Positions 1-64,000 of a DNA stretch of 64,000 nt are shown piece by piece; the first letter of the stretch is position 1; each line of letters opens with the position of its first letter. This DNA comes from Aestuariirhabdus litorea (GTDB lineage Bacteria; Pseudomonadota; Gammaproteobacteria; Pseudomonadales; Aestuariirhabdaceae): assembly GCF_003864255.1 (NCBI RefSeq), contig NZ_QWEZ01000001.1:558001-622000 (forward strand), in the 5' to 3' direction. The notes beneath the pieces were generated by a model. It had not been told where the DNA came from, did no database searches, and was given only the letters and a program-made list of their open reading frames with translations. A program made the position numbers and the translations under genes.

Positions 1-969
1 ATGGACGGTAAGGTGGACGGGGTCGATGTGATCGATGCCGAGGCCTGGTATCCCTTGCTCGGCGCCATGCTTTCCCGCGCCGAATCCGCCTTTGGCCTGT
101 GGCAGCTCTACAGCATTGAAGACCCCGAGGGGGAGCCCCCCATCGCGCGCTGGGTGCAGCTGCTGGATCAGGAGGGGCACTACGACCTGGAGGTGGCCTG
201 CAGTCCGATCCTGGCGGCTCGCACCCTGCGCCAAAGCCTGTGGAACTGTTGTTACGGGGCGGTGGTGACCTCCGCCACCCTGACGGCCCTGGGGCGCTTC
301 GACCGCATTCAGATGCGGGCCGGGATTCCCGACAGCGCCAGTTGCGCGGTTGTGCCCAGCCCCTTTTACCACAGCGATGCTGCGACCCTGCGCATTCCGG
401 CGATGAGCGCAGATCCCAAGCTGCCCGACCAGCATACCGAGGCGGTCATCGAGTGCCTGCCGGCGATGCTCGAGGAGCAGCCGGGCACTCTGGTGCTCTT
501 CTCCTCGCGGCGCCAGATGCTGGATGTATTTGCCGGCGTTGGGCGCCAGTGGCAGCAACGTATTCTGGTGCAGGGGGATCGCTCCAAGCAGGAGCTATTA
601 ACCCAGCACCGCAAGCGGATCGATGACGACAAGCCCAGCGTTATCTTCGGCCTCGCCAGCTTCGCCGAGGGGGTCGACCTGCCCGGTCGCTACTGTGAGC
701 AGGTGATCATCGCCAAGATCCCCTTTGCGGTGCCGGACGACCCGGTGGAGGCGGCGCTGGGGGAGTGGATCGAGTCCCGCGGCGGCAACTCCTTTATGGA
801 GATCAGCGTACCGGACGCTTCGGTTCGCCTGGTGCAGGCTTGCGGCCGCCTGCTGCGCACCGAAAGTGACCGCGGACTGATTACCATTTTGGACCGACGC
901 CTGGTGACCGCCCGTTACGGACGGGCCCTGCTGGATGCCCTGCCGCCCTTTCAGCGGCGTATTGACTGA
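1..969 (+). CDS. dinG: ATP-dependent DNA helicase DinG, C-terminal part
   Basis: This is the C-terminal part of a superfamily 2 (XPD/DinG-type) helicase that unwinds 5'-tailed, forked and R-loop DNA in repair. The frame is open from the first base, so the N-terminal part with Walker A lies outside the window. Visible are the helicase domain 2 motifs: VVTSATL near residue 90, GTLVLFSSRR near 160, FAEGVDLPG near 222, and the motif VI arginine finger QACGRLLR near 279. About 320 of roughly 700 residues are present. The next gene starts 31 bases downstream on the same strand. The helicase assignment is firm; the choice of DinG over the related YoaA rests on overall similarity as I recall it. Confidence 0.88.
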   Translation: MDGKVDGVDVIDAEAWYPLLGAMLSRAESAFGLWQLYSIEDPEGEPPIARWVQLLDQEGHYDLEVACSPILAARTLRQSLWNCCYGAVVTSATLTALGRFDRIQMRAGIPDSASCAVVPSPFYHSDAATLRIPAMSADPKLPDQHTEAVIECLPAMLEEQPGTLVLFSSRRQMLDVFAGVGRQWQQRILVQGDRSKQELLTQHRKRIDDDKPSVIFGLASFAEGVDLPGRYCEQVIIAKIPFAVPDDPVEAALGEWIESRGGNSFMEISVPDASVRLVQACGRLLRTESDRGLITILDRRLVTARYGRALLDALPPFQRRID

Positions 970-1000
970 CCCGCTACTACTTCAGGAGAACGATGCCACA

Positions 1001-2155
1001 ATGAGCACCCTACAGGGATATTTTGACCTTCGATTCGAGCCGCTGCGTGACTGCTTCGCGGAACTCTTTGCCGAAGGGGAGGAGGTGGGGGCGGCCCTGA
1101 GTGTGAGTATCGGGGGGGAGCTGGCGGTGGATCTGTGGGCCGGGCATACCGACGCCGAGCAGACCCGCTGCTGGGAGCAGGATACCCTGGTCAACCTCTT
1201 CTCCTGTACCAAGGGGCTGGCCAGTACCGCCGCCCTGATGCTGGTGGAGCGGGGGCTGCTGTCGCTGGAGGAGCGGGTCGCCCACTACTGGCCCGAGTTT
1301 GGTTGTAACGGCAAGCAGGATATTCGTGTTGAGCAGCTGCTCTGCCACAGTGCAGGACTGTCGGCCATTCATCCGCGGGTGCCCGATGAGGCGCTGTTCG
1401 ACTGGGGGGCGATGGTGCACTACATCGAGCAGGAGCAGCCCTGGTGGGAGCCTGGCACTCGCCACGGCTACGCGCCGGTCACGTTCGGCTGGACCCTGGG
1501 GGAGCTGTTCCGGCGGGTGGCCGGCGAAACCATCGGCCACTTTGTACAGCGTGAGCTGATGGAGCCCCTTGGGCAGGAGCTCTACATCGGCCTGCCCGAA
1601 GTCCTCGACCCGCGGGTTGCGCGTATTGTCCGTGCCCCCCTCACGGCGCTGCCCGACAGTCCGGTATTACGGGAGATCATGTCCCACCCCGAGGGGGTCA
1701 CGGCCCACGCCTTTACCAACCCGATGTCGGTGATGAACTCAACCAACAAGCCCCAGTGGCGCCGGATGGAGCTTTGCTCGGCCAACGGTCATGGCACGGC
1801 GCGCTCGCTGGCGGTGTTGTACGATATGCTCGCCAACGGAGGGCGTTACCGCGGGCACTCGCTGTTGGCGCCGGAACTGATCGAGCGGGCCAGGCGGGAG
1901 CAGGTGAGGGGGGAGGATGCGGTGCTGGGCTGCGAGAGTCGCTTCGGGCTGGGCTTTTTACTGCACCAGCCCCGTCCCCTGGCGGAACTGGGGGGGGAGG
2001 GTAACTTTGGTCATCAGGGGGCCAGTGGCGCGCTGGGGTTTGCCGATCCGGAGCGGGGGATCGGCTTTGGCTATCTGTGTAACCGCATGGGCAGCGAAGT
2101 GCTGGTCGACCCGCGGGCCGATCGTCTGCTCAAGGCACTCTATCGCTGCCTGTAG
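1001..2155 (+). CDS. Beta-lactamase-family serine hydrolase (EstB/class C type)
   Basis: The 384-residue product belongs to the serine beta-lactamase/penicillin-binding family, which includes family VIII carboxylesterases and D-aminopeptidases. The S-x-x-K nucleophile motif is SCTK, about 68 residues in. A Tyr-containing second motif (HGYAP) follows at about residue 155. Near the C-terminus HQGASGALGFADPERGIG forms the wall usually occupied by the KTG/HxG triad. No signal peptide is seen, which favours a cytoplasmic esterase over a secreted lactamase. The ATG at 1001 was chosen because AGGAG sits 12 bases upstream; an in-frame codon at 935 lies inside dinG. The substrate cannot be told from sequence. 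Confidence 0.82.
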   Translation: MSTLQGYFDLRFEPLRDCFAELFAEGEEVGAALSVSIGGELAVDLWAGHTDAEQTRCWEQDTLVNLFSCTKGLASTAALMLVERGLLSLEERVAHYWPEFGCNGKQDIRVEQLLCHSAGLSAIHPRVPDEALFDWGAMVHYIEQEQPWWEPGTRHGYAPVTFGWTLGELFRRVAGETIGHFVQRELMEPLGQELYIGLPEVLDPRVARIVRAPLTALPDSPVLREIMSHPEGVTAHAFTNPMSVMNSTNKPQWRRMELCSANGHGTARSLAVLYDMLANGGRYRGHSLLAPELIERARREQVRGEDAVLGCESRFGLGFLLHQPRPLAELGGEGNFGHQGASGALGFADPERGIGFGYLCNRMGSEVLVDPRADRLLKALYRCL

Positions 2156-2164
2156 TGAGCAGGC

Positions 2165-2656
2165 CTAGTCTAGGTAGAGGGTTTTGAGCTGTTCCACCAG
2201 TATCTGCGCTTTTTCCAGCTGCATCGGATTAAGCTCGGCGGCCACCTTTTGTTGGATGGATTGAGCCTCCTGTTGAACCGGTGATGGCTGCTCGCCACTG
2301 AGGGTGAGCCAAAGGTAGGCGCTGATCAGGTTGCGGTCGGTCCCGCGCCCCAGGAAGTAGGCCTCGCCGATAAAAAACTGCCCCAGCGGATCCCGTACAT
2401 GGGCCGATTCGCTGAACAGCTCAAACGCTCGCTCCAGATCCTTGTCGACGCCACTGCCGGTGGCGTAGGCCTTGCCCAGCAGCGCCTTGGCGCCGGCGTC
2501 TCCGGCACTGGCAGCCTGTTCCAGCAGGCTAACCGCCTCGCTGTTGCTACCGGCGGCAAACAGGGCCTGTGATTCGCTGTAGAGGTCGGCCTGGGCGGCG
2601 CTGGCCAGTGTCAGCAAACTGCAGAGGAAAAGGCCGGGCAGGGAGTATCGGGTCAT
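2165..2656 (-). CDS. Secreted Sel1-repeat protein
   Basis: This 163-residue protein begins with a signal peptide (cleavage expected after ASAAQA, about residue 23). Two to three Sel1-like repeats follow: alanine-rich helix pairs with the AKALLGKAYATGSGVDKDL pattern near residues 55-75, and GQFFIGEAYFLGRGTDRNL near 92-110. Sel1 repeats are protein-binding solenoids, so a periplasmic scaffold or adaptor role is likely but no partner is visible. The C-terminal 30 residues form a charged helix (MQLEKAQILVEQLK). It converges with the upstream hydrolase, with 9 bases between the stop codons. Confidence 0.75.
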   Translation of the reverse strand: MTRYSLPGLFLCSLLTLASAAQADLYSESQALFAAGSNSEAVSLLEQAASAGDAGAKALLGKAYATGSGVDKDLERAFELFSESAHVRDPLGQFFIGEAYFLGRGTDRNLISAYLWLTLSGEQPSPVQQEAQSIQQKVAAELNPMQLEKAQILVEQLKTLYLD

Positions 2657-2952
2657 GGTGGTGCGGCTCCATTAAAAGTGATCGTTCCTGATTGTGCCCG
2701 CGAGTCCGTTATCAGCAGAGCCGGCCGGGGCGAGTGGCTGCCGCGCATTATAGGGTATTCGACCCTGAATCCCAATGCGCCGAAGCTGAGCGCTGAAAGA
2801 GGAGGGCCATCGTGCGGCTGCCGTTTTTTTTACAAAGAGTCACCACCCCATAGCAGATTCGGCGGCCCCGAACCGTTATAATCCGCCCCCGGAACTGGCG
2901 GGCCTCGCGACCCTTAGCCCCGCCCTCGCTCACTGCTTGAATCGGTACGTTG

Positions 2953-4101
2953 ATGGATACCTACAAGGATATAAGACCCTATCGAGATCACGAAGTCCGT
3001 GAAGTCCTCGACCGCCTGCTGCAGGATGAGGCCTTTATCGGCACCCTCAGCCGTTTTCGTTTTCCGCGCCTGAGCCGCTGGTGCGCGCCACTGCTGAATC
3101 CGCTGGTGCGCTCTATTCTGGGTCGGGAGCTGTCCGGGGTAAATGATGTCCACAGCCTGCAGGTCAAGGTGGAGGGCTATGTCGACCGTACCCTGCGCAA
3201 GACCACAGCGGCGGTCAGTTACGAGGGACTGGAGCGGTTGCAGAAGGATCGCCCCTACCTCTTTATGGCCAACCACCGCGATATCGTGATGGATCCCACC
3301 TTTGTCAACTTCGCAGTCTACCACCAGGGGCTGAAAACCCCTCACATTGCAATCGGTGACAACCTGCTCAAGCAGCCCTTTGTCAGTGACCTGATGCGCC
3401 TGAACAAGAGCTTTATTGTAAACCGCTCGGCCCAGGGGCGACGTGAAAAACTGGCGGCATTCCAGCAGCTGTCGGGGTACATCAACGATACCATCGCAGG
3501 CGGCGATTCGATCTGGATCGCCCAGCGGGAAGGGCGCGCCAAAGATGGCAACGACCAGACCGACAGCGCCATCATCAAAATGCTGGCGATGAGCCAGAAG
3601 GGCAAACCCTTCAGCGAGGTGATCGAGCAGCTGCACATAGTCCCGGTTTCGATCTCTTACGAGTTCGACCCCTGTGACCTGCTCAAGGCGCGCGAGCTCT
3701 ACGAAACCGAACGCCATGGCAGCTACACCAAGCAGGAAAATGAGGACGATCGCAGTATCGTCACCGGTATCGTGGGTTTCAAGGGACGGGTGCACCTGGC
3801 CTTTGGCGAGCCCCTGGGGGCCGGGTTCGAGGATGCCCGCCAGGTGGCAGCCGCCGTGGACCAGCACGTGTGGAGTGCCTACCGACTGTTCCCGATCAAC
3901 TACCGTGCTTTCAAATTTCTGCAGGCCGAATACGAGGATATAGAACCGGTCAGCTTCACGGCGGCCCAGCTGGGATCCTCACAGGACGAGAAGGCGTTCG
4001 AGGAGCGCTTGCGCCTGTGCCCGGTCGAGCACCGCCATTGGTGGTTGAAGATGTACGCGGCGCCGGTCGCTAACCGCCTGCGGCTTGACCAGCAGGGCTA
4101 A
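2953..4101 (+). CDS. PlsC-like phospholipid/glycerol acyltransferase
   Basis: This 382-residue protein carries a glycerophospholipid acyltransferase domain. The catalytic block reads NHRDIVMDPTF (about residue 108), which differs from the usual H-x4-D spacing because the distal Asp is one position further from the His. The acceptor-site block IWIAQREGRAKDG lies near residue 185, with a further PVSISYEFDPCD block near 230. A probable role is acyl-CoA or acyl-ACP dependent acylation of a glycerol-phosphate type lipid at the inner membrane. No clear membrane helix is present, so peripheral association is likely. The ATG at 2953 was preferred to the overlapping TTG at 2950; neither has a strong ribosome site. 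Confidence 0.78.
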   Translation: MDTYKDIRPYRDHEVREVLDRLLQDEAFIGTLSRFRFPRLSRWCAPLLNPLVRSILGRELSGVNDVHSLQVKVEGYVDRTLRKTTAAVSYEGLERLQKDRPYLFMANHRDIVMDPTFVNFAVYHQGLKTPHIAIGDNLLKQPFVSDLMRLNKSFIVNRSAQGRREKLAAFQQLSGYINDTIAGGDSIWIAQREGRAKDGNDQTDSAIIKMLAMSQKGKPFSEVIEQLHIVPVSISYEFDPCDLLKARELYETERHGSYTKQENEDDRSIVTGIVGFKGRVHLAFGEPLGAGFEDARQVAAAVDQHVWSAYRLFPINYRAFKFLQAEYEDIEPVSFTAAQLGSSQDEKAFEERLRLCPVEHRHWWLKMYAAPVANRLRLDQQG

Positions 4102-5138
4102 GCGCCCTGAGCCTCATCGCTGCGGTCGTCGCGCAGGCGTTTCTGTCGCAGCAGGTCGTGGTCCGCCTCGCGCAGTAGCTCTTTGACGCTGGTGGCCTCC
4201 TCCGGCGAGGGGGCGCTGATGCCGCAGGTGACCCGGATGGGCACCAGTTTACGGTTCATCAGCAGCGGGTTGGCTGCGAAGTAGGCCTCCACGCGCTGGC
4301 GCACATGGCGCGCGTCGTAGCGGCTCTGGTTGGCCAGCGCCACCACAAACTCATCGCCGGCGAAACGAAACACCCGGTCATTGGCGCGCACCAGGTGGTT
4401 CAACCCCTTGGCCACGTGGACCAACACGGCGTCGCCGTAGTCGTGCCCGTACTGGTCGTTGATCTGCTTGAACCGGTCGCAATCGATAAAAAGCAGGGAC
4501 ATCGAGGCCTGGTAGCGTTCGCAACGCTCCAGCTCCTGCTGCAGGTGGGATTCCATTTCGCGCCGGTTGAGTAGCCCCGTCAGTGGGTCCCGGGTGGCCA
4601 GGTACTCGAGCCGCTCGCGGGAGATGACGTTTGACAGGCAGAGTGAGGCCTTGACCGACAACTGCTCCAGGTGAAAGGTGCCGAGGCCGGGATGATAGCG
4701 TTCAGCATCGTTGTCACCCAGCATAATGGCACCGACCAGCACCCGGTCAAGAATCAGTGGCACAGCGGCCATCGATCTCACCTCGCCGAAGTAGCGGGCG
4801 GGAATCAGGTGGCTCAGCTCCTCCATGGAGTTGCTCAGCAGGGGCTGGTTGCCCTTGCTCTCCAGCGCGCTGAGCTGGTTGCTCTCCAGGTGATGCAGGT
4901 GTTGTTGGAGCCAGTAGGAGTTGCTGAAGCGCTCGCTGAGGTCGGGAATCGGCGAATCCTTGAGCAGGGTGAGCCAGGCAAACGGGATGTTGAAGCTGGA
5001 TTTGATCAGTTTGATCAGCTTTTCGAACAGGTCGTCGCTGTAGTCGCTGGAGAGGATAGAGACCTCAATATCGAACAGCTTGCGGGCGATCTCCTCGTTC
5101 GCCTTCAGGGTTTCGATCAGGGTCTGCATATCACTCAC
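4098..5138 (-). CDS. Diguanylate cyclase, DUF484/GAF-like sensor plus GGDEF
   Basis: This soluble protein of about 346 residues has a helical and GAF-like N-terminal half resembling DUF484 (about residues 5-175) and a C-terminal GGDEF domain (about 180-335). The active-site loop reads RFAGDEF, an AGDEF variant compatible with activity. The inhibitory I-site RxxD is kept as RAND just upstream, so product inhibition by cyclic-di-GMP is expected. The DPLTGLLNR and FIDCDRFKQIND blocks are intact. The start is uncertain: GTG at 5138 has GGAG 10 bases upstream, with TTG at 5144 and ATG at 5129 as alternatives. The 3' end overlaps the convergent acyltransferase by 4 bases. Confidence 0.85.
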   Translation of the reverse strand: MSDMQTLIETLKANEEIARKLFDIEVSILSSDYSDDLFEKLIKLIKSSFNIPFAWLTLLKDSPIPDLSERFSNSYWLQQHLHHLESNQLSALESKGNQPLLSNSMEELSHLIPARYFGEVRSMAAVPLILDRVLVGAIMLGDNDAERYHPGLGTFHLEQLSVKASLCLSNVISRERLEYLATRDPLTGLLNRREMESHLQQELERCERYQASMSLLFIDCDRFKQINDQYGHDYGDAVLVHVAKGLNHLVRANDRVFRFAGDEFVVALANQSRYDARHVRQRVEAYFAANPLLMNRKLVPIRVTCGISAPSPEEATSVKELLREADHDLLRQKRLRDDRSDEAQGA

Positions 5139-5161
5139 GATCAAGGGTCTCCGCCGGTGGG

Positions 5162-5407
5162 CTAGTGGGCGCGCTGCTGGTCGTACTCCCGGGACAGGGT
5201 CTCGAAATGCGACTCAAACTGCTCACGCTTTAAACGCTTGGATTTCACGTTAGCATACTCGCTGAGGAGAAACTGCAGTTTTTCCTCGTTGTCCTCGCAC
5301 AAGGATCGCAGGAAATCCTGTCGTACCCAGCCGGTAATCAGGCGATAGAGGTAGAGGTGAAACAGCACAGCGCTGAGAGTGGAGACAATGATAATCAGGT
5401 AGACCAT
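5162..5407 (-). CDS. Small single-pass membrane protein
   Basis: The 81-residue product starts with one hydrophobic helix (MVYLIIIVSTLSAVLFHLYL) followed by a charged, probably coiled-coil tail (about residues 30-81). I do not recognise the family. The ATG at 5407 was chosen over an upstream in-frame codon at 5521 because GAGGAG lies about 13 bases before it and because the longer version would run into the divergent slyB gene. It sits just upstream of the diguanylate cyclase on the same strand (gap of 23 bases), so the two are probably co-transcribed. A link to that cyclase is only an inference. Confidence 0.55.
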   Translation of the reverse strand: MVYLIIIVSTLSAVLFHLYLYRLITGWVRQDFLRSLCEDNEEKLQFLLSEYANVKSKRLKREQFESHFETLSREYDQQRAH

Positions 5408-5509
5408 CGGGCTTGCGCGCTCCTCGTTCGGTAAACTGGTTCGGGAGGAGTATACTGCAGGTAATAAACGACAGGCGAGATGCCTTTTTGGGGCAATGGG
5501 AGGTGTAGC

Positions 5510-5968
5510 ATGATTCGACACTACGGCGTGGTTCTGGTGGTGAGCCTCCTGGCGTTAGGAGGCTGTATGTCCAACCTGTCCGGTACCAGTTACTCCAGGG
5601 ATGAGGCGCGGCAGATCCAGCAGGTCAAGCTGGGCGTTGTACTGGATGTGCAGCTGGTACAGATCGAGGGCACCAAATCCGGTGTGGGTGCCATCGCCGG
5701 CGCCGCGGCGGGTGGCATCGCCGGCTCCACCATTGGCAGCGGTAAGGGCAGTGATATTGCTGCCATTGCGGGCGCGGTCGCCGGTGGCCTGCTGGGGGGT
5801 AAAGGGGAAGAAGCCTATACCCGTGAGCAGGGGGTTCAGCTAACCATCGAGTTGCAGGATGGCACCTATATTTCGGTGGTGCAGCAGGTCGATCCAGGCG
5901 TAGTGTTCAACAAAGGGGATTCGGTCAAGGTCCTCACCTCCAAAGGGGTCTCCCGTGTGATTCAGTAG
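5510..5968 (+). CDS. slyB: SlyB-like glycine-zipper outer-membrane lipoprotein
   Basis: The 152-residue precursor has a lipoprotein signal with lipobox LALGGC (lipidated Cys at about residue 19). A glycine-zipper segment (about residues 62-105) follows, rich in GxxxG-type repeats such as GAIAGAAAGGIAGS, with a beta-rich C-terminal domain after it. This architecture matches SlyB/PcpY, envelope-stability lipoproteins that in enterobacteria respond to PhoPQ and outer-membrane stress. The ATG at 5510 was chosen because it starts the signal peptide and has GGGAGG-like bases just upstream; a codon at 5480 only adds a non-hydrophobic leader. A strong terminator follows at 6001-6026. The symbol is by similarity. 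Confidence 0.82.
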   Translation: MIRHYGVVLVVSLLALGGCMSNLSGTSYSRDEARQIQQVKLGVVLDVQLVQIEGTKSGVGAIAGAAAGGIAGSTIGSGKGSDIAAIAGAVAGGLLGGKGEEAYTREQGVQLTIELQDGTYISVVQQVDPGVVFNKGDSVKVLTSKGVSRVIQ

Positions 5969-6000
5969 CGGTTCGCCCCTTCTGGCCAGGGGCGATGGGG

Positions 6001-6026
6001 AAAAGGGGCGCGTGTCGCCCCTTTTT
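6001..6026 (+). terminator. Rho-independent terminator after slyB
   Basis: The arms AAAAGGGGCG and CGCCCCTTTT flank a 5-base loop and are followed by a run of T. It lies 32 bases after the slyB stop and 50 bases before the sigma factor gene, separating the two units. Confidence 0.85.
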
Positions 6027-6075
6027 TATCGCTAGGGTTTGAAAGAATAGTGGCCTAAGGACTGTCCCCTATCCC

Positions 6076-6585
6076 ATGAACAGACAACAGATGCTCTTTA
6101 ACTCGCTGGTGGAGGCGTACCAGAAGCCGCTGTACCGCTACGGTTACTGGTTGTGCGGAGATCGCGCCATCGCTGAAGACCTGGTACAGGAGACCTTCCT
6201 GAGGGCTTGGCGTGGGCTGGCCTCGCTGCATAATCCGGAGGCGGCCAAGCCCTGGCTGATCACGATCCTGCGGCGGGAAAATGCCCGTCGCTTCCAGCGC
6301 AAATCCCTGGACTACAGTGACCTGCCGATGGAGACGATTGCCGATGAGCGCAGCGGCTCCGGTTTTTCGGCTGAGATCGAGAGTTTGCGGGTGGGCATTG
6401 CCGGTCTCGAGCCGCTTTACCGTGAGCCGCTACTGCTGCAGATGGTGATGGGGTTTACCCAGGAGGAGATCGCCCGGGCGATGGAGCTGCCTAGCAACAC
6501 CGTGGCCACCCGCCTGCGCCGGGCGCGGCTGCAGTTACGGGATCTGTTGATGGACGATGAGACGAGGGGAGGCATTCCGCTATGA
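6076..6585 (+). CDS. ECF-type RNA polymerase sigma factor
   Basis: This 169-residue sigma-70 family factor has only regions 2 and 4, as ECF factors do. Region 2 (about residues 10-75) contains the core-binding motif DLVQETFLRAWRGL. Region 4 (about 112-160) has the helix-turn-helix FTQEEIARAMELPSNTVATRLRRAR. It should direct RNA polymerase to a small envelope- or stress-type regulon. The partner anti-sigma gene overlaps it by 4 bases (ATGA at 6582), the normal arrangement for translational coupling. No autoregulatory promoter could be identified with confidence in the 50 bases after the slyB terminator. The inducing signal is unknown. Confidence 0.9.
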   Translation: MNRQQMLFNSLVEAYQKPLYRYGYWLCGDRAIAEDLVQETFLRAWRGLASLHNPEAAKPWLITILRRENARRFQRKSLDYSDLPMETIADERSGSGFSAEIESLRVGIAGLEPLYREPLLLQMVMGFTQEEIARAMELPSNTVATRLRRARLQLRDLLMDDETRGGIPL

Positions 6586-7337
6586 ATTGTATGGAGTTTC
6601 GTCGGTTATCCCTTGAGGACCCGCAACGGTTGCCGGTCCTCGCGGAGCAGCATCGGCAGCAGTGCCCCTCCTGCCAGGGCTACTATCGCAAGTTGCTGCA
6701 GCAGGAGCGGCTGTTAGAGCAGGCGTTTACGGTGTCAGTACCGGAGGAGCTGGGCGCGCGGATTATCCTGCGCCAGCAGTTGGCGCTGCGGGAGGAGAGG
6801 GGTCGCCTGCCGGAGGCAAAGCGCCGAACAGCTACTTCCGGGCGGGCCCAGGCTGTTCGCCAGCGCCTGCTTGGTGCCGCATTAGCGGCCTCCCTACTGG
6901 CCGTTGCGGTGGGTCTGCTGCTGCCACGGGCTGAGGCGCCGGACAGTATCGCCCGTATGCTCGTTAACCACGTGGCGGAGGAGGCCTTCAGCCTGGAGTC
7001 CAGTGAGCGGGTCACCCGGGGACGCCTGGTGGATACTCTTCATGCCGTGGATCTTGAGTCCCTGGCCCCCCTCGACGGGGTCACCTTCGCGGGCAACTGC
7101 CTGCTGGACGGTCAGCTTATCGCCCATCTGGTGGTGCAGACCCCGCAGGGGGCGGTGACGGTGCTGATGATGCCTAATCGGCGCTTGCGCTCGATCGATG
7201 TGGAGGCGCAGGCCGGGGCGCGGGTGCAGACGGTTGCCTTTAACGAGGGGGCGATGGCGCTGATCGGGCCCCGCGATGGGAATCTGGACCAGATCCGCGA
7301 GCGGGTACTCAGCTCGGTTCGTGTGCTGCGGATTTAG
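6582..7337 (+). CDS. Anti-sigma factor, DUF3379-type
   Basis: The 251-residue protein has a short N-terminal zinc-finger-like anti-sigma domain with the pattern H24-x3-C28-x2-C31. One membrane helix follows at about residues 97-114 (LLGAALAASLLAVAVGLLL), then a periplasmic domain of about 135 residues. It resembles DUF3379 proteins encoded next to ECF sigma genes. The predicted role is to hold the upstream sigma factor at the inner membrane until a periplasmic signal releases it. The Cys/His motif could be redox- or zinc-responsive. Its 3' end overlaps the convergent DUF2489 gene by 29 bases, which is unusual but within normal range. Confidence 0.8.
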   Translation: MNCMEFRRLSLEDPQRLPVLAEQHRQQCPSCQGYYRKLLQQERLLEQAFTVSVPEELGARIILRQQLALREERGRLPEAKRRTATSGRAQAVRQRLLGAALAASLLAVAVGLLLPRAEAPDSIARMLVNHVAEEAFSLESSERVTRGRLVDTLHAVDLESLAPLDGVTFAGNCLLDGQLIAHLVVQTPQGAVTVLMMPNRRLRSIDVEAQAGARVQTVAFNEGAMALIGPRDGNLDQIRERVLSSVRVLRI

Positions 7338-7809
7338 CCTCGCGATCCTTGACGCCCCGATAGGCGGTTGCCAGCCCCCGCAGTGCCAGCACGGCGTTGT
7401 GCACCTCCTGCTTGAGCTCCGCTTCCAGTGCTTCGCGGGCTTCATCCTGGTGGCGCCGCTCCTGGCTCGGCAGGGCGCGGCGGGCCTGATGGGTGGCGAA
7501 GCCGCGGGAGCGTTCGTAGATCTGCTCGATAACACGGTACTCTGGGGATTGCAGCAGCTCCGGGTCGAGCTTCTCCAGCAGCACCTTGAGGCGAATACAG
7601 CCCTCGGTGGGGTTCAGTTCCTGTCGTTCCATGCTGAGGGAGATGATCTGGATCGCCTCCATCAGCTGTTGTCGCTGTTGCTGTTGCAACTCCCGAATAC
7701 GGCGGGTGTTGAGATAGACCTGGCGCCACAGGTAACAGGCATAAATTGACAGGCCGATAATGACGAGGGTGCCCAGCAGGACAAAGAGTTCGGTCGCTGA
7801 TTCGCTCAT
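7309..7809 (-). CDS. DUF2489-family membrane-anchored protein
   Basis: This 166-residue protein has one N-terminal membrane helix (about residues 8-28) followed by a basic segment and a long helical cytoplasmic domain. It resembles DUF2489, a gammaproteobacterial family without an assigned function. It is the last gene of the trmJ operon: its ATG overlaps the stop of the SseB-like gene (ATGA at 7806-7809), implying translational coupling. Its 3' end runs into the convergent anti-sigma gene. The domain assignment is from memory of family features, not a search. Confidence 0.65.
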   Translation of the reverse strand: MSESATELFVLLGTLVIIGLSIYACYLWRQVYLNTRRIRELQQQQRQQLMEAIQIISLSMERQELNPTEGCIRLKVLLEKLDPELLQSPEYRVIEQIYERSRGFATHQARRALPSQERRHQDEAREALEAELKQEVHNAVLALRGLATAYRGVKDREAKSAAHEPS

Positions 7810-8195
7810 GAGTCGGCCTCCAGTAATGCACGAATGACGGGCTGCAGTGAGGCCGTGACAGCGGCCGGCAGCACCAGGTTATGGGGGGTGCCCGGATCGA
7901 TCACCAGGCTGACGGCGCTGTCCAGCTCCAACAGGGGCCAGTAACCCGGCACCGCCAGGGGAGCGCATTCGAGCTGCAGCTGACGGGCCATCTCCAGCGC
8001 CTGATCGGCACTGCTGAACAGGGCCAGCGCGCCTTCGCCGGGGCTCACTTCCAGTTGCAGCAGTTGCGGCTCCTCCTCCTCGGAGTGGGGCAGCGACAGC
8101 AGCTGTATCTCGCCGATTACCAGGCACTCAAGAACCGCATCCAGGCTATCCTGGTCTCCGGCGGCGCGGGCCTGCAGGGCTTCAATCAAGGTCAT
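7806..8195 (-). CDS. SseB-like protein
   Basis: This 129-residue acidic, soluble protein has the layout of the SseB N-terminal domain: an N-terminal helix, a short beta region, a segment on promoting uptake of a value (GALALFSSADQALEMA near residue 60), and a hydrophobic C-terminal strand-helix unit. SseB in E. coli gives enhanced serine sensitivity, but its molecular activity is not settled. The ATG at 8195 was chosen because GAGGAG lies just upstream and it overlaps the previous gene's stop as ATGA; an in-frame codon at 8231 lacks these. It is coupled at its 3' end to DUF2489 by a second ATGA. Confidence 0.65.
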   Translation of the reverse strand: MTLIEALQARAAGDQDSLDAVLECLVIGEIQLLSLPHSEEEEPQLLQLEVSPGEGALALFSSADQALEMARQLQLECAPLAVPGYWPLLELDSAVSLVIDPGTPHNLVLPAAVTASLQPVIRALLEADS

Positions 8196-8677
8196 AAGGG
8201 GCTCCTCAGGCGGGCGACATAACGCCCGCAATAGCTTAGGGCCGGCTCCGCTTCCTCACCGATAATGACCTTAAGCTGCAAGCTGGCCCGTCCCTGCGCC
8301 GCAAGGCGCGCCAGGAATTGCTCGAGCAGGTGGGGATCATCCATCTCGCACCGGCTCTGCAGCCGTCCCTCCACCGGGGCCAGATAACTCATCTGGCTCT
8401 CGGCCACCACCACCTCGTTGGCGCCGATCCGGTCGGCGAGCAGGGTGGTGTAACACCAGCCGGTGATGGTCGCCAGGGTGGCAAGGCTGCCGCCAAAGGC
8501 GGTGCCCTTGTCGTTGATGTTGGGTGCCAGGGGGGCGCTCAACCTTAGCCGCTGGCCATCGTACTCATCGAAGCACAGCTGCATGGCCGCCAACAGGGGG
8601 ATCTGCTGCACAATGCGCGCCTCAAGCCGTTCGGCAAGCTGCTGGGGCTTCTGGCAATCCATAGTGTCAGGAAGCAT
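8192..8677 (-). CDS. Hotdog-fold thioesterase, YiiD C-terminal type
   Basis: This protein of about 161 residues matches the thioesterase domain found at the C-terminus of E. coli YiiD (FabY). The signature NDKGTAFGGSLATLATITGW lies near residue 65, followed by the beta-sheet core. It lacks the N-terminal acetyltransferase domain that YiiD carries, so it is a stand-alone thioesterase-like protein, probably acting on acyl-CoA or acyl-ACP. Start choice is ATG 8677 (AGGA upstream, 11-base overlap with trmJ) or ATG 8662. It lies between trmJ and the SseB-like gene in a tightly overlapping operon. Confidence 0.75.
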   Translation of the reverse strand: MLPDTMDCQKPQQLAERLEARIVQQIPLLAAMQLCFDEYDGQRLRLSAPLAPNINDKGTAFGGSLATLATITGWCYTTLLADRIGANEVVVAESQMSYLAPVEGRLQSRCEMDDPHLLEQFLARLAAQGRASLQLKVIIGEEAEPALSYCGRYVARLRSPL

Positions 8678-9407
8678 CCTGGTCCTGGGCGCGGGCACTG
8701 GCGTTTTGCTGGATACGGCTCAATACACCGCGAAGTATATTGAGTTCCTGCTTGTCGGGTCGGGCCCGGTTGAACAGTCGCTTGAGGCGGGCCATCGCCT
8801 GGCCGGGGTGGTTGGTGACGATAAAACCCACCTGGTCGAGGGTCTGCTCCAGGTGGTCATAGAAATAACCCAGCTCCCGGCTTTCGGGTAACTCGGGGGT
8901 TGGCGACCCCTGCGCGGGGAAGGCGCAGAGGGACTGGTAGACCTCATAGCTGAGCAGTTGCACCGCGGCGGCCAGGTTCAGCACCGGGTACTCGGGGTTG
9001 GCCGGGATATAGACATGGTAGTTGCACTGCTGCAGCTCCTCGTTGTGGAGACCCATGGTTTCGCGCCCGAATACCAGCGCGATGCGGTTGCTAGCGGATT
9101 CGCGGGCCACCATCTCCCCGCACTGGCGGGCATCGAGCTGGGGCAGGGAGAGGGTGCGGTTGCGGGCGCTGGTGCCGATCACCACAGAGCAGTCTGCGAT
9201 CGCCTCCTCCAGGCTACTCACCACCACCGCCGAGGCGAGCAGGTCCTTGGCCCCGGCGGCCATCGCCTCTGACTGGGGGGAGGGGTGCTCCTCAGGATCC
9301 ACCAGATAGAGGTGGCGTAACCCCATGGTTTTCATGGCGCGAGCGGCGGAGCCAATGTTGCCCGGATGGAAGGTGTTGATGAGAACAATTCGAACGTTAT
9401 CAAGCAT
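8667..9407 (-). CDS. trmJ: tRNA (cytidine/uridine-2'-O-)-methyltransferase TrmJ
   Basis: The 246-residue SPOUT-class enzyme has the length of E. coli TrmJ. It methylates the ribose of nucleotide 32 in the anticodon loop of several tRNAs using S-adenosylmethionine. The diagnostic motifs are NTFHPGNIGSAARAMKTMGL near residue 11 (motif 1), LVFGRETMGLHNEEL near 108 (motif 2), and IPANPEYPVLNLAAAVQLL near 134 (motif 3, the knot and cofactor site). It is the first gene of a four-gene minus-strand operon. A TATAAT hexamer 34 bases upstream is the likely -10. The assignment is firm. Confidence 0.93.
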   Translation of the reverse strand: MLDNVRIVLINTFHPGNIGSAARAMKTMGLRHLYLVDPEEHPSPQSEAMAAGAKDLLASAVVVSSLEEAIADCSVVIGTSARNRTLSLPQLDARQCGEMVARESASNRIALVFGRETMGLHNEELQQCNYHVYIPANPEYPVLNLAAAVQLLSYEVYQSLCAFPAQGSPTPELPESRELGYFYDHLEQTLDQVGFIVTNHPGQAMARLKRLFNRARPDKQELNILRGVLSRIQQNASARAQDQDAS

Positions 9408-9440
9408 GGCGGTCCACTGCGGCCTGGCGGCAAAAGCCCC

Positions 9441-9446
9441 ATTATA
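9441..9446 (-). promoter_or_regulatory. Possible -10 element for trmJ
   Basis: On the minus strand these bases read TATAAT, a perfect -10 hexamer, 34 bases before the trmJ start codon. No convincing -35 is found 16-18 bases upstream, so activity is uncertain. It overlaps the start of the hairpin at 9444-9497. Confidence 0.4.
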
Positions 9447-9497
9447 ACCGGATTAGGGGGCATCGCGGGGAGTAATTGCGCCCCTTGCCCCCGGTTA
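9444..9497 (-). terminator. Long GC-rich hairpin at the end of the 629-residue gene
   Basis: Nested inverted repeats form one structure: TAACC with GGTTA on the outside, GGGGGCA with TGCCCCC, and GGGG with CCCC. The outer arm includes the TAA stop codon of the upstream minus-strand gene. Only a short T run follows in the minus direction, so it may be a terminator or an mRNA 3'-end stabiliser. Confidence 0.45.
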
Positions 9498-11384
9498 CTT
9501 CAACATCCCCAGTACCCGCTTGGCGTTGTAGAGGCTGATGTGCCAGCTGTTACGGGTAAAGGGGATCTTGACCGAGGTGGCGTTGAGGGGAGAGTAGGTA
9601 CCACTGTAGGGCGCTTCGTGTTCGGCAATAAAGTTAAGCCGCTCACGGCTGGCGTTGTAGGTGTTGACCAGGAAGTTGATGGTGCCCTGGGAGAGGGGAA
9701 CCCGGTAGTAGCGGATCAGGTTTTGAGCCAGCCGCTCGGCCGCCTGGGCCAGGTCCTTTTCCACTTCCAGCGACAAGGCCTCCCCCAGGCCCGCTTTGGT
9801 CTTGGCGCTGGCACCCGGGGCGATGGTACTGATAAGGGCGGAGTGGGCGCTGTAGATGGCGCGCTGAACCTGGGGCGAGTGCAGCTTGATATAAGGCTCC
9901 AGGGCCAGGGTTACCTCGATGGCGATCTCCTTGGCCTTGGTGACGGTAAGGCGTCGTTGGCTGGGGAGGACCGGGTTTTGGCCGTGCTTATGGCCGAACA
10001 GGATGCTGGCCTCGCTGAAATAGTTCGCCAGGTGCAGGGCCAGTTTCAGCTTTTCCTCCGGGTCCAGGCTGATGATGCACTCGGAGATCATCAGCGAGCG
10101 CTTGAGGTTTTCTCGCGCCTGCAGGTCGCTGTGGTGAACCCGGGTGAGCTTTTGCCAGCGCTGCATCGCCTTGCTGAAGTTCTCATGGTTGCGGTTCAGG
10201 TGCAGGTAGGCACGACGGGCTTCATTGTAAAGCTCGACCGCTTTCTCAAGCTGGTTGGTACGAATCTGTAACGCCAGGGCGTGGCGGTTATCCCCGAGGG
10301 TCTGGTTGCGTAACTCGTTGACCGCCTGGGTCAGGTTATCGATCGCTTCGATCGAGGCGTTGAGCAGGGTTTGTGGACTCAGGCCGGCGGCGTTGCTGAT
10401 GTCTTCGTTGGCATCGCAGTAGTTGAGGTAGGAGGCCAACGCCCGCAGGCGACTGTAGACCCGGGCGCGGCTGAGGCGATAGTCGTTGCGATCCTCCTCG
10501 AGCCGATCGAAGGCCTTGGCGATATCCCAGTCGCCGGTGTAATCGAATTTTAGGTAGGCAATTTCGCGACCACAGATCAGCTCGAAGCAGAGGGTCAGCA
10601 TCTCCTCCACATCCCTGAGGGTCATCAACTCGGCGTTGTCATTCTCGATGGCGGAAAGAATACGCTCAATAAACAGCGGATCCCGGGGGCGTCCGCGCTT
10701 CGAACTGGGGGCGATGCCCTGCATGCGTTGCATAAGGTTGTGGGCGATCTGCGGGTGGGTCTGGCGCAGGGTGTCGGCGGCTTGCTCCGCAGTGGGGGCC
10801 GCCTCGCGGATCACATCCTGCATGCGCTGGTAGAGGCCGGCGCGGCGGAAGATCTCGATCTTGCGTGCCTGCCCGGCCAGCTCCAGGTTGCCACTCAGGT
10901 CCTCGACGGCGGTGCTGATCCACTCGGGGCCCAAGTCGAGCTTGTTGAGCAGCATGCCGGCGGCTTCGATGGTGCGCGTCTCCTCGCTGAGGTTTTCCAG
11001 TTGCAGGTCCCGCACCCGGTGGATGATATCGGGCAGCTTATCGATGGTTTCGGTGAGTTTGCGCTTTTGAGTCTCTTCGCGGTTACCGGCCGTGACGTTG
11101 TAGAACAGCTTGAAGGTCAGGCCAAGGATACCGGCGATCACCGAGTAGCCGATGAAGTAGAGGGTGCGGTCAAAGGAGATCATCTCCCCGTAACCGATGT
11201 AGTATCCCCCGAGGGCAGCCAGGTAGGTGGCAGGCCCTGCGGTCCAGGCAAGACTCGCCAGGGTAACGCCCCAGGGCTCCTTATTGGGCGCCGAGACAAT
11301 GCGATTGAGCCAGTGCTGGCCCTTCTCCTCCAGCATTACCGGCCGGGGCGCATCGGAGGCGCGGCGGTTGCGAAATAGTGCCAT
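9495..11384 (-). CDS. Orphan membrane-anchored helical protein, 629 residues
   Basis: I do not recognise this family. The N-terminus is polar, two membrane helices follow (about residues 43-65 and 76-96), and the remaining 530 residues are almost wholly helical with several coiled-coil-like stretches. The last 30 residues are more beta-like (SGTYSPLNATSVKIPFTRN). The middle has repeated basic and acidic helices typical of scaffold or tether proteins; no catalytic motif is seen. With a short N-terminal tail and two helices, most of the protein should be cytoplasmic. It has no close co-directional partner: LEA-type lipoprotein is 115 bases upstream, separated by two palindromes. The start ATG lacks a clear ribosome site. 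Confidence 0.7.
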   Translation of the reverse strand: MALFRNRRASDAPRPVMLEEKGQHWLNRIVSAPNKEPWGVTLASLAWTAGPATYLAALGGYYIGYGEMISFDRTLYFIGYSVIAGILGLTFKLFYNVTAGNREETQKRKLTETIDKLPDIIHRVRDLQLENLSEETRTIEAAGMLLNKLDLGPEWISTAVEDLSGNLELAGQARKIEIFRRAGLYQRMQDVIREAAPTAEQAADTLRQTHPQIAHNLMQRMQGIAPSSKRGRPRDPLFIERILSAIENDNAELMTLRDVEEMLTLCFELICGREIAYLKFDYTGDWDIAKAFDRLEEDRNDYRLSRARVYSRLRALASYLNYCDANEDISNAAGLSPQTLLNASIEAIDNLTQAVNELRNQTLGDNRHALALQIRTNQLEKAVELYNEARRAYLHLNRNHENFSKAMQRWQKLTRVHHSDLQARENLKRSLMISECIISLDPEEKLKLALHLANYFSEASILFGHKHGQNPVLPSQRRLTVTKAKEIAIEVTLALEPYIKLHSPQVQRAIYSAHSALISTIAPGASAKTKAGLGEALSLEVEKDLAQAAERLAQNLIRYYRVPLSQGTINFLVNTYNASRERLNFIAEHEAPYSGTYSPLNATSVKIPFTRNSWHISLYNAKRVLGMLK

Positions 11385-11468
11385 GGCTTAGAAAATTATG
11401 TTAGGCGAGTGTCGCGCCTCTCGGCGCAGTCGCTACTATTGTAGAGGGCAGCCAGCGGCATGGGGTAG

Positions 11469-11502
11469 TGCGTATTTATACGCATACTGTGAGACTGTCT
11501 CA
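11469..11502. promoter_or_regulatory. Two adjacent perfect palindromes
   Basis: TGCGTATTTATACGCA (11469-11484) and TGAGACTGTCTCA (11490-11502) lie six bases apart in the 115-base gap before the 629-residue gene; the second includes the stop codon of the LEA-type gene. The first looks like a dimeric repressor site, the second could act as a small hairpin. Confidence 0.4.
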
Positions 11503-11973
11503 GGGTTTTGCGGTCAACGGAATCTCTCCCGTCTCCTCGACGCGCACACTGGGTACCCACCAGTTGCTGAGGTCGAGGCGTCCCTTGAAACTGTAGTCGA
11601 GCTTGTCCCTGGGGCTGGACAACAACTGGTGCAGCAGGCGAGCGCCGTTGAGCACATCGGTGGCCGCGGTGACACTGAAATCTTTCTCGCCGTAGGCGGG
11701 TACTGTACCGATCTGGCCACTGGCACCGCTCAGTAATTCGTACCCCTCCAAGCTCATACTGTAAAAGATACCCGACAATGCCAACTCGCTCGGATTGGGG
11801 TTGAGGATACGCAGGCCGATTTTGAATCGCTGGCTCAGGCCATCGGCTGGCAGCAGCTGGATGCTGGTGACGCTGAGGCGCGGCTTTTCGTAATCCGGTT
11901 GCAGCGAGGCGCAGCCTCCCAGAACCAGCAGGAGCAGAAACAGGACCAGCCTGTGCAGGGGGGCAGTGCTCAT
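11500..11973 (-). CDS. LEA type 2 (WHy-domain) lipoprotein
   Basis: The 157-residue precursor has a lipoprotein signal peptide with lipobox VLGGC (Cys at about residue 21). The mature part matches the LEA14/WHy fold: an immunoglobulin-like beta sandwich with the QRFKIGLRILNPNPSELAL motif near residue 49, and the paired strands KLDYSFKGRLDL near 122. Members are linked to desiccation or envelope stress, but bacterial lipoprotein versions have no defined partner. AAGG lies upstream of the ATG at 11973. The gap to PPK2 upstream is 68 bases. Confidence 0.78.
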   Translation of the reverse strand: MSTAPLHRLVLFLLLLVLGGCASLQPDYEKPRLSVTSIQLLPADGLSQRFKIGLRILNPNPSELALSGIFYSMSLEGYELLSGASGQIGTVPAYGEKDFSVTAATDVLNGARLLHQLLSSPRDKLDYSFKGRLDLSNWWVPSVRVEETGEIPLTAKP

Positions 11974-12041
11974 TGGGGTAACCTTGGCTGTGATTGGGGG
12001 TTGGGTGCCAGGGCGTTGTCCAGCCCGGGCACCGTCAAAGT

Positions 12042-12830
12042 TTAGTACTTTTCGGGGATAAAGGTCTGCTCATCCATCGGGGTCCTGATGTAACCCTCCT
12101 TGTTAATGGGAGGCAGGTCGATGGAGGGGTAATCGAGGTCCTGGTAGGGGACCATGCTGAGCAGGTGGGCGATACAGTTAAGGCGAGCCTTTTTCTTTTT
12201 ATCTGCGTTCACCACATACCAGGGGCTGTGCTTGGTGTCGGTGTAGGCAAACATGGTGTCCTTGGCCTGGGAGTACTCCGCCCACCGGCTGCGGGATTCG
12301 AGGTCCATCGGGCTGAACTTCCAGCGCTTGATGGGGGTGGTTACCCGCTCCCGGAAGCGTTTCTCCTGCACCTCGTCGGAGACCGAAAACCAGTACTTGA
12401 TCAGCAAAATACCGGAACGGATCAACATACGCTCGAACTCGGGGCACGAGCGCATGAACTCGTCGTATTCCTCTTCGCTGCAAAATTCCATTACCCGCTC
12501 AACACCGGCGCGGTTATACCAGCTGCGATCGAACAGCACGATCTCGCCGGCGGAGGGGAGCTCGGAAACGTAGCGCTGGAAATACCATTGGGTTTTCTCC
12601 TTTTCGGTCGGGACCCCGAGTGCAACCACCCGGCAAACCCGCGGGTTGAGCTTTTCGGTAATGCGTTTGATGACGCCACCCTTGCCCGCGGCATCGCGCC
12701 CCTCGAACAGAACGACCACCTTCAGACCCTCTTTTTTGACCCACTCCTGCATTTTGACCAGCTCAGTCTGCAGACGAGAGAGCTCCTTTTCGTAATCGAA
12801 CTGATCCAGCTTCTGATCTGCAACTTCCAT
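12042..12830 (-). CDS. ppk2: Polyphosphate kinase 2 (class I PPK2)
   Basis: This 262-residue enzyme transfers phosphate between polyphosphate and nucleoside diphosphates, in most class I members preferentially making NTP from polyphosphate. The thymidylate-kinase-like fold shows Walker A GRDAAGKGG at residues 44-52 and Walker B FDRSWYNRAGVE around Asp101. The lid segment RVTTPIKRWKFSPMDLESR near residue 185 is typical of the family. Length and single-domain build match class I rather than the duplicated class II. AGGAGA is well placed before the ATG. The minus-strand neighbours on either side are envelope or sensor genes, with no ppk1 or ppx in view. Confidence 0.9.
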   Translation of the reverse strand: MEVADQKLDQFDYEKELSRLQTELVKMQEWVKKEGLKVVVLFEGRDAAGKGGVIKRITEKLNPRVCRVVALGVPTEKEKTQWYFQRYVSELPSAGEIVLFDRSWYNRAGVERVMEFCSEEEYDEFMRSCPEFERMLIRSGILLIKYWFSVSDEVQEKRFRERVTTPIKRWKFSPMDLESRSRWAEYSQAKDTMFAYTDTKHSPWYVVNADKKKKARLNCIAHLLSMVPYQDLDYPSIDLPPINKEGYIRTPMDEQTFIPEKY

Positions 12831-12894
12831 CCATATCTCCTGCTTACTGCTTAATCTCGAGGGAAAAGGGGTTATGCCTTGTTCCGGGGGCTGC

Positions 12895-15129
12895 TCAGGC
12901 GCTCGCCATATGGCGATCCCCCTCCAGTGTCAAAGGCTGCAGGTGTCGTGTCAACCTTTCCAGGGTATCGGTCGGCTGCCTTTGGTGGGCAACACTGACC
13001 TCTAGCGAGAGGTCGAAATGCGCTCCATGCTGCTGCTGCAGTTGCAGCAGCAGGTCATCGTAGAGCTGCTGGAGCAGCGCCTCGGCGCTGACGGGGTCGT
13101 GACCCGGCAGCAGCATCATAATCTCATTCTGGCCGTAACGTCCCACAATACAGGATCGCTGCAGGCGCGCGTGGCAGCACTCCACCAGCGTTTTTAATAG
13201 TGCGGTCTGCCCCTCGTCATTGAGTGGGTGCCGGTTGAGCAGGCTGTCACCCAGGGTCCACTGGGCGATACAGAGCGGCTCTTCGTGCTTATTCCACTGG
13301 CGCAGGACGCGCTGTGCGTGCTTGAGCAGGGCGGTACGGGTCAGCACCCCCGACTCTTCGGTTTCGGTGCCATCGACGGTCACACGATAGCGGCGGTAAT
13401 TGAGGATCTGCTCTTTGATGATTTCGCAAAAATGAGAGGCCTGGCGCAGCTCGGTCTGAGAAAACTCCTGCGACGGCTCGGGCTGAATGAGGATAACCGA
13501 CCATTCACGGCGCCAGCTGTAGAGGGGAATCACCACCAATGCAGAGTCGTTGTAGGCGGTATCGCCCGGACTGTGGCTGCGATGCTGGAGAATCATCGCC
13601 TCCCCCTGGCAGGAGACCCCCTCCAGCAGTTTGAGTCGTCCGCTGATCTCCTGGCTGAACATCTCCTCCATGGCCGGGCCGAGGCTATAGACCCGGATGC
13701 TTCCGGTGTTGCTGTGCAGGAGCGCGCAGTGACGTATTTCCATTACCTGGGAGAGGGTACTGACCAGCTCGCGGTAGAGTTCCGCCTCTGAGCTGCGCGA
13801 GTGGATCGAAGCCAGATAGCGGGTGATGGCATCGGACTTGTGGCGGCGTTTCCTCTCGCTCGTGACCCGGTGATCCACCTCGCGGGAGATCTGCTCCGCC
13901 TGGTCCCGCTCGCGGCGAATGATGTTGATGCGGTCTGCCAGGCCGATGGAGAGGATGATCGCCTCCATCGCGGCAGCGACATGAATCCCATAGAGGGTAA
14001 AGAGATTCTGGCCGATCAGCCCCAGTGCGCTTAGCGAGGCGATAAAGGTGGCGCTGATCAGCAGCAACCAGCCGGCCAGGAACCAGCGGGCCTGGCGGTT
14101 GCCTTTGCGCAGGGCGATGAAGGAGGCCAGCACCATCAGGGGGGCGAGGATAAAGTTGGCCCAGTTATGGATGCTGGCGGTGATCGAGTCGAGTTCGCGG
14201 ATATTAAACAGGCAGAGGGCTGCGATGCAGAGCAAAAAGCCCAGGGTAAAGGAGATCGCCCGGTTGAGGCCCGGCGCATAGTGGGCCAGGTTGACAAAGC
14301 CCTGGTTGAAACGCGCCGCTGTAGCCGCCGCCAGGCAGGCGCAGAAGACCAGTTGCTGGACACCCCACTGGGGCCAGGAGATCCAGCTCAACTGGTAAAT
14401 GGTGGCATCGCGGGTCATCAGAAACAGGCACTGGGCCAGCATGTAGAGGCTGTAGCGCAGGTAGTTGCTATCGTGCAGAAAGCTAAACAGCAGCAGGTTG
14501 TAGAGGGCAAAGGCCAGCATGGTGGTGAAGATCGCCGTGAGGAACACGGTCATGTTGCTGTCCTGGCGAGCAAGCGCATCGGCTTGCCAGAGTTTGACCG
14601 GAACGCGAATGGTCAGGCTGTCTTCGAGGTAGAGGTAGTAGGGACGCAGATCGTTATGACGCAGGCGGACCGGCACTTCGTTGTGGTTGAGGGCCGGCGC
14701 CGGGTCGTTGCTCAGGTAATCGTAGCCGCGGGAATAACGCTGGTAGCCGGAGTCGGTTGGCACATAGAGTTGCATCCGGTCGTAGAGGGTGCGGCGAAAC
14801 TCGAGAATGCGATCGAGGGAGGCTCCCTCCCTGGGGGTGAGGATAAAGCGGAGCCAGATGCCATCGCGGGTGCGCGGCAGGCTGAAGGGGGAACCGTTAT
14901 TTTCGTTAAACAGCCCGCGCTGGTAGGCGCGCTCGACCTGCTCGATCCCCAACGCACCGCGGTTGGTGCGCCAGTACATCAAGTGGGGCACGATATCGAT
15001 CACCGCCTGGTCATCGACGCTAATAGGCGGTTGCTCAGCGGCACCAGCGGGCTCGAGGCATAACAGGGCGAGCAGGGCCAGCGGCGCAACCAGGCGGTCC
15101 AGCCAAATCCTTGGCAACGAGGTGAACAT
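12895..15129 (-). CDS. 7TM-DISM receptor with GAF-like and decayed GGDEF domains
   Basis: After a signal peptide (to about residue 31) comes an extracytoplasmic DISMED2-like beta domain (about 32-175) and a 7TM-DISM membrane block (about 185-395), as in sensors of carbohydrate or other ligands. The cytoplasmic part has a coiled linker, a GAF-like domain (about 430-565) and a GGDEF-fold domain (about 585-740). The signature loop reads GRYGQNEIMM in place of RxGGDEF, so the metal- and substrate-binding residues are lost and cyclase activity is unlikely; it may bind c-di-GMP or only signal by contact. The total is about 744 residues. ATG 15129 starts the signal peptide; ATG 15153 is an alternative. 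Confidence 0.8.
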   Translation of the reverse strand: MFTSLPRIWLDRLVAPLALLALLCLEPAGAAEQPPISVDDQAVIDIVPHLMYWRTNRGALGIEQVERAYQRGLFNENNGSPFSLPRTRDGIWLRFILTPREGASLDRILEFRRTLYDRMQLYVPTDSGYQRYSRGYDYLSNDPAPALNHNEVPVRLRHNDLRPYYLYLEDSLTIRVPVKLWQADALARQDSNMTVFLTAIFTTMLAFALYNLLLFSFLHDSNYLRYSLYMLAQCLFLMTRDATIYQLSWISWPQWGVQQLVFCACLAAATAARFNQGFVNLAHYAPGLNRAISFTLGFLLCIAALCLFNIRELDSITASIHNWANFILAPLMVLASFIALRKGNRQARWFLAGWLLLISATFIASLSALGLIGQNLFTLYGIHVAAAMEAIILSIGLADRINIIRRERDQAEQISREVDHRVTSERKRRHKSDAITRYLASIHSRSSEAELYRELVSTLSQVMEIRHCALLHSNTGSIRVYSLGPAMEEMFSQEISGRLKLLEGVSCQGEAMILQHRSHSPGDTAYNDSALVVIPLYSWRREWSVILIQPEPSQEFSQTELRQASHFCEIIKEQILNYRRYRVTVDGTETEESGVLTRTALLKHAQRVLRQWNKHEEPLCIAQWTLGDSLLNRHPLNDEGQTALLKTLVECCHARLQRSCIVGRYGQNEIMMLLPGHDPVSAEALLQQLYDDLLLQLQQQHGAHFDLSLEVSVAHQRQPTDTLERLTRHLQPLTLEGDRHMASA

Positions 15130-15257
15130 GGTTCCATCCCTGAAGTTAGCCATGGGACTCTAGCACGGTGCCTGAGGGGGCTCTAGCAGGACAGCGGTTA
15201 CTGTGGTGCAGTTCTAGTTTTGCCGCTCAGGGGGCGACAGTCTGAAGCCGGTGGGCA

Positions 15258-16214
15258 CTACCCGGCCGGGCGTTCACCAAACTGCTCGACGGCCCAGGTT
15301 ACCCGCTCCGCGACCTCCATGTCCGGATGGGAGAGTGCTTCGATCGCCCGCAGCCTGGGCAGCAGGCCCGTGCCATTGGCAATCTGTACCGCCAGACCCG
15401 GGCGCGCATTGAGCTCAAGGATCATCGGGCCCTGATGCACATCCAGAACGATGTCGGCACCAATGTACCCTAAGCCGGTCATCTCGTAGCTGGACGCCGC
15501 CAGCGGCAAAATGCGATCCCAGTGGGGCACCTGCAGGGTGGCAAAATGGGCACCGGTGTCGGGGTGGTGCGAGACCGGACGATCGTGTTGCACCGCGTGC
15601 AGTGCCTTGCCCGAGGCCAGGTCGATGCCGACCCCTACCGCCCCCTGATGGAGGTTGGCCTTGCCATCGGAGGCTTTGGTTGAACAGCGCATCATCGCCA
15701 TGACGGGAAACCCCTTGAAGATGATGACCCGGATATCGGGAACCCCCTCGTGGCTGAACTCGTCAAATACGTGGTCAAAGTGCACCAGCGATTCGACCAT
15801 GGCGACGTCGGGCTTGCCCCCTAGGCTGTAGAGCCCGCTGAGAATATTGGAGGCGTGGCGAGATATCTCGGCTGGTGAGACACGCTCACCACTGGGTTTG
15901 AGGTAATGGTCACCATCGCGGCCGGTGATCACCAGGATTCCCTTGCCCTGGCTTCCCTGCGCCGGCTTGATCACAAACTCGGAGTAGAGTTCGAGCACCT
16001 GCTGTAACCTATTGACCTGATGCTGTTGCTCAACCACCGCCAGCAGCCGCGGAGTGGCCGCACGGGCTTTCTCAGCCACCAGCTTGGTCTTGAGTTTGTT
16101 ATCCACCAGTGGATAGAAGCGGCGGTTGTTGTAGCGTGAGATGTAGGCGACGTTGCGCCGGTTCATGCCCAGCATACCGTGGGCACGAAGTTTGGAAGGA
16201 GTGGTAAAAAACAC
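15258..16214 (-). CDS. RimK-like ATP-grasp ligase (alpha-L-glutamate ligase-related)
   Basis: The 318-residue ATP-grasp enzyme resembles the RimK-related ligase family found with membrane-bound inactive transglutaminases. Visible are the N-terminal GMNRRNVAYISRYNNRRFYPLVDNK segment split near residues 17-41, the nucleotide-binding lysine region FVIKPAQGSQGKGILVI near 80-97, and the metal-binding end block LELNARPGLAVQIANG near 273-288. Such enzymes join an amino acid or amine to a carboxylate with ATP. It starts with GTG directly after the TAG stop of the transglutaminase gene, so the two are translationally coupled. The substrate is unknown; peptide tagging is inferred from family work on amidoligases. 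Confidence 0.85.
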   Translation of the reverse strand: MFFTTPSKLRAHGMLGMNRRNVAYISRYNNRRFYPLVDNKLKTKLVAEKARAATPRLLAVVEQQHQVNRLQQVLELYSEFVIKPAQGSQGKGILVITGRDGDHYLKPSGERVSPAEISRHASNILSGLYSLGGKPDVAMVESLVHFDHVFDEFSHEGVPDIRVIIFKGFPVMAMMRCSTKASDGKANLHQGAVGVGIDLASGKALHAVQHDRPVSHHPDTGAHFATLQVPHWDRILPLAASSYEMTGLGYIGADIVLDVHQGPMILELNARPGLAVQIANGTGLLPRLRAIEALSHPDMEVAERVTWAVEQFGERPAG

Positions 16215-17753
16215 CTAGCGACCCTCAACCATGGGCTGGAAGCGGCGCAACTCGCTGAGTCGGTAACCGGTGTACTGTCCCACCAGCAGGATGATGCCCA
16301 ACAGCACAAGCAGCAGTTCGGGGAAGTTGAAGGTCAGGTGCTCGACCAGGCGGTTGGTCATCGCCAGATAAGCAATCACCGCCACCAGCAGGCTGCCGCC
16401 CCCCTGCATCACCACCTCCTTGGGGCCATCCTCTTCCCACAGGATCGACATCCGCTCAATGGTCCAGGCAAGAATGATCATGGGGAAGAAGGTGACGGTG
16501 AGGGCCTGGGTGAGTCCCAGTTTGTTACTCAGGATACTCATGGCGGCCATCAGCAGGATGACCACGATCACCACGGCGGATATTCGTGCCACCAGAAGCA
16601 GGTTGAGGTTGCTCAGGTAGGAGCGAATCCAGAGGCCGATGCTGACGATGATCAGAAAGATAGCCAGCCCGGTAAACAGGGTCGTCTGGATCAGTGCAAG
16701 GGCGATCAGGATCGGCATAAAGGTGCCGGAGGTTTTGATGCCCACCAGAATCCTGAGCAGCACGACCACCAGCGCACCAATGGGAACCAGTAGAATATGC
16801 TTGAAGGTATTCTGGATTTCGATCGGCAGGCTGTAGATGGAGAAATCCACCAGCGTTGCTTGTTGCTCCCTGCCTTGGGCGATGGCAATCGCCTTGGCTG
16901 GGCGGATATTCTCGATGATGGAGAAGGTTACACGGGAGTTGGACCCTCCTTCGACGTCCAGCAGGGAGACGCCCCCCCGTTGCCAGAGTAGAAAGTTTTC
17001 GGGGTGACCGGTTTCCCCTGTGGTGGGATTAAACAACACCCAGTGTTTACCATCGTGAATCTCCACCAGTTCTGAGAGGGGCACCCGGCGGCGGCCGTCC
17101 TCCAGCTTGATCCCGCGCACGATGCGGGAGGGGACTCCCGCCGTTGCCAGCACTCTCAGCATCAGGTAAACCTTCTTGTCGATGGTTGAGTCGTGGGGGG
17201 CATTGAGCAGTGAGCTAAGGTTCATGCCACTGCCAGGGTTGTTGATTAACCTTACCAGCTCATTGGTGAAGGTCTTGTTGTCCGATGAACGCTCCTTTAC
17301 CAAATCGATCACGGCGTTGATCGCCGTGCGAGTAGAGGCATCCATCTCGGGTGCCGTCGGCGGCTCTGGTGCCTCGGAAGTGGGTGGTGCAGGATTCTTT
17401 GCGGCGTGGAACAGTTGCAGACGGTAGAAAATGGATTGAGGGCCGGAAGCCTCTCGCCGGGCCCATTCCGCGCGACGCTCTGCACCCTGGCCATCCCAGC
17501 CGAAACCGTATCCCGGTGAGGTGAAGTCCTGACTGAGAATAATATCCCCCGGGCCGGTATTCGGTAATGCCAGGGATACCTTGACGGGTTTATCCTCGGC
17601 ATCAAAAGTGACCTTGGCTTCAACCGTCCAAACGGGGCGCTGCTCTCCGGGTAGCAGAGGAAAGCCGAGCTCAATGCGCTTATAGATGGTCAGTCCCAGA
17701 CCGATAACGATGCAGATCATGGCCAGCAGGTATACCTGTGCACGTGCATTCAT
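16215..17753 (-). CDS. Inactive transglutaminase fused to 7 membrane helices
   Basis: This 512-residue protein has one N-terminal membrane anchor (about residues 7-24), a periplasmic region of about 280 residues with a transglutaminase-like fold, then about seven membrane helices (about 300-500). The usual Cys-His-Asp triad of transglutaminases is not apparent in the region ATAGVPSRIVRGIKLEDG / HDGKHWVLFNPTTGE, in line with the family name. It probably binds a peptide or glycan substrate and couples the periplasm to the cytosolic ATP-grasp ligase encoded next. Its start lies 3 bases after the stop of the retropepsin-like lipoprotein gene. Confidence 0.85.
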   Translation of the reverse strand: MNARAQVYLLAMICIVIGLGLTIYKRIELGFPLLPGEQRPVWTVEAKVTFDAEDKPVKVSLALPNTGPGDIILSQDFTSPGYGFGWDGQGAERRAEWARREASGPQSIFYRLQLFHAAKNPAPPTSEAPEPPTAPEMDASTRTAINAVIDLVKERSSDNKTFTNELVRLINNPGSGMNLSSLLNAPHDSTIDKKVYLMLRVLATAGVPSRIVRGIKLEDGRRRVPLSELVEIHDGKHWVLFNPTTGETGHPENFLLWQRGGVSLLDVEGGSNSRVTFSIIENIRPAKAIAIAQGREQQATLVDFSIYSLPIEIQNTFKHILLVPIGALVVVLLRILVGIKTSGTFMPILIALALIQTTLFTGLAIFLIIVSIGLWIRSYLSNLNLLLVARISAVVIVVILLMAAMSILSNKLGLTQALTVTFFPMIILAWTIERMSILWEEDGPKEVVMQGGGSLLVAVIAYLAMTNRLVEHLTFNFPELLLVLLGIILLVGQYTGYRLSELRRFQPMVEGR

Positions 17754-17756
17754 CTC

Positions 17757-18440
17757 TTATTTTCCTGTTTTCGAAGGGTTGCCGGCTGCGTGCTTCTTAC
17801 TCACATCCACCACGAAGAGGTCGGTAAGCAGGTTGCGTCCGACCAGCACCTTGTAGTCAAACTCGCTGCGATCGGCGAGGGTCACCTCAATGCGTTCACT
17901 GATGTTCCCAATGGTCACCCGCATGCGCACTGCATAGCGCTTGACGTCCTCGGCACCGTGGCGCTTGATGGAGGCGATGCGTGTGATGGGGCGCTCCAAA
18001 ATCTGCGAGCCATCTCCCTCGGCGGCCAGGGTCTTGAATTTGACCCAGCGCTGCCCGTCCCGCTCGAACTCGACGGTATCCCAGGCGTGAATCGAAGTGG
18101 TGGTTGCGCCGGTATCGATACGGGCATCGGTGACAAAGTTGCCGGGAGTTACACGCACCTGCTCGACCTCTCCAATCACCAGCTTCTGGTGGATATCCGG
18201 CTTGGCCGTAATGGGCGGGTTCGCCGGAGCCGGTTCGACAGCCGGAGCTGCAGGCTCGCTGGCAGGGGCCGGCTCAATCGCTGGCGGTGCCGGTACTTTG
18301 GCCGCTGCGGACGATTCGCTGGCAGTTGCCGGTTGAGCGGTCAATTCACTGTCGTTGCCTGGAGAAGAGCCGGGTTGCAGGGCTTGGCAGCCAGATAAAA
18401 TCAGGGAGAGACACAGCAGTACAGTTGGGGAAATTCGCAT
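17757..18440 (-). CDS. Retropepsin-like aspartic protease lipoprotein
   Basis: The 227-residue precursor starts with a lipoprotein signal (lipobox LILSGC, Cys18). An Ala/Pro-rich flexible linker follows (about residues 35-80), then a retropepsin-like domain of the family once annotated as ATP-dependent zinc protease (PF05618). The active-site motif IDTGATTTS has its Asp at about residue 109; one such half-site per chain implies a dimer. It is probably anchored in the outer or inner membrane facing the periplasm. The ATG at 18440 was chosen because it begins the lipoprotein signal and AAGGA precedes it; a codon at 18503 adds a polar leader. It is the first gene of the three-gene operon. Confidence 0.85.
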   Translation of the reverse strand: MRISPTVLLCLSLILSGCQALQPGSSPGNDSELTAQPATASESSAAAKVPAPPAIEPAPASEPAAPAVEPAPANPPITAKPDIHQKLVIGEVEQVRVTPGNFVTDARIDTGATTTSIHAWDTVEFERDGQRWVKFKTLAAEGDGSQILERPITRIASIKRHGAEDVKRYAVRMRVTIGNISERIEVTLADRSEFDYKVLVGRNLLTDLFVVDVSKKHAAGNPSKTGK

Positions 18441-18592
18441 CGAGATATCCTTGGGAGAAGTGTCATCCTGATTGGGAGCGGCTGACTCCCTAGATCCTAG
18501 CAAATAATTGCGCGTCGGTGGGTAACAAACCGCAACAGGCTGAAACGGGATGCTGCTGGCAGCGAGAGGGGACGGGCACGTACAATAGAGGC

Positions 18593-18608
18593 TGACACTT
18601 GGCTGTCA
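18593..18608. promoter_or_regulatory. Inverted repeat before the NhaC gene
   Basis: TGACA and TGTCA are separated by six bases, 45 bases before the antiporter start and just after a TACAAT hexamer at 18581-18586 that could be its -10. The size suits a dimeric repressor site, but no regulator is suggested by context. Confidence 0.3.
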
Positions 18609-18652
18609 TCAAACCTGGTTAGGCTCTGTAGCCGCTGCTCTCTGGAGACCCT

Positions 18653-19993
18653 ATGAACGCATCCCCTGCCCGGATTGGAAGCCCCTGGGCACTCATGCCC
18701 CTGCTCTGCTTTTTACTGATTTTTTTTGGGTCGGGGCTCTATTTTCACAGTATCGGAACCGAGTTTGCCTTCTACCAGGTGAAAGCCCCGGTCGCCATTA
18801 TTCCTGCCATCGTGCTGGCCCTATTGCTGGGGCGGGAAGCGTTGTCGCAGCAGGTCGAGCGCTTTCTCCAGGGGGTCGGCGACAGCAATATCATCATGAT
18901 GTGCCTGGTGTTCCTGCTGGCCGGTGCTTTTACTGCGGTCTCCAAGGCGATTGGTGGGGTGGACGCAACGGTGAGCCTTGGTCTGCAATGGATCCCGGCG
19001 CAGTGGGTGTTGCCGGGCCTGTTTGTGATCGCCGCCTTTATCGCCACCGCCATGGGAACCTCCATGGGCACCATTGCCGCAGTGGCGCCGATCGCCATCG
19101 GCGTAGCCGAGGGAGCCAGCCTCCCCTTGCCGCTGACGGTGGGGGCTGTGATCGGCGGGGCGATGTTTGGTGATAACCTCTCCATTATTTCGGATACCAC
19201 CATCGCCGCCACCCGAACCCAGGGCTGTGAGATGCGCGACAAGTTTCGCCTTAACGTGCTGATTGCCGCCCCCGCTGCACTGTTGACCATCGTCCTGCTG
19301 TTCGTGCTCGGCAGCGCCGCCGAGGTGGGCGAACCCGACGCTGTGAAGTGGTGGCTGGTGCTGCCCTATCTTGCGGTACTGGTGATGGCACTGGCGGGGA
19401 TCAATGTACTGGTGGTGCTGTTCAGCGGCATCCTTTTTTCGGGAATGATCGGGCTGGTGCAGGGCAGCTTCTCCTTGTCCGGGTTCGCCAACAGTATCTA
19501 CAGCGGTTATGAATCGATGCTGGAGATCATGCTGCTGTCGATGTTTATCGGCGGCCTGGGCGCGCTGATGAAACAGCAGGGGGGGCTCAGTTTTCTCACC
19601 CACTGGATCCTCCGTTTCAGCCAACGCGGGGGGCTGATGGCCACCCGGCGCGCGGGAGAGGGGGCGATCAGTGCGCTGGTGGCCTTCAGTAATCTCTTCA
19701 TCGCCAACAATACCGTGGCTATCGTTTTGAGTGGTGGGGTGGCCAAACAGATCGCCGAGCAGCACGGGGTTGACCCGCGCCGAAGCGCCAGCCTGCTGGA
19801 TATCTTCTCCTGCGTGGTGCAAGGGCTACTGCCCTACGGCGCCCAGATTCTGCTGGCCGCTTCCCTGTCGGGGCTCTCGCCCCTGAGCCTGGCAGGCAGT
19901 ATCTGGTATTGTTGGCTGCTGGCCGCAGCGGCGCTGTTAGCGGTGGTGTTCGGAGTGCCCCGCGTCGGAAGCCCGGCGGTGAGTGACCGCTAA
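18653..19993 (+). CDS. NhaC-family Na+/H+ antiporter
   Basis: The 446-residue polytopic inner-membrane protein has about 11-12 helices and the NhaC-type core: [19 protein letters not shown] near residue 128 and [20 protein letters not shown] near 168, whose Asp residues are the likely ion-binding sites. Members exchange Na+ for H+, sometimes with organic acids. GGAG lies ahead of the ATG. The gene is divergent from the retropepsin operon across about 210 bases and is followed by pyruvate kinase after 44 bases. Substrate beyond Na+/H+ cannot be told. Confidence 0.87.
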
Positions 19994-20037
19994 ACCGGGT
20001 GCACCCCCGGATCAATTTAACCAATGGGAGAGTTCTA

Positions 20038-21474
20038 ATGATGATAAGACGGACCAAGATTGTTGCTACCCTGGGGCCGGCCACTGACGATCCGGTGGTG
20101 CTGGAGCGGTTGCTGCTGGCGGGGGTCAATATGGTGCGCCTGAACTTCTCCCACGGAGATGCCGACTCCCACCGCCAGCGTGCCCGCCAGGTGCGGGAGA
20201 TCTGCCAGCGACTGGGGATCAGCGTGGCGGTGCTGGGCGACCTGCAGGGTCCCAAGATCCGTATCTCCCGCTTTCGCACCGGCAAGGTGGTGCTTAAGCG
20301 AGACGCCCCCTTCTGCCTCGATGCCGGGCTGGAGAAGGAGGCCGGCGATGAGGGGAGTGTCGGCATCGCCTACAAGGAGCTGCCCGCGGACAGCAAGCCC
20401 GGGGATATCCTGCTGCTGGACGACGGCCGCATTGTGCTGGAGGTGGAGCGGATCGAGGGCAGCCGTATCCACACCCGGGTGCGGGTTGGGGGCGAGCTCT
20501 CCAACAACAAGGGAATCAACCGGCAGGGGGGCGGTCTCTCGGCGCCCGCCCTGACCGACAAGGACAAACAGGATATCGTGCTCGCCGCCGAGATCGATAT
20601 CGACTACCTGGCGGTCTCCTTTCCCCGCAGTGCCGAGGATATCGAGCAGGCTCGGAGCCTGCTGCGAGAGGCCGGTGGCAGTGCCTTCCTGATGGCCAAG
20701 ATTGAGCGCGCCGAGGCGGTAGCCGATGATGACACCCTCGACAGCATCATCTGCGCCTCCGATGCAGTGATGGTAGCGCGGGGCGATCTGGGGGTGGAGA
20801 TCGGCGATGCTGAGCTGATCGGCAAGCAGAAAGAGATCATTGCTCGTGCCCGCAAGCTTAACCGGGTGGTGGTCACGGCGACGCAGATGATGGAGAGTAT
20901 GATCCATAACAGTTTGCCCACCCGTGCCGAGGTGTTCGACGTGGCCAATGCCGTACTCGACGGCACGGATGCGGTGATGCTGTCGGCGGAGACCGCTACC
21001 GGCGATGACCCCTGTGGCGTGGTCGAAGCGATGTCACGTATCTGTATCGGGGCCCAGACTCACCGTTCGGTGACCATCTCTCGCCACCGGGTGGATACCA
21101 CCTTCTCCACGGTGGAGGAGGCCATCGCCATGGCCGCGATGTACAGCGCCAACCACCTCGAAGGGGTCTCCGCCATCGTCTGCCTGACCGAGTCCGGGAC
21201 CACCCCGCTGCTGATGTCCCGTATCAGCTCCGGCTTGCCGATCTATGCCATGACCCCCCACCCCGCTACCCAGCGTCGAGTGGCCCTCTATCGGGGGGTT
21301 GAACCGGTCCCCTTTACCATCGAGGAGCTGCCGGAAGGGGAGCTGGCACTGCGCGCCCTGAACCTGTTGCGTGAGCGCGGTGCGATCCGGGAGGGTGAGT
21401 TGGTAATCCTTACCCGGGGTGACCAGCTGGGCGTTGGGGGGGGCACCAACAGCTTGCGGATCTATCGCGCCTGA
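20038..21474 (+). CDS. pykA: Pyruvate kinase, PykA type
   Basis: The 478-residue enzyme converts phosphoenolpyruvate and ADP into pyruvate and ATP in the last step of glycolysis. The N-terminus [17 protein letters not shown] matches E. coli PykA (480 residues) better than PykF. Hallmarks are RLNFSHG (about residue 33), the catalytic block [11 protein letters not shown] near 220, GDLGVEIG near 247, and [10 protein letters not shown] near 281. The ATG at 20038 has GGGAG just upstream; an in-frame codon at 19999 adds an atypical leader. It lies downstream of the antiporter, probably with its own promoter. A hairpin at 21495 may end the transcript. Confidence 0.95.
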
Positions 21475-21494
21475 CCCAACGCCCTTTGCGCTGC

Positions 21495-21523
21495 AGGGCT
21501 TTTCCACTCTGTAGAAAGGCCCT
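21495..21523 (+). terminator. Hairpin after pyruvate kinase
   Basis: AGGGCTTTTC pairs with GAAAGGCCCT (one G-T wobble) around a 9-base loop, 21 bases after the stop. There is no T run beyond TTTG, so intrinsic termination would be weak. Confidence 0.4.
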
Positions 21524-21631
21524 TTGCCGCCGACTTGAAATGGCGTCGGGGATACCGCACACTCGCCTGCCGCTGTTGTCGCCACGGGGAAGCGGTGGCG
21601 CGCAGCCGATTCAAGGGATGAGGGGGTCATC

Positions 21632-22399
21632 GTGGAGTATGAGCTGAATCTGGTCGTTATCCTGGCGCTGGTGGGGGCCGGGCTGGTATCCGGCTTTATC
21701 AATACCCTGGCCGGCGGTGGCTCGATGCTCAGCCTGCCTGCCCTGATGCTGGTGGGGATGCCGCCGGAGATTGCCAACGCTACCAATCGGGTGGCGGTGC
21801 TGCTGCAGTCCCTGACCGGTTCCAGCGGCTTTAATAAACAGGGGATGTTGGAGCGAAGCGCCATCGTGCCGATTCTGGTGCCCACCCTGCTGGGCTCCCT
21901 GGCGGGCGCACTGATCGCCTCCTACCTGCCCTCGGTGGTCCTCAAACCGGTGCTGTTGACCACCATGGTGATCATGGCGCTGGTCATGCTGTTCAAGCCG
22001 GCGACCATTGTGCCCGAGCTGGGCACAGAGCCCTTCAGCTTAGCCGAGCGGCCCATGGCCTGGGGCGGCATGTTTGTCGCCGGGCTCTACGGCGGATTTG
22101 TGCAGGCGGGGGTAGGGTTTATTTTGCTGGCGGCCCTCGCCGGAGGCCTGCGCTATGACCTGGTTCGCTCCAACGCCCTTAAAAATGTCTGCACCGCCGC
22201 CCTCAGTGTGGTGGCGCTGGGGGTCTTTGTCGCCCGCGACCAGGTGCTCTGGGTGCCCGGCCTGGTGCTGGCCGTCGGCAGCATGAGCGGAGCCTACCTG
22301 AGTGTGAAATTTGCCATCCGCGCCAGCCAGCGCACCCTCAAGTGGATCCTGCTGGTCATGGTGTTACTGGCCTGTGGGGCGGCGTTAATGAGCAGTTAG
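21632..22399 (+). CDS. TSUP (TauE/SafE) family membrane transporter
   Basis: The 255-residue protein has about eight membrane helices in two similar halves. Each half carries the family's glycine-rich entry: LVSGFINTLAGGGSMLSLPA near residue 18 and GLYGGFVQAGVGFILLAALA near 152. TSUP proteins export or take up sulfonates, sulfite and small organic acids; none of the neighbours fixes the substrate. The start is GTG at 21632, preceded by a G-rich AGGGGG tract. It stands alone on the plus strand, with 157 bases to pyruvate kinase and 229 to the next gene. Confidence 0.85.
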   Translation: MEYELNLVVILALVGAGLVSGFINTLAGGGSMLSLPALMLVGMPPEIANATNRVAVLLQSLTGSSGFNKQGMLERSAIVPILVPTLLGSLAGALIASYLPSVVLKPVLLTTMVIMALVMLFKPATIVPELGTEPFSLAERPMAWGGMFVAGLYGGFVQAGVGFILLAALAGGLRYDLVRSNALKNVCTAALSVVALGVFVARDQVLWVPGLVLAVGSMSGAYLSVKFAIRASQRTLKWILLVMVLLACGAALMSS

Positions 22400-22529
22400 T
22401 CCCCGGCTCGTCCGGAGGGCTGGTCGCCGCTCTCCCAATACTGATCTTGTCCTCACAAAGCGCTGGCGGATGCCACCGGGATTCATCGGGTTTGTGACAA
22501 ATGTCCAATAAAAACTACAAACTGTAAAA

Positions 22530-22598
22530 AATAGCAGAGATGTTCTACGCCGATTTCGCTACACTGGACCGGTTAACTGACTTTTTTACTCTGCTATT
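22530..22598. promoter_or_regulatory. Ten-base inverted repeat in the leader of the polyamine-type binding protein
   Basis: AATAGCAGAG (22530-22539) and CTCTGCTATT (22589-22598) are perfect inverted copies separated by 49 bases, ending 30 bases before the start codon. They could form a long-loop leader hairpin that includes the ribosome-site region or serve as two operator sites. Confidence 0.4.
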
Positions 22599-22628
22599 GC
22601 GTCGGTATTTCCGGCATTGAAGGTGTTT

Positions 22629-23744
22629 ATGAACGCTCTTTCCACCCTGATGGGAGCCTTGGTGCTCCTGCTGGCCCTGCCGTTGCAAGCGGCTACCCTG
22701 CGGGTACTGAACTGGTCTGACTACGTCGATGAGGCGATGCTGGAGCAGTTCAAACAGGAGCAGGGGATCGAACTGGTTTACGAGCTGTTCGAGAGCGAAG
22801 ATGAGTTTCTGGACAAGCTCTTTAACGCCAGGGAGCCCTGGGATGTGATTGTCCCCCCCAGCGCCATGATCCCTTTCCTCAGCGAGCGTCAGCTGATCGT
22901 CCCGCTGGACCTTCAACTGCTGCCAATGCGTGCGGGGCTCGACCAGGGAATCATGAAGCAGTTGGAGATGCAGGATCCCGGTAACCGTTATGCGGTGCCC
23001 TACATGTGGGGAACCACGGGGCTGGGGGTCAACGAGAAGATGCTCTCCACCCTCGGCATTCCCGCGAATAAGATGGACAGCTGGTCGTTGCTCTACGACG
23101 ATGAGTTACGCCACAAGGCCTCTGGCTGTGGCATTGCATTGCTGAACGAATCATCCGAACTCTTTGCCTCTGCGCTGGTCTATCTGGGCCACTCGGTCAA
23201 CACCACCAACGATGCCGAACTGCAGGAGGCGGCTGACCTGCTCAAGCGTGCCGTTGGCGATACCCGCTACCTCCACACCTCGCAGTACAGTAGCGACCTG
23301 GCGTCGGGCAAACTGTGCGTGGCGGTGGGTTACTCCGGTGATATCCTGGCCGATGTGGGTGAGGCGGAAAATGCTGATGTGCTCTACCACGTTCCCGTCG
23401 AGGGGGCCGCGGTCTGGTTTGATGTGATGGCGATCCCTGCCGCCAGCAAGCAGAAAGCGCTGGCCCACCGCTTTATCAACTTTATGATCCAGCCGGAAAC
23501 CGCAGCCGCCAACACCAATTATGTGGCTTACCCCAACGCGGTTCCTGCCAGCCTCAGGCTGGTGGATGCCGAGGTGAGGGAGGATCCGGCGGTTTACCCC
23601 TCCGCCAAGGTCCAGTCCCGTTTGCAGGGGGTGCGCTCTGCGGATCGCAAGACCCGCCGCATCAAACGCAAGCTGTGGGTGGCGGTCAACTGTCATTCCG
23701 GTCGCTTCTGCCAGATTCCAATGAAAAACCCCTACGGTTATTAA
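22629..23744 (+). CDS. PotF/PotD-like polyamine-type periplasmic binding protein
   Basis: The 371-residue protein has a signal peptide (about residues 1-22, ending LPLQAAT). A family 1 extracellular solute-binding domain follows with the spermidine/putrescine signature LRVLNWSDYVDEAMLEQF near 24-41. The hinge blocks YAVPYMWGTTGLGVN near 119 and VGYSGDILADVGEAE near 235 are conserved. After the usual end (KLWV) there is an extra tail of about 20 residues with two Cys. No pot permease or ATPase genes are nearby, so it is an orphan or works with a distant transporter. ATG 22629 was chosen over TTG 22617 because GAAGG precedes it. Confidence 0.83.
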   Translation: MNALSTLMGALVLLLALPLQAATLRVLNWSDYVDEAMLEQFKQEQGIELVYELFESEDEFLDKLFNAREPWDVIVPPSAMIPFLSERQLIVPLDLQLLPMRAGLDQGIMKQLEMQDPGNRYAVPYMWGTTGLGVNEKMLSTLGIPANKMDSWSLLYDDELRHKASGCGIALLNESSELFASALVYLGHSVNTTNDAELQEAADLLKRAVGDTRYLHTSQYSSDLASGKLCVAVGYSGDILADVGEAENADVLYHVPVEGAAVWFDVMAIPAASKQKALAHRFINFMIQPETAAANTNYVAYPNAVPASLRLVDAEVREDPAVYPSAKVQSRLQGVRSADRKTRRIKRKLWVAVNCHSGRFCQIPMKNPYGY

Positions 23745-23753
23745 CGCTCTCCT

Positions 23754-23776
23754 GCTCCCGCCCCTGTGGCGGGAGC
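23754..23776 (+). terminator. Hairpin after the polyamine-type binding protein gene
   Basis: GCTCCCGCC pairs perfectly with GGCGGGAGC around a 5-base loop, 10 bases after the stop codon. No T run follows, so it may stabilise the mRNA end or assist termination. Confidence 0.45.
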
Positions 23777-23974
23777 GTGGCTGTTGTCTCCGGGAGAGGG
23801 GGCGGGGGTGAGTACTTCTCATCTCCCACCCTTTCTCTTGTTCTCTACCCCCCCTTTTTTTCGAGTGGATGCGGCTCATCCTGCCCGGGCGTCCCTTTCG
23901 GTGACAAAGTTACATACAGGTTGTCGCACTGCTCCTACACTGCCCGGCCTATTCCCAACTGCCGGAGAAATCCC

Positions 23975-24538
23975 ATGAACCCCAGAATACTGACTCTGGT
24001 TGCTGCCTTGACCAGCCTGCCCCTGTCGGCCGCAGAAATCGATCAAGAGCAGGCCGCTGCGCGCGCCATTGCCGCCAGCTTCGGCGGCCAGCTGCAGGCT
24101 GCCCTGAAACCGGCGTTGCAACAGAAGGGGGCGGTGGCAGCCATCGACCTGTGCCATACCGAAGCGGCGCCGATTGCCGCCGAACAGGCCCGTCGAAGTG
24201 GCTGGGCGGTGGGTCGCACCTCACTGCGGGTGCGCAACCCGGACAACCAGCCCGATGGCTGGGAGCAAGCGGTGCTGGAGCAGTTTGAGGCGCGCAAGCG
24301 GGCAGGCGAAGCGCCCGCCAGCCTGGAGTGGTTCGAGCGGGTGGCGGTGGAGGGGGGGACGGAGTTGCGTTACATGAAAGCGATCCCCACCGGCCCCGTT
24401 TGCCTTAACTGTCACGGACAGCAGCTGGCGCCTGAGGTCAGTGCCCGCCTTGACCAGCTCTACCCCGACGACCGCGCGCGGGGTTTTGCCGAGGGTGACC
24501 TGCGGGGCGCCTTCAGCCTGCGCAAGCGACTGGACTAG
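23975..24538 (+). CDS. Tll0287-like (DUF3365) periplasmic protein with a heme c motif
   Basis: The 187-residue precursor has a short signal peptide (to about LPLSAAE, residue 20). The domain resembles DUF3365/Tll0287, a PAS-like heme-binding fold. The motif CLNCH near residue 147 has the C-x2-C-H form for covalent heme c attachment, and a conserved DLCHTEAAPIAAE segment lies near 52. It is probably a periplasmic redox or gas sensor domain standing alone rather than fused to a kinase. The ATG at 23975 follows GGAG. It converges on the oxidase gene with 6 bases between the stops. Confidence 0.78.
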   Translation: MNPRILTLVAALTSLPLSAAEIDQEQAAARAIAASFGGQLQAALKPALQQKGAVAAIDLCHTEAAPIAAEQARRSGWAVGRTSLRVRNPDNQPDGWEQAVLEQFEARKRAGEAPASLEWFERVAVEGGTELRYMKAIPTGPVCLNCHGQQLAPEVSARLDQLYPDDRARGFAEGDLRGAFSLRKRLD

Positions 24539-24544
24539 CCCGGC

Positions 24545-25939
24545 TCAGTGAATCAGACGCTCAAGCTGCTGGCAGGTGGCGCCGGCCAGCGTTTTCAACA
24601 GGGAAGGGCCCGACTGTCGACGGTAGAGGCGATCCTCCCAGCTGAACAGGCTGAGAATGGTGCGGTAGGTCAGCCAGCGAATCGGCTCCGGCTCCCAGCG
24701 CCGTAACGCCTGCCGGTGGCTGGCGGGGGTGAAGACCCAGGGCATGCGGGTGCGCTCGCTCTCCTGCCCCAGGATCAGGTCCGCCAGGGTGCGCCCGAAC
24801 AGGTTGGTGGCCCCCACCCCCTCTCCACCGTAGCCGCCGGCGCTGGCGATACCGGTGGCGGGATCGAAGAGGGCGAAGGGGGCAAAGTTGCGCGCCATGC
24901 CAAGGCTGCCGCCCCAGCCGTGGGTCACTCGGGCTTGCTGCAGCGGCGGAAACAGCTCCCGCATCAGCTCCTCGCGCAGGCGAAACTCCGGGTCGGACAG
25001 AGAGAACCGGTGCCGCACCTTGCCGCCAAAGCAGTAGCCCCCGCGGGCACCAAAGATCAGCCGGTTATCGGCCGAGCGGTGGCCGTAGGTGGTGAGGCGG
25101 CCACCATCGCTAAAGGCGGGGCGCCGCTCCATGCCGATCTCCTCCCACTGCGAAGGGGCCAGGGGCTCGGTGGCGATAATCAGGCTCTGCACCGGCAGCA
25201 CGTAGCGGTTGATGCCCATCAGTGAATCACTGAAGCCCTCGGTCGCGGGCACCAGTATTGAGGCACGGAGACGGCCCTGGGCGGTTCTAAGGTCAGTGCC
25301 TTCAACCGCCGTCACGGGGCTGTTTTCTAAGATCTGTACCCCCAGCCTTTCGACACAGTCGGCCAGTCCGCGCACCAGCTTGCCCGGCTGGATCACTGCG
25401 CAATGGGGGCTGTAGATGCCGCCGTAGCCGTTGTGCATACGCATCTGTTTCGACAACTCGTCAGCGTCCATCCAGCGGAAATCCTCCTCCGTATGGCCAT
25501 CGGCGTGGAGCCCCCTGAGCTCGGACTGGATACGCTTGAGCTGCTCCGGGTAGCGGGCCGCGGCGTAGATCATGCCACCGCGGGCGAGGTCGCAGTCGAT
25601 CTGCTCCCGCTCCAGCACCCGCTCCACCTCATCGATGATGCCGTAGAGCTGGCGATAACCGGCGCGACAAGCCTCAGGCTCCAGCCGCGCCAGGTATTTC
25701 CCCTCACCGGCGATACCGCCAATCAGCCAACCGCCGTTGCGGCCGGAGGCGCCAAAACCCACCTGCTCGGCTTCGACAATCGCCACCGACAACTGGGGGG
25801 CCTGCTGCTTGAGGTAGTAGGCGGTCCAGAGCCCGGTGAAACCGGCGCCGATAATTGCCACATCGACATTGAGCTCCTGTTGCAGGGAGGCGCGCGCCGG
25901 GGTGCTGGGCAGGGTATCAAACCAGAAACTGATCGCCAT
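24545..25939 (-). CDS. FAD-dependent amine oxidase, PuuB-like
   Basis: The 464-residue enzyme belongs to the DAO family. Its N-terminal Rossmann motif is AIIGAGFTGLWTAYYL (about residues 28-43), and the FAD-binding block GFGASGRNGGWL lies near 60. The C-terminal block YGGEGVGATNLFGRTLADLI lies near 371. It resembles gamma-glutamylputrescine oxidoreductase PuuB, which oxidises the polyamine adduct and releases hydrogen peroxide, but related enzymes act on glycine betaine derivatives or other amines. The extra C-terminal stretch of about 60 residues, also known in some relatives, has no clear motif. An AraC-type regulator gene lies upstream on the same strand. Ribosome site GAGGAG. Confidence 0.83.
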   Translation of the reverse strand: MAISFWFDTLPSTPARASLQQELNVDVAIIGAGFTGLWTAYYLKQQAPQLSVAIVEAEQVGFGASGRNGGWLIGGIAGEGKYLARLEPEACRAGYRQLYGIIDEVERVLEREQIDCDLARGGMIYAAARYPEQLKRIQSELRGLHADGHTEEDFRWMDADELSKQMRMHNGYGGIYSPHCAVIQPGKLVRGLADCVERLGVQILENSPVTAVEGTDLRTAQGRLRASILVPATEGFSDSLMGINRYVLPVQSLIIATEPLAPSQWEEIGMERRPAFSDGGRLTTYGHRSADNRLIFGARGGYCFGGKVRHRFSLSDPEFRLREELMRELFPPLQQARVTHGWGGSLGMARNFAPFALFDPATGIASAGGYGGEGVGATNLFGRTLADLILGQESERTRMPWVFTPASHRQALRRWEPEPIRWLTYRTILSLFSWEDRLYRRQSGPSLLKTLAGATCQQLERLIH

Positions 25940-26024
25940 GGGGTCTCCTCTGTGGTGGGGTAGGCTGAGCCACAGTCTATCCTGCCGATGGGGTACTTTT
26001 CCTGCGTGCGGGACCGGGCGAAAA

Positions 26025-26798
26025 TCAGGACTTTCGCTGTTTGAGATAGGCGCCGGGGGTGAGGCCGGTGTGCTGCTTGAAGCACTTGTAGAGGGTGGAG
26101 GTCGAGCTGAAACCGGCGGACAGCGCGCTGTCGAGCACCTTGCAGCCGGGCTCCCGGTCCAGTATTTCGAGCAGGTGGTTGATGCGAGCTTTATTCACGT
26201 AATCGTAAAAGCTCGACCCCAATACCTGGTTCAGGGCGAAGGAGACCTGGTTGCGGGTATAGCCGGTATCGGCGGCCACCCTCGCCAGGTCGAGTTCCGC
26301 CTTAAGGTAGGGCTTCTGAGTATGGAAATAGCTCTCCAGATCCCGGATCAGCCGCTGCAGGCACAGGTCGGTGAGGCCGATACGTTGTGGCGGGTTGCCG
26401 TCACCACTGCGCAGGGGAGAGGCGTACTCATCAATGCGTATGATCAGGCCATCCTCCACCCTGATCGCCTCGCTCGAGCGGTAACTTTCCTGTTCACCTC
26501 GCGCATTGGTGAGACTGTAGATGTACTGGATAAAGGCGGTGTCACCGTCGGCTCGGATGCGGTCTGTGTGGGTAAGGCTCACGCGGTTGTGATGGGGTAG
26601 TGAAAAGGCGACGTAGTCTCGCAACTCGCTGGCGTCCATCTCCAGGTGGTTGAGGTAGTCGGCGTAGGTGATGCGGGGGTGGTACAGCGACAGTACCCCC
26701 TCAAGGTTGCCCTCGACCCAGTGGCGATGGTAACGACCCACCACGTCCAGAGTGGCGTCGCGCTGGGAGGGTTTGGTCGGGGGGGATGAGGGCTTCAT
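26025..26798 (-). CDS. NTF2-like sensor fused to AraC-type regulator
   Basis: The 257-residue protein combines an N-terminal NTF2/SnoaL-like pocket (about residues 18-130; YHRHWVEGNLEGVLSLYHP near 23) with a C-terminal AraC/XylS DNA-binding domain (about 155-255). The second helix-turn-helix reads SALSAGFSSTSTLYKCFKQH, and the closing GLTPGAYLKQRK is typical. AraC proteins usually carry a cupin or amidase-like sensor, so an NTF2-type sensor is uncommon. The pocket suggests a small organic ligand. It lies 85 bases upstream of the PuuB-like oxidase gene on the same strand, so it may control that gene; this is inferred from position only. Confidence 0.8.
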   Translation of the reverse strand: MKPSSPPTKPSQRDATLDVVGRYHRHWVEGNLEGVLSLYHPRITYADYLNHLEMDASELRDYVAFSLPHHNRVSLTHTDRIRADGDTAFIQYIYSLTNARGEQESYRSSEAIRVEDGLIIRIDEYASPLRSGDGNPPQRIGLTDLCLQRLIRDLESYFHTQKPYLKAELDLARVAADTGYTRNQVSFALNQVLGSSFYDYVNKARINHLLEILDREPGCKVLDSALSAGFSSTSTLYKCFKQHTGLTPGAYLKQRKS

Positions 26799-26855
26799 GG
26801 AGCCATGCTACTGCAGGAAAGCGGGCATCGGCAATCTGCAGCGACACTGTGGCGA

Positions 26856-28277
26856 TCAGCGAAACAGTTGCATCAGCAGGTCGGGGTCATCGAAGTGGCG
26901 CTCGGAGCTGAAGGCGATGGCGTGCTGCCCCCATTGGCGCAGTGCCCCCGGTGCTGTGATGCCGCTCGGCCACAACAGCACCTGCTCCCCGCGGCGGGTA
27001 CCGGGTATCAAGCCATAGGGTGGGACGTAAAGGCTGCGGCGTTGCGCCCCGTCGGCCAGTCGGCGCAAGACGTCGTCCGACTGCCGCCGGTAGGGAGTTC
27101 CCGGGCGATCGGGGTCGACCCAGTCCGCCCCCACCAGCATATGGTCGCCGCTACTGATGGAGATCCGCAAACGCTTGCCCATCTCCACTGGCCGGGTTGG
27201 CAGCAGCAGCGGGGGCTCACCCAGCTCGCCCGCCGGGCGAAGCTGCAGGCCGGGTTGCAGCGGGATAAGGCTGTAGTAGCAGCCACAGGGATGGATGCTG
27301 TCGAGCAGCAGGGGGCGCCCCCGGCTGTCCAGGGTGATCCGCAGGTAGAGACCGTCCAGCCGGCCGGCATAGATATCCAGCCAGCCGCTGGGGGGGCGTT
27401 CGCTGAACCAGACCAGGTAGCTCAGTTGCAGCAGCCAGCGCCCCTGCCAGCGGCTATAGCCCAGCCGGCTGTAGGTGGTTGGGCTGGCGGTGTCGATGGC
27501 GGCCTGCCCTCCCTTCCAGAAGGGACGGCCGGGGCGATCGAAGGGGCCTCGCTGCTCGATTTGCCAAAGGGGAGCAAACTGCGCCAGCAGCTGCTGTTGT
27601 TGCTGTTCACTCAAGGTGGGTAGCCCCAGGGGGCTGGTGCGGTAGGCCTCCTCCAACCAGCGTGTTACCCGCGCTGGGTCGGGTCGGGCCGCGGCGGCGG
27701 GGCGGTAGTCTTCGGTGGGAGGCTGGGGGCCCTGCTCAAAGCGATGGCTGAGCTGGCGGTGCAGTGGTGCCAGCGGCAGGCGGATCAGTTGTTTACTGAG
27801 GGGGTAGAGCCCAAGAACCTGCAGCTCGCGACGATAGCTGGAGGGGTAGGGGTGGCTGGCCAGCGCCTGCGGCCAGTCCGGCACCTGCTCGAGCTGGGCG
27901 CTCTGCTGCGGCAGGCACCCCAGCAGCGCCCCAAGGTCGCTGGCGCTGCCCAGATTGGCGTGGTCGCTGCGCAGCGCCTGGGCCCCCAGCTGTGCACTCA
28001 GCTGCAACCACTGCTGGCGTTTGGGGGCGCTGTCGAGCTCCCCTAACAGGGACCAGAGGGTACGGTCGGCGCGCAGGTAGGGGTAGCCGGGTAAGGCCCG
28101 TTCCTGCTGGTCGGCCCGCCCTGCCTCGATCGCTTGTCGCTGCAGTTGCCCCAGCGCCTCGCCACAGTGGCTGAGTTTAGGAGGCGGGAGTGTGGGGCCC
28201 GTGGCGCAGGCGCTGAGTAGGAGGGCGGCGGCCAGCAGGGGGTAGAGGCGGCCCCGGGCAGCGCAGCGGTGGCTCAC
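26856..28277 (-). CDS. Hypothetical lipoprotein, 473 residues
   Basis: I do not recognise this family. The signal peptide ends in lipobox LLLSAC (Cys at about residue 24). The mature protein is rich in Gln, Leu, Pro and Arg with a helical N-terminal half (about 30-250) and a more beta-like C-terminal half. Pairs such as DSIHPCGCYYSLIPL near 332 and HMLVGADWVDPDRPGTPYR near 389 look structured. The start is GTG, overlapping the aldolase stop as GTGA, so the genes are translationally coupled. It is probably an envelope protein acting with the smaller lipoprotein two genes upstream. No enzyme motif was identified. Confidence 0.7.
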   Translation of the reverse strand: MSHRCAARGRLYPLLAAALLLSACATGPTLPPPKLSHCGEALGQLQRQAIEAGRADQQERALPGYPYLRADRTLWSLLGELDSAPKRQQWLQLSAQLGAQALRSDHANLGSASDLGALLGCLPQQSAQLEQVPDWPQALASHPYPSSYRRELQVLGLYPLSKQLIRLPLAPLHRQLSHRFEQGPQPPTEDYRPAAAARPDPARVTRWLEEAYRTSPLGLPTLSEQQQQQLLAQFAPLWQIEQRGPFDRPGRPFWKGGQAAIDTASPTTYSRLGYSRWQGRWLLQLSYLVWFSERPPSGWLDIYAGRLDGLYLRITLDSRGRPLLLDSIHPCGCYYSLIPLQPGLQLRPAGELGEPPLLLPTRPVEMGKRLRISISSGDHMLVGADWVDPDRPGTPYRRQSDDVLRRLADGAQRRSLYVPPYGLIPGTRRGEQVLLWPSGITAPGALRQWGQHAIAFSSERHFDDPDLLMQLFR

Positions 28278-28906
28278 TGGCTGTTCTCCCCGGCCAGCTC
28301 CCTGGCGTGCGCCTGCAGGCGGACCAGCGCCTCGGCCGCCTCCGTCAGTGAAGAGCCATAACTGATCACCCCGTCCTCATGGCCAAGCATGGCGATGACG
28401 CCCGTCCCGGCGGTCAGCTGCTCGGCGATGGCGCGGGCCATGGCGGGGGTGCCGTAGGGGATCTGCGGGGCGGTACAGGGCAGTGCCAGCGCCTGTGCCC
28501 GTTGCCAGATCAGCGGACAATGCACATGGATCACGGCGTTGCACTCGGGCCGCTGCTGATAGATCACCGCATGACTAAGGGCCTCGGAGGAGGGGGCACA
28601 GTAACCCTGTGACCAGAGCCGGTTAAGCTCCGGTTCGGCGCGCTCCACCAGCGCCAGGCTGTCGGCATCCAGCTCGGCGAGGTGACCGGTCTGGGTGCCG
28701 CTGATGAGGAAGGCATCCTCTCCGGGAGCAAGGCGCTGGCTGATGTTGCCGAATCCGAGCCCGCCGTAGCGGGAGGGACTTTGGCCGATCATGCCGAGGG
28801 TGAGCATCCGCCGGCGGCAGTGGTTGAGCGCCTCCAGAGAACAATCGATGGCAAGCGGTGTGGGACGGTGGTGGTCCTGGTACTTGACGACACCTTCGCG
28901 TTCCAT
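28274..28906 (-). CDS. Class II aldolase/adducin-family protein
   Basis: The 210-residue protein has the zinc aldolase fold. GFGNIS at residues 51-56 fits the substrate-phosphate loop, Glu108 (SSEAL) the catalytic acid, H127-x-H129 (VIHVHC) two zinc ligands, and His176 (LGHEDG) the third. Thus the metal site appears intact. The family includes fuculose-1-phosphate and rhamnulose-1-phosphate aldolases and ribulose-5-phosphate epimerase; no signal peptide is present, so it acts in the cytoplasm. ATG 28906 has TAGGAG just upstream; a codon at 28996 lies in the previous gene. It sits between two lipoprotein genes, which is an unexpected setting. Confidence 0.82.
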   Translation of the reverse strand: MEREGVVKYQDHHRPTPLAIDCSLEALNHCRRRMLTLGMIGQSPSRYGGLGFGNISQRLAPGEDAFLISGTQTGHLAELDADSLALVERAEPELNRLWSQGYCAPSSEALSHAVIYQQRPECNAVIHVHCPLIWQRAQALALPCTAPQIPYGTPAMARAIAEQLTAGTGVIAMLGHEDGVISYGSSLTEAAEALVRLQAHARELAGENSQ

Positions 28907-28914
28907 GGGGGCTC

Positions 28915-29616
28915 CTAATAGCGGATCAGCAGGGGTTGATAGCCAAACAGGGCATTGAGGTGGTGCAGCAGCGCATGCTGGCCCTCGGCTTGCCAAAGCT
29001 CGGTCAGTTGGCGGTTGATCCGGGCATAGCGGGGGCGGGCCTCGGCCAGGCTCTGTGGGGCGGGCGCCTGGGAGCGGTATTCACGAATCAACCCGAGCCA
29101 GAGCTCGCTGACGCCGGTGATGTAGGCGGGCCAGGCACGCTGCATTTCGGGGCTCCAGCTGGGATCGCTGCGGTCTTCCACTGCGGGTTCGCTGTTCTGG
29201 TTGATGCCCCGGTGGCGGATACGCTGGATATCGGTGGCCAGCAACTCGGCGGTCCAGGGGTGATCAAGCAGCTCCTGGTAGAGCTGGCGGGCGGTATTCC
29301 CATCGGTATAGAGCAGCAGGCTGAACTGGTGCCCCGCCGAATCGTTGGCGGCGCGGCGGTGGAAACGCCAGTAGCGCAGCCCGGGGCGGTGGCGGTCGAT
29401 ACTGGGCCCCAGTAGCTCGGCGGCGAGCAGGGGTTCCAGATTCCAATCAGGTGTGGTCTGGGGGTCCCAGCGCTGCTGGATCAGGATGCGGCGCCAGCCC
29501 AGCTGCTCATCACCTGCGCTGGCGGGGGCGTCGTGGAGCCCCGGGACAGGAGGCTGGCGGGTGGCACAGCCTCCCAACGCAAGCAGGCAGGTCAGGAGAA
29601 GAATCGAAAGGCGCAT
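28915..29616 (-). CDS. Hypothetical lipoprotein, 233 residues
   Basis: I do not recognise this family. It has a typical lipoprotein signal (LLALGGC, Cys at about residue 17). The mature part is mainly helical with aromatic residues and basic patches, for example GLRYWRFHRRAANDSAGHQF near 79-98, and a C-terminal helix pair ending FGYQPLLIRY. It is the first gene of the lipoprotein-aldolase-lipoprotein operon, with 8 bases between its stop and the aldolase start. The 53-base gap upstream to the CBS gene on the same strand could hold a promoter or the genes may be joined in one transcript. Confidence 0.68.
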   Translation of the reverse strand: MRLSILLLTCLLALGGCATRQPPVPGLHDAPASAGDEQLGWRRILIQQRWDPQTTPDWNLEPLLAAELLGPSIDRHRPGLRYWRFHRRAANDSAGHQFSLLLYTDGNTARQLYQELLDHPWTAELLATDIQRIRHRGINQNSEPAVEDRSDPSWSPEMQRAWPAYITGVSELWLGLIREYRSQAPAPQSLAEARPRYARINRQLTELWQAEGQHALLHHLNALFGYQPLLIRY

Positions 29617-29669
29617 GGGCTCATTGTGGAAGGACCGGGCCGGCCACGCAACCCCATGAGCCGCTCCGA

Positions 29670-30173
29670 TCAGGCGCTGGCTTTGCCCGCCTGGTAGACC
29701 AGTCGCACAATGTCCATGCTGGAGACGATGCCCACCACCTGGTTCTCATCGGTGACGAAGATCCGGTGGATGTTATTGCTGGCCATCACCTCCGTGATCT
29801 CCTGCACGGTGGCATCGGCCTCGATGGAGATGATCATCGGGGTCATGATGTCGCTGACCTGGCGTTCGCGGCAGAACTCAAGCTCCTCCACCTCGCTGGC
29901 CAGTTTGGCACCCTGCTCGTTATAGAAGCTGCGCTTGCGCACCACTTCGCTTTTGTACTGGGGGTTGTTGCTGTAGCGCAGGATGTCGGTGGTACTGACC
30001 ACCCCCACCAGCTCGCCATCCTGGCTCAGTACCGGTGCCCCCGAGAGTTTGTATTCGGAGAAGAAGCTGGCCAGCTCGGCAACGCCCCAATGGGCGGAAA
30101 CGCTGAGGACATCCGGGGTCATCAGCTGGCGAGCCGAGATCTCGAAGAGGGGGTTCGTGTTGGAGGTGCTCAT
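29670..30173 (-). CDS. CBS-domain pair protein
   Basis: The 167-residue protein consists of two CBS motifs (about residues 11-65 and 105-160) with a short linker. The repeats QLMTPDVLSVSAHWGVAEL and DIMTPMIISIEADATVQEI begin each unit, and both end with the typical VVGIVSSMDIVR-like strand. CBS pairs bind adenine nucleotides such as AMP, ATP or S-adenosylmethionine and tune enzymes or transporters. It follows the SulP transporter gene by 82 bases and may control it in answer to energy state; this is inferred. ATG 30173 has GAGGAT upstream; an in-frame codon at 30254 adds an unrelated leader. Confidence 0.8.
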   Translation of the reverse strand: MSTSNTNPLFEISARQLMTPDVLSVSAHWGVAELASFFSEYKLSGAPVLSQDGELVGVVSTTDILRYSNNPQYKSEVVRKRSFYNEQGAKLASEVEELEFCRERQVSDIMTPMIISIEADATVQEITEVMASNNIHRIFVTDENQVVGIVSSMDIVRLVYQAGKASA

Positions 30174-30255
30174 CGCTTGGATCCTCGCTAAAGGGGGGCT
30201 GGGGGGGAATTCGGCCAGTGTCGAGGATATGGACGGCTGGGTCAACTGATGCATA

Positions 30256-31911
30256 TCAACTCTCCTCGGCGGGAGCGGCCAGTTGCGCGGCCCGTTGCAG
30301 GGCCTGCAGGCGGTCGCTGTGGTTCCCGCTGCCCTCGATCATGCGGTAGACCCCCAGCTTGTTCAGCAGGTGGTCGATCGGTGGCGCCGCACCACTGACC
30401 AGCACCGTCTTGTGCTGGCTCCGAGCCTCGCGGATCACATCCTCCAGTGCCAGGGTGGCACTGACGTCCAGCAGGGGAACGGCGCTCAGGTCGAGCACCA
30501 GGCAGCGGTAACGTTCCACCCGGTTGAGGCTGTGGGCGATGCCCTTGGCGGCCCCAAAGCTCATCGGACCTACCGGCCTGAACAGCAGGATCTGCCCCTT
30601 GCAAGCGCGCATGATGTCGCGCTCCTGTTCGCTGAGGGGGAGCTCGGTCTCGAGCCCGGTGAGGGTTTGGATCGAACGGGTCTGCAGGTCGGTCAGCCGC
30701 TTGACGGTAATCATATTGGCGATAAAGACCCCCGCCGCCACCGCAGTAATAAGGTCGACAAAGACCGTTAGCAGGAGCACCCCGTACATCAGGGCCATGG
30801 CGATCAGGGGGGTCTTGTGGGCCCGTTTGAGGAATCGCCAGTCGATGATGTCGATCCCCACCTTGATGAGGATGCCCGCCAGCACGGCGTGGGGGATGGG
30901 TTCGGTAAGGAAGGCGGCGCCGGCGACGATCGCCAGCAGCACCAGGGCATGGATCACCCCCGAAAGGGGGGTTTTGCCGCCGGAGTGGATATTGATCACC
31001 GTGCGCATGGTCGCCCCTGCCCCCGGCAGTCCACCGACCAGGCCGGCCAGGGTGTTGCCGATCCCCTGGCCAATCAGCTCGCGGTCGGAGTCGTGGTCGG
31101 TGCGGGTCAGGCTATCGGCCACCAGCGAGGTCAGCAGGGAGTCGATCGACCCCAGGGTCGCCAGCAGCAGTGCAGAGCCCAGCATATGCTGCAGCAGCTC
31201 GCGGTCGATGGTGGGCATGACCAGCGAGGGAAAACCGGTGGGAATTTCGCCGATGCGGGGTACCGCATTTCCCTCAAACAGGGCGATGCTGAGCAGGGTA
31301 ACCAGGATAAGCGCCGCCAGGGGGGCTGGCAGTATCCGGTTGATGCGGGCCGGCATGCCCAGCACGATGGCCAGGGCCAGGGCTCCGAGCAGCAGGGCCG
31401 AGGGGTTGGCCTGGGGGATCTGGCCCGGTAACGCCAGCAGGGAGGGCAGTACGCCGGCGACGGGGGGGAGTCCCATAAAGGGGGCCAGCTGCAAAATGAT
31501 GATAATGACGCCGATCCCGGACATAAAGCCCGAGATCACCGGAAAGGGGATCAGGGTAATGTAGCGGCCAAACCGGAGCAGGCCGAACAGGATCTGCAGT
31601 ACCCCGCCGAGCATGACCACGGTGAACGCGGTGGCCAGGCCATGTACCGGGTCGCGCGAGAGATAGTCGGTGAAGATGGCCACCATCACCACCGTCATGG
31701 GGCCGGTGGGTCCGGAGATCTGCGCCGGGGTACCGCCAAAGAGGGAAGCAAACAAACCCACTGCAATGGCGCCGTAGAGTCCGGCAATGGGGCCGGCCCC
31801 GGAGGAGACGCCAAAGGCCAGCGCCAGGGGCAGGGCAACGATCGCGGCCGTCAGGCCGCCGAGGAGGTCCCCCCTCAGGTGGTTTAGGTGCAATCCATGG
31901 ATCAGGGCCAC
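30256..31911 (-). CDS. SulP-family anion transporter with STAS domain
   Basis: The 551-residue inner-membrane protein has about 12-14 helices and a cytoplasmic STAS domain (about residues 425-545). The signature LPLALAFGVSSGAGPIAGLYGAI is split across residues 27-49, with QISGPTGPMTVV near 64. Members carry bicarbonate or sulfate together with Na+ or H+. The short loops resemble bacterial BicA-like bicarbonate carriers, but this is uncertain. The start is GTG with GGGAG upstream. The CBS gene follows on the same strand. If bicarbonate is the cargo, it would feed phosphoenolpyruvate carboxylase, which is also in this window. Confidence 0.87.
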   Translation of the reverse strand: MALIHGLHLNHLRGDLLGGLTAAIVALPLALAFGVSSGAGPIAGLYGAIAVGLFASLFGGTPAQISGPTGPMTVVMVAIFTDYLSRDPVHGLATAFTVVMLGGVLQILFGLLRFGRYITLIPFPVISGFMSGIGVIIIILQLAPFMGLPPVAGVLPSLLALPGQIPQANPSALLLGALALAIVLGMPARINRILPAPLAALILVTLLSIALFEGNAVPRIGEIPTGFPSLVMPTIDRELLQHMLGSALLLATLGSIDSLLTSLVADSLTRTDHDSDRELIGQGIGNTLAGLVGGLPGAGATMRTVINIHSGGKTPLSGVIHALVLLAIVAGAAFLTEPIPHAVLAGILIKVGIDIIDWRFLKRAHKTPLIAMALMYGVLLLTVFVDLITAVAAGVFIANMITVKRLTDLQTRSIQTLTGLETELPLSEQERDIMRACKGQILLFRPVGPMSFGAAKGIAHSLNRVERYRCLVLDLSAVPLLDVSATLALEDVIREARSQHKTVLVSGAAPPIDHLLNKLGVYRMIEGSGNHSDRLQALQRAAQLAAPAEES

Positions 31912-32095
31912 CGGTACGCTCCCGCTGCAGTTGTCGTTATTGTTGGGCCTGCTTGAGCTAACGAGCCATTCTAGGTCAGGTGGCGGACGCCGGATAATCG
32001 ACTTTGGTGGTATAGGGGGGCTGTAGGTGGCGGTTAAAGCGCGGCCGCCGGCGTGCTAAAATGGGGATTCGTCCAGCATTAGCCGTGGCTTGTCC

Positions 32096-33961
32096 GTGTC
32101 CGACCTGATCACCTTTATTCACCGCCGCAGTGCCATCATGATCGGCTGGCTGGTGGTGCTGTTTCTGCTACTGGTGTGGATCAGTGGCTCGCTCGCCCGC
32201 CAGGTGGCTTATGATCACCTTCAGGAGAGCGCTTTAGCTCAGCTACAGCGTTATGAGAACTCCCTCGGCTCCATCCTCAGTCGCTACCAGTTTATCCCCG
32301 AACTTTTGGGGACCAACCCGCTGTTGAAAAATTTCCTGCAGGACAAACGCGATGAGCAGGTCTCCCTGCGACTCAACCGCTACCTGCAGAAGATGAACGA
32401 GATCAGCAATACCTCCGATATCTACCTGCTGGACAGCCAGGGCACGACGGTGGCGGCCAGCAACTGGAACCTGCCCACCACCTTTATCGGCAACAATTAC
32501 AGCTTCCGCCCCTATTTTACCCAGGCGATGGAGGGGCGGGGCGGGCGCTACTATGCCCTGGGCATGGCGTCGGGCCAGCGTGGTTACTATTTCTCCTATC
32601 CCATTACCGACGCCGAGGACATCATCGGGGTGGTGGTGATCAAGATCAGCCTCAGCGACATTGAGTCCCAGTGGAGCAGTATTCGCCTGGCGGATGAGCC
32701 GGAGCTGTTGGTGACCGACCCCGACAGCATCGCCTTTATCTCGACCCGCCCGCAGTGGCTCTACCACTCCCTGCAGCCCCTGGGGGCGGTGGACTGGCAG
32801 CGCATTGGCCAGGAGCGCCGCTATGGGGACCAGCCCCTGGGAACCCTCAACGCAAGGCCGGGCGCTCTTCCGGACTCCCTGCTCGACTCCGGTGCCAAGG
32901 TGGTGACCATCATCGAAAACAACCGCACCCGCACCTATCTGGTCAACAGCCTGGCGATGGAGCGAGCCGGTTGGCAGCTGCACCTGCTCAGCCCGACCCA
33001 ACCGGTACGCAACCAGGTGTTGACCACCGTGATCATCAGCGCCGCGCTATACATCATCGTGGTGTTGCTGCTGCTGTTTCTGGTGGAGCGTGTCCGCAAT
33101 GTCAGCCGCCTGCGCCAGGCACACGACCTGCTGGAGAGCCGGGTCGTCAGCCGTACCGCGGACCTGTCCGAGACTAATCGTCGTCTGCTGGACGAGGTGG
33201 AGGAGCGGCAGCGGACCGAGCAACGGCTGCGAGAGACCCAGGATGAGCTGATCCAGGCGGCCAAACTGGCGGTGATGGGGCAGATGTCGGCGGGCATCAA
33301 CCACGAACTGAACCAGCCCCTGGCGGCGATCCGCAGCTACGCAGAAAACGCCCGCAAGTTTCTGGAGCGTGGCCGCGAGCTGAACGCCCGCGCCAACCTC
33401 GACGAGATCGTGCAGTTGACCGCTCATATGAGCAAGATCGTGGCCCAGTTCAAGGTGTTTTCCCGCAAAAGCTCCGGCGCTCGCGTGTCGGTATCGGTCA
33501 ACGCCTCCCTTAATGCCGCGATCAACATCATTGCCCCCCAGATGCGCCAGCAGGGGGTTGAGTGCCAGGTGGTAGGGGATGAGCTGGACCTCTATGTGAT
33601 GGGGGATATGGTGCGCCTGGAGCAGGTGCTGATCAACCTCCTCTCCAATGCCCTGCAGGCGATGGAGGGCTGCCCCAGCCAGCAGCTGAGGGTCAGCCTT
33701 TCCAGCCAGTCGGGGCGGGTGATCATCGAGGTCCACGACAGCGGCGAGGGGATCGAGGAGACACTGCTTGAGCGTATCTTTGAGCCCTTTTTTACCACCA
33801 AGGGGGTCTCCCAGGGGCTGGGGCTGGGTTTGTCGATCTCCCATCGCATTATCGAGTCGATGCAGGGTACCATGGTGGCTGCCAACCACCCCTTAGGGGG
33901 CGCCGTTTTTCGTATCGAGCTTGAGCAGAGCCAGTTACAGGAAGGTATCCAGATCGCATGA
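32096..33961 (+). CDS. dctB: DctB-type sensor histidine kinase
   Basis: The 621-residue kinase has two membrane helices (about residues 14-35 and 302-327) flanking a periplasmic double-Cache domain of about 265 residues. Cytoplasmic parts are a coiled coil, the HisKA domain with the phosphorylated His at about 403 in the AGINHELNQPLAAI motif, and an HATPase domain with GLGLGLSISHRI near 579. The layout matches DctB, which senses C4-dicarboxylates and phosphorylates DctD. The stop overlaps the dctD start by 4 bases (ATGA). No strong ribosome site is found; GTG 32096 was taken, with TTG 32090 as an alternative. The C4-dicarboxylate ligand is inferred from family. Confidence 0.8.
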   Translation: MSDLITFIHRRSAIMIGWLVVLFLLLVWISGSLARQVAYDHLQESALAQLQRYENSLGSILSRYQFIPELLGTNPLLKNFLQDKRDEQVSLRLNRYLQKMNEISNTSDIYLLDSQGTTVAASNWNLPTTFIGNNYSFRPYFTQAMEGRGGRYYALGMASGQRGYYFSYPITDAEDIIGVVVIKISLSDIESQWSSIRLADEPELLVTDPDSIAFISTRPQWLYHSLQPLGAVDWQRIGQERRYGDQPLGTLNARPGALPDSLLDSGAKVVTIIENNRTRTYLVNSLAMERAGWQLHLLSPTQPVRNQVLTTVIISAALYIIVVLLLLFLVERVRNVSRLRQAHDLLESRVVSRTADLSETNRRLLDEVEERQRTEQRLRETQDELIQAAKLAVMGQMSAGINHELNQPLAAIRSYAENARKFLERGRELNARANLDEIVQLTAHMSKIVAQFKVFSRKSSGARVSVSVNASLNAAINIIAPQMRQQGVECQVVGDELDLYVMGDMVRLEQVLINLLSNALQAMEGCPSQQLRVSLSSQSGRVIIEVHDSGEGIEETLLERIFEPFFTTKGVSQGLGLGLSISHRIIESMQGTMVAANHPLGGAVFRIELEQSQLQEGIQIA

Positions 33962-35331
33962 GCGTAACCGAGCAGGACCACCTCAAGGGTCCCGTCATCT
34001 TCGTCGATGATGAGCACCATATCCGGGTAACTGTTCAGCAGACCCTCGAGCTGGAAGACTACTCTGTCCGCTGCTTCGGCTCGGGAGGCGAGGTACTGGA
34101 TGAGTTGGGAATCGATTGGCCCGGTGTGATCGTCAGCGACATCAATATGCCGGGCATGGATGGTATCGAGCTGATGAAGCGGATTCGCGAGATCGATCCC
34201 GACCTGCCCGTGATCCTGGTGACCGGCCACGGAGATATCTCCATGGCGGTGGCCGCCATTCGCGATGGGGCCTACGATTTTATTGAAAAACCTTTCGCCT
34301 CCGAGTTGCTGGTGGATGTGGTCAAACGGGCGCTGGAGAAACGCAACCTCACCCTGGAGAACCGCAACCTGCGTCGTGAGATCGAGGCGCAAAGTGCTCC
34401 GGGTCCGCGCATACTGGGGAACACCCAGAGCATCCGCAACATGCGCCGCATTATCCACCAGGTGCTGAACGCCCCCACCGATATCCTTATCAATGGTGAA
34501 ACCGGTACCGGCAAGGAGCTGGTGGCGCGTTACCTGCACGAGCACAGTGTCCGGCGTGAGAAAAACTTCGTCGCCATCAACTGTGGCGCGGTACCCGAAA
34601 ACCTGATTGAAAGCGAACTGTTCGGCCATGAGGCCGGAGCCTTCACCGGCGCCGATAAGTCGCGGGTCGGCAAGTTTGAGTACGCCAATGGCGGTACCCT
34701 GTTCCTCGATGAGATCGAGAGTATGCCAATGGCGGTACAGGTCAAGCTGTTGCGGGTGATCGAGGAACGGATGGTGGAGCGGCTGGGATCGAACGAGTTG
34801 ATCCCCCTCGATATCCGAATCGTGGCCGCGACCAAGGTGGACCTCAAGGAGCTCAGCGATGAGGGTAACTTTCGCAGTGATCTCTTTTACCGCCTCAACA
34901 TTGTGACCATCGATATTCCCGCCCTGCGGGACCGCCTGGAAGACTTGCCGCTGCTGTTTGAGCACTTTGCCCTGATCGCCTCGGCCCGTTACCAGCAGGA
35001 GATTATTCCCCTGCCCGGCGAGCGCATGCAGCAGTTGTTGCAGCACGACTGGCCCGGTAATGTGAGGGAGTTACGCAATCTGGCGGAGCGCTATGTGCTG
35101 TTGGGTGATGAGGCCAACCTGGTATTGACGGAGCAGGGACAGTGCGACGAACTACAGAGTCGGCGTACCCTCTCGGAGCGGGTCGACCAGTTTGAACGCT
35201 CCCTCATCCATGAGGCACTGCAGCGTAATCGTGGTAGCATCAAGGAGACCATGGTCAGCCTCGGCCTGGCCCGCAAGACCCTCTACGATAAGATGAAAAA
35301 GCACGACCTGGATCGTCTCGACTACAAGTAG
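33958..35331 (+). CDS. dctD: DctD-type sigma-54 dependent response regulator
   Basis: The 457-residue regulator has a receiver domain (residues about 10-125; phosphoacceptor Asp61 in VSDINMPGMDG), a sigma-54 interacting AAA+ domain (about 145-375) and a Fis-type helix-turn-helix (about 420-455). The AAA+ part shows Walker A GETGTGKE near 180, the sigma-54 contact loop GAFTGA at 227-232 and LFLDEIESMP. It should drive sigma-54 promoters when phosphorylated by the partner kinase, whose gene overlaps it. In known systems it activates C4-dicarboxylate transport genes; none lies in this window, so the targets are elsewhere. Confidence 0.88.
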   Translation: MSVTEQDHLKGPVIFVDDEHHIRVTVQQTLELEDYSVRCFGSGGEVLDELGIDWPGVIVSDINMPGMDGIELMKRIREIDPDLPVILVTGHGDISMAVAAIRDGAYDFIEKPFASELLVDVVKRALEKRNLTLENRNLRREIEAQSAPGPRILGNTQSIRNMRRIIHQVLNAPTDILINGETGTGKELVARYLHEHSVRREKNFVAINCGAVPENLIESELFGHEAGAFTGADKSRVGKFEYANGGTLFLDEIESMPMAVQVKLLRVIEERMVERLGSNELIPLDIRIVAATKVDLKELSDEGNFRSDLFYRLNIVTIDIPALRDRLEDLPLLFEHFALIASARYQQEIIPLPGERMQQLLQHDWPGNVRELRNLAERYVLLGDEANLVLTEQGQCDELQSRRTLSERVDQFERSLIHEALQRNRGSIKETMVSLGLARKTLYDKMKKHDLDRLDYK

Positions 35332-35401
35332 TCGAGCAAAGGTCGAGCTGAAACGGCGACCAACCTGACCCGCGCTCAGCGCCGGAGCGCACGAGAAAGC
35401 C

Positions 35402-37018
35402 ATGTCTTCCGCTGATGAGGCGCAGGTGTTCCAGCATTGGCAGTTTGATAATGCCTTTGTGGAAGCGCTGCCCGCCGACCCCGAGTCCGCCAATTTTCGC
35501 CGCCAGGTGCCCGCGGCCTGCTACTCCTGGGTGACACCCGCATCGGTCCCGTCGCCCACACTGATCGCCTATTCCCCGGAGGTGGCTTCACTGCTCGACC
35601 TGGACTCCGCCGACTGTGAAAGCGAGGCGTTCCTGCAACTGTTCAGTGGTAACCGGCTGCTGCCGGGGATGACGCCCTGGGCCAACAACTATGGTGGTCA
35701 CCAGTTTGGCCACTGGGCCGGGCAGCTGGGGGATGGCCGGGCCATCAACCTGGCAGAGGTGCGCAACCGGGCTGGAGAGCACCTGACCTTGCAGCTCAAG
35801 GGGGCAGGGCCCACCCCCTACTCCCGCAGCGCCGACGGGCTGGCGGTGCTGCGCTCCTCATTGCGGGAGTTTCTCTGCTCGGAAGCGATGCACCACCTGG
35901 GGGTTCCCACCACCCGTGCCCTGAGCCTGGTCAGCACCGGCCAGCCGGTGTTGCGCGATATGTTCTACGACGGCAATGCCGGCTATGAGCCGGGGGCGAT
36001 TGTCTGTCGGGTGGCCCCCACCTTTACCCGCTTCGGCAGCTTCCAGATCCACGCCGCGCGCAACGAGATCGAGCTGCTTCGGCGCCTCGTTGATTTCACT
36101 ATTGAGCGGGACTTTCCTGAACTGGGGGAGCCCTCCGCTAACGTCTATGAGCGCTGGTTTGATGAGGTGTGCCAGCGCACCGCCCAGCTGATGGTGCACT
36201 GGATGCGGGTGGGCTTTGTCCACGGGGTGATGAACACCGATAACCTGTCGGTACTGGGGTTGACCATCGACTACGGCCCCTACGGCTGGCTGGAGGGTTA
36301 CGATCCGGACTGGACACCCAACACCACCGATGCCGGCCAGCGCCGCTACCGCTATGGCCAGCAACCCCAGGTGGCCCACTGGAATCTCTACCAGTTGGCC
36401 AACGCCATCGCCCCCCTGCTGGAGGGGACCGGTGGCTTGCAGGCGGCTCTGGATCGCTACGGGACCTGCTACCAGCAGCAGTGGCAGGCGATGATGGCCG
36501 CTAAACTTGGGTTTGACCGCTGGCGCGGCGAGGCCGATGAGCGGCTGGTGACCCGCCTGCAGGATCTGCTGCGGCTGACCGAAACCGATATGACAATCTT
36601 CTACCGCTCACTGGCCAACATCGACAGCAGCGATACGGCCCAGGCCCTGAGCGATGCCGAGCTGATGGAACCTTTGCGGGCGGCTTACTATCGCCCAGAA
36701 GAGTTGGGTGGAGCCATCGAGTCGCGTATTGCCCAGTGGCTGCGGGACTACCAGCGGCGCCTTCGTCAGCAGTCCGCCAGTGACAGCGAGCGGCGGGGGG
36801 CCATGAACCGCGTTAACCCCTGTTATGTGCTGCGTAATTACCTGGCCCAGCAGGCGATCGACAAGGCTGAGCAGGGGGACTACAGCGAGGTGGAAACACT
36901 GCTTGAACTGTTGCGCCATCCCTATCAGGAACAGCCGGGCAAAGCGGCCTATGCCCAGCGGCGCCCCGAATGGGCACGCCAGCGGGCAGGCTGCTCCATG
37001 CTTTCGTGCAGCTCCTGA
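35402..37018 (+). CDS. selO: Protein adenylyltransferase SelO (YdiU)
   Basis: The 538-residue pseudokinase-fold enzyme transfers AMP from ATP to protein Ser, Thr or Tyr. Conserved blocks are NNYGGHQFGHWAGQLGDGRA near 98-117 (split here for length), LKGAGPTPYSRSADG near 139-153, the Lys/Arg-rich loop STGQPVLRDMFYDG near 178, and the metal site FVHGVMNTDNLSVLGLTIDYG near 275-295. The C-terminus ends CSS, the position where eukaryotic homologues carry selenocysteine. The ATG at 35402 has only a weak ribosome site (GAGAAAG). It follows dctD by 70 bases. Confidence 0.92.
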   Translation: MSSADEAQVFQHWQFDNAFVEALPADPESANFRRQVPAACYSWVTPASVPSPTLIAYSPEVASLLDLDSADCESEAFLQLFSGNRLLPGMTPWANNYGGHQFGHWAGQLGDGRAINLAEVRNRAGEHLTLQLKGAGPTPYSRSADGLAVLRSSLREFLCSEAMHHLGVPTTRALSLVSTGQPVLRDMFYDGNAGYEPGAIVCRVAPTFTRFGSFQIHAARNEIELLRRLVDFTIERDFPELGEPSANVYERWFDEVCQRTAQLMVHWMRVGFVHGVMNTDNLSVLGLTIDYGPYGWLEGYDPDWTPNTTDAGQRRYRYGQQPQVAHWNLYQLANAIAPLLEGTGGLQAALDRYGTCYQQQWQAMMAAKLGFDRWRGEADERLVTRLQDLLRLTETDMTIFYRSLANIDSSDTAQALSDAELMEPLRAAYYRPEELGGAIESRIAQWLRDYQRRLRQQSASDSERRGAMNRVNPCYVLRNYLAQQAIDKAEQGDYSEVETLLELLRHPYQEQPGKAAYAQRRPEWARQRAGCSMLSCSS

Positions 37019-37027
37019 AGCCGTAGC

Positions 37028-37873
37028 CTATTCGCCAAAACGGAGAGGGCTCCCTTTGGCCCCCGGTGAGGGGGCTTGTGGCTGGAGGTATTTGCGGGCA
37101 ATGCGATCAAAGTGCTCGGATGTTCGAATCACCTTGATCTCATTCCATATGGCCTCGGCAAGGGCGGGGTTTTCCTCAACAAAACGGTGGGACAGCACCA
37201 GGTAGTAGGGTTTGGTCCTGATGGCGGGTTCAAGCTTGACGATGGACTTGAACTCCTCCGGGTGCGCTTGCAGCTGGTAGTCGGTCATTGTCTCTATGTC
37301 GGCAATGGCCGCTATCCTGCCGGCCACCAGCTTCCTGAGGTTTCCCTCCTGCGAGGTCGAGACCTCGACCGGAATGTTCATCTCCTCCAGGTCCCGGATA
37401 ATGGCGTACTCGATGACCGCTCCTACGGCGCCGTTGAGTTGGCTCAAGCGGCTGCCGTCCCACTGCAGGGGCGAGCCCTCCGTCGTGTAGAAGTGATAGG
37501 ACTGGCTCATGATCTTGCGATCGGCATCGGGCCAGCCATTGTTCATGGGGTAGCGCCCAATGACCATGCGCTGCCACTGGAAACTGCTATGGAAAATACC
37601 ATCGACCCGATTGGTTCTGACCTCCTCTAGCCCGCGGGCCCAGGGACGGCGTATAAACTGAATCTCCAGCTTCAGGCGGCTTTCGAGTAGCTTCAGCATT
37701 TCCAGGGTGATGCCCGGCTTTTCCCAATCTATGGTGGTGCCGTTGCCGAGGTAGAACGGGGGGTTCGCTTTCACTTCATAGACCAGCGTAATCTGCTTGG
37801 GAGGCCGCTTTTCGGCCGCGAGCGCCAGGCCAGGCAGTAGGCAAAGCAATACGAAAGCGACTTTAACGATCAT
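37028..37873 (-). CDS. Family 3 periplasmic solute-binding protein
   Basis: The 281-residue precursor starts with a clear signal peptide (MIVKVAFVLLCLLPGLALAA, about residues 1-20). The mature region resembles the SBP_bac_3 fold, with YEVKANPPFYLGNGTTIDW near residue 30 and GITLEMLKLLESRLKLEIQF near 51. Members bind amino acids or act as sensors for them. No permease genes are nearby; it is followed downstream by selO on the opposite strand and lies next to a chemoreceptor gene, so a role in chemosensing or as an orphan receptor is possible. ATG 37873 was chosen over an upstream codon at 37984 because it begins the signal peptide. Confidence 0.75.
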   Translation of the reverse strand: MIVKVAFVLLCLLPGLALAAEKRPPKQITLVYEVKANPPFYLGNGTTIDWEKPGITLEMLKLLESRLKLEIQFIRRPWARGLEEVRTNRVDGIFHSSFQWQRMVIGRYPMNNGWPDADRKIMSQSYHFYTTEGSPLQWDGSRLSQLNGAVGAVIEYAIIRDLEEMNIPVEVSTSQEGNLRKLVAGRIAAIADIETMTDYQLQAHPEEFKSIVKLEPAIRTKPYYLVLSHRFVEENPALAEAIWNEIKVIRTSEHFDRIARKYLQPQAPSPGAKGSPLRFGE

Positions 37874-38056
37874 CCCTGTTCCTATGGTATCGCAGGAGCT
37901 AACGGTGCTGAGGATAACGGAGCAGGAGCCTATCCGAGCGGAGGGCGGCCTCCTGGCTGGTGGACCGTGATCATCCCCAACCATTTTAGCAGGGCGATGA
38001 AAAGAGAGTTTCTTTTTGCTGGCTGGGTTATTGCAAAAAAGCCCCCCCTTTGTTCA

Positions 38057-39961
38057 TCAGGTGCGGAACTGGGCGACAAGCTCTTTCAGGTTACGGCTCT
38101 GTTGCTGCATCTCGTTACAGGCTGATGCGGTTTGTGAGGCTCCGGCGGCGGTCTGTTCAGCAACCTCTGCGATCACCAAAATATTCTTGTTGACCTCATC
38201 CGCCACATGCGATTGTTCCTGAGCTGAGGTGGCGATCAGTTCATTCATTCTGGATATCCGCTCTACGGCAGTAAGAATTGAACTCAATGCACTCCCGGCA
38301 TCGCCAACCCGGACCGTGCCCTGAGTGGCTACGCGAGAGCCATTTTGCATCACGGAAACGGCTTTGTTCGACTGGCTCTGTAGTCGTTCGATGATCGCTT
38401 CGATCTCTTCAATAGAATTTTGCGTACGCTGGGCGAGGGCTCTTACCTCATCGGCCACGACAGCAAAGCCGCGACCACTTTCTCCTGCCCGAGCCGCTTC
38501 GATGGCGGCGTTAAGAGCGAGTAGATTGGTCTGCTCGGCTATATTACGAATCACGCCAAGCACAGAACCAACCTGATCGCTGTCTCTTGCCAGTTCTACG
38601 ATGACCCCGGAGGCATTACTGACTTCGCCAGCCAACTGCTCGATGGTTTTGATGGTCTCTTCAATTAACTCCTGGCCATTGGTAGCCTGAAGCTGCGCAT
38701 CGTTTGCCGCTTCGGCGGCCTCCATTGTGTTGCTGGCCACCTCGTTCACCGTAGCGGACATCTGGTTAATAGCAGAGGCCATCTGGTCAATCTGTGCCTG
38801 TTGCTGCAATACGCCTTGCTGGGTTTGTCGCGTGACTTGGTGGGATTCATCGACAATGGATGCAAGCTCATTGGTGGCAGCGGCGGTGGTGGTTATGATG
38901 CCTCTTATTTTCCTTACAAAGTCGTTGAAGGCAGCAGATAGTTGGGATATTTCGTCTGAACCGTCCACCTCCAGGGTCACCGTAAGATCGCCACCGCCGC
39001 TGGATATATCTTTTAAGCGACGAACGACCCTGCGGATGGGCCTAACAATGTGCTGTGAGGCCATGAAACTGGCGACCAGGACAGCGGCGATTGCCAGAGC
39101 CCCGATGAGCAGCGCCTGATTTTTCAGGCGGGTAACGGCTTGATAAGCGATGCGGGCATCGAGCATCTCATGAAGTTGCCAGCCCGGGTTACTGAATTCG
39201 CCGTGACCTCTACTGTGCTGGGTTGCGGTTAGGTATTGGCGACCATCAAAATCGATGGTTTTTATGCCGCTGCTGGCTGGTAAATCAACATTCCCAATCG
39301 GGGTGCCCTCGGCCGTCTGATAGAGCGTGACTCCATTGCTATCTCTGAGGACCAGCCGATGGTGCTGGTCCTGGGGTTCAGCGTTGACGGTCTGCGTGCT
39401 CAGTCTGGCGTTAATTTTTTCCCAGTCGACCACACCTATCAGCACCCCGATCACGGTATCGGGGTCGTAACTGGCACGGACGGAAACCCCTAAAAGCAGT
39501 ACCGGGTGCCCCGACATAGGATCCCCGGTAACAGGACTTTGATAGAGGGGAGCGCTGGATGCGGTTTCAAACAGCGCCTCCTGATCGCTGAATGGAGTAT
39601 CGCTTCGCTCGCTAAGCGAGGAGGAAACGATACGTCCCTCTCCGTTAAGTGCTGTGATTTCAGAGAAATGGGGGTAGCGGTTTTGCAGTCGGGCCAGCTC
39701 TGCCGAAAGCTCGCCCTCCTCATCATCGGTCAGCAGGTCCTGCATGATACCCAGATTTGACCAGGTGCGGACATCGGTAACTGACTCGGCGAAAAAGGTC
39801 TCCAGAAGCCGCATCCTATCCGAGCTGCTATTCAGAAGGCTCGCTTCCACCTGCGCGCCGAGCGCTTTTTGTGCATTTGTGTGCGAGATCCAGGCCAATG
39901 CAACCAGGGGGAGAAGGGAACAGGCCGTTATCGTTGCTATCAGTTTGGTGCGTAAGTTCAT
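38057..39961 (-). CDS. Methyl-accepting chemotaxis protein with double-Cache sensor
   Basis: The 634-residue receptor has a first membrane helix (about residues 8-24), a periplasmic sensor of about 255 residues of double-Cache type, a second helix (about 281-301), a HAMP domain and a long cytoplasmic coiled coil. The conserved signalling tip reads [18 protein letters not shown], where it would contact CheW and CheA. No C-terminal NWETF-type pentapeptide for CheR docking is seen. AGGTAGG lies before the ATG. The family 3 binding protein lies downstream and a free-standing Cache protein lies upstream, so this may be a sensory unit. The ligand is unknown. Confidence 0.9.
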   Translation of the reverse strand: MNLRTKLIATITACSLLPLVALAWISHTNAQKALGAQVEASLLNSSSDRMRLLETFFAESVTDVRTWSNLGIMQDLLTDDEEGELSAELARLQNRYPHFSEITALNGEGRIVSSSLSERSDTPFSDQEALFETASSAPLYQSPVTGDPMSGHPVLLLGVSVRASYDPDTVIGVLIGVVDWEKINARLSTQTVNAEPQDQHHRLVLRDSNGVTLYQTAEGTPIGNVDLPASSGIKTIDFDGRQYLTATQHSRGHGEFSNPGWQLHEMLDARIAYQAVTRLKNQALLIGALAIAAVLVASFMASQHIVRPIRRVVRRLKDISSGGGDLTVTLEVDGSDEISQLSAAFNDFVRKIRGIITTTAAATNELASIVDESHQVTRQTQQGVLQQQAQIDQMASAINQMSATVNEVASNTMEAAEAANDAQLQATNGQELIEETIKTIEQLAGEVSNASGVIVELARDSDQVGSVLGVIRNIAEQTNLLALNAAIEAARAGESGRGFAVVADEVRALAQRTQNSIEEIEAIIERLQSQSNKAVSVMQNGSRVATQGTVRVGDAGSALSSILTAVERISRMNELIATSAQEQSHVADEVNKNILVIAEVAEQTAAGASQTASACNEMQQQSRNLKELVAQFRT

Positions 39962-40011
39962 TGCGACTACCTACCTGCTTTCAAATGGCCTTCCCTTTAT
40001 GAGTTATTGAC

Positions 40012-40809
40012 TCACTCCACGGCAATCAGCGTCCAGTTTTCTACTGTTTTGTACGCGCCCTGATAGGATTTTCCTTCATGTTCGAGGGGAGTTTTTGCAT
40101 CAATGGCGGCAATGATGCCTGCGAGGTCTTTACCGGCAAAGCTGAAGGGTGAGAAGTAGTCTGCGGGCTCCTCTTTTTCCCCTACCTTGTCAACCCCGAT
40201 GGGGTTTGCACTGTCAGAGATCAGATAACCATCGGCATTAACGGCAAACAAGCGGGCACCGGAAACATCTTTATTGAGCGCATCCTGGTAAATGGACAAG
40301 CTGTGCTCATAGTGAAGAATGGCTTTTTTATCCTTACCCACCAGTACGGGAGTAACATAGGCTACTACCCATTTGTCGGCATCCGGAGACATGTAAATGG
40401 GTGAGATGAAGACGGTGCGGGGTTTCGCATCAAAACCCGGTCTAAAGAAGATGGCACTGGTTTCATCCTCTGATAGGTCGGTAGCAATCTGGTTTCCCAC
40501 GATGCGTGCAAGCTCGGGACCGCCAACATCAATCAGGCACATCTCCTCGACTTCAAATTTCTTTTGTACGTTCAGGGACACCTCGTCGATTCGCCCTCTG
40601 AGGCTATGACGATGCTCTGGAGCAGCAGCTAGGAACTCGGAGTAGCTCTTGTCCTGGGCGGCATTGACCAGTGCCTTTTTTGCTTTTTTATGTACCTTCT
40701 CGACAATGGCGGCTTTTTTTGCCACCAAGGCATCGGTAGAGGCCGCAGTCGCCGGCACCGACAGCAAAAAAGTTGAAGTGGCGATAATTGCGGCTAGGCC
40801 TTTAATCAT
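40012..40809 (-). CDS. Free-standing periplasmic Cache-domain protein
   Basis: The 265-residue protein has a signal peptide (to about ATAAS, residue 24) and a Cache-like ligand domain, with FISPIYMSPDADKWVVAYVT near 154-173 and a second subdomain containing FAVNADGYLISDS near 207. It lacks membrane helices and output domains after the signal, so it should be a soluble periplasmic sensor or receptor partner. It is encoded 50 bases upstream of the chemoreceptor on the same strand. That suggests it binds a ligand and presents it to the receptor, or that it is an exported relative that lost its receptor part. The domain call is by pattern only. Confidence 0.7.
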   Translation of the reverse strand: MIKGLAAIIATSTFLLSVPATAASTDALVAKKAAIVEKVHKKAKKALVNAAQDKSYSEFLAAAPEHRHSLRGRIDEVSLNVQKKFEVEEMCLIDVGGPELARIVGNQIATDLSEDETSAIFFRPGFDAKPRTVFISPIYMSPDADKWVVAYVTPVLVGKDKKAILHYEHSLSIYQDALNKDVSGARLFAVNADGYLISDSANPIGVDKVGEKEEPADYFSPFSFAGKDLAGIIAAIDAKTPLEHEGKSYQGAYKTVENWTLIAVE

Positions 40810-40982
40810 GATCGGTACCCCTCGGGTGGAATTTTTGTACGCTTTGATATCTGTTTTGATCTATCGGCTACCTGAGGCGTAACTTAAGTCACCCAGTTTG
40901 GTGCCTCTGGCTAGTAGCTGGCGCTAACAAGCCCGGTTGATAGACTAAACGGTTTCTTTAACGTTGCTACCTTTGTGAGGGT

Positions 40983-41030
40983 CAGGTATTGATATAAGTC
41001 AGCTTTCGCCAATGAAAGATGCAATACCTG
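40983..41030. repeat. Perfect stem-loop in intergenic DNA
   Basis: CAGGTATTG (40983-40991) and CAATACCTG (41022-41030) pair perfectly, and CTTTC with GAAAG pair inside. It lies 173 bases upstream of the Cache gene. No T run follows on either strand, so it is not an ordinary terminator. The rest of the 337-base gap at 40810-41146 shows no gene I can support. Confidence 0.5.
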
Positions 41031-41146
41031 TGTGAGTCGTCGCATCAACTGAGCCTACCGTGCTGGCCGTCACGCTTGCAGGCGTTGCCGGGGATTGATG
41101 GCGACTTCTTCGTAAGTCCTTAGTCTATTTGGCCGGCCGGGGCCGC

Positions 41147-41448
41147 TTATCCTGCGGGTATGGTGCTCTGGGTGAACTCCTGCCCGTAGATCAGCCAGTA
41201 GTCCACGCCGACCATGGAAACGGTCCACAGGAGCAGCCCGGCCAGGGCACTGAACCGCCGAGCCCAGCCTGGAAGGTCAAAATCGGCAGTGGCCACGGCA
41301 GGCTCATCAGGGTCGTCTGGCGCACGCCCCTAAGGCCGGTCATGCCTGAGGCAAACACCAGAACCTGCTAGAGGGCCGGGAAAAGCAGGAACAAAAGGTA
41401 GTAGTGCAGCAGGAGACAGCGGGCAATAGGACGGGTTGGACTGATCAT
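41147..41448 (-). pseudogene. Broken gene for a small two-helix membrane protein
   Basis: Reading the minus strand from an ATG at 41448 gives a hydrophobic segment (HYYLLFLLFPAL) interrupted by an in-frame TAG, continuing QVLVFASGMTGLRGVRQ. A shift of reading frame near 41315-41330 then continues as DFDLPGWARRFSALAGLLL and a second membrane helix, ending YGQEFTQSTIPAG before a TAA at 41147. The joined product would be about 100 residues with two membrane helices. One premature stop plus one frameshift suggests a decayed gene, though sequencing error could mimic the shift. I do not recognise the family. Confidence 0.55.
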
Positions 41449-41539
41449 GGTGGGTGCCTTGTGTTACAGGACAGCCTGACACCATGCCGTTGCTTTATTA
41501 GGGAACCCTTAATGGCCGCCGGTGGAGGGCGCGGCCGCC

Positions 41540-42226
41540 CTAGGGGAGGTCGAACCAAAGTGCTTCGATGGGCGCTTCCACCCGCAGCTCAGCCTGCGCC
41601 TGCCCTTCGACGACGGCTGCGTCCCCCGCCGCCAGCGACCGGTTGTCGAGGCTGAGTGTGCCCGAGATCAGGTGCAGGTAGCCGGTGCGGCCAGTCTCCA
41701 GCTCCAGCTTCTGTTTACCCGCCGGCAGTCGCAACTGGTAGAGGCGGGCATCCTGGTGGATCGGCAGGCTCTCCCCGCGGCCATCCCCGGAAACCAGCAG
41801 GGTGACCCCCCTGCTGTCGCCAAAATCTTTTTGCGCGTAGCGCGGGCTCACCCCCCGCTCCCGGGGTTGAATCCATATCTGCAGCAGCTTGAGGGGGGCG
41901 TCGGGGGAGGGGTTATGCTCGCTGTGGCGAATACCACTGCCGGCACTCATCACCTGTACCTCGCCTGCCCGCAGGGTGGTATGGAACCCCATGGTGTCGC
42001 GGTGCTCAATCGCCCCCTCCAGCATATAGGTAATGATCTCCATATCGCGGTGGGGGTGGGTGTCAAAACCGGCCGCCGGCGCGATCCAGTCATCGTTGAT
42101 AACCCTGAGGGCGGAGACCCCCATCCGCTGGGGGTTGTAATAATCAGCGAAGGAGAAGCTGTAACGGGTTTTGAGCCAGCCGTAATCGCCACGGCCGCGC
42201 TCGCCGGATTTGAGAAGGGTGATCAT
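41540..42226 (-). CDS. Pirin-family (YhhW-like) quercetinase
   Basis: The 228-residue bicupin protein matches E. coli YhhW. The metal ligands fall at the same positions: His57 and His59 (DTHPHRDME), His101 and Glu103 (GIRHSEHNPS). Such proteins open flavonols in vitro and may act as redox-linked regulators. ATG 42226 has GGAG upstream and starts MITLLKS, the typical beginning; an in-frame codon at 42355 lies within the next gene. DoxX lies directly upstream on the same strand (40-base gap), a pairing common in proteobacteria and linked with electrophile or oxidative stress. Confidence 0.88.
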   Translation of the reverse strand: MITLLKSGERGRGDYGWLKTRYSFSFADYYNPQRMGVSALRVINDDWIAPAAGFDTHPHRDMEIITYMLEGAIEHRDTMGFHTTLRAGEVQVMSAGSGIRHSEHNPSPDAPLKLLQIWIQPRERGVSPRYAQKDFGDSRGVTLLVSGDGRGESLPIHQDARLYQLRLPAGKQKLELETGRTGYLHLISGTLSLDNRSLAAGDAAVVEGQAQAELRVEAPIEALWFDLP

Positions 42227-42266
42227 AGTGGTCTCCTGGTCAGGACCCCTGGTAGGGGGCGGTTGT

Positions 42267-42707
42267 TTAACGGTGGCTGAGGAGGGCATCGACCGACAGG
42301 GCTCCGCCACCACTGACCGCGAGCGAGGCGGTAGCGGCCAGCAGGGCCAGGCCAAACTCGTAGCCGTTGTTGCTCAGGAACAGGCCGTTATCGATGTGCA
42401 CGGCGAAAATGGCAACGACCATAGTGATCGCGCTGACCAGAGCGGCGGGTCGGGTCAGGAGACCGAGGATCAGTGCCAGGCCGCCGAAGAATTCGGCGCT
42501 GCCCGCCATCAGGGCCATCAGGTAACCGGGCCCCAGTCCGATGGAGGCCATCCACTGCCCGGTGCCCTCGAGTCCGTAGCCACCGAAGGCGCCAAACAGT
42601 TTCTGGGCGCCGTGGGCGGCGAGGATAATACCGACGGGGACGCGCAGCAGCAGGGCAGCAAGGCCCGCATCGCTGGCGAGAAGGCGTTGGATAAGGGGGG
42701 GGGGCAT
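42267..42707 (-). CDS. DoxX-family membrane protein
   Basis: The 146-residue inner-membrane protein has four helices and the DoxX signature GIILAAHGAQKLFGAFGGYG (about residues 27-46), followed by AEFFGGLALILGLLTRPAAL near 71-90. E. coli YphA is similar in size. Family members are tied to redox and thiol stress and to quinone-linked oxidation in some archaea, but the bacterial role is not defined. It lies just upstream of the pirin gene on the minus strand and is probably co-transcribed with it. Confidence 0.85.
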   Translation of the reverse strand: MPPPLIQRLLASDAGLAALLLRVPVGIILAAHGAQKLFGAFGGYGLEGTGQWMASIGLGPGYLMALMAGSAEFFGGLALILGLLTRPAALVSAITMVVAIFAVHIDNGLFLSNNGYEFGLALLAATASLAVSGGGALSVDALLSHR

Positions 42708-42836
42708 GGGATGGCTCCGAGGCTTTGGGGGGATGCTGGATCCCCCGGTTTAGGATAGCTCCAGACTACTGTGCTCCCCCCGTTCAGGATAGCGGAGTGT
42801 TTTGCGCGAGTTGTTCAAATCATTTGAAGTCGCGGA

Positions 42837-43688
42837 CTAACTGTCCTCGAGGGCGAAGTGGCGCAACAGCTGGATCTCATCGGCCCAGAGGCTGTCGTCG
42901 ATGGTCTCCAGCACCAGGGGTATGCCGTCGAAACGCGAGTCGCCCATGATATAGCGGAACACCTCCAGGCCGATCTCTCCCTTGCCCAGGCTCTGGTGGC
43001 GGTCAACTCGGCTGCCCAGCTTGATTTTGGCGTCGTTGAGGTGCATTCCCTTGAGGTATTGAAAGCCGACGATGCGCTCGAATTCGGCGAAGGTATGTTG
43101 GCAATCTTCGGTGCTGCGCAGGTCGTAACCCGCAGCGAAGGCGTGGCAGGTATCGAAGCAGACCCCCACCCGTGACTTATCCTCGACCCCCTCGATGATC
43201 TGGGCAATCTGCTCGAAGCGGTACCCCAGGTTGGAACCCTGGCCGGCGGTGTTTTCGATCACCGCGGTCACTCCGGAGGTGGCATCCAGCGCGCGGTTGA
43301 TCGACTCCGAGATGCGCGCCAGGCAGTCGTCGATGGCGATCTTTTTGAGGTGGCTTCCGGGGTGGAAATTGAGGTACACCAGCCCCAGCTGCTGGCAACG
43401 CTGCATCTCATCGATGAAGGCGGTGCGGGATTTTTCCAGCGGCTCGGCCTCCGGATGTCCCAGGTTAATCAGGTAGCTGTCGTGGGGCAGGATCTGTTCG
43501 GCCACAAAGCCGAGTTGATCGCAGGTAGCCTGGAATTCATCGATCAGCTCCGTGGTCAGGGGCGGGGCGTCCCAGCGGCGCTGGTTTTTGGTGAACAGGG
43601 CAAAGGCGTTGGCGCCGATCGCCTTGGCATTCCGGGGGGCATTGGCGATGCCTCCGCTAGCACTTACATGGGCTCCGATGTACTTCAA
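42837..43688 (-). CDS. nfo: Endonuclease IV (AP endonuclease Nfo)
   Basis: The 283-residue enzyme cuts DNA 5' to abasic sites and 3'-blocking groups in base-excision repair. It has a TIM-barrel with three zinc ions. Characteristic blocks are [16 protein letters not shown] at the N-terminus, [10 protein letters not shown] near 104, [17 protein letters not shown] near 142, [16 protein letters not shown] near 176 and [17 protein letters not shown] near 215. E. coli Nfo has 285 residues. The start codon is TTG (43686-43688) with GAGGAG seven bases upstream; no in-frame ATG lies at the usual position. It is preceded upstream by a minus-strand hypothetical gene 85 bases away. Confidence 0.94.
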
Positions 43689-43773
43689 GGGCCGCTCCTC
43701 GTCAGGTTGAGAAACGGCCTAGTATACCGATAAAGGGGGGGTATGGCAGCGGAGTACGCCCCTTTGCGGGGGG

Positions 43774-44172
43774 TTAGTTGCTGTCCCCACTGTGGATAAA
43801 ACGGTCGAGGTCGATGGTTTCGGTCGGGTCTATGTTGAGGGCTGCACGCACCTTCTTGAACAGCATGTCGTAAGCTTTGGATTGCATAAAAATGGGGGAA
43901 GCATTGACCGCATGCTCACCGTGCCCGAGTACGCCCATTTTTTGCAGCTCCTCGCGGGTGCGGTGGGCAAAGTTAAAGGCCATATCCCGTCGCATGGTGA
44001 AACTGCTTTCCTGAGTCTGCCCATCGGCCATCTTGACCAGCAGATCGATCTTGACCGCGTTTTCCGTGTCGTCGGAATTGGCAGTGATGGTCACCTGTAC
44101 CTCAGCATGAAGGCTGCGTCCGTCGGCTTTGACTAGCTGGTAGCTGACCGGGTCGAAGTGGGTAATCGCCAT
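43774..44172 (-). CDS. Hypothetical protein, 132 residues
   Basis: I do not recognise this small soluble protein. It starts MAITHFDPVSYQLVKADGRS and has a beta-rich N-terminal half (about residues 8-60, with VQVTITANSDDTENAVKIDL) and a helical C-terminal half with a basic FNFAHRTREELQKMGV segment near 74. There is no signal peptide. ATG 44172 was chosen over an upstream codon at 44280 because AAGGAG precedes it directly. The gap of 267 bases before the plus-strand gene at 44440 is AT-rich and probably holds promoters for both genes. Confidence 0.6.
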   Translation of the reverse strand: MAITHFDPVSYQLVKADGRSLHAEVQVTITANSDDTENAVKIDLLVKMADGQTQESSFTMRRDMAFNFAHRTREELQKMGVLGHGEHAVNASPIFMQSKAYDMLFKKVRAALNIDPTETIDLDRFIHSGDSN

Positions 44173-44439
44173 GGCTGTCTCCTTGTCATCATGGTGATGG
44201 AACGAATCTACATAGTAAGAGATACCTGCGGCGTTGTCAGTTCCCGCAGCAAGGCAAAAAAGAGAGCCTGTCTGCAGCACGGGGGAGGGTTTTTAATTCG
44301 GGAAGAGTTAAAAAAATGGATACTAAGACTTAACCGGTATTAATAATTGAGACCCATTGGTGAAAAAAACGCCAGAAAACGGAGTATACTCTCTCCTAGG
44401 GAATAGGGATTAACCAAGGCAACGAGCGAGGATTACGTT

Positions 44440-44679
44440 ATGGCAGTAGAAGGTCTTTCCATATCGACGCCTGTCACCCCCACCAATACCAACCTGCAAA
44501 ACCAGAGTCAGGATCGGGTGCAGCAACGTCAGCAACTGGAGGAGGCTCAGCAGGCTGAGCAGCGCCGGGAAGATGTGGCCCGGGTTCAGCAGGTTGAGCA
44601 GAGCCAGCAGGCGGAGCAGGAACAGCGGGTTCAGGATCAGGAAAACCGGGTGGGTACCCGTATCGACCTGAGCGCCTGA
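44440..44679 (+). CDS. Small Gln/Glu-rich disordered protein
   Basis: The 79-residue protein is dominated by Gln, Glu, Arg and Val. After a polar N-terminus (MAVEGLSISTPVTPTNTN) come repeating heptad-like units such as QQRQQLEEAQQAEQRRED, and the end reads NRVGTRIDLSA. The composition suggests an extended or coiled-coil chain without a fixed fold. GAGG lies ahead of the ATG, a TATACT hexamer is present 50 bases upstream, and a strong terminator follows at 44747, so it is a real single-gene transcript. Short proteins with a similar tail occur elsewhere in Proteobacteria as far as I recall; the function is unknown. Confidence 0.65.
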   Translation: MAVEGLSISTPVTPTNTNLQNQSQDRVQQRQQLEEAQQAEQRREDVARVQQVEQSQQAEQEQRVQDQENRVGTRIDLSA

Positions 44680-44746
44680 GTCTCAGCCCTCACCTCAAGG
44701 TGAGGCGTGCAGGGCCGGGGGTCAGCACCGGTTACTGCCTATCCGC

Positions 44747-44769
44747 AGGGAGCTTCGGCTCCCTTTTTT
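44747..44769 (+). terminator. Rho-independent terminator after the Gln-rich gene
   Basis: AGGGAGC pairs with GCTCCCT around a TTCG tetraloop and is followed by six T. The loop and T run are both typical, which makes this one of the clearest terminators in the window. Confidence 0.9.
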
Positions 44770-44950
44770 GTGGCTGCTAATCCTCCCTGCTACCCAGCCA
44801 CTGACGAAGGCGGACAGGCGCAAAAAAATAATGCTGGATCATGACATCCTGAGTGTTTTACTTCATGCTGCTAGGCTGCACTGGACGCTTTCTGGGTAGG
44901 GGCTATAAGCCTTAAGACCAAAGGCTAGTGAGTGGCTGCCGGGGGAGGCA

Positions 44951-45014
44951 GGTAGAGTTACTGGAGGCACCAGACGCCACCCGCAGGGGGGGCGCCTCAG
45001 AAGAGTAACCTACC
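44951..45014 (+). promoter_or_regulatory. Structured leader before the type I binding-protein gene
   Basis: Successive inverted arms pair: GGTAG with CTACC, GTTACT with AGTAAC, GAGGC with GCCTC, and an inner CGCC/GGCG hairpin. It ends 72 bases before the start codon at 45087. Its stability suggests a cis-acting RNA element; no known riboswitch class was recognised. The remainder of the 407-base gap (44680-45086) holds the terminator at 44747 and no gene I can support. Confidence 0.5.
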
Positions 45015-45086
45015 GGCTGCAGAGGCAGTGGCTCTGTCCTGAAAAGCGGTGGGCAGCTGACCAGAATCAAAACGAGAGAAAATGGA

Positions 45087-46340
45087 ATGAAGGCATCTAG
45101 GTGGTTATTTCTGCTGGCGGGATTTTGCACCCTGGGGGTTCAAGCGGCCGAAGAGGTGGTGAAGGTGGGCCTTAACTACCCCAAAACCGGGCATTACAAA
45201 GAGCAGGGACTGGAGCAGATGCGCGGTGCCCTGATGGCGCTCGACGAGATCAATGCGTCCGGGGGGATTCTGGGTAAGCGGGTGGAGATGGTGAGCCGTA
45301 ACACCTCCTCGGTTCCCGAAAAAAGCGTGCGTAATGTAGAGGACATGGTACGCAACGAGGGGGTGAAGATGTTGTTTGGGGGCTCCTCCAGCGCTGTCGC
45401 CATCGCCTCTGGCAAGAAGGCTCGGGCGTTGAACGTTCCCTACTTCGGCACCCTGACCTACTCCAACTCCACCACGGGCGAGGAAGCCCACAGCCATATG
45501 TTCAGGGAGACCTATAACGCCTGGATGTCCTCCAAGGTACTTTCCAAGCACCTCAATGAGCAGTATGCCGGCAAGAAGTTCTTTTATATTACCGCCGATT
45601 ACACCTGGGGCTGGACCACCGAAGAGTCCCTGCGCATGTTTACCAATACCACCGATACCGGCGCGCACCCCGGTGTGAAAACCCCTTTCCCCAAATCCCG
45701 GGTTAAGCACTTTAAAGAGGCTCTGGCCGCAGCCCGTGACTCCAAGGCCGACGTGCTGGTGCTGGTGCTGTTTGGAAACGATATGGTGCGTGGCCTCACG
45801 CTGGCCTACGACATGGGGTTAAAGAAGCAGATGGCTATTGTGGTACCCAACCTGACCCTGGGTATGGCCCGTGATGCCGGCCCCACCGTGATGTCCGGCG
45901 TGCTGGGGGCGGTGCCCTGGAGCTGGAAAGTGCCCTATATCTACGACTATCCCCGGGGTAAGCAGTTTGTGGAGGAGTACGCGCGCCGCTATTCCAGCTA
46001 CCCCTCCAGCTCCGCCGCGTCGGCTTACAGTATTTTGTACCAGTACAAGGACGCGGTAGAGCGGGCGCAGAGCTTTGACACCAAGGCGGTGATCCGTTCA
46101 CTGGAGGGCCACAGTTACTCCTTGCTGAAAGATGAACAGATCTGGAGAAAGTTCGACCACCAGAATGTACAAACGGTTTATGCCGTACGTTGTCGCGATC
46201 TGGATGAGGTGTTTGCCGACCGGTACAACCTCGACTATTTCGAGGTGATCGACTCGTTGCCTGGCATCGAGGCTGCACGCACCTACGAGGAGTGGGCGGC
46301 GGTGCGCAAAAAGGCCAATCGACCCCTGCTGCTGAACTGA
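45087..46340 (+). CDS. Type I periplasmic binding protein (branched-chain amino acid/amide type)
   Basis: The 417-residue precursor has a signal peptide (to about GVQAAE, residue 22). Its mature part has the Leu/Ile/Val-binding type I fold, with VVKVGLNYPKTGHYKEQGLE near 24 and GGSSSAVAIASGKKA near 98. The second lobe contains DVLVLVLFGNDMVRG near 219 and VPNLTLGMARDAGPTVMSG near 252. Members bind aliphatic amino acids, amides, urea or aromatic acids. No permease or ATPase genes adjoin it, so it is an orphan. GAGAGAAAA precedes the ATG. A strong bidirectional terminator follows. Confidence 0.85.
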   Translation: MKASRWLFLLAGFCTLGVQAAEEVVKVGLNYPKTGHYKEQGLEQMRGALMALDEINASGGILGKRVEMVSRNTSSVPEKSVRNVEDMVRNEGVKMLFGGSSSAVAIASGKKARALNVPYFGTLTYSNSTTGEEAHSHMFRETYNAWMSSKVLSKHLNEQYAGKKFFYITADYTWGWTTEESLRMFTNTTDTGAHPGVKTPFPKSRVKHFKEALAAARDSKADVLVLVLFGNDMVRGLTLAYDMGLKKQMAIVVPNLTLGMARDAGPTVMSGVLGAVPWSWKVPYIYDYPRGKQFVEEYARRYSSYPSSSAASAYSILYQYKDAVERAQSFDTKAVIRSLEGHSYSLLKDEQIWRKFDHQNVQTVYAVRCRDLDEVFADRYNLDYFEVIDSLPGIEAARTYEEWAAVRKKANRPLLLN

Positions 46341-46350
46341 TTCTTTACCC

Positions 46351-46382
46351 AAAAAAACGGGAGCCTGGCTCCCGTTTTTTTT
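46351..46382. terminator. Bidirectional terminator
   Basis: ACGGGAGCC and GGCTCCCGT form a stem with one loop base, flanked by A on one side and eight T on the other, so it works on both strands. It serves the binding-protein gene and the convergent marC-type gene. Confidence 0.9.
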
Positions 46383-46395
46383 GCTCGGAAAACGA

Positions 46396-46986
46396 TCAAG
46401 CCATAAAGTTTTTGACGCCGGTAAAGAAGATCTGGGCGGCGATCGCCGAAACAAAGAGACCGGTTACCTTGGTGAGGATTACCTGGGTGTGAGGCCGGTT
46501 GAGGAAGCGCGCCCGGTTGGAGAGCCGCAGTAGCAGACCCACCGCCAAGACCGCGCAGAACAGGGCCAGGGCAACACTGACACGCTCCTGAGGCGTGTCC
46601 AGCTCGGCGCCGATGACCATCAATACCCCGATCACACCGGGTCCTACCGTAATGGGCATCGCCAGGGGGACGACCGCAATATCCTGGCCATGGTTAGCCG
46701 ATACATCGGCACGCCCGTTGATCATCGACAGGGCCGAGAGGAAGAGCACCGCCCCGGCGCCGATGCGAAAGGCATCCAGGGTGATGCTGAACAGCTGGAA
46801 AATGGTTTCGCCGGCCAGAAAGATCACGAAGCTGCTGACCATGACGGCGATGGTGACCTTGTTGGCGATGCGATTCTTCTCCCCGTCGCCCAGGTCCTTG
46901 GTCAGGGAGGCGAACACCGATACCACAAAGAAAGGGGTAAAGATGAAGAAGATTTTCAGGAAATAGTGAATAAAAACAGGGGTCAT
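46396..46986 (-). CDS. MarC-family integral membrane protein
   Basis: The 196-residue inner-membrane protein has about six helices and the MarC/YchE pattern: FFIFTPFFVVSVFASLT near residues 13-29, FRIGAGAVLFLSALSMING near 73, and VPLAMPITVGPGVIGVLMVI near 105-124. The family was once thought to give multiple antibiotic resistance, but that link was withdrawn and its role is unknown. The start ATG at 46986 is preceded by a weak ribosome site. It is alone on its strand, convergent with the binding-protein gene. Confidence 0.88.
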   Translation of the reverse strand: MTPVFIHYFLKIFFIFTPFFVVSVFASLTKDLGDGEKNRIANKVTIAVMVSSFVIFLAGETIFQLFSITLDAFRIGAGAVLFLSALSMINGRADVSANHGQDIAVVPLAMPITVGPGVIGVLMVIGAELDTPQERVSVALALFCAVLAVGLLLRLSNRARFLNRPHTQVILTKVTGLFVSAIAAQIFFTGVKNFMA

Positions 46987-47453
46987 CGTAGGTCAGCACC
47001 TTGGGTCGGGTTGTTCCCAGCATAGACGAGCAGGGGGCGCGAAGGGTAATGACAAGCGCCGCCGAGCGCAAGGGTTTTGCCGTCCCCGAACCCCCGCAGG
47101 CCTGCTGCAATCAGGGCCGATTGGGGGCGGCATCGGTGCATCCACAGCGGGTGTGTGTATGCCGGGCGGTCGCAGGCCGTGAAGGCGTCCCGAGCAGGCT
47201 GCCAGAGGGGGCGCCTCGGGGTACCACGGGCTACCCTGAAGGTGTCGCGTTAGGATACTATCGGCTGAGGTAGCATCGTCTTCCCGTCAGCGGGTTATTT
47301 CCGGACTCTATGGAGCCCTGCCGGTAAGGGGCGGGTTGCGGGTGGTTCATCTGCTGCCCACGGCCGGACAGTCATTTCACCGTCCGCACCAGGGGGGCGG
47401 TACTCAGTATCCTGGGCCGTGGCGTCGAGCAGCGGATCAAGAGGGAGGAATCA
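46987..47453. other. 467-base intergenic region
   Basis: No gene, tRNA or known RNA could be supported here. A short GC-rich hairpin is possible (CCCGAG near 47189 with CTCGGG near 47214). The final bases carry GGGAGG, the ribosome site of the TraB/GumN gene. Promoters for both flanking divergent genes presumably lie here but none was convincing. Confidence 0.5.
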
Positions 47454-48365
47454 ATGGTGACAGTTGGTTGCAAGTGTTCCTATCGCCTTAGGGGCGGGCT
47501 GTTGCATACCCTGCGGGGCGCTATTATTTTCGCGCTGTTGTGGGTGTCGACCACAGCCCTGGGTGACGGGGCCGTTTGGCGAGTGTCCAGCGCCTCCGGA
47601 GTCCTCTATATCGGTGGTACTCTGCACCTGCTCAGTGAGGAGGACTATCCGCTGCCCGATGCCTATGACCGGGCCTATGCCGAGGCGGATAGCCTGGTGC
47701 TGGAGGCGGACCTTAAGCTGATTGAGTCACCCGAGTTTCAGCAGCTACTGGCCTCGCGTATGCTTTACCCCCCCGGTGAGGCGCTGGCGATGCACCTCAG
47801 TCCAGAGGTTTATCGTCAGTTGGAGGAGTACTGCCGCTCGCGGGGTTATCCTATGGCGATGATTCAGAATTTCCGCCCCGGCATGGTATCGGTCACCCTT
47901 TCGGTGCTGGAGATGCAGCGCCTGGGGATGGCGGGGACCGGAGTCGACCAGCATTTTTACCAGCGGGCACTGGCGGATCGCAAACCGATAGATGTTCTGG
48001 AGTCGGTGGAGGAGCAGCTGGCGGCGATCGCCTCCATGGGTGAGGGGGAGGAAGATGAGATGATCCTCAACACCCTGAATGACCTGCAGATGCTGCCAAC
48101 GGCCCTCAACAGTGTCAAACAGGCCTGGCGAGAGGGTGACCTTCTGCGGTTGGATGAGGAGGTGATGCAGCCCATGCAGCGGGACTACCCTCGCATCTAC
48201 CGGCAACTGCTGGTGGATCGCAACAGCGCCTGGCTGGAAAAACTGGAGCGCCTGCTGGCCAGCCCACAACCGGAGCTGGTGTTGGTGGGCGCGCTTCACC
48301 TGGTCGGGGAGGCAGGGGTATTGCAGCGGCTTAGTAACCTGGGCTATCGCGTCGAGCGCTGGTAA
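47454..48365 (+). CDS. TraB/GumN-family protein
   Basis: The 303-residue protein has an N-terminal membrane or signal segment (about residues 20-38, GAIIFALLWVSTTALG) and the TraB/GumN (TIKI-like) fold. The two His-containing motifs are YIGGTLHLLSEEDYPLP near 51-67 and LVGALHLVGEAGVL near 276-290, which carry the proposed metallopeptidase residues. It is probably periplasmic. GGGAGG is well placed before the ATG. Its last 35 bases overlap the convergent Crp/Fnr regulator gene. The substrate is unknown. Confidence 0.82.
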   Translation: MVTVGCKCSYRLRGGLLHTLRGAIIFALLWVSTTALGDGAVWRVSSASGVLYIGGTLHLLSEEDYPLPDAYDRAYAEADSLVLEADLKLIESPEFQQLLASRMLYPPGEALAMHLSPEVYRQLEEYCRSRGYPMAMIQNFRPGMVSVTLSVLEMQRLGMAGTGVDQHFYQRALADRKPIDVLESVEEQLAAIASMGEGEEDEMILNTLNDLQMLPTALNSVKQAWREGDLLRLDEEVMQPMQRDYPRIYRQLLVDRNSAWLEKLERLLASPQPELVLVGALHLVGEAGVLQRLSNLGYRVERW

Positions 48366-49062
48366 TTCCCGGCGGGATCGCCTGCTGGGCCTGAACCAGC
48401 TCCAGCAGTGCCTCGGGCCGCAGCAGCGTCAGTGAACCGTAGCCCAGCTCGATCCATTGTTGTTGCTGCCACTGCTTCAATACCCGGTAAAGGCTCTGGC
48501 GCGTAATGCCCAGCATGGAGGCGATCTCCTCCTGGGGAAGCTTCAGGCAGAGGTTCGCCTGGGGGCGGTGGATGCGGCACAGCCGCAGTAGCTGGCTGGC
48601 AACCCGCGTGGCCAGGTCGTAGAAAGCCGCCTCCTCCAACATCTGCCCCGCGATACGGATGCGTCGGCAGAGTATGCGGGTGAAGTGTCGGTAGAGCTCG
48701 GGGTGCTGCTCCAGCACGCTATCGAGGGCGTTTTGGGGAATCAACAGCAGTCGGCTCGGCTCCACCGCTGTTGCGGTCTGGGCATAGGGCTGGCCATCCA
48801 GTACGGGAATTTCACCGCACCACCAACCCGCCTCGATGGTACCAAACAGCAGTTGTTTTCCATGGCTGTCCTCCGCGCTCAGGCGCAGCTGTCCACTTAC
48901 CAGCCCATAGAGTCCCCGCGGAACATCCCCTCGGTGGTAAAGCACCTCTCCAGGGGCGAGCTGTAGGGTGCGCCCCTTGGCGAGCAACGACTTCTGAATA
49001 GGGGCTTCGAGCGCCGCGAACAAGCCGGTCGTCGCGAGCTGGGATTGGTCCACAGGCTCCAT
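48331..49062 (-). CDS. Crp/Fnr-family transcription regulator
   Basis: The 243-residue regulator has a cyclic-nucleotide-binding-like N-terminal domain (about residues 12-125; GEVLYHRGDVPRGLYGLVSG near 38), a dimerisation helix and a C-terminal winged helix (about 150-225; QEEIASMLGITRQSLYRVLK). It lacks the N-terminal cysteine cluster of Fnr, so oxygen sensing by an iron-sulfur cluster is unlikely; the ligand is undefined. The end overlaps the TraB/GumN gene. It is divergent from the HMG-CoA reductase gene across 108 bases and may control it, which is a guess based on position. Confidence 0.87.
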   Translation of the reverse strand: MEPVDQSQLATTGLFAALEAPIQKSLLAKGRTLQLAPGEVLYHRGDVPRGLYGLVSGQLRLSAEDSHGKQLLFGTIEAGWWCGEIPVLDGQPYAQTATAVEPSRLLLIPQNALDSVLEQHPELYRHFTRILCRRIRIAGQMLEEAAFYDLATRVASQLLRLCRIHRPQANLCLKLPQEEIASMLGITRQSLYRVLKQWQQQQWIELGYGSLTLLRPEALLELVQAQQAIPPGITSARRDSPGY

Positions 49063-49170
49063 CGCAGGGTCTCCTCATAGTGTAAATTTTTTAACGGTAG
49101 CCGTCAGAGCCAAAGGGTAGACTCCGGATATTCAACCATAACACGGCCCGTTGACAGGAGATGACATCCG

Positions 49171-50337
49171 ATGAGTGCAAAAATACCCCGCGATAAGGTG
49201 CAGGATAATACCGAGTCGATGGCGACCACCCGCCGCGACTTTGTCGAGCAACAGACCGGGGTGAGGGTGGAGCACGTGGCGCACTACTCACTGCAACCCG
49301 AGTCGACCCGCGGCAATATCGAACACTTTACCGGTGTGGCCCAGGTTCCTATGGGGCTGGCCGGTCCGCTGCTGGTCAATGGCGAACATGCCCAGGGGGA
49401 CTTTTATGTTCCCCTGGCCACTACCGAGGGCACCCTGGTGGCCAGTTACAACCGCGGCATGCGCCTGCTGCGGGACGCCGGCGGGGTGACGGTGTCGGTG
49501 GTGGATGATGCCATGCAGCGGGCACCGGTGTTTGTGTTCGACGACGCTCGCCAGGCGCGGGCGTTCGGTACCTGGGTGGAGCAGAACCTGGACGCTATCC
49601 GCGAGGTGGCGGAGGCGACCACCTCCAGTGGTAAGCTGTTGCGCATAGAGCAGTACGCCGCCGCCTGCCTGCGTTACCTGCGGTTTAATTTCAGTACCGG
49701 TGATGCGGCGGGCCAGAACATGGTGGGGCGGGCGACCTTCGCCGCCTGTGAGTGGATCATGAAAAACTACCCCGGTATCCGCCGCTATATGCTCTCCGGC
49801 AGCATGGATACCGACAAGAAGCACTCGCTGCTCAATACCCTCCACAGTCGCGGCAAGCGGGTGATCGCCGAGGCGGTGATTCCCGACCGTTTGCTGCGGG
49901 AGCAGATGGGGGTCAGTGCCGAGCTGCTGTTCCGTTCGCGCCAGATCAGCAACACCGGCTCCTTTATGGCAGGGGCGGTCAATAACGGCTCCCACTCCGC
50001 CAACGGTATTACCGCGCTCTTTATTGCCACCGGCCAAGATGTGGCCAACGTGGCCGAATCCTCGGCGGCGGTGGTCTACGCCACCCTCACGCCGGAGGGG
50101 GATTACTACTTCTCCATTACCCTGCCGTCATTGATCGTGGCGACCCACGGCGGCGGCACGGGCCTGGCCACCCAGCGGGAATGCCTGCAGTTAATGGGGT
50201 GTGAAGGCAAGGGCAAGGTCAACAAACTGGCCGAAATCATCGGCGCCACTGTGCTCTGCGGTGAGTTGTCTCTGGGGTCGGCGGTGATCGCCGGCGACTG
50301 GGTGACCAGCCACGAACAGTACGGCCGCAACCGCTAG
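49171..50337 (+). CDS. Hydroxymethylglutaryl-CoA reductase, class I-like
   Basis: The 388-residue soluble enzyme has all four catalytic residues of class I (NADPH) HMG-CoA reductases in context: Glu86 (ATTEGTLVAS), Lys216 or 217 (SMDTDKKHSLL), Asp290 (ATGQDVANV) and His381 (VTSHEQYG). Further marks are VPMGLAGPLLVNG near 59 and THGGGTGLATQRECL near 325. It would convert HMG-CoA to mevalonate. No other mevalonate-pathway gene is nearby, and most gammaproteobacteria use the MEP pathway, so the role here is open (anabolic, or degradation in reverse). AGGAG lies 10 bases before the ATG. Confidence 0.88.
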   Translation: MSAKIPRDKVQDNTESMATTRRDFVEQQTGVRVEHVAHYSLQPESTRGNIEHFTGVAQVPMGLAGPLLVNGEHAQGDFYVPLATTEGTLVASYNRGMRLLRDAGGVTVSVVDDAMQRAPVFVFDDARQARAFGTWVEQNLDAIREVAEATTSSGKLLRIEQYAAACLRYLRFNFSTGDAAGQNMVGRATFAACEWIMKNYPGIRRYMLSGSMDTDKKHSLLNTLHSRGKRVIAEAVIPDRLLREQMGVSAELLFRSRQISNTGSFMAGAVNNGSHSANGITALFIATGQDVANVAESSAAVVYATLTPEGDYYFSITLPSLIVATHGGGTGLATQRECLQLMGCEGKGKVNKLAEIIGATVLCGELSLGSAVIAGDWVTSHEQYGRNR

Positions 50338-50372
50338 CTTTAGCGCAGGGAGGGGTACAAACCCAGAGTTGG

Positions 50373-50399
50373 AAAATAGGGGAGGCCGAGGGCCTCCCC
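50373..50399 (-). terminator. Terminator after gcvT
   Basis: GGGGAGGCC and GGCCTCCCC pair with a 3-base loop between two convergent genes. On the minus strand the stem is followed by TATTTT, which suits termination of gcvT; it may also help end the reductase transcript. Confidence 0.75.
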
Positions 50400-50407
50400 G
50401 CGAGGGG

Positions 50408-51529
50408 TTAGCCGCGGTAGTAACGCTGCTCGACAAAGGGGGTGCGAGCGACAGTCATGGGCAGTTGCTTGCCTCGAACCAGCGCAAACACCTGGGTGTC
50501 GATGGCGCTGTAGGCGGTGGCGACGTAGCCCATGGCAACCGGTGCGTTGATGCTGGGGCCAAAGCTACCGCTGGTCACCACGCCGATGGTTTCTCCCTCG
50601 GCATTGACCAGCTCCGCCCCCTCGCGAATCGGTGCCCGGCCTTCGGCCAGCAGCCCTACACGCTTGCGGGCGTAGCTCTTGTTGGCGATCTGCTCGAAGA
50701 TGATCTCGGCGCCGGGGAAGCCGCCGGCGCGCTCACCGTCGGCGCGGCGGGATTTGCTGATCGCCCAGATCAGGCTGCCTTCGATGGGGGTCGTGGTGGT
50801 ATCGATATCGTGGCCGTAGAGGCACAGCCCCGCCTCCAGGCGAAGCGAGTCGCGAGCACCGAGGCCAATTGCCTCCACTTCGGGTTGCTCGAGGAACAGG
50901 CGACACAGGCGCTCGGCCTCGGCGTTGGGGATGGAGATCTCGAAGCCGTCTTCGCCGGTGTAGCCAGAGCGGCTAACGAAGCAGTCGACCCCGTCGATGG
51001 TCAGGTGACGCGAGTCCATAAACACCATGTTGGCCACTTCCGGTGCGATGCGGCTGAGGGCGGTGACGGCGGTGGGTCCCTGCAGGGCCACCAGCGCACG
51101 GTCATCCAGACGCTCCAGCACCACATCATCCCCCAGGTTGGCTTGCATATGGGCGATATCCTGCTCCTTGCAAGCGGCGTTAACCACCACGTAGAGGTGG
51201 TCGCCGTAGTTGGTCACCATCAGGTCGTCGAGCAGTCCGCCCTGGTCATTGGTAAAAAGGGCATAGCGCTGCTTACCCGCCGGCAGGTCGATGATGTCGA
51301 CCGGTACCAGGGTTTCCAGCGCTGCCGCCGCGCGCGGGCCGCTCAGTTTCACCTGGCCCATGTGGGAAACATCGAACAGACCCGCCTGTTCACGGGTGTG
51401 CAGGTGCTCTTTCTTGACGCCGAGGGGGTACTGTACGGGCATCTCGTAGCCGGCGAAAGGGACCATCTTGGCACCTAGTTCCAGGTGCAGGTTATAAAGG
51501 GGGGTCTTCAGGAGTGGCGTGTCGGACAT
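50408..51529 (-). CDS. gcvT: Glycine cleavage T protein (aminomethyltransferase)
   Basis: The 373-residue tetrahydrofolate-dependent enzyme takes the methylene group from the H protein in glycine breakdown and forms 5,10-methylene-THF. Recognisable parts are PLYNLHLELGAKMVPFAGYE near residue 10, the folate site VSRSGYTGEDGFEISIP near 184-200, LEAGLCLYGHDIDTTTTP near 230-247, and the C-terminal barrel. E. coli GcvT has 364 residues. GGAG precedes the ATG. No gcvH or gcvP is in the window, so the usual operon is split here or the copies lie elsewhere. A glycine riboswitch was looked for upstream and not found. Confidence 0.93.
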   Translation of the reverse strand: MSDTPLLKTPLYNLHLELGAKMVPFAGYEMPVQYPLGVKKEHLHTREQAGLFDVSHMGQVKLSGPRAAAALETLVPVDIIDLPAGKQRYALFTNDQGGLLDDLMVTNYGDHLYVVVNAACKEQDIAHMQANLGDDVVLERLDDRALVALQGPTAVTALSRIAPEVANMVFMDSRHLTIDGVDCFVSRSGYTGEDGFEISIPNAEAERLCRLFLEQPEVEAIGLGARDSLRLEAGLCLYGHDIDTTTTPIEGSLIWAISKSRRADGERAGGFPGAEIIFEQIANKSYARKRVGLLAEGRAPIREGAELVNAEGETIGVVTSGSFGPSINAPVAMGYVATAYSAIDTQVFALVRGKQLPMTVARTPFVEQRYYRG

Positions 51530-51651
51530 AGGGTTCTCCGGAGGAGCTGGTTCAGCGGTATAAAGAGTTCAGGGCTATAACAGTAGACGATCGCCGCCCG
51601 ATTTGCGCTTCGGTCACGGCGTCGGGTGACAGTCATGTATCCCAGCGATGT

Positions 51652-51684
51652 TTCCTATAGGAAGCAAAGTATACTCACAGGAAA
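51652..51684. promoter_or_regulatory. Palindrome and half-site between gcvT and the META lipoprotein
   Basis: The perfect 12-base palindrome TTCCTATAGGAA (51652-51663) is followed by a further AGGAAA half-site at 51679, with TATACT at 51670-51675 between them, readable as a -10 on either strand. It looks like an operator for the divergent gcvT or META-lipoprotein genes. Confidence 0.35.
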
Positions 51685-51827
51685 CGTGGGAAAAAAGTCT
51701 TTTGTGACTCCCCGCTCAGCCGTCAGCTCTCTACCTGAGGTGTCCCGGTTGCTGGTTGCAAAAACGGGTAGGAGTGGCTAGAGATTAGGGGGTATGATCC
51801 CTCACCCGCCCGTTAAGGAGCCCTGCC

Positions 51828-52616
51828 ATGAACCCTCGTCAACGACTGTGGACCCCGCTGCTTGCCCTGATCGGGTTAACGCTGGGAGGCTGCCAGGCCC
51901 TGATGCCGGATAGCCGTGAGCAGATTGATACCCTGGTCTCCTACCGGGAGCGCATGATGCTTCCTCCGGAGGCCGAGGTGACGGTGTTGTTGCAGGATGT
52001 CTCCCGCGTAGATGCGCCGGCGGATATTGTGGATGAAGCGCGGCTGGTGGTCGGAGCCAAGGCGCCTCCCTACGCCCTGAGTGTTCGCTATGCGCCCGAG
52101 CAGATAGTGACGGGCCATCGCTACGCGATCCGCGCGGAGATTCACAGCGCCGGTAAGTTGATGTTTACCAGCACCGAGCATATTGACCCCTTTGCGGCCG
52201 GGGCTGAGCGGCCGCTCCCGCTGATGGTACGCCGGGTGGGGGGGCACAACCCCGCCCGGAATACGGTGAGCCTGACCAATACCTACTGGAAACTGGTGCG
52301 TCTGGACGATCAGGCAGTAGATGAAGGCTGGGTCGGCAAAGAGCTGTTTCTGCGCTTCGATGTCGAGGGGGGGCACGCCGGGGGCTATGGGGGGTGCAAT
52401 CAGTTTAATGCCAGCTATCGGCAACAGGGAAACGATCTCAGCTTCGGTCCCCTGATCTCGACCCAGCGCGCCTGTGCCACCGGTATGGAGCAGGAGGACC
52501 GCTTCCTTAATCGGCTGGCGAGCGTGGTGGGTTTCAGTCTCAAGGGGGGAATACTGGCGCTGCTTAATGCAGAGCGCAAGGTGGTGGCGGTGTTTGAGGC
52601 ACGGCCGGAGCCTTGA
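51828..52616 (+). CDS. YbaY-like plus META-domain lipoprotein
   Basis: The 262-residue precursor has a lipoprotein signal (LTLGGC, Cys at about residue 22). Two domains follow: a YbaY/YscW-like beta domain (about 45-140; EVTVLLQDVSRVDAPADIV) and a META/HslJ domain (about 145-258) with WKLVRLDDQAV and YGGCNQFNASYRQQGNDLSF. The fused order YbaY-META is seen in some gammaproteobacterial lipoproteins. The role is probably in envelope stress or small-molecule resistance, as for HslJ. AAGGAG lies eight bases before the ATG, and TATGAT at 51793-51798 is a plausible -10. Confidence 0.84.
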   Translation: MNPRQRLWTPLLALIGLTLGGCQALMPDSREQIDTLVSYRERMMLPPEAEVTVLLQDVSRVDAPADIVDEARLVVGAKAPPYALSVRYAPEQIVTGHRYAIRAEIHSAGKLMFTSTEHIDPFAAGAERPLPLMVRRVGGHNPARNTVSLTNTYWKLVRLDDQAVDEGWVGKELFLRFDVEGGHAGGYGGCNQFNASYRQQGNDLSFGPLISTQRACATGMEQEDRFLNRLASVVGFSLKGGILALLNAERKVVAVFEARPEP

Positions 52617-52650
52617 TCACGGTAGTGTGAATCGTGCCCTTAAGAGTGAA

Positions 52651-52676
52651 CAAACGCGCCGGATGGGCGCGTTTGT
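52651..52676. terminator. Hairpin between two convergent genes
   Basis: CAAACGCGCC pairs with GGCGCGTTTG around a 5-base loop, 34 bases after the META lipoprotein stop and 11 bases before the fhs stop. Short T runs follow on both strands, so it may serve both. Confidence 0.65.
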
Positions 52677-52687
52677 TCTGAAGCGGG

Positions 52688-54358
52688 TTACTCCAGCCCT
52701 TCGATCCCCCCCTCCGGGTTCAGGTGCATCCGCTCGGCGGCGGGGGATTTGGGGAGTCCCGGCATACGCATGATGTCCCCTGTCAGCACCACGATAAAAC
52801 CGGCTCCCGAATTGACATGGAGGTTGCGAATGGTGACCTCGAAGTCCCGCGGTCGACCGTGCAGCAGGGGGTCATCGGAAAGGGAGCTGGGGGCCTTGGC
52901 GATGCAGATCGGCAACTCGCTGAGGCCGAGGGCTTCGATCTGGCGCAGGTCCTTTTCCGCCTGTTTGGTAAAGGCGATATCGTGGGCCCCGTACATCTGC
53001 CGGCATACTGCGCGGATCTTGCCCAGAATCGGCATCTCCAGGTCGTAAAGGGGGATAAAGGGGCGGTTTTTTTCCACACTTTCCATCACCAGTCGGGCCA
53101 GATCCAGCGCTCCCTTGCCGCCGTCGGCGTGGTGGCTGGTGACCGCGCAGGAGACACCGTGTTGCTCGCAGCGCTGCTTGATCAGCTCGAGCTCGGCTTC
53201 GGTGTCGCTGGCAAAGCGGTTGATGGCCACCACCGGCACCTTGTTGAAATGCTGCACGCTCTCGATGTGCTTATCGAGGTTTTCCAGCCCCAGTTCAAGG
53301 GCCTCGACGTCTTCACTGGCCAGCTCCGTTTTGGCCTTGCCTCCGTGCATCTTCAGCGCCCGTACGGTGGTGACCAGCACCACCGCGTCGGGGTCGAGTT
53401 CGCCCAGGCGGCATTTGATGTCAAAAAACTTCTCCGCCCCCAGGTCAAAACCAAAGCCCGCCTCGGTAATCGCCCAGTCGGCATAGTGCATCGCCATGCG
53501 GGTCGCCACCAGGCTGTTGCAGCCGTGGGCGATGTTGGCGAAGGGGCCGCCATGGACCAGGGCAGGGGTGCCCTCGAAACTCTGCACCAGGTTGGGGTGC
53601 AGCGCGTCGCGCAGCAGGGCCATCATGGCGCCGGTGATCTTGAGGTCACGGGCGTAGATCGGTTCACCGCCATAGTTGTAGGCCACCAGGGTGCGATCCA
53701 GTCGCTCCTGCAGGTCCTCAGCGGAGCTGGCCAGGCACAGCATCGCCATCACCTCGGAGGCCGCGGTGATGTCGAAGCCCCCCTCGCGGGGGATCCCCTG
53801 GCCCTTGCCGCCAAGCCCGACCACGATGTGGCGCAGCGAACGGTCGTTCATATCCATCACCCGCCGCCAGACGATCTGGCGAGGATCGATGCCGAGGGTA
53901 TTGCCGTGAAAGATATGGTTGTCGATGCTGGCCGACAGCAGGTTATTGGCCGAGGTGATGGCGTGGAAGTCGCCGGTAAAGTGCAGGTTGATGCGATCGG
54001 CCGGCATGATCTGGCTGTATCCGCCACCGGTGGCGCCCCCCTTCATCCCCAGGCAGGGGCCGAGGGAGGGCTCACGCAGGGCCAGGCAAACCGACTCGCC
54101 CAGCTGGGTAAAGGCCTGTCCCAGCCCGATGGTGGTGGTGGTCTTGCCCTCGCCGGAGGCGGTGGGGGTAGTGGCCGATACCAGCACCAGGTGGCTTCTG
54201 CCCGAGCGGGGACGGGGAGACTTGAGGGCATTGAGGCTGACCTTGCAGATGTCGCGCCCGTAGTGCATGCGGTGGGCGGGGTCGATCTGCAGGGCATCGG
54301 CGATCTCATCGATCGGGCGAGCGCTGAATGTTTTGGCTATCTCGATATCACTGGGCAT
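52688..54358 (-). CDS. fhs: Formate-tetrahydrofolate ligase
   Basis: The 556-residue enzyme makes 10-formyl-THF from formate, ATP and THF. The P-loop TPTASGEGKTTTTIGLG lies near residues 64-80. Other conserved blocks are GAFGGG-like GMKGGATGGGYSQIMP near 104-119, NLHFTGDFHAITSANNL near 123, and the C-terminal GEIMRMPGLPKSPAAERM-like end. Length matches the bacterial family. With gcvT nearby (two genes apart on the same strand), it supports a one-carbon hub, although the two are not in one operon. GGAAG precedes the start. Confidence 0.95.
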   Translation of the reverse strand: MPSDIEIAKTFSARPIDEIADALQIDPAHRMHYGRDICKVSLNALKSPRPRSGRSHLVLVSATTPTASGEGKTTTTIGLGQAFTQLGESVCLALREPSLGPCLGMKGGATGGGYSQIMPADRINLHFTGDFHAITSANNLLSASIDNHIFHGNTLGIDPRQIVWRRVMDMNDRSLRHIVVGLGGKGQGIPREGGFDITAASEVMAMLCLASSAEDLQERLDRTLVAYNYGGEPIYARDLKITGAMMALLRDALHPNLVQSFEGTPALVHGGPFANIAHGCNSLVATRMAMHYADWAITEAGFGFDLGAEKFFDIKCRLGELDPDAVVLVTTVRALKMHGGKAKTELASEDVEALELGLENLDKHIESVQHFNKVPVVAINRFASDTEAELELIKQRCEQHGVSCAVTSHHADGGKGALDLARLVMESVEKNRPFIPLYDLEMPILGKIRAVCRQMYGAHDIAFTKQAEKDLRQIEALGLSELPICIAKAPSSLSDDPLLHGRPRDFEVTIRNLHVNSGAGFIVVLTGDIMRMPGLPKSPAAERMHLNPEGGIEGLE

Positions 54359-54494
54359 GGGATACTTCCGTCTGGAGGGGGGCGCCTTGGCCTCCCCGGG
54401 GTCATGATGGATTGCTCACAGGCTAGCGGTGGGCGACCCGCGGTGCAAGTTGTGGTTTTCCTCTACCCCATTTGGGTGGCGGGAGCTGAGATAA

Positions 54495-55196
54495 ATGAGA
54501 CTTATTAATTTTATAAGGCAGCGGTGTCAGCTGGGCCGCCCGGCGGCGCGAGCCCTGATTGTGGCTGGTCGGGTACGGGTTGATCAGCGGGTGCAGTGCG
54601 ATGGCGGATACCGGGTTACCCCCTATAACCTGATCAGCTTGGATGACGACTGCTTGCAGCAGGGCACCCCCCTTTATCTGATGATGCACAAGCCGGCGGG
54701 GGTGGTGAGCGCCACCGAACACCCGCACCACCCCACCGTCATCGATCGGCTGCCCGCTGAGTACAGGCCCGGTTTACACCTGGCGGGGCGTCTCGATCTC
54801 ACCACCACTGGCCTGCTATTGCTGACCAATGACGGCCTCTGGTCCAAACGCCTGTCGCGCCCGGAGCACAAAGTGGCCAAGGTCTATCGGGTGACCACGG
54901 CGCTGCCGATCACCGACGACTACGTGCGCCAGTTTGAGGAGGGGATCTACTTTGCCTACGAGGGGATCACCACCGCGCCGGCGCAGCTGCAACTGATCGA
55001 CCCCTTCAATGCCCGGCTTACCCTGTTTGAGGGGCGTTACCACCAGGTGAAGCGCATGTTCGGCTTTTTCGACAACCCGGTGGTGGCTCTGCACCGCGAG
55101 CGGATTGGCGAGCTGGTGCTGGATCCCGTTCTGGCCCCCGGGCAGTACCGGCCCCTGTCGGAGGCCGAGATCGCCCTCTTTCCGGTTACCCCCTAG
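54495..55196 (+). CDS. rsuA: 16S rRNA pseudouridine synthase RsuA-like
   Basis: The 233-residue enzyme has an N-terminal S4 RNA-binding domain (about residues 1-50) and a catalytic pseudouridine synthase domain. The catalytic Asp is at about residue 101 in LAGRLDLTTTGLLLLTNDG, and the C-terminal EGRYHQVKRMFGFF block is typical. RsuA makes pseudouridine 516 of 16S rRNA in E. coli (231 residues). GGGAG precedes the ATG. The end overlaps the acylase stop by 4 bases (convergent). RsuA versus close paralogues RluE/RluF was not resolved by search. Confidence 0.85.
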   Translation: MRLINFIRQRCQLGRPAARALIVAGRVRVDQRVQCDGGYRVTPYNLISLDDDCLQQGTPLYLMMHKPAGVVSATEHPHHPTVIDRLPAEYRPGLHLAGRLDLTTTGLLLLTNDGLWSKRLSRPEHKVAKVYRVTTALPITDDYVRQFEEGIYFAYEGITTAPAQLQLIDPFNARLTLFEGRYHQVKRMFGFFDNPVVALHRERIGELVLDPVLAPGQYRPLSEAEIALFPVTP

Positions 55197-57343
55197 GGGC
55201 GGTAACGTCGCTTACTGTTGGCCTCCAGCATCGCGCGCTCAAGCATCAGGGGTTTCTCCTGCCAGCTGGCAAACAGCGGCGCCTGGTCGGCAAAGTGAGG
55301 GGAGCTCTCATCCAGGGTGGCGCTGCCATAGTTGTGTACCGAACGCGACTCTACGCCCCCGTCAGGGCCCCACTCGACAAACAGGATGTAGCTGTCCCCA
55401 ACGCTGGCGACCTGCTCTCCCGTGTCGGGATTGGGGTCCCCGTAGACCGCCCGCACCGTGTCGGGGCCGCCATCCAGCGCCCAGCTCTGCTGGCCCCTTC
55501 GCAGCCGGTTGAACTGGCCGTATTCGGGGTCCAGGCGGCCGAAGTGGGTCTGCAGGCGGTTGATGGCCTCCTGCAGGTTGGCGAGCAGGTCCGGGGGACT
55601 CTGCTGGTGCTGGCGAAAATCGACCAGCGACCCCAGGGTCAATATCCCCAGCGCGGCGGAGCGGTTACTTCGGTTGGTGCGCAGGTCCCATTGGCGCAGC
55701 AGTTCAAGGGCATTATCCAACTCGGGTTCAGCCTTAATGAGGGCGGAGTGGTCTTGCGCAAGCAGGTCTTGCAGGGCGCTGACCGCAGGGTGCGCCTCGT
55801 CGTAGGCGAGATCGTATTTGATGCGGTGCAGGGCCTGGCTATCGATCTCCGGGGTCGACGAGAGCAGCCGCCTGAGACGCAGGGCACGATTGGTCATGGC
55901 GGTTTCGATGCCCAGGGTGGGGCTGAACTGTTCCGCACTGGGTTGGCCCTCGCCGCTGCTGGCAACGTAGGGGGTGTTATTGGCGTTGAACACAAAGCCG
56001 GCGGGTGGGTTACGGGTCATGGGCAGCTGTTCGAAGGGCAGGTAGCTGTCCCAGATCAGCTCCGAGCGGTCGCCGGGCAGGTCCTTGCTCCAGTCCCACC
56101 CCTCGGCGCGGCGCGGCATCATGGCGTTGTAGTAGTGGGCAATATTGCCGGCGCGGTCGGCGTAGACGTAGTTGATGCTGGGCATCGCCATCATCGCCAT
56201 CGCGGCCTCGAACTCGGCCTGGGTGGTGGCCCGGTTCAGGCGGTAGAGTTGCTCCAGGGTGCGCATCTCCTCCATGCCCGCCCAGCGCAAGGCGAAGGCC
56301 TCCTGTCCCCGTTTGACCACCGGCCCGTGGGCTGAAAAATAGAGCGGCTCGCTGAACTCCCAGCGCAGGGGGCCGATCAACTTCACCAGGATGCGCGCCT
56401 CGCGCACCTCCAGCGCTCGCCACTGGCCATCGAGCAGGTACTGGTTGGGGTTATCCGGGTTGAGGGTCAACTGGTAAACATCCACCAGGTCGGGCTTGTT
56501 GACGGTGTTGGCCCATCCCAGCTGAGCGTTGTGGCCGTGCAGTATCAGCGGCGAACCGGGAAAGGTGGAGCCGACCATGTTCCATCCCTGCTCCGAGTGC
56601 AGGTGGGCCTCGTACCAGGCCACCGGCCCGCTCAGGGGCTGGTGGGAGTTGATCAGCAGCTGGGTAGTGCCATCCCCCGTGCGGTGGGGGGCCACGGCGA
56701 CCCCCTGGCTGCCCAGCTCGGGTTGGGAAGCGGGCGTAAAGCTCAGCGCCTGCTCTCCCTGCTTGGCAAGCTGCCGCGGTGTTTGGGGGTCAAAGAGGGC
56801 GCCTATCACCCGGTCAAAGCCGTAAAAGAGCGGTGTCTTGAAGGTGAAGCCGGCCACCAGGTCCTGCCCCCGTACCGGCAGCAGGTAGGGCGAGACCGCA
56901 TCGGGGTGGCGCGCGGCATAGAGGTTGATGCCATCGGCGTAGGCCTCGGCGAGGTTGCGGGTGGCCTGATCGATGCGCTGGTAGTAGCCGGCCTCGACCA
57001 CCTCCCAGACTCGCATCAGGCGGATCAGGTAATCGGTTTTGGCGGCATCCGGCCCCTTGACGGCAGCGAGGGTGCCGCGGGTTGCCAGAATCACCTCCTG
57101 AATGGTGGCGAAGTCATCCTCTGCATGGGCGTAGGCCAGCCCGAAGGCGGTGTCGGGGTCGCTGCGCCCAAAGATATGGGGAACCCCAAACGAGTCACGG
57201 ATAATCTCCACCTGGTAGTGGTTGGCGCGCTCCAGCAACGGCTCGAGGTCGACCGGATCAGGGGCATGGTAGTAAAGGGTGGCAACCAGTCCCAGGCTAA
57301 GGGGCATCATTAACCAGAGCAGCAGTTTGAGGAGCAGGCGCAT
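55193..57343 (-). CDS. Penicillin-acylase-family N-terminal nucleophile hydrolase
   Basis: The 716-residue precursor has an N-terminal membrane or signal segment (about residues 3-25), an alpha chain region (about 35-200), and a beta chain that would start at Ser212 in ELGSQGVAVAP, the expected autocleavage and nucleophile position. The N-terminal IIRDSFGVPHIFGRSDPDTAFG matches the family. GSQG replaces the more common GSNx. Members act on penicillins, N-acyl homoserine lactones or other amides, so quorum-signal or amide cleavage in the periplasm is possible. No transporter or regulator gene adjoins it. Confidence 0.83.
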   Translation of the reverse strand: MRLLLKLLLWLMMPLSLGLVATLYYHAPDPVDLEPLLERANHYQVEIIRDSFGVPHIFGRSDPDTAFGLAYAHAEDDFATIQEVILATRGTLAAVKGPDAAKTDYLIRLMRVWEVVEAGYYQRIDQATRNLAEAYADGINLYAARHPDAVSPYLLPVRGQDLVAGFTFKTPLFYGFDRVIGALFDPQTPRQLAKQGEQALSFTPASQPELGSQGVAVAPHRTGDGTTQLLINSHQPLSGPVAWYEAHLHSEQGWNMVGSTFPGSPLILHGHNAQLGWANTVNKPDLVDVYQLTLNPDNPNQYLLDGQWRALEVREARILVKLIGPLRWEFSEPLYFSAHGPVVKRGQEAFALRWAGMEEMRTLEQLYRLNRATTQAEFEAAMAMMAMPSINYVYADRAGNIAHYYNAMMPRRAEGWDWSKDLPGDRSELIWDSYLPFEQLPMTRNPPAGFVFNANNTPYVASSGEGQPSAEQFSPTLGIETAMTNRALRLRRLLSSTPEIDSQALHRIKYDLAYDEAHPAVSALQDLLAQDHSALIKAEPELDNALELLRQWDLRTNRSNRSAALGILTLGSLVDFRQHQQSPPDLLANLQEAINRLQTHFGRLDPEYGQFNRLRRGQQSWALDGGPDTVRAVYGDPNPDTGEQVASVGDSYILFVEWGPDGGVESRSVHNYGSATLDESSPHFADQAPLFASWQEKPLMLERAMLEANSKRRYRP

Positions 57344-57501
57344 GGAGAGCGGGTCTTTTTTGTTGTTGTGGGGGGTATGATGCCAGAACCCTGCCCAATG
57401 GACAGCTACCCGGTAGCCGCTCTTTACCCGGGGGGTGGCTGTTCAAGTGGCGAGCCACACCACATAATGGAAAGCTCTTGCTGAACACAGGGAGTCGTAA
57501 G

Positions 57502-60147
57502 ATGGCGAAACGGGACAAACATGGGGCGTTGCGCGATGACGTGCGCCTGCTGGGTGAACTCTTGGGTGACACCATTCGCATACAGGCCGGGCAGGCGGTG
57601 TTTGACAAGATTGAGCAGATCCGTGCCCTCGCCAAGGCCGGGCGTCATGGCGAGGACAGCGAGGCGCTGCTGGCGGTGATGGCGGAGCTGGGTGAGGAGG
57701 AGCTGGTACCGGTGGCCCGTGCTTTTAGCCACTTTCTCAACTACGCCAACATCGCTGAGCAGCACCATCGGGTTCGCCGGCGCCGGGCGTATCAGTGTGA
57801 TTCCAAAGCGCCACCGCAGGAGGGCTCCCTGGCCGAGCTGGTTCCCCGCCTGCTGGAGCAGGGGGTCGACCCTGAGCGGGTACAGCAGACCCTGTCCGAA
57901 CTGCGGGTTGAGCTGGTACTGACCGCCCACCCCACCGAAGTGACCCGGCGCACCCTGTTGCGCAAATATGAGGATATCGGCGAGATCCTGGGGGCCCTGG
58001 ACCACCCCGACCTCACCCTGCGCGAACGCGAGGCCCAGCTCAACCGCCTGCGTCGCCGGATCGTAGCCGCCTGGCACAGTGACGAGATTCGCCACCGTCG
58101 CCCGTCGCCGGTGGATGAGGCCAAATGGGGCTTTGCCGCCATCGAGGCCACGCTGTGGGAGGCGGTGCCCGAGACCCTGCGGGAGATCGATCGGGTGTTG
58201 CGGCAACACACCGGCCTGCGCCTGCCCCTGGCCTCGGTACCGCTGCGGATCGCCTCCTGGATGGGGGGGGACCGGGATGGCAATCCCAATGTCACCGCCG
58301 CGGTGACTGAGGAGGTGATCCTGCTGGCGCGCTGGAAAGCTGCCGACCTGCTGCTGCGTGATATTCGCGAGCTGCGCGCCGACCTCTCGATGGTGGATGC
58401 CAACGATGCCCTGAGGGCGCGGGTGGGCGATCACCCCGAACCCTATCGCGAGCTGCTGCGGGAGGTGCGAGCCCGGCTCGAGAACACCCGTGACTGGGCC
58501 GAGGCGCGGCTCAAGGGGGAGGAGCTGAATGTGCCGGTCTACCTCCATGATGCCGAGTTACTGGAACCCCTGGAGCTGATCCACCGCTCCCTGCTCGACT
58601 GCGACATGGAGGCGATTGCCGAGGGTAGCCTGGTCAATATTATCCGCCGGGTGCACTGCTTCGGACTGGCGTTGCTGCCGCTCGATGTGCGCCAGGAATC
58701 GACCCGCCATGCCGAGGCGATCAACGAGATTACCGAATACCTGGGGCTGGGCCGATACCTCGACTGGGACGAGGACCAAAAGCAGCGCTTCCTGCTGGCC
58801 GAGCTACAGAACCGCCGTCCGCTGATTCCCGCCGATCTGCCTGCCAGCGACGAGGTCGCGGAGGTGCTGGAGACCTTTCGCACCCTGGCAGGACAACCGG
58901 CCGCGGCGCTGGGAGCCTACATCATCTCCATGGCCACCGCCCCCTCCGATGTGCTCGCCGTCCGCCTGTTGCAGCAGAGTTGTGGTTGCCGGCAGCCGCA
59001 GCGCATTGTGCCGCTGTTTGAAACCCTGTCGGACCTGGAAGGGGCGGCTGATACCCTGGAGCAGTTGTTGGCGATCGACTGGTACCGGAAGGATATCCAG
59101 GGGCGCCATGAGGTGATGATCGGTTACTCGGACTCTGCCAAGGATGCCGGCTTTTTCGCTGCCTCCTGGGCCCAGTACCGGGTGCAGGAGCAGCTGAGCG
59201 AGGTGTGTCGGCGGCACGGGGTGCACCTGACCCTGTTCCACGGCCGCGGGGGCTCCGTCAGCCGCGGTGGCGGGCCGGCTCATGCGGCCTTGCTGTCGCA
59301 GCCGCCGGGTACCGTGAACGGCGCGGTACGGGTGACCGAGCAGGGGGAGATGATCCAGTTCAAATTCGGGGTGATGGGGTTGGCGCTGCGCAATCTGGAG
59401 CTCTACACCAGTGCCACCCTGGAGGCCACACTGGCGCCACCGCCGGCTCCCCGCCAGAGCTGGCGAGATATGATGCAGACCCTGGCCGAGCGCACGGTGG
59501 TGGAATATCGCCGCGTGGTGCGGGATGACCCGCGCTTCGTTCCCTACTTCCGCACCGTCACCCCCGAGCTGGAGCTGCGCCGCCTGGCGCTGGGCAGTCG
59601 CCCCGCCAAGCGCCATGTCAGCGGGGGTGTCGAAAGCCTGAGGGCCATTCCCTGGGTGTTCGCCTGGACCCAGATGCGGCTGATGCTGCCGGCCTGGCTG
59701 GGCACCGGTCGCTCGCTGGCGGAGCAGGTGGAGCAGGGGCGGCTGGAGCTGTTGCAGGAGATGGACCGTAACTGGAGCTTCTTCCGGATGCTGCTCGATA
59801 TGCAGGAGATGGTACTGGCCAAGGCCGATAGCCGGGTGGCCGACCATTATGAGCGCTACCTGCTGCAGGAAGAGACGCTGGTTTCCCTCGGCGAGGAGCT
59901 GAGGTCTGGTCTGCGCGAAGCGGTTGAGGTGCTGCAGACCATCAGTGGGGAGTCGCTGTTGGCACGGATTCCGGTGTTGCGGCGCTCCATTGATGTCCGC
60001 AACCCTTATGTGGATCCCCTGCATATTCTGCAGGTGGAGCTGATGCGTCGCTTGCGTGAATTGGGGGAGCAGGGGGACAATACGCTTGAGCAGGGGCTGA
60101 TGATCTCCATCGCCGGGATCGCCGCCGGCTTGCGCAATACCGGTTAG
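57502..60147 (+). CDS. ppc: Phosphoenolpyruvate carboxylase
   Basis: The 881-residue enzyme (E. coli 883) adds bicarbonate to phosphoenolpyruvate to make oxaloacetate. The catalytic His sits in ELVLTAHPTEVTRRTLL near 143, GGDRDGNPNVT lies near 256, FHGRGGSVSRGGGPAHAAL near 578, and the C-terminus ends RNTG as in all functional homologues (effector site). ATG 57502 has AGGGAG eight bases upstream; codons at 57478 only add a leader. It is separated from the next plus-strand gene by about 160 bases. In this organism bicarbonate may come through the SulP carrier. Confidence 0.95.
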   Translation: MAKRDKHGALRDDVRLLGELLGDTIRIQAGQAVFDKIEQIRALAKAGRHGEDSEALLAVMAELGEEELVPVARAFSHFLNYANIAEQHHRVRRRRAYQCDSKAPPQEGSLAELVPRLLEQGVDPERVQQTLSELRVELVLTAHPTEVTRRTLLRKYEDIGEILGALDHPDLTLREREAQLNRLRRRIVAAWHSDEIRHRRPSPVDEAKWGFAAIEATLWEAVPETLREIDRVLRQHTGLRLPLASVPLRIASWMGGDRDGNPNVTAAVTEEVILLARWKAADLLLRDIRELRADLSMVDANDALRARVGDHPEPYRELLREVRARLENTRDWAEARLKGEELNVPVYLHDAELLEPLELIHRSLLDCDMEAIAEGSLVNIIRRVHCFGLALLPLDVRQESTRHAEAINEITEYLGLGRYLDWDEDQKQRFLLAELQNRRPLIPADLPASDEVAEVLETFRTLAGQPAAALGAYIISMATAPSDVLAVRLLQQSCGCRQPQRIVPLFETLSDLEGAADTLEQLLAIDWYRKDIQGRHEVMIGYSDSAKDAGFFAASWAQYRVQEQLSEVCRRHGVHLTLFHGRGGSVSRGGGPAHAALLSQPPGTVNGAVRVTEQGEMIQFKFGVMGLALRNLELYTSATLEATLAPPPAPRQSWRDMMQTLAERTVVEYRRVVRDDPRFVPYFRTVTPELELRRLALGSRPAKRHVSGGVESLRAIPWVFAWTQMRLMLPAWLGTGRSLAEQVEQGRLELLQEMDRNWSFFRMLLDMQEMVLAKADSRVADHYERYLLQEETLVSLGEELRSGLREAVEVLQTISGESLLARIPVLRRSIDVRNPYVDPLHILQVELMRRLRELGEQGDNTLEQGLMISIAGIAAGLRNTG

Positions 60148-60262
60148 GGCCCGGGAAGCGGGCGGTTGTGCGTTACTGGATCTGTTGGATTTGATATATG
60201 TCATTTGTGAGGGGTGCGTTTTCTGATCTACTGCGTGTCTAACTTTTAATCACTCCCTCGGT

Positions 60263-60274
60263 CCTCGGCCGAGG
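60263..60274. repeat. Palindrome before the chemoreceptor gene
   Basis: CCTCGGCCGAGG is a perfect 12-base palindrome 31 bases before the start codon of the chemoreceptor at 60306. It could be an operator or a short mRNA hairpin; no function is indicated. Confidence 0.3.
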
Positions 60275-60305
60275 AGAGCCCGGCAGGCGGTAAGAGGTCA
60301 GGAAG

Positions 60306-61922
60306 ATGCTCAGTCGATTTACGATCAAACAGATGTTGATGGCGACCATTGGTTTTGCGGTGGTGGCCTTTGCTGCCCTCTATGCCACCAGTCATTCCCA
60401 GCTAACCAATACCAGCAAGGGGGTTGCCCACGAGCAACGCCAGGCGCAGGCGATTTTTGCCCTCAAGGATGCCCGTTACTACGTGGTCCAGGTGCAGCAG
60501 TTTTTGACTGATGTCGGCGCTACCCGCAACGATGAGGCCAAGGCTGAAGCCCGGGAGAGCCTGCAGGGCGCGCTGGCCAGCCTGGATCGTATGGTGCAGA
60601 TCCTGCCAAACCAGGCCGCTTCTGCCCAACAGTTGAAGGCCCAGGTGGTTGAACTGCACCGGCAGGGGGAGCGGATGGCCGATGCCTACGTGGCCGAAGG
60701 CACCGAAGCGGGCAACACCTTGATGAAGGGCCGCGGCGGCTTCGATGATACCGCCGCGGTGCTGGCCGACAGCCTCGATCAGATGGCTGACCAGCTCGGT
60801 ACCGGGATGGAGCGCGCATCGGCCCATACCCAGCATGCGTTGGGGCAGGCGGAGTCCGTCGTGCTCTGGTCGAGCGCGCTGATCTGCTTTGCCCTGACAG
60901 CCGTTTTCCTGCTGGTGTGCCGTCGCACTCTGGGCCCGTTGGCCCGCCTCGAAGCCTCCATGCGCAATATCGCCTCGGGCTCCCGTGACCTCACCCTGCG
61001 CCTTGATGAAAGCGGGGCCGATGAAGTGGCAGCGGTCTCCCGCAGCTTCAACCTGTTTGTGGATAACCTGGCCCAGCTGATTGCCGAGATCACCCGCGAC
61101 ACCGAACAGCTTTCCAGCGCCAGCGACCAGCTCTCGGCCGCCAGTCGGCAAACCCTGGACGGGATGCAGCGCCTGCAGCTGGAGACAGACCAGATCGCCA
61201 CGGCGATTAACGAGATGCAGGCTACGGTGCACGATGTGGCCCGCAATGCCGAACAGGCGGCGGTGGCGGTATCGGAATCCGATGAGCAGGCCCGTGAGGG
61301 GGAGCAGGTCGTGCGCAGCACCATCTCGGCGATCAGCTCTTTGTCGAGCGAGGTGACCGCAGCCGCCTCGGTGATTCAGGCCCTCGAGGGGGACGCGGAG
61401 AATATCGGCACGGTGCTCGATGTGATCCGTGGGGTGGCCGAGCAGACCAACCTGTTGGCGCTTAACGCCGCCATCGAGGCGGCCCGTGCCGGCGAGCAGG
61501 GGAGGGGCTTTGCCGTGGTGGCCGACGAGGTGCGTACCCTGGCGCATCGTACCCGGGAGTCCACCGATGAGATCCAGCAGATGATCGAGCGGCTTCAGCA
61601 GGGGGCTAAGAATGCCGTCAGTGTGATGCAGCGCAGCAGCGAACTGGCCGAGGGCAGCACTCTTCAGGCCGCCAAAGCGGGGGAAGCGATCGCCATGATC
61701 ACCGAGTCGGTGGCCAGTATTTCGGGGATGGCGGCGCAGATCGCCACCGCTGCCGAACAGCAAAGTGCGGTGGCGGAGGATATCAACCGCAACATCATCA
61801 ACATCAGCGAAGAGGCCCATAACACCGTTGCCAACGCCCGCGAGTCCGATGCGGGTAGCAGCGAGGTGGGCGAGCTGGGGGTGGAGTTGAACAAGATGGT
61901 GGCCCAGTTTAAAACCCACTAA
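60306..61922 (+). CDS. Methyl-accepting chemotaxis protein
   Basis: The 538-residue receptor has two membrane helices (about residues 11-29 and 185-207) flanking a helical periplasmic sensor of about 155 residues, probably a four-helix bundle. A HAMP domain (about 210-260) and the cytoplasmic methylation and signalling coiled coil follow, with the tip [18 protein letters not shown] near 384. No CheR-docking pentapeptide is present. AGGAAG lies just upstream of the ATG. A second chemoreceptor gene follows 557 bases later on the same strand. The ligand is unknown. Confidence 0.9.
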
Positions 61923-62479
61923 TGTCGGACCGGGGTGTGAGGCGCAGGGTGCTCTGAGTCCTGACCCAGGCCGCCGGCCCGGTACTTCAAAAGACGGCCT
62001 CGCAGGCGGGTAAGCCTAGGTCGCACACCCATGCCCCTTCCTTTCCGCTCCCGGTTTGCCGGTAAGGGCGAGGGGTTCTCTTACCTCCCCACCCTCCCGC
62101 TTAACCCTCCCTCGGATAGCCTGAGGCCGCCCTTTTGCAGGCCACGTCCCGGGCTGCGCCAACCCCTTCTCCTACCTTAATTGGGCCCCTGCGGGCACTC
62201 CCAATAGCCGCTTTGGTGGGCCCACTGCCGGGGGCGATCTTCGGGTCAGGGATGGTCGCAGTTCCGTTGGACTGGCCCGTGCTCCAGGGCCTCAAAACGC
62301 CAGTTGGGGCAGGTTTTTAGTCTTTGCGAGCTGGCAGCATCCGCCTACGGAAAGGTGGTGGTTGCAAAAGCGCTGCGGAGTTCAGTGGAGCTCAGGTAAT
62401 TACGGGGATTGGTTGTCTTTTGATCTTTCTGATCTACCTTTAACCATTGTACTAATAGGGATATTGCGAGGTAGGGACG
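61923..62479. other. 557-base intergenic region between two chemoreceptor genes
   Basis: No gene, tRNA or known RNA was found. The stretch is rich in G+C with alternating C-runs; two short open frames (62101-62295 minus, 62135-62320 plus) face each other and have no ribosome site or recognised similarity. A TTTTTAGTC-like tract near 62314 does not follow a clean stem. Confidence 0.45.
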
Positions 62480-64000
62480 ATGAGCCTTGAAGGGATGAAG
62501 GTAGCCCACAAGCTGGGGGTTGGATTTGGTGTGTTGCTGGTGCTGATGATGGTCACCAGCCTGTCGGGATACAGCGGCATCCGTTTGCTGGACCGGGCGC
62601 TTTTCTCGGTCGGTAGCGAGGAGGCGCCTTTGGTGGAGATGGCTAATGAGATGAAGCTCTCTCTGATGGAGTCGCGCAATGCGCTGGAGGAGTTCAAAGG
62701 GGCGACCGCAAGGCTGTCGGCGTCCGATACCGTCGATACCGGTGCGCTGAGAGGCGAGTATGAAAATACCGTAGCCGAGTTTGACCAGCTGGTTTCGGCG
62801 GTGCTTGAAGGTGCCGAGTTTGAAAGCGGGCTGCGGGTGATCAAGACCGACAACCCGGAGCTGGCCAAGCTGGTGAGTCAGTCGGACTCGATCCACAATG
62901 ACCGCTTCCAGGCGGCGGCCGCGGCCATGCTGGATGCGGGCGAGCGCCTGATGCAATCGGGCAAGCAAGCCTCAGCGGCCATGAGCTCAATGGAGCAGGA
63001 GTTTGATGCCGTGATGGTGGCCGCCGCAGATACCGAGACGGTGGTCAAGCAGCATATGCGCGCCCAGATTGAGCTGGCCCGCAACAGTGGCCTGAGTTCG
63101 TTGGTGGATGAGGATATTCCGCTGCTGGATGCCACCATGGGGATTATGCTTGCGATCGAGCGCAGCCGGATCTATCTGGAAGAGGTGTCGCAGCAAACCA
63201 CCCTGGAGGCGATCGCTGAGTCTGAGGCGGAGTATCTGGCGACGATCAAAACCTTTGACCAGCTGGTCAACGCCGTCCTCAAGGGCGGTGATGTTGAAGG
63301 GGTGCGCATTGCGGCAACCCGCCAGGCGGAAGTTCGACGTGATGTGGAAAAACTCGATGCGGCCCATGCCCTGTTCCAACAGGCGGCTGCGGAGATGATC
63401 AAGCGTCAGCGCGAGCTGGTGGCCGAGACCGATGACTCGGAACAAGCCATGACTGAGCTTGATAAGTGGGGCGAGGAGGCCGCGAACCTGCTGGGGCAGG
63501 TTGAGGTGCTGGCAGGGCAGGAGATGGCCGCGGCCCGCAAGGCGGGAGAGGAAGCCGGTCACTCGGCGGTGTTCTACCTGATTCTGGTGACCTGCATCGC
63601 CCTGCTGCTGGGTATCCTGATGGGCTTTTTCATCTCGCGCTCGATTACCCGTCCCCTCGGCGGTGAACCGGTCGAGATCGAATCAATCGCACGGCAGATC
63701 GCGGAGGGTAACCTGGCGATCGGCTTCACGCGTGAGCCCGGCACCGGTATCTATCGGGCGATGCGGGAGATGACCCTGAAACTTCAGCACCTGGTGGGGG
63801 GGATCGTCAGTGCCTCCAACAGCATCGCAACCGCGGCCGAGGAGGCGGCGGCGATCAGTGAGCAGACCAACGTGGCCCTGCAGGAGCAGAAGGTGAACAC
63901 CGAGCAGGTGGCCACGGCGATGAACGAGATGACCACCAGCGTGCACGATGTGGCGGAAAACGCCAACCGCAGCCACACTTCGGCTGAAGAGGCGATGGCC
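62480..64000 (+). CDS. Methyl-accepting chemotaxis protein, cut by the window end
   Basis: The visible 507 residues include a first membrane helix (about 12-32), a long helical periplasmic sensor of about 320 residues, a second helix (about 362-385), a HAMP-like segment with LGGEPVEIESIARQIAEGN near 393-411, and the start of the signalling coiled coil. The C-terminal tip lies beyond base 64000. Start ATG 62480 has a weak ribosome site (AGGTAGGG). The sensor is longer than that of the preceding receptor and has two similar halves with SIHNDRFQAAAAAM-like helices. The ligand is unknown. Confidence 0.85.
   Translation, partial: MSLEGMKVAHKLGVGFGVLLVLMMVTSLSGYSGIRLLDRALFSVGSEEAPLVEMANEMKLSLMESRNALEEFKGATARLSASDTVDTGALRGEYENTVAEFDQLVSAVLEGAEFESGLRVIKTDNPELAKLVSQSDSIHNDRFQAAAAAMLDAGERLMQSGKQASAAMSSMEQEFDAVMVAAADTETVVKQHMRAQIELARNSGLSSLVDEDIPLLDATMGIMLAIERSRIYLEEVSQQTTLEAIAESEAEYLATIKTFDQLVNAVLKGGDVEGVRIAATRQAEVRRDVEKLDAAHALFQQAAAEMIKRQRELVAETDDSEQAMTELDKWGEEAANLLGQVEVLAGQEMAAARKAGEEAGHSAVFYLILVTCIALLLGILMGFFISRSITRPLGGEPVEIESIARQIAEGNLAIGFTREPGTGIYRAMREMTLKLQHLVGGIVSASNSIATAAEEAAAISEQTNVALQEQKVNTEQVATAMNEMTTSVHDVAENANRSHTSAEEAMA

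Follow-up and report, generated by a model that had tools for sequence, protein, structure and literature searches.

A diverged rloABC operon in Aestuariirhabdus litorea and a sister clade whose RloB keeps the transglutaminase triad

Introduction

Why would a lipid-anchored aspartic protease, a 7TM protein with a transglutaminase-like domain and a RimK-like ligase be encoded side by side, and in which direction across the membrane would they work? These questions are raised by three genes in the window, by which we mean the whole 64,000-nucleotide stretch of the Aestuariirhabdus litorea genome that was analysed. An initial annotation had read them as a periplasm-to-cytosol pathway, in which the lipoprotein trims a substrate, the 7TM protein relays it and the ligase adds an amino acid in the cytosol, and had left the substrate open. 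Both the family names and the notion of peptide tags reportedly go back to the 2009 amidoligase predictions of Iyer and colleagues. In the PgsBCA/Cap systems, which make and export poly-gamma-glutamate, a ligase works with a membrane protein of several passes and a hydrolase that trims; this scheme is shared with the present locus, but the ligase family differs.

The rloABC genes were named in Pseudomonas aeruginosa by Lormand et al in 2025. In vitro, RloA cleaves chains of 8 or 10 glutamates but none of 6 or fewer, and a mutant without the three proteases regains full growth at low osmolarity when rloB or rloC is deleted as well, its other defects being relieved in part (PMC12239564). An earlier study lists transposon insertions in PA1766, PA1767 and PA1768 as suppressors in wrinkled-colony flagellar mutants (PMC7314104), and disruption of an inactive-transglutaminase gene in Shewanella vesiculosa is described as leading to more vesicles (PMC12096838). 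Here, we identify the three window genes as a diverged version of the P. aeruginosa operon named in 2025, and we describe a related clade in which RloB differs at its transglutaminase site.

Results

The three genes lie in A-B-C order on the minus strand, and their coordinates confirm the gaps of 3 and 0 bases that had been annotated (Table 1). An alternative, longer rloA-like frame opens with TTG at 18503. The trio is flanked by genes for a PPK2 kinase, a 7TMR-DISM protein, a Na+/H+ antiporter family protein and a pyruvate kinase, which we see no reason to count as part of the rlo unit. The 7TMR-DISM membrane protein (12895-15153) has GAF and GGDEF matches below the Pfam cut-offs and is possibly a degenerate cyclase.

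Table 1. Features of the rlo-type operon in the window
Feature	Position	Strand	Description
rloA-like gene	17757..18440	-	ATG start; PF05618 protease domain at residues 88-219
rloA-like lipoprotein signal LSGC	18387-18398	-	lipobox, residues 15-18
rloA-like DTGA motif	18105-18116	-	residues 109-112
rloB-like gene	16215..17753	-	membrane helix, periplasmic triad-less transglutaminase fold and 7TM; PF14400, PF14402
rloB-like periplasmic part, predicted inactive transglutaminase	16899..17684	-	about residues 24-285; from Pfam, model and alignment
rloB-like 7TM domain	16218..16898	-	about residues 286-512
rloC-like gene	15258..16214	-	RimK-like ATP-grasp ligase; GTG start straight after rloB stop; PF14397, TIGR02291

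The best NCBIfam models for the trio are RloA, RloB and "alpha-L-glutamate ligase-like", and the cut-off is reached by the last alone. The RloA-like protein scores 113.7 bits with PF05618 (cut-off 27) and 90.5 bits with the NCBIfam RloA model (cut-off 280); the RloB-like protein scores 167.3 bits with PF14400 and 367.1 bits with PF14402 (cut-off 25 each), and 371.5 bits with the NCBIfam RloB model (cut-off 900), both NCBIfam models being of the kind "exception". The RloC-like protein scores 316.5 bits with PF14397 over residues 19-292 (cut-off 31.4; E 1.8e-94) and 466.2 bits with TIGR02291 (cut-off 314.2), and fails the RimK equivalog test with both NF007764 (18.3 against 331 bits) and TIGR00768 (42.7 against 143.4 bits). 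The window genome (L003) carries a separate RimK gene, and some 1 kb away from that lies a gene with PF05618.

How constant is this gene set? In a class survey of 151 genomes, the PF14402 cut-off was exceeded at 28 places in 27 genomes, and at 21 of the 28 both partners adjoin the PF14402 gene. The other seven comprise one with RloA on a contig that ends before RloC, four with RloC and without RloA, one with RloA on the other strand and without RloC, and one with neither partner. PF05618 is present in 70 of the 151 genomes and is thus far wider than PF14402, so that A occurs without B and C, whereas B and C mostly occur as a pair. Among named genomes, the order A-B-C on one strand was seen in all of the best 80 of at least 571 stretches encoding a relative, which, being close relatives, are a weaker test of constancy than the class survey. 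These surveys uphold the earlier proposal of a dedicated three-gene unit, for which mostly unlinked families would have been adverse evidence and were not seen, and the motif and Pfam results likewise bear out the annotated lipid-anchored DTGA aspartic-protease domain (LSGC, DTGA and PF05618 above its cut-off) and the RimK-like ATP-grasp ligase of amidoligase type (PF14397 and TIGR02291 above theirs).

Similar to P. aeruginosa rloABC, the window operon has the same three families in the same order, with an exported protease, a membrane protein with a predicted dead transglutaminase and an ATP-grasp protein (PMC12239564). The window RloA has solved relatives in 9g58 (E 1.7e-19), 9g59 and 2pma. 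On the alignment to 9g58, with positions transferred by counting from the catalytic Asp, the residues K46, R92, R114 and R137 by which the P. aeruginosa enzyme contacts polyglutamate correspond to R, R, R and R; the contacts are kept, with K46 as R. An Ala/Pro/Glu-rich linker of about 65 residues separates the lipobox from the protease domain. The lipid cysteine of the window RloA is followed by glutamine, which by the usual sorting rule for lipoproteins indicates the outer membrane; the protein is probably anchored in the outer membrane via its lipid and the long linker. Its only cysteines are at positions 10 and 18, with none in the protease domain.

Differences from P. aeruginosa are that the window RloA is a lipoprotein (LSGC) with such a linker, that RloA and RloB miss the NCBIfam cut-offs, and that the protease domain is without cysteine, whereas a disulfide is reported to be conserved in periplasmic orthologs (PMC12239564). 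The lack of disulfide cysteines makes the protein less identical to the P. aeruginosa enzyme and leaves the operon type unaffected. In a motif survey of 81 proteins (the 80 best named relatives and the window), D[TS]GA is present in 75; a lipobox-like motif accompanies it in 69 of these 75, and the protease domain is cysteine-free in 74, the window included. The remaining six (L087, L102, L103, L120, L127 and L144) read DTGS, DTGT or DTAS. Two of them, L120 and L127 from Haliea, have DTAS and have thereby lost the motif glycine; their RloA protease may be dead, which would mean that cutting is perhaps dispensable in some relatives.

At the transglutaminase site, the alignment columns for Cys, His and Asp hold S, S and N in the window RloB (S189, S227 and N242), the exact partner of the Cys column being uncertain as it adjoins a gap. 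The sole cysteine of the protein, C14, lies in the first membrane helix. AlphaFold2 (mean pLDDT 82) models the periplasmic part with a transglutaminase-like fold, and the RloB model matches 3isr (Foldseek 5.5e-10; Z 15.4 over 222 residues), followed by the periplasmic domain of P. aeruginosa TgpA (Z 7.5). Judged by its sequence, the transglutaminase fold of the window RloB is catalytically dead, and the 7TM protein with a triad-less transglutaminase domain of the initial annotation is recovered both in the three columns and in the 3isr-like fold. Pfam describes fusion to an inactive transglutaminase as usual, which leaves room for other cases.

With the 7TM domain alone, Foldseek returned nothing at or below an E value of 0.001, the best being 1.8. 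In VIA-align, its eight best rows are membrane subunits of Rnf, Nqr and methyltransferase complexes (Z 7.3-9.1), a likeness that, in a helical protein, may reflect no more than a common arrangement. A weak pointer to AcrB from the whole-protein RloB model (Z 6.6) was set aside. In a test for an internal repeat, 26 of 100 shuffles scored as high as the 7TM domain itself.

The 7TM domain was also compared with CapC/PgsC. It has no Pfam match to CapC (PF14102); hhalign with shallow profiles gave a probability below 1%, and hmmsearch with filters off gave best-domain E values of 0.2 and 0.26, a PutP symporter scoring better as a false positive (3.7e-4). When a 60-row RloB profile was aligned with hhalign to the same five closely related CapC tandem proteins, the probability was again below 1% and 11 of 60 and 8 of 60 column shuffles scored as high, while one CapC repeat recovers the other with a probability of 74%. 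With these five CapC proteins, homology to the 7TM domain was thus not demonstrated, and we do not claim it. Two matches were dropped before counting, one to PF14402 in G077 (20 bits, below the cut-off, in a PutP protein) and one to PF14102 in G356 (21.5 bits, below the cut-off, best match heme A synthase). Tandem CapC domains in one frame occur in five genomes outside the class of the window (L048-L052, L054-L058), and in four of the five the frame exceeds 1,000 residues and includes a long part without Pfam match.

Is the triad lost everywhere? Cys, His and Asp occupy the transglutaminase positions in the divergent RloB of L060, L061 and L062, which also match Transglut_core (PF01841). The same match is found in L063 and L064 of a third clade although their triad is lost, so that a PF01841 match alone is no proof of activity. 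With L060-L062 as queries, 8 of 369 class genomes matched at E of 1e-120 or better, and 5 further loci were found among 398 phylum genomes, in another class; these 13 loci were chosen by score, not by triad, and in all 13 RloB has the full Cys-His-Asp triad and RloC is present. An intact triad, which the initial annotation had counted against its own reading, is absent at the window locus (S, S, N) and present in 13 of 13 loci of this sister clade. In L193 (6430-8988), triad-bearing RloB and RloC are fused in one open frame of 838 residues from the first ATG. In L192 (6047-7727), from a 79% complete genome, a triad-type RloB is split over two overlapping frames, and would be either a broken gene or an assembly error.

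A TPR protein lies downstream in all 13 sister-clade loci, followed in 11 by a barrel-like protein; in L224 the stretch ends first and L193 has no barrel. Of the 13 loci, 8 had served to build the TPR model and 7 the barrel model, so that the independent matches are 5 of 5 and 4 of 5, respectively. The barrel-like protein is predicted to be an outer-membrane barrel from its signal-like start, its mostly aromatic C-terminal end and weak Pfam matches, one of them above the cut-off (L061, MtrB_PioB). A TPR lipoprotein of a further family is present in 5 of the 13 stretches (model built from 4), the L189 copy lying apart on the other strand. With its TPR protein and predicted barrel, this neighbour set looks like an export line.

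RloA was found in none of the 13 sister-clade stretches, which span 8-14 kb. Seven of the 13 genomes (completeness 88-99%) have no PF05618 match, and the other six have one copy each for which RimB is the top-scoring model (110.9-136.6 bits from the domain alone, the RimB cut-off of 200 being for the whole protein). G033 and G584 have one extra PF05618 copy each, in separate rlo-type loci, scoring best with RloA models.

In an alignment of 120 loci and the window, to which the 5 later sister-clade loci come on top, the triad is full in 8 rows and absent in 113. In all 113, the Cys position and the five columns on either side are free of cysteine, and 42 keep the Asp. The window and 108 of the 120 loci have RloA at a distance of no more than 1.7 kb, and none of these 109 has the full triad: triad and neighbouring RloA never co-occur in the loci examined (Fisher test 8.8e-11, uncorrected for kinship). 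In the tree, the triad rows and the third-clade rows, 7 of each, stand each on one side of a fully supported branch. Since the triad rows form one tree group, the exclusion is perhaps a single event, and one or two events may account for the correlation. A strict swap does not hold for L059, which has RloB and RloC but has lost the triad and has no RloA in its stretch, nor for the third clade. L063 and L194 lack the triad, RloA within 1.7 kb and RloC.

The third clade comprises 8 loci with RloB-like genes, all with the triad lost and without RloC. Five of the 8 have RloA on the opposite strand, no more than 120 bases away, and a RimK above the NCBIfam cut-off is adjacent or near in 3 (L196, L197 and L198). 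L196 and L198 have an extra RloA/RimB-type gene by RimK, and L196 and L197 an RloA-type gene beside RloB, on the other strand.

Discussion

What would the three proteins do together? We think it fairly probable that RloC adds glutamates in the cytosol, that RloB passes or displays the product in the periplasm and that RloA trims it there. Going by its family, the cytosolic RloC would add glutamates stepwise to an acceptor or make free poly-alpha-glutamate. RloB would then carry this product across the membrane or hold it in the periplasm by chain binding; transport is suggested by topology and neighbours, the 7TM domain having no significant match to a solved transporter. The window RloA would cut the chain back, as the P. 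aeruginosa enzyme does in vitro. The published genetics suggest that the product of RloB and RloC may be harmful to the envelope when RloA is missing. The RloB-RloC fusion in L193 and the RimK genes near third-clade RloB tie RloB to a ligase.

In P. aeruginosa, cells without the RloA proteases are rescued when rloB or rloC is lost as well, which fits RloB and RloC acting before RloA and, most simply, a flow outward from cytosol to periplasm. An inward route, with the lipoprotein trimming a periplasmic substrate, RloB importing it and RloC adding an amino acid in the cytosol, is allowed by gene order and predicted cell locations. Such a rescue would be unexpected for it, yet is seen in P. aeruginosa (PMC12239564) and, if it extends to this branch, speaks against the route; the periplasm-to-cytosol direction of the initial annotation is not supported, and we regard this route as highly improbable. 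The substrate that had been left open is narrowed by the cutting of 8- or 10-glutamate runs by P. aeruginosa RloA (PMC12239564).

The same epistasis (PMC12239564) would be explained just as well by a sensor in which the dead transglutaminase would bind a wall fragment or an anionic peptide, the 7TM domain would signal, RloC would modify a cytosolic protein and RloA would destroy the ligand; a dead enzyme fold on a 7TM domain would indeed resemble a receptor. Still, the reported cutting of long glutamate chains suits a ligase product better than a wall fragment (PMC12239564), and the sister clade combines a TPR protein and a predicted outer-membrane barrel with an intact transglutaminase site, so that we hold a sensor to be unlikely. 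Possibly the three proteins share no chain chemistry, RloB stabilising a wall enzyme and the operon being held together by envelope-stress co-regulation; phenotypes of cell wall and biofilm type would agree with this (PMC12239564), but the L193 fusion and the RimK genes in the vicinity of RloB in 3 of 8 third-clade loci speak for a link of RloB to a ligase and make such an arrangement improbable.

Glutamate addition and trimming also have a parallel in RimK-RimB, the system of ribosomal S6 polyglutamylation: like rlo, it pairs an ATP-grasp glutamate ligase with a polyglutamate-cutting, retropepsin-like protease (PMC12239564), but it is without membrane partner and without signal peptide. In the sister clade, where RloB has its own triad and no RloA is nearby, cutting or transfer would perhaps take place in cis at the Cys-His-Asp site of RloB, and a cis cysteine site may have been swapped for a trans aspartic protease. 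More tentatively, and on balance doubtful, the sister clade could represent a full envelope line for non-ribosomal polyglutamate, in which an RloC-like ligase builds the chain, the 7TM domain moves it, the cysteine site cuts or transfers it, and TPR protein and barrel carry it outward, the window operon being a reduced form with a dead cysteine site and a secreted aspartic protease as cutter. The triad-bearing sister clade is new in this analysis, and we do not claim that it is unpublished: our search, which mostly left subscription literature outside, found no paper on a triad-bearing variant with TPR and barrel genes.

In P. aeruginosa, the rlo genes control low-osmolarity survival, biofilm and antibiotic tolerance (PMC12239564). 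The relatives described here provide handles on rlo function: an RloB with an intact cysteine site and no protease gene beside it, a fusion of RloB with RloC that occurs in nature, and partner genes that resemble an export line.
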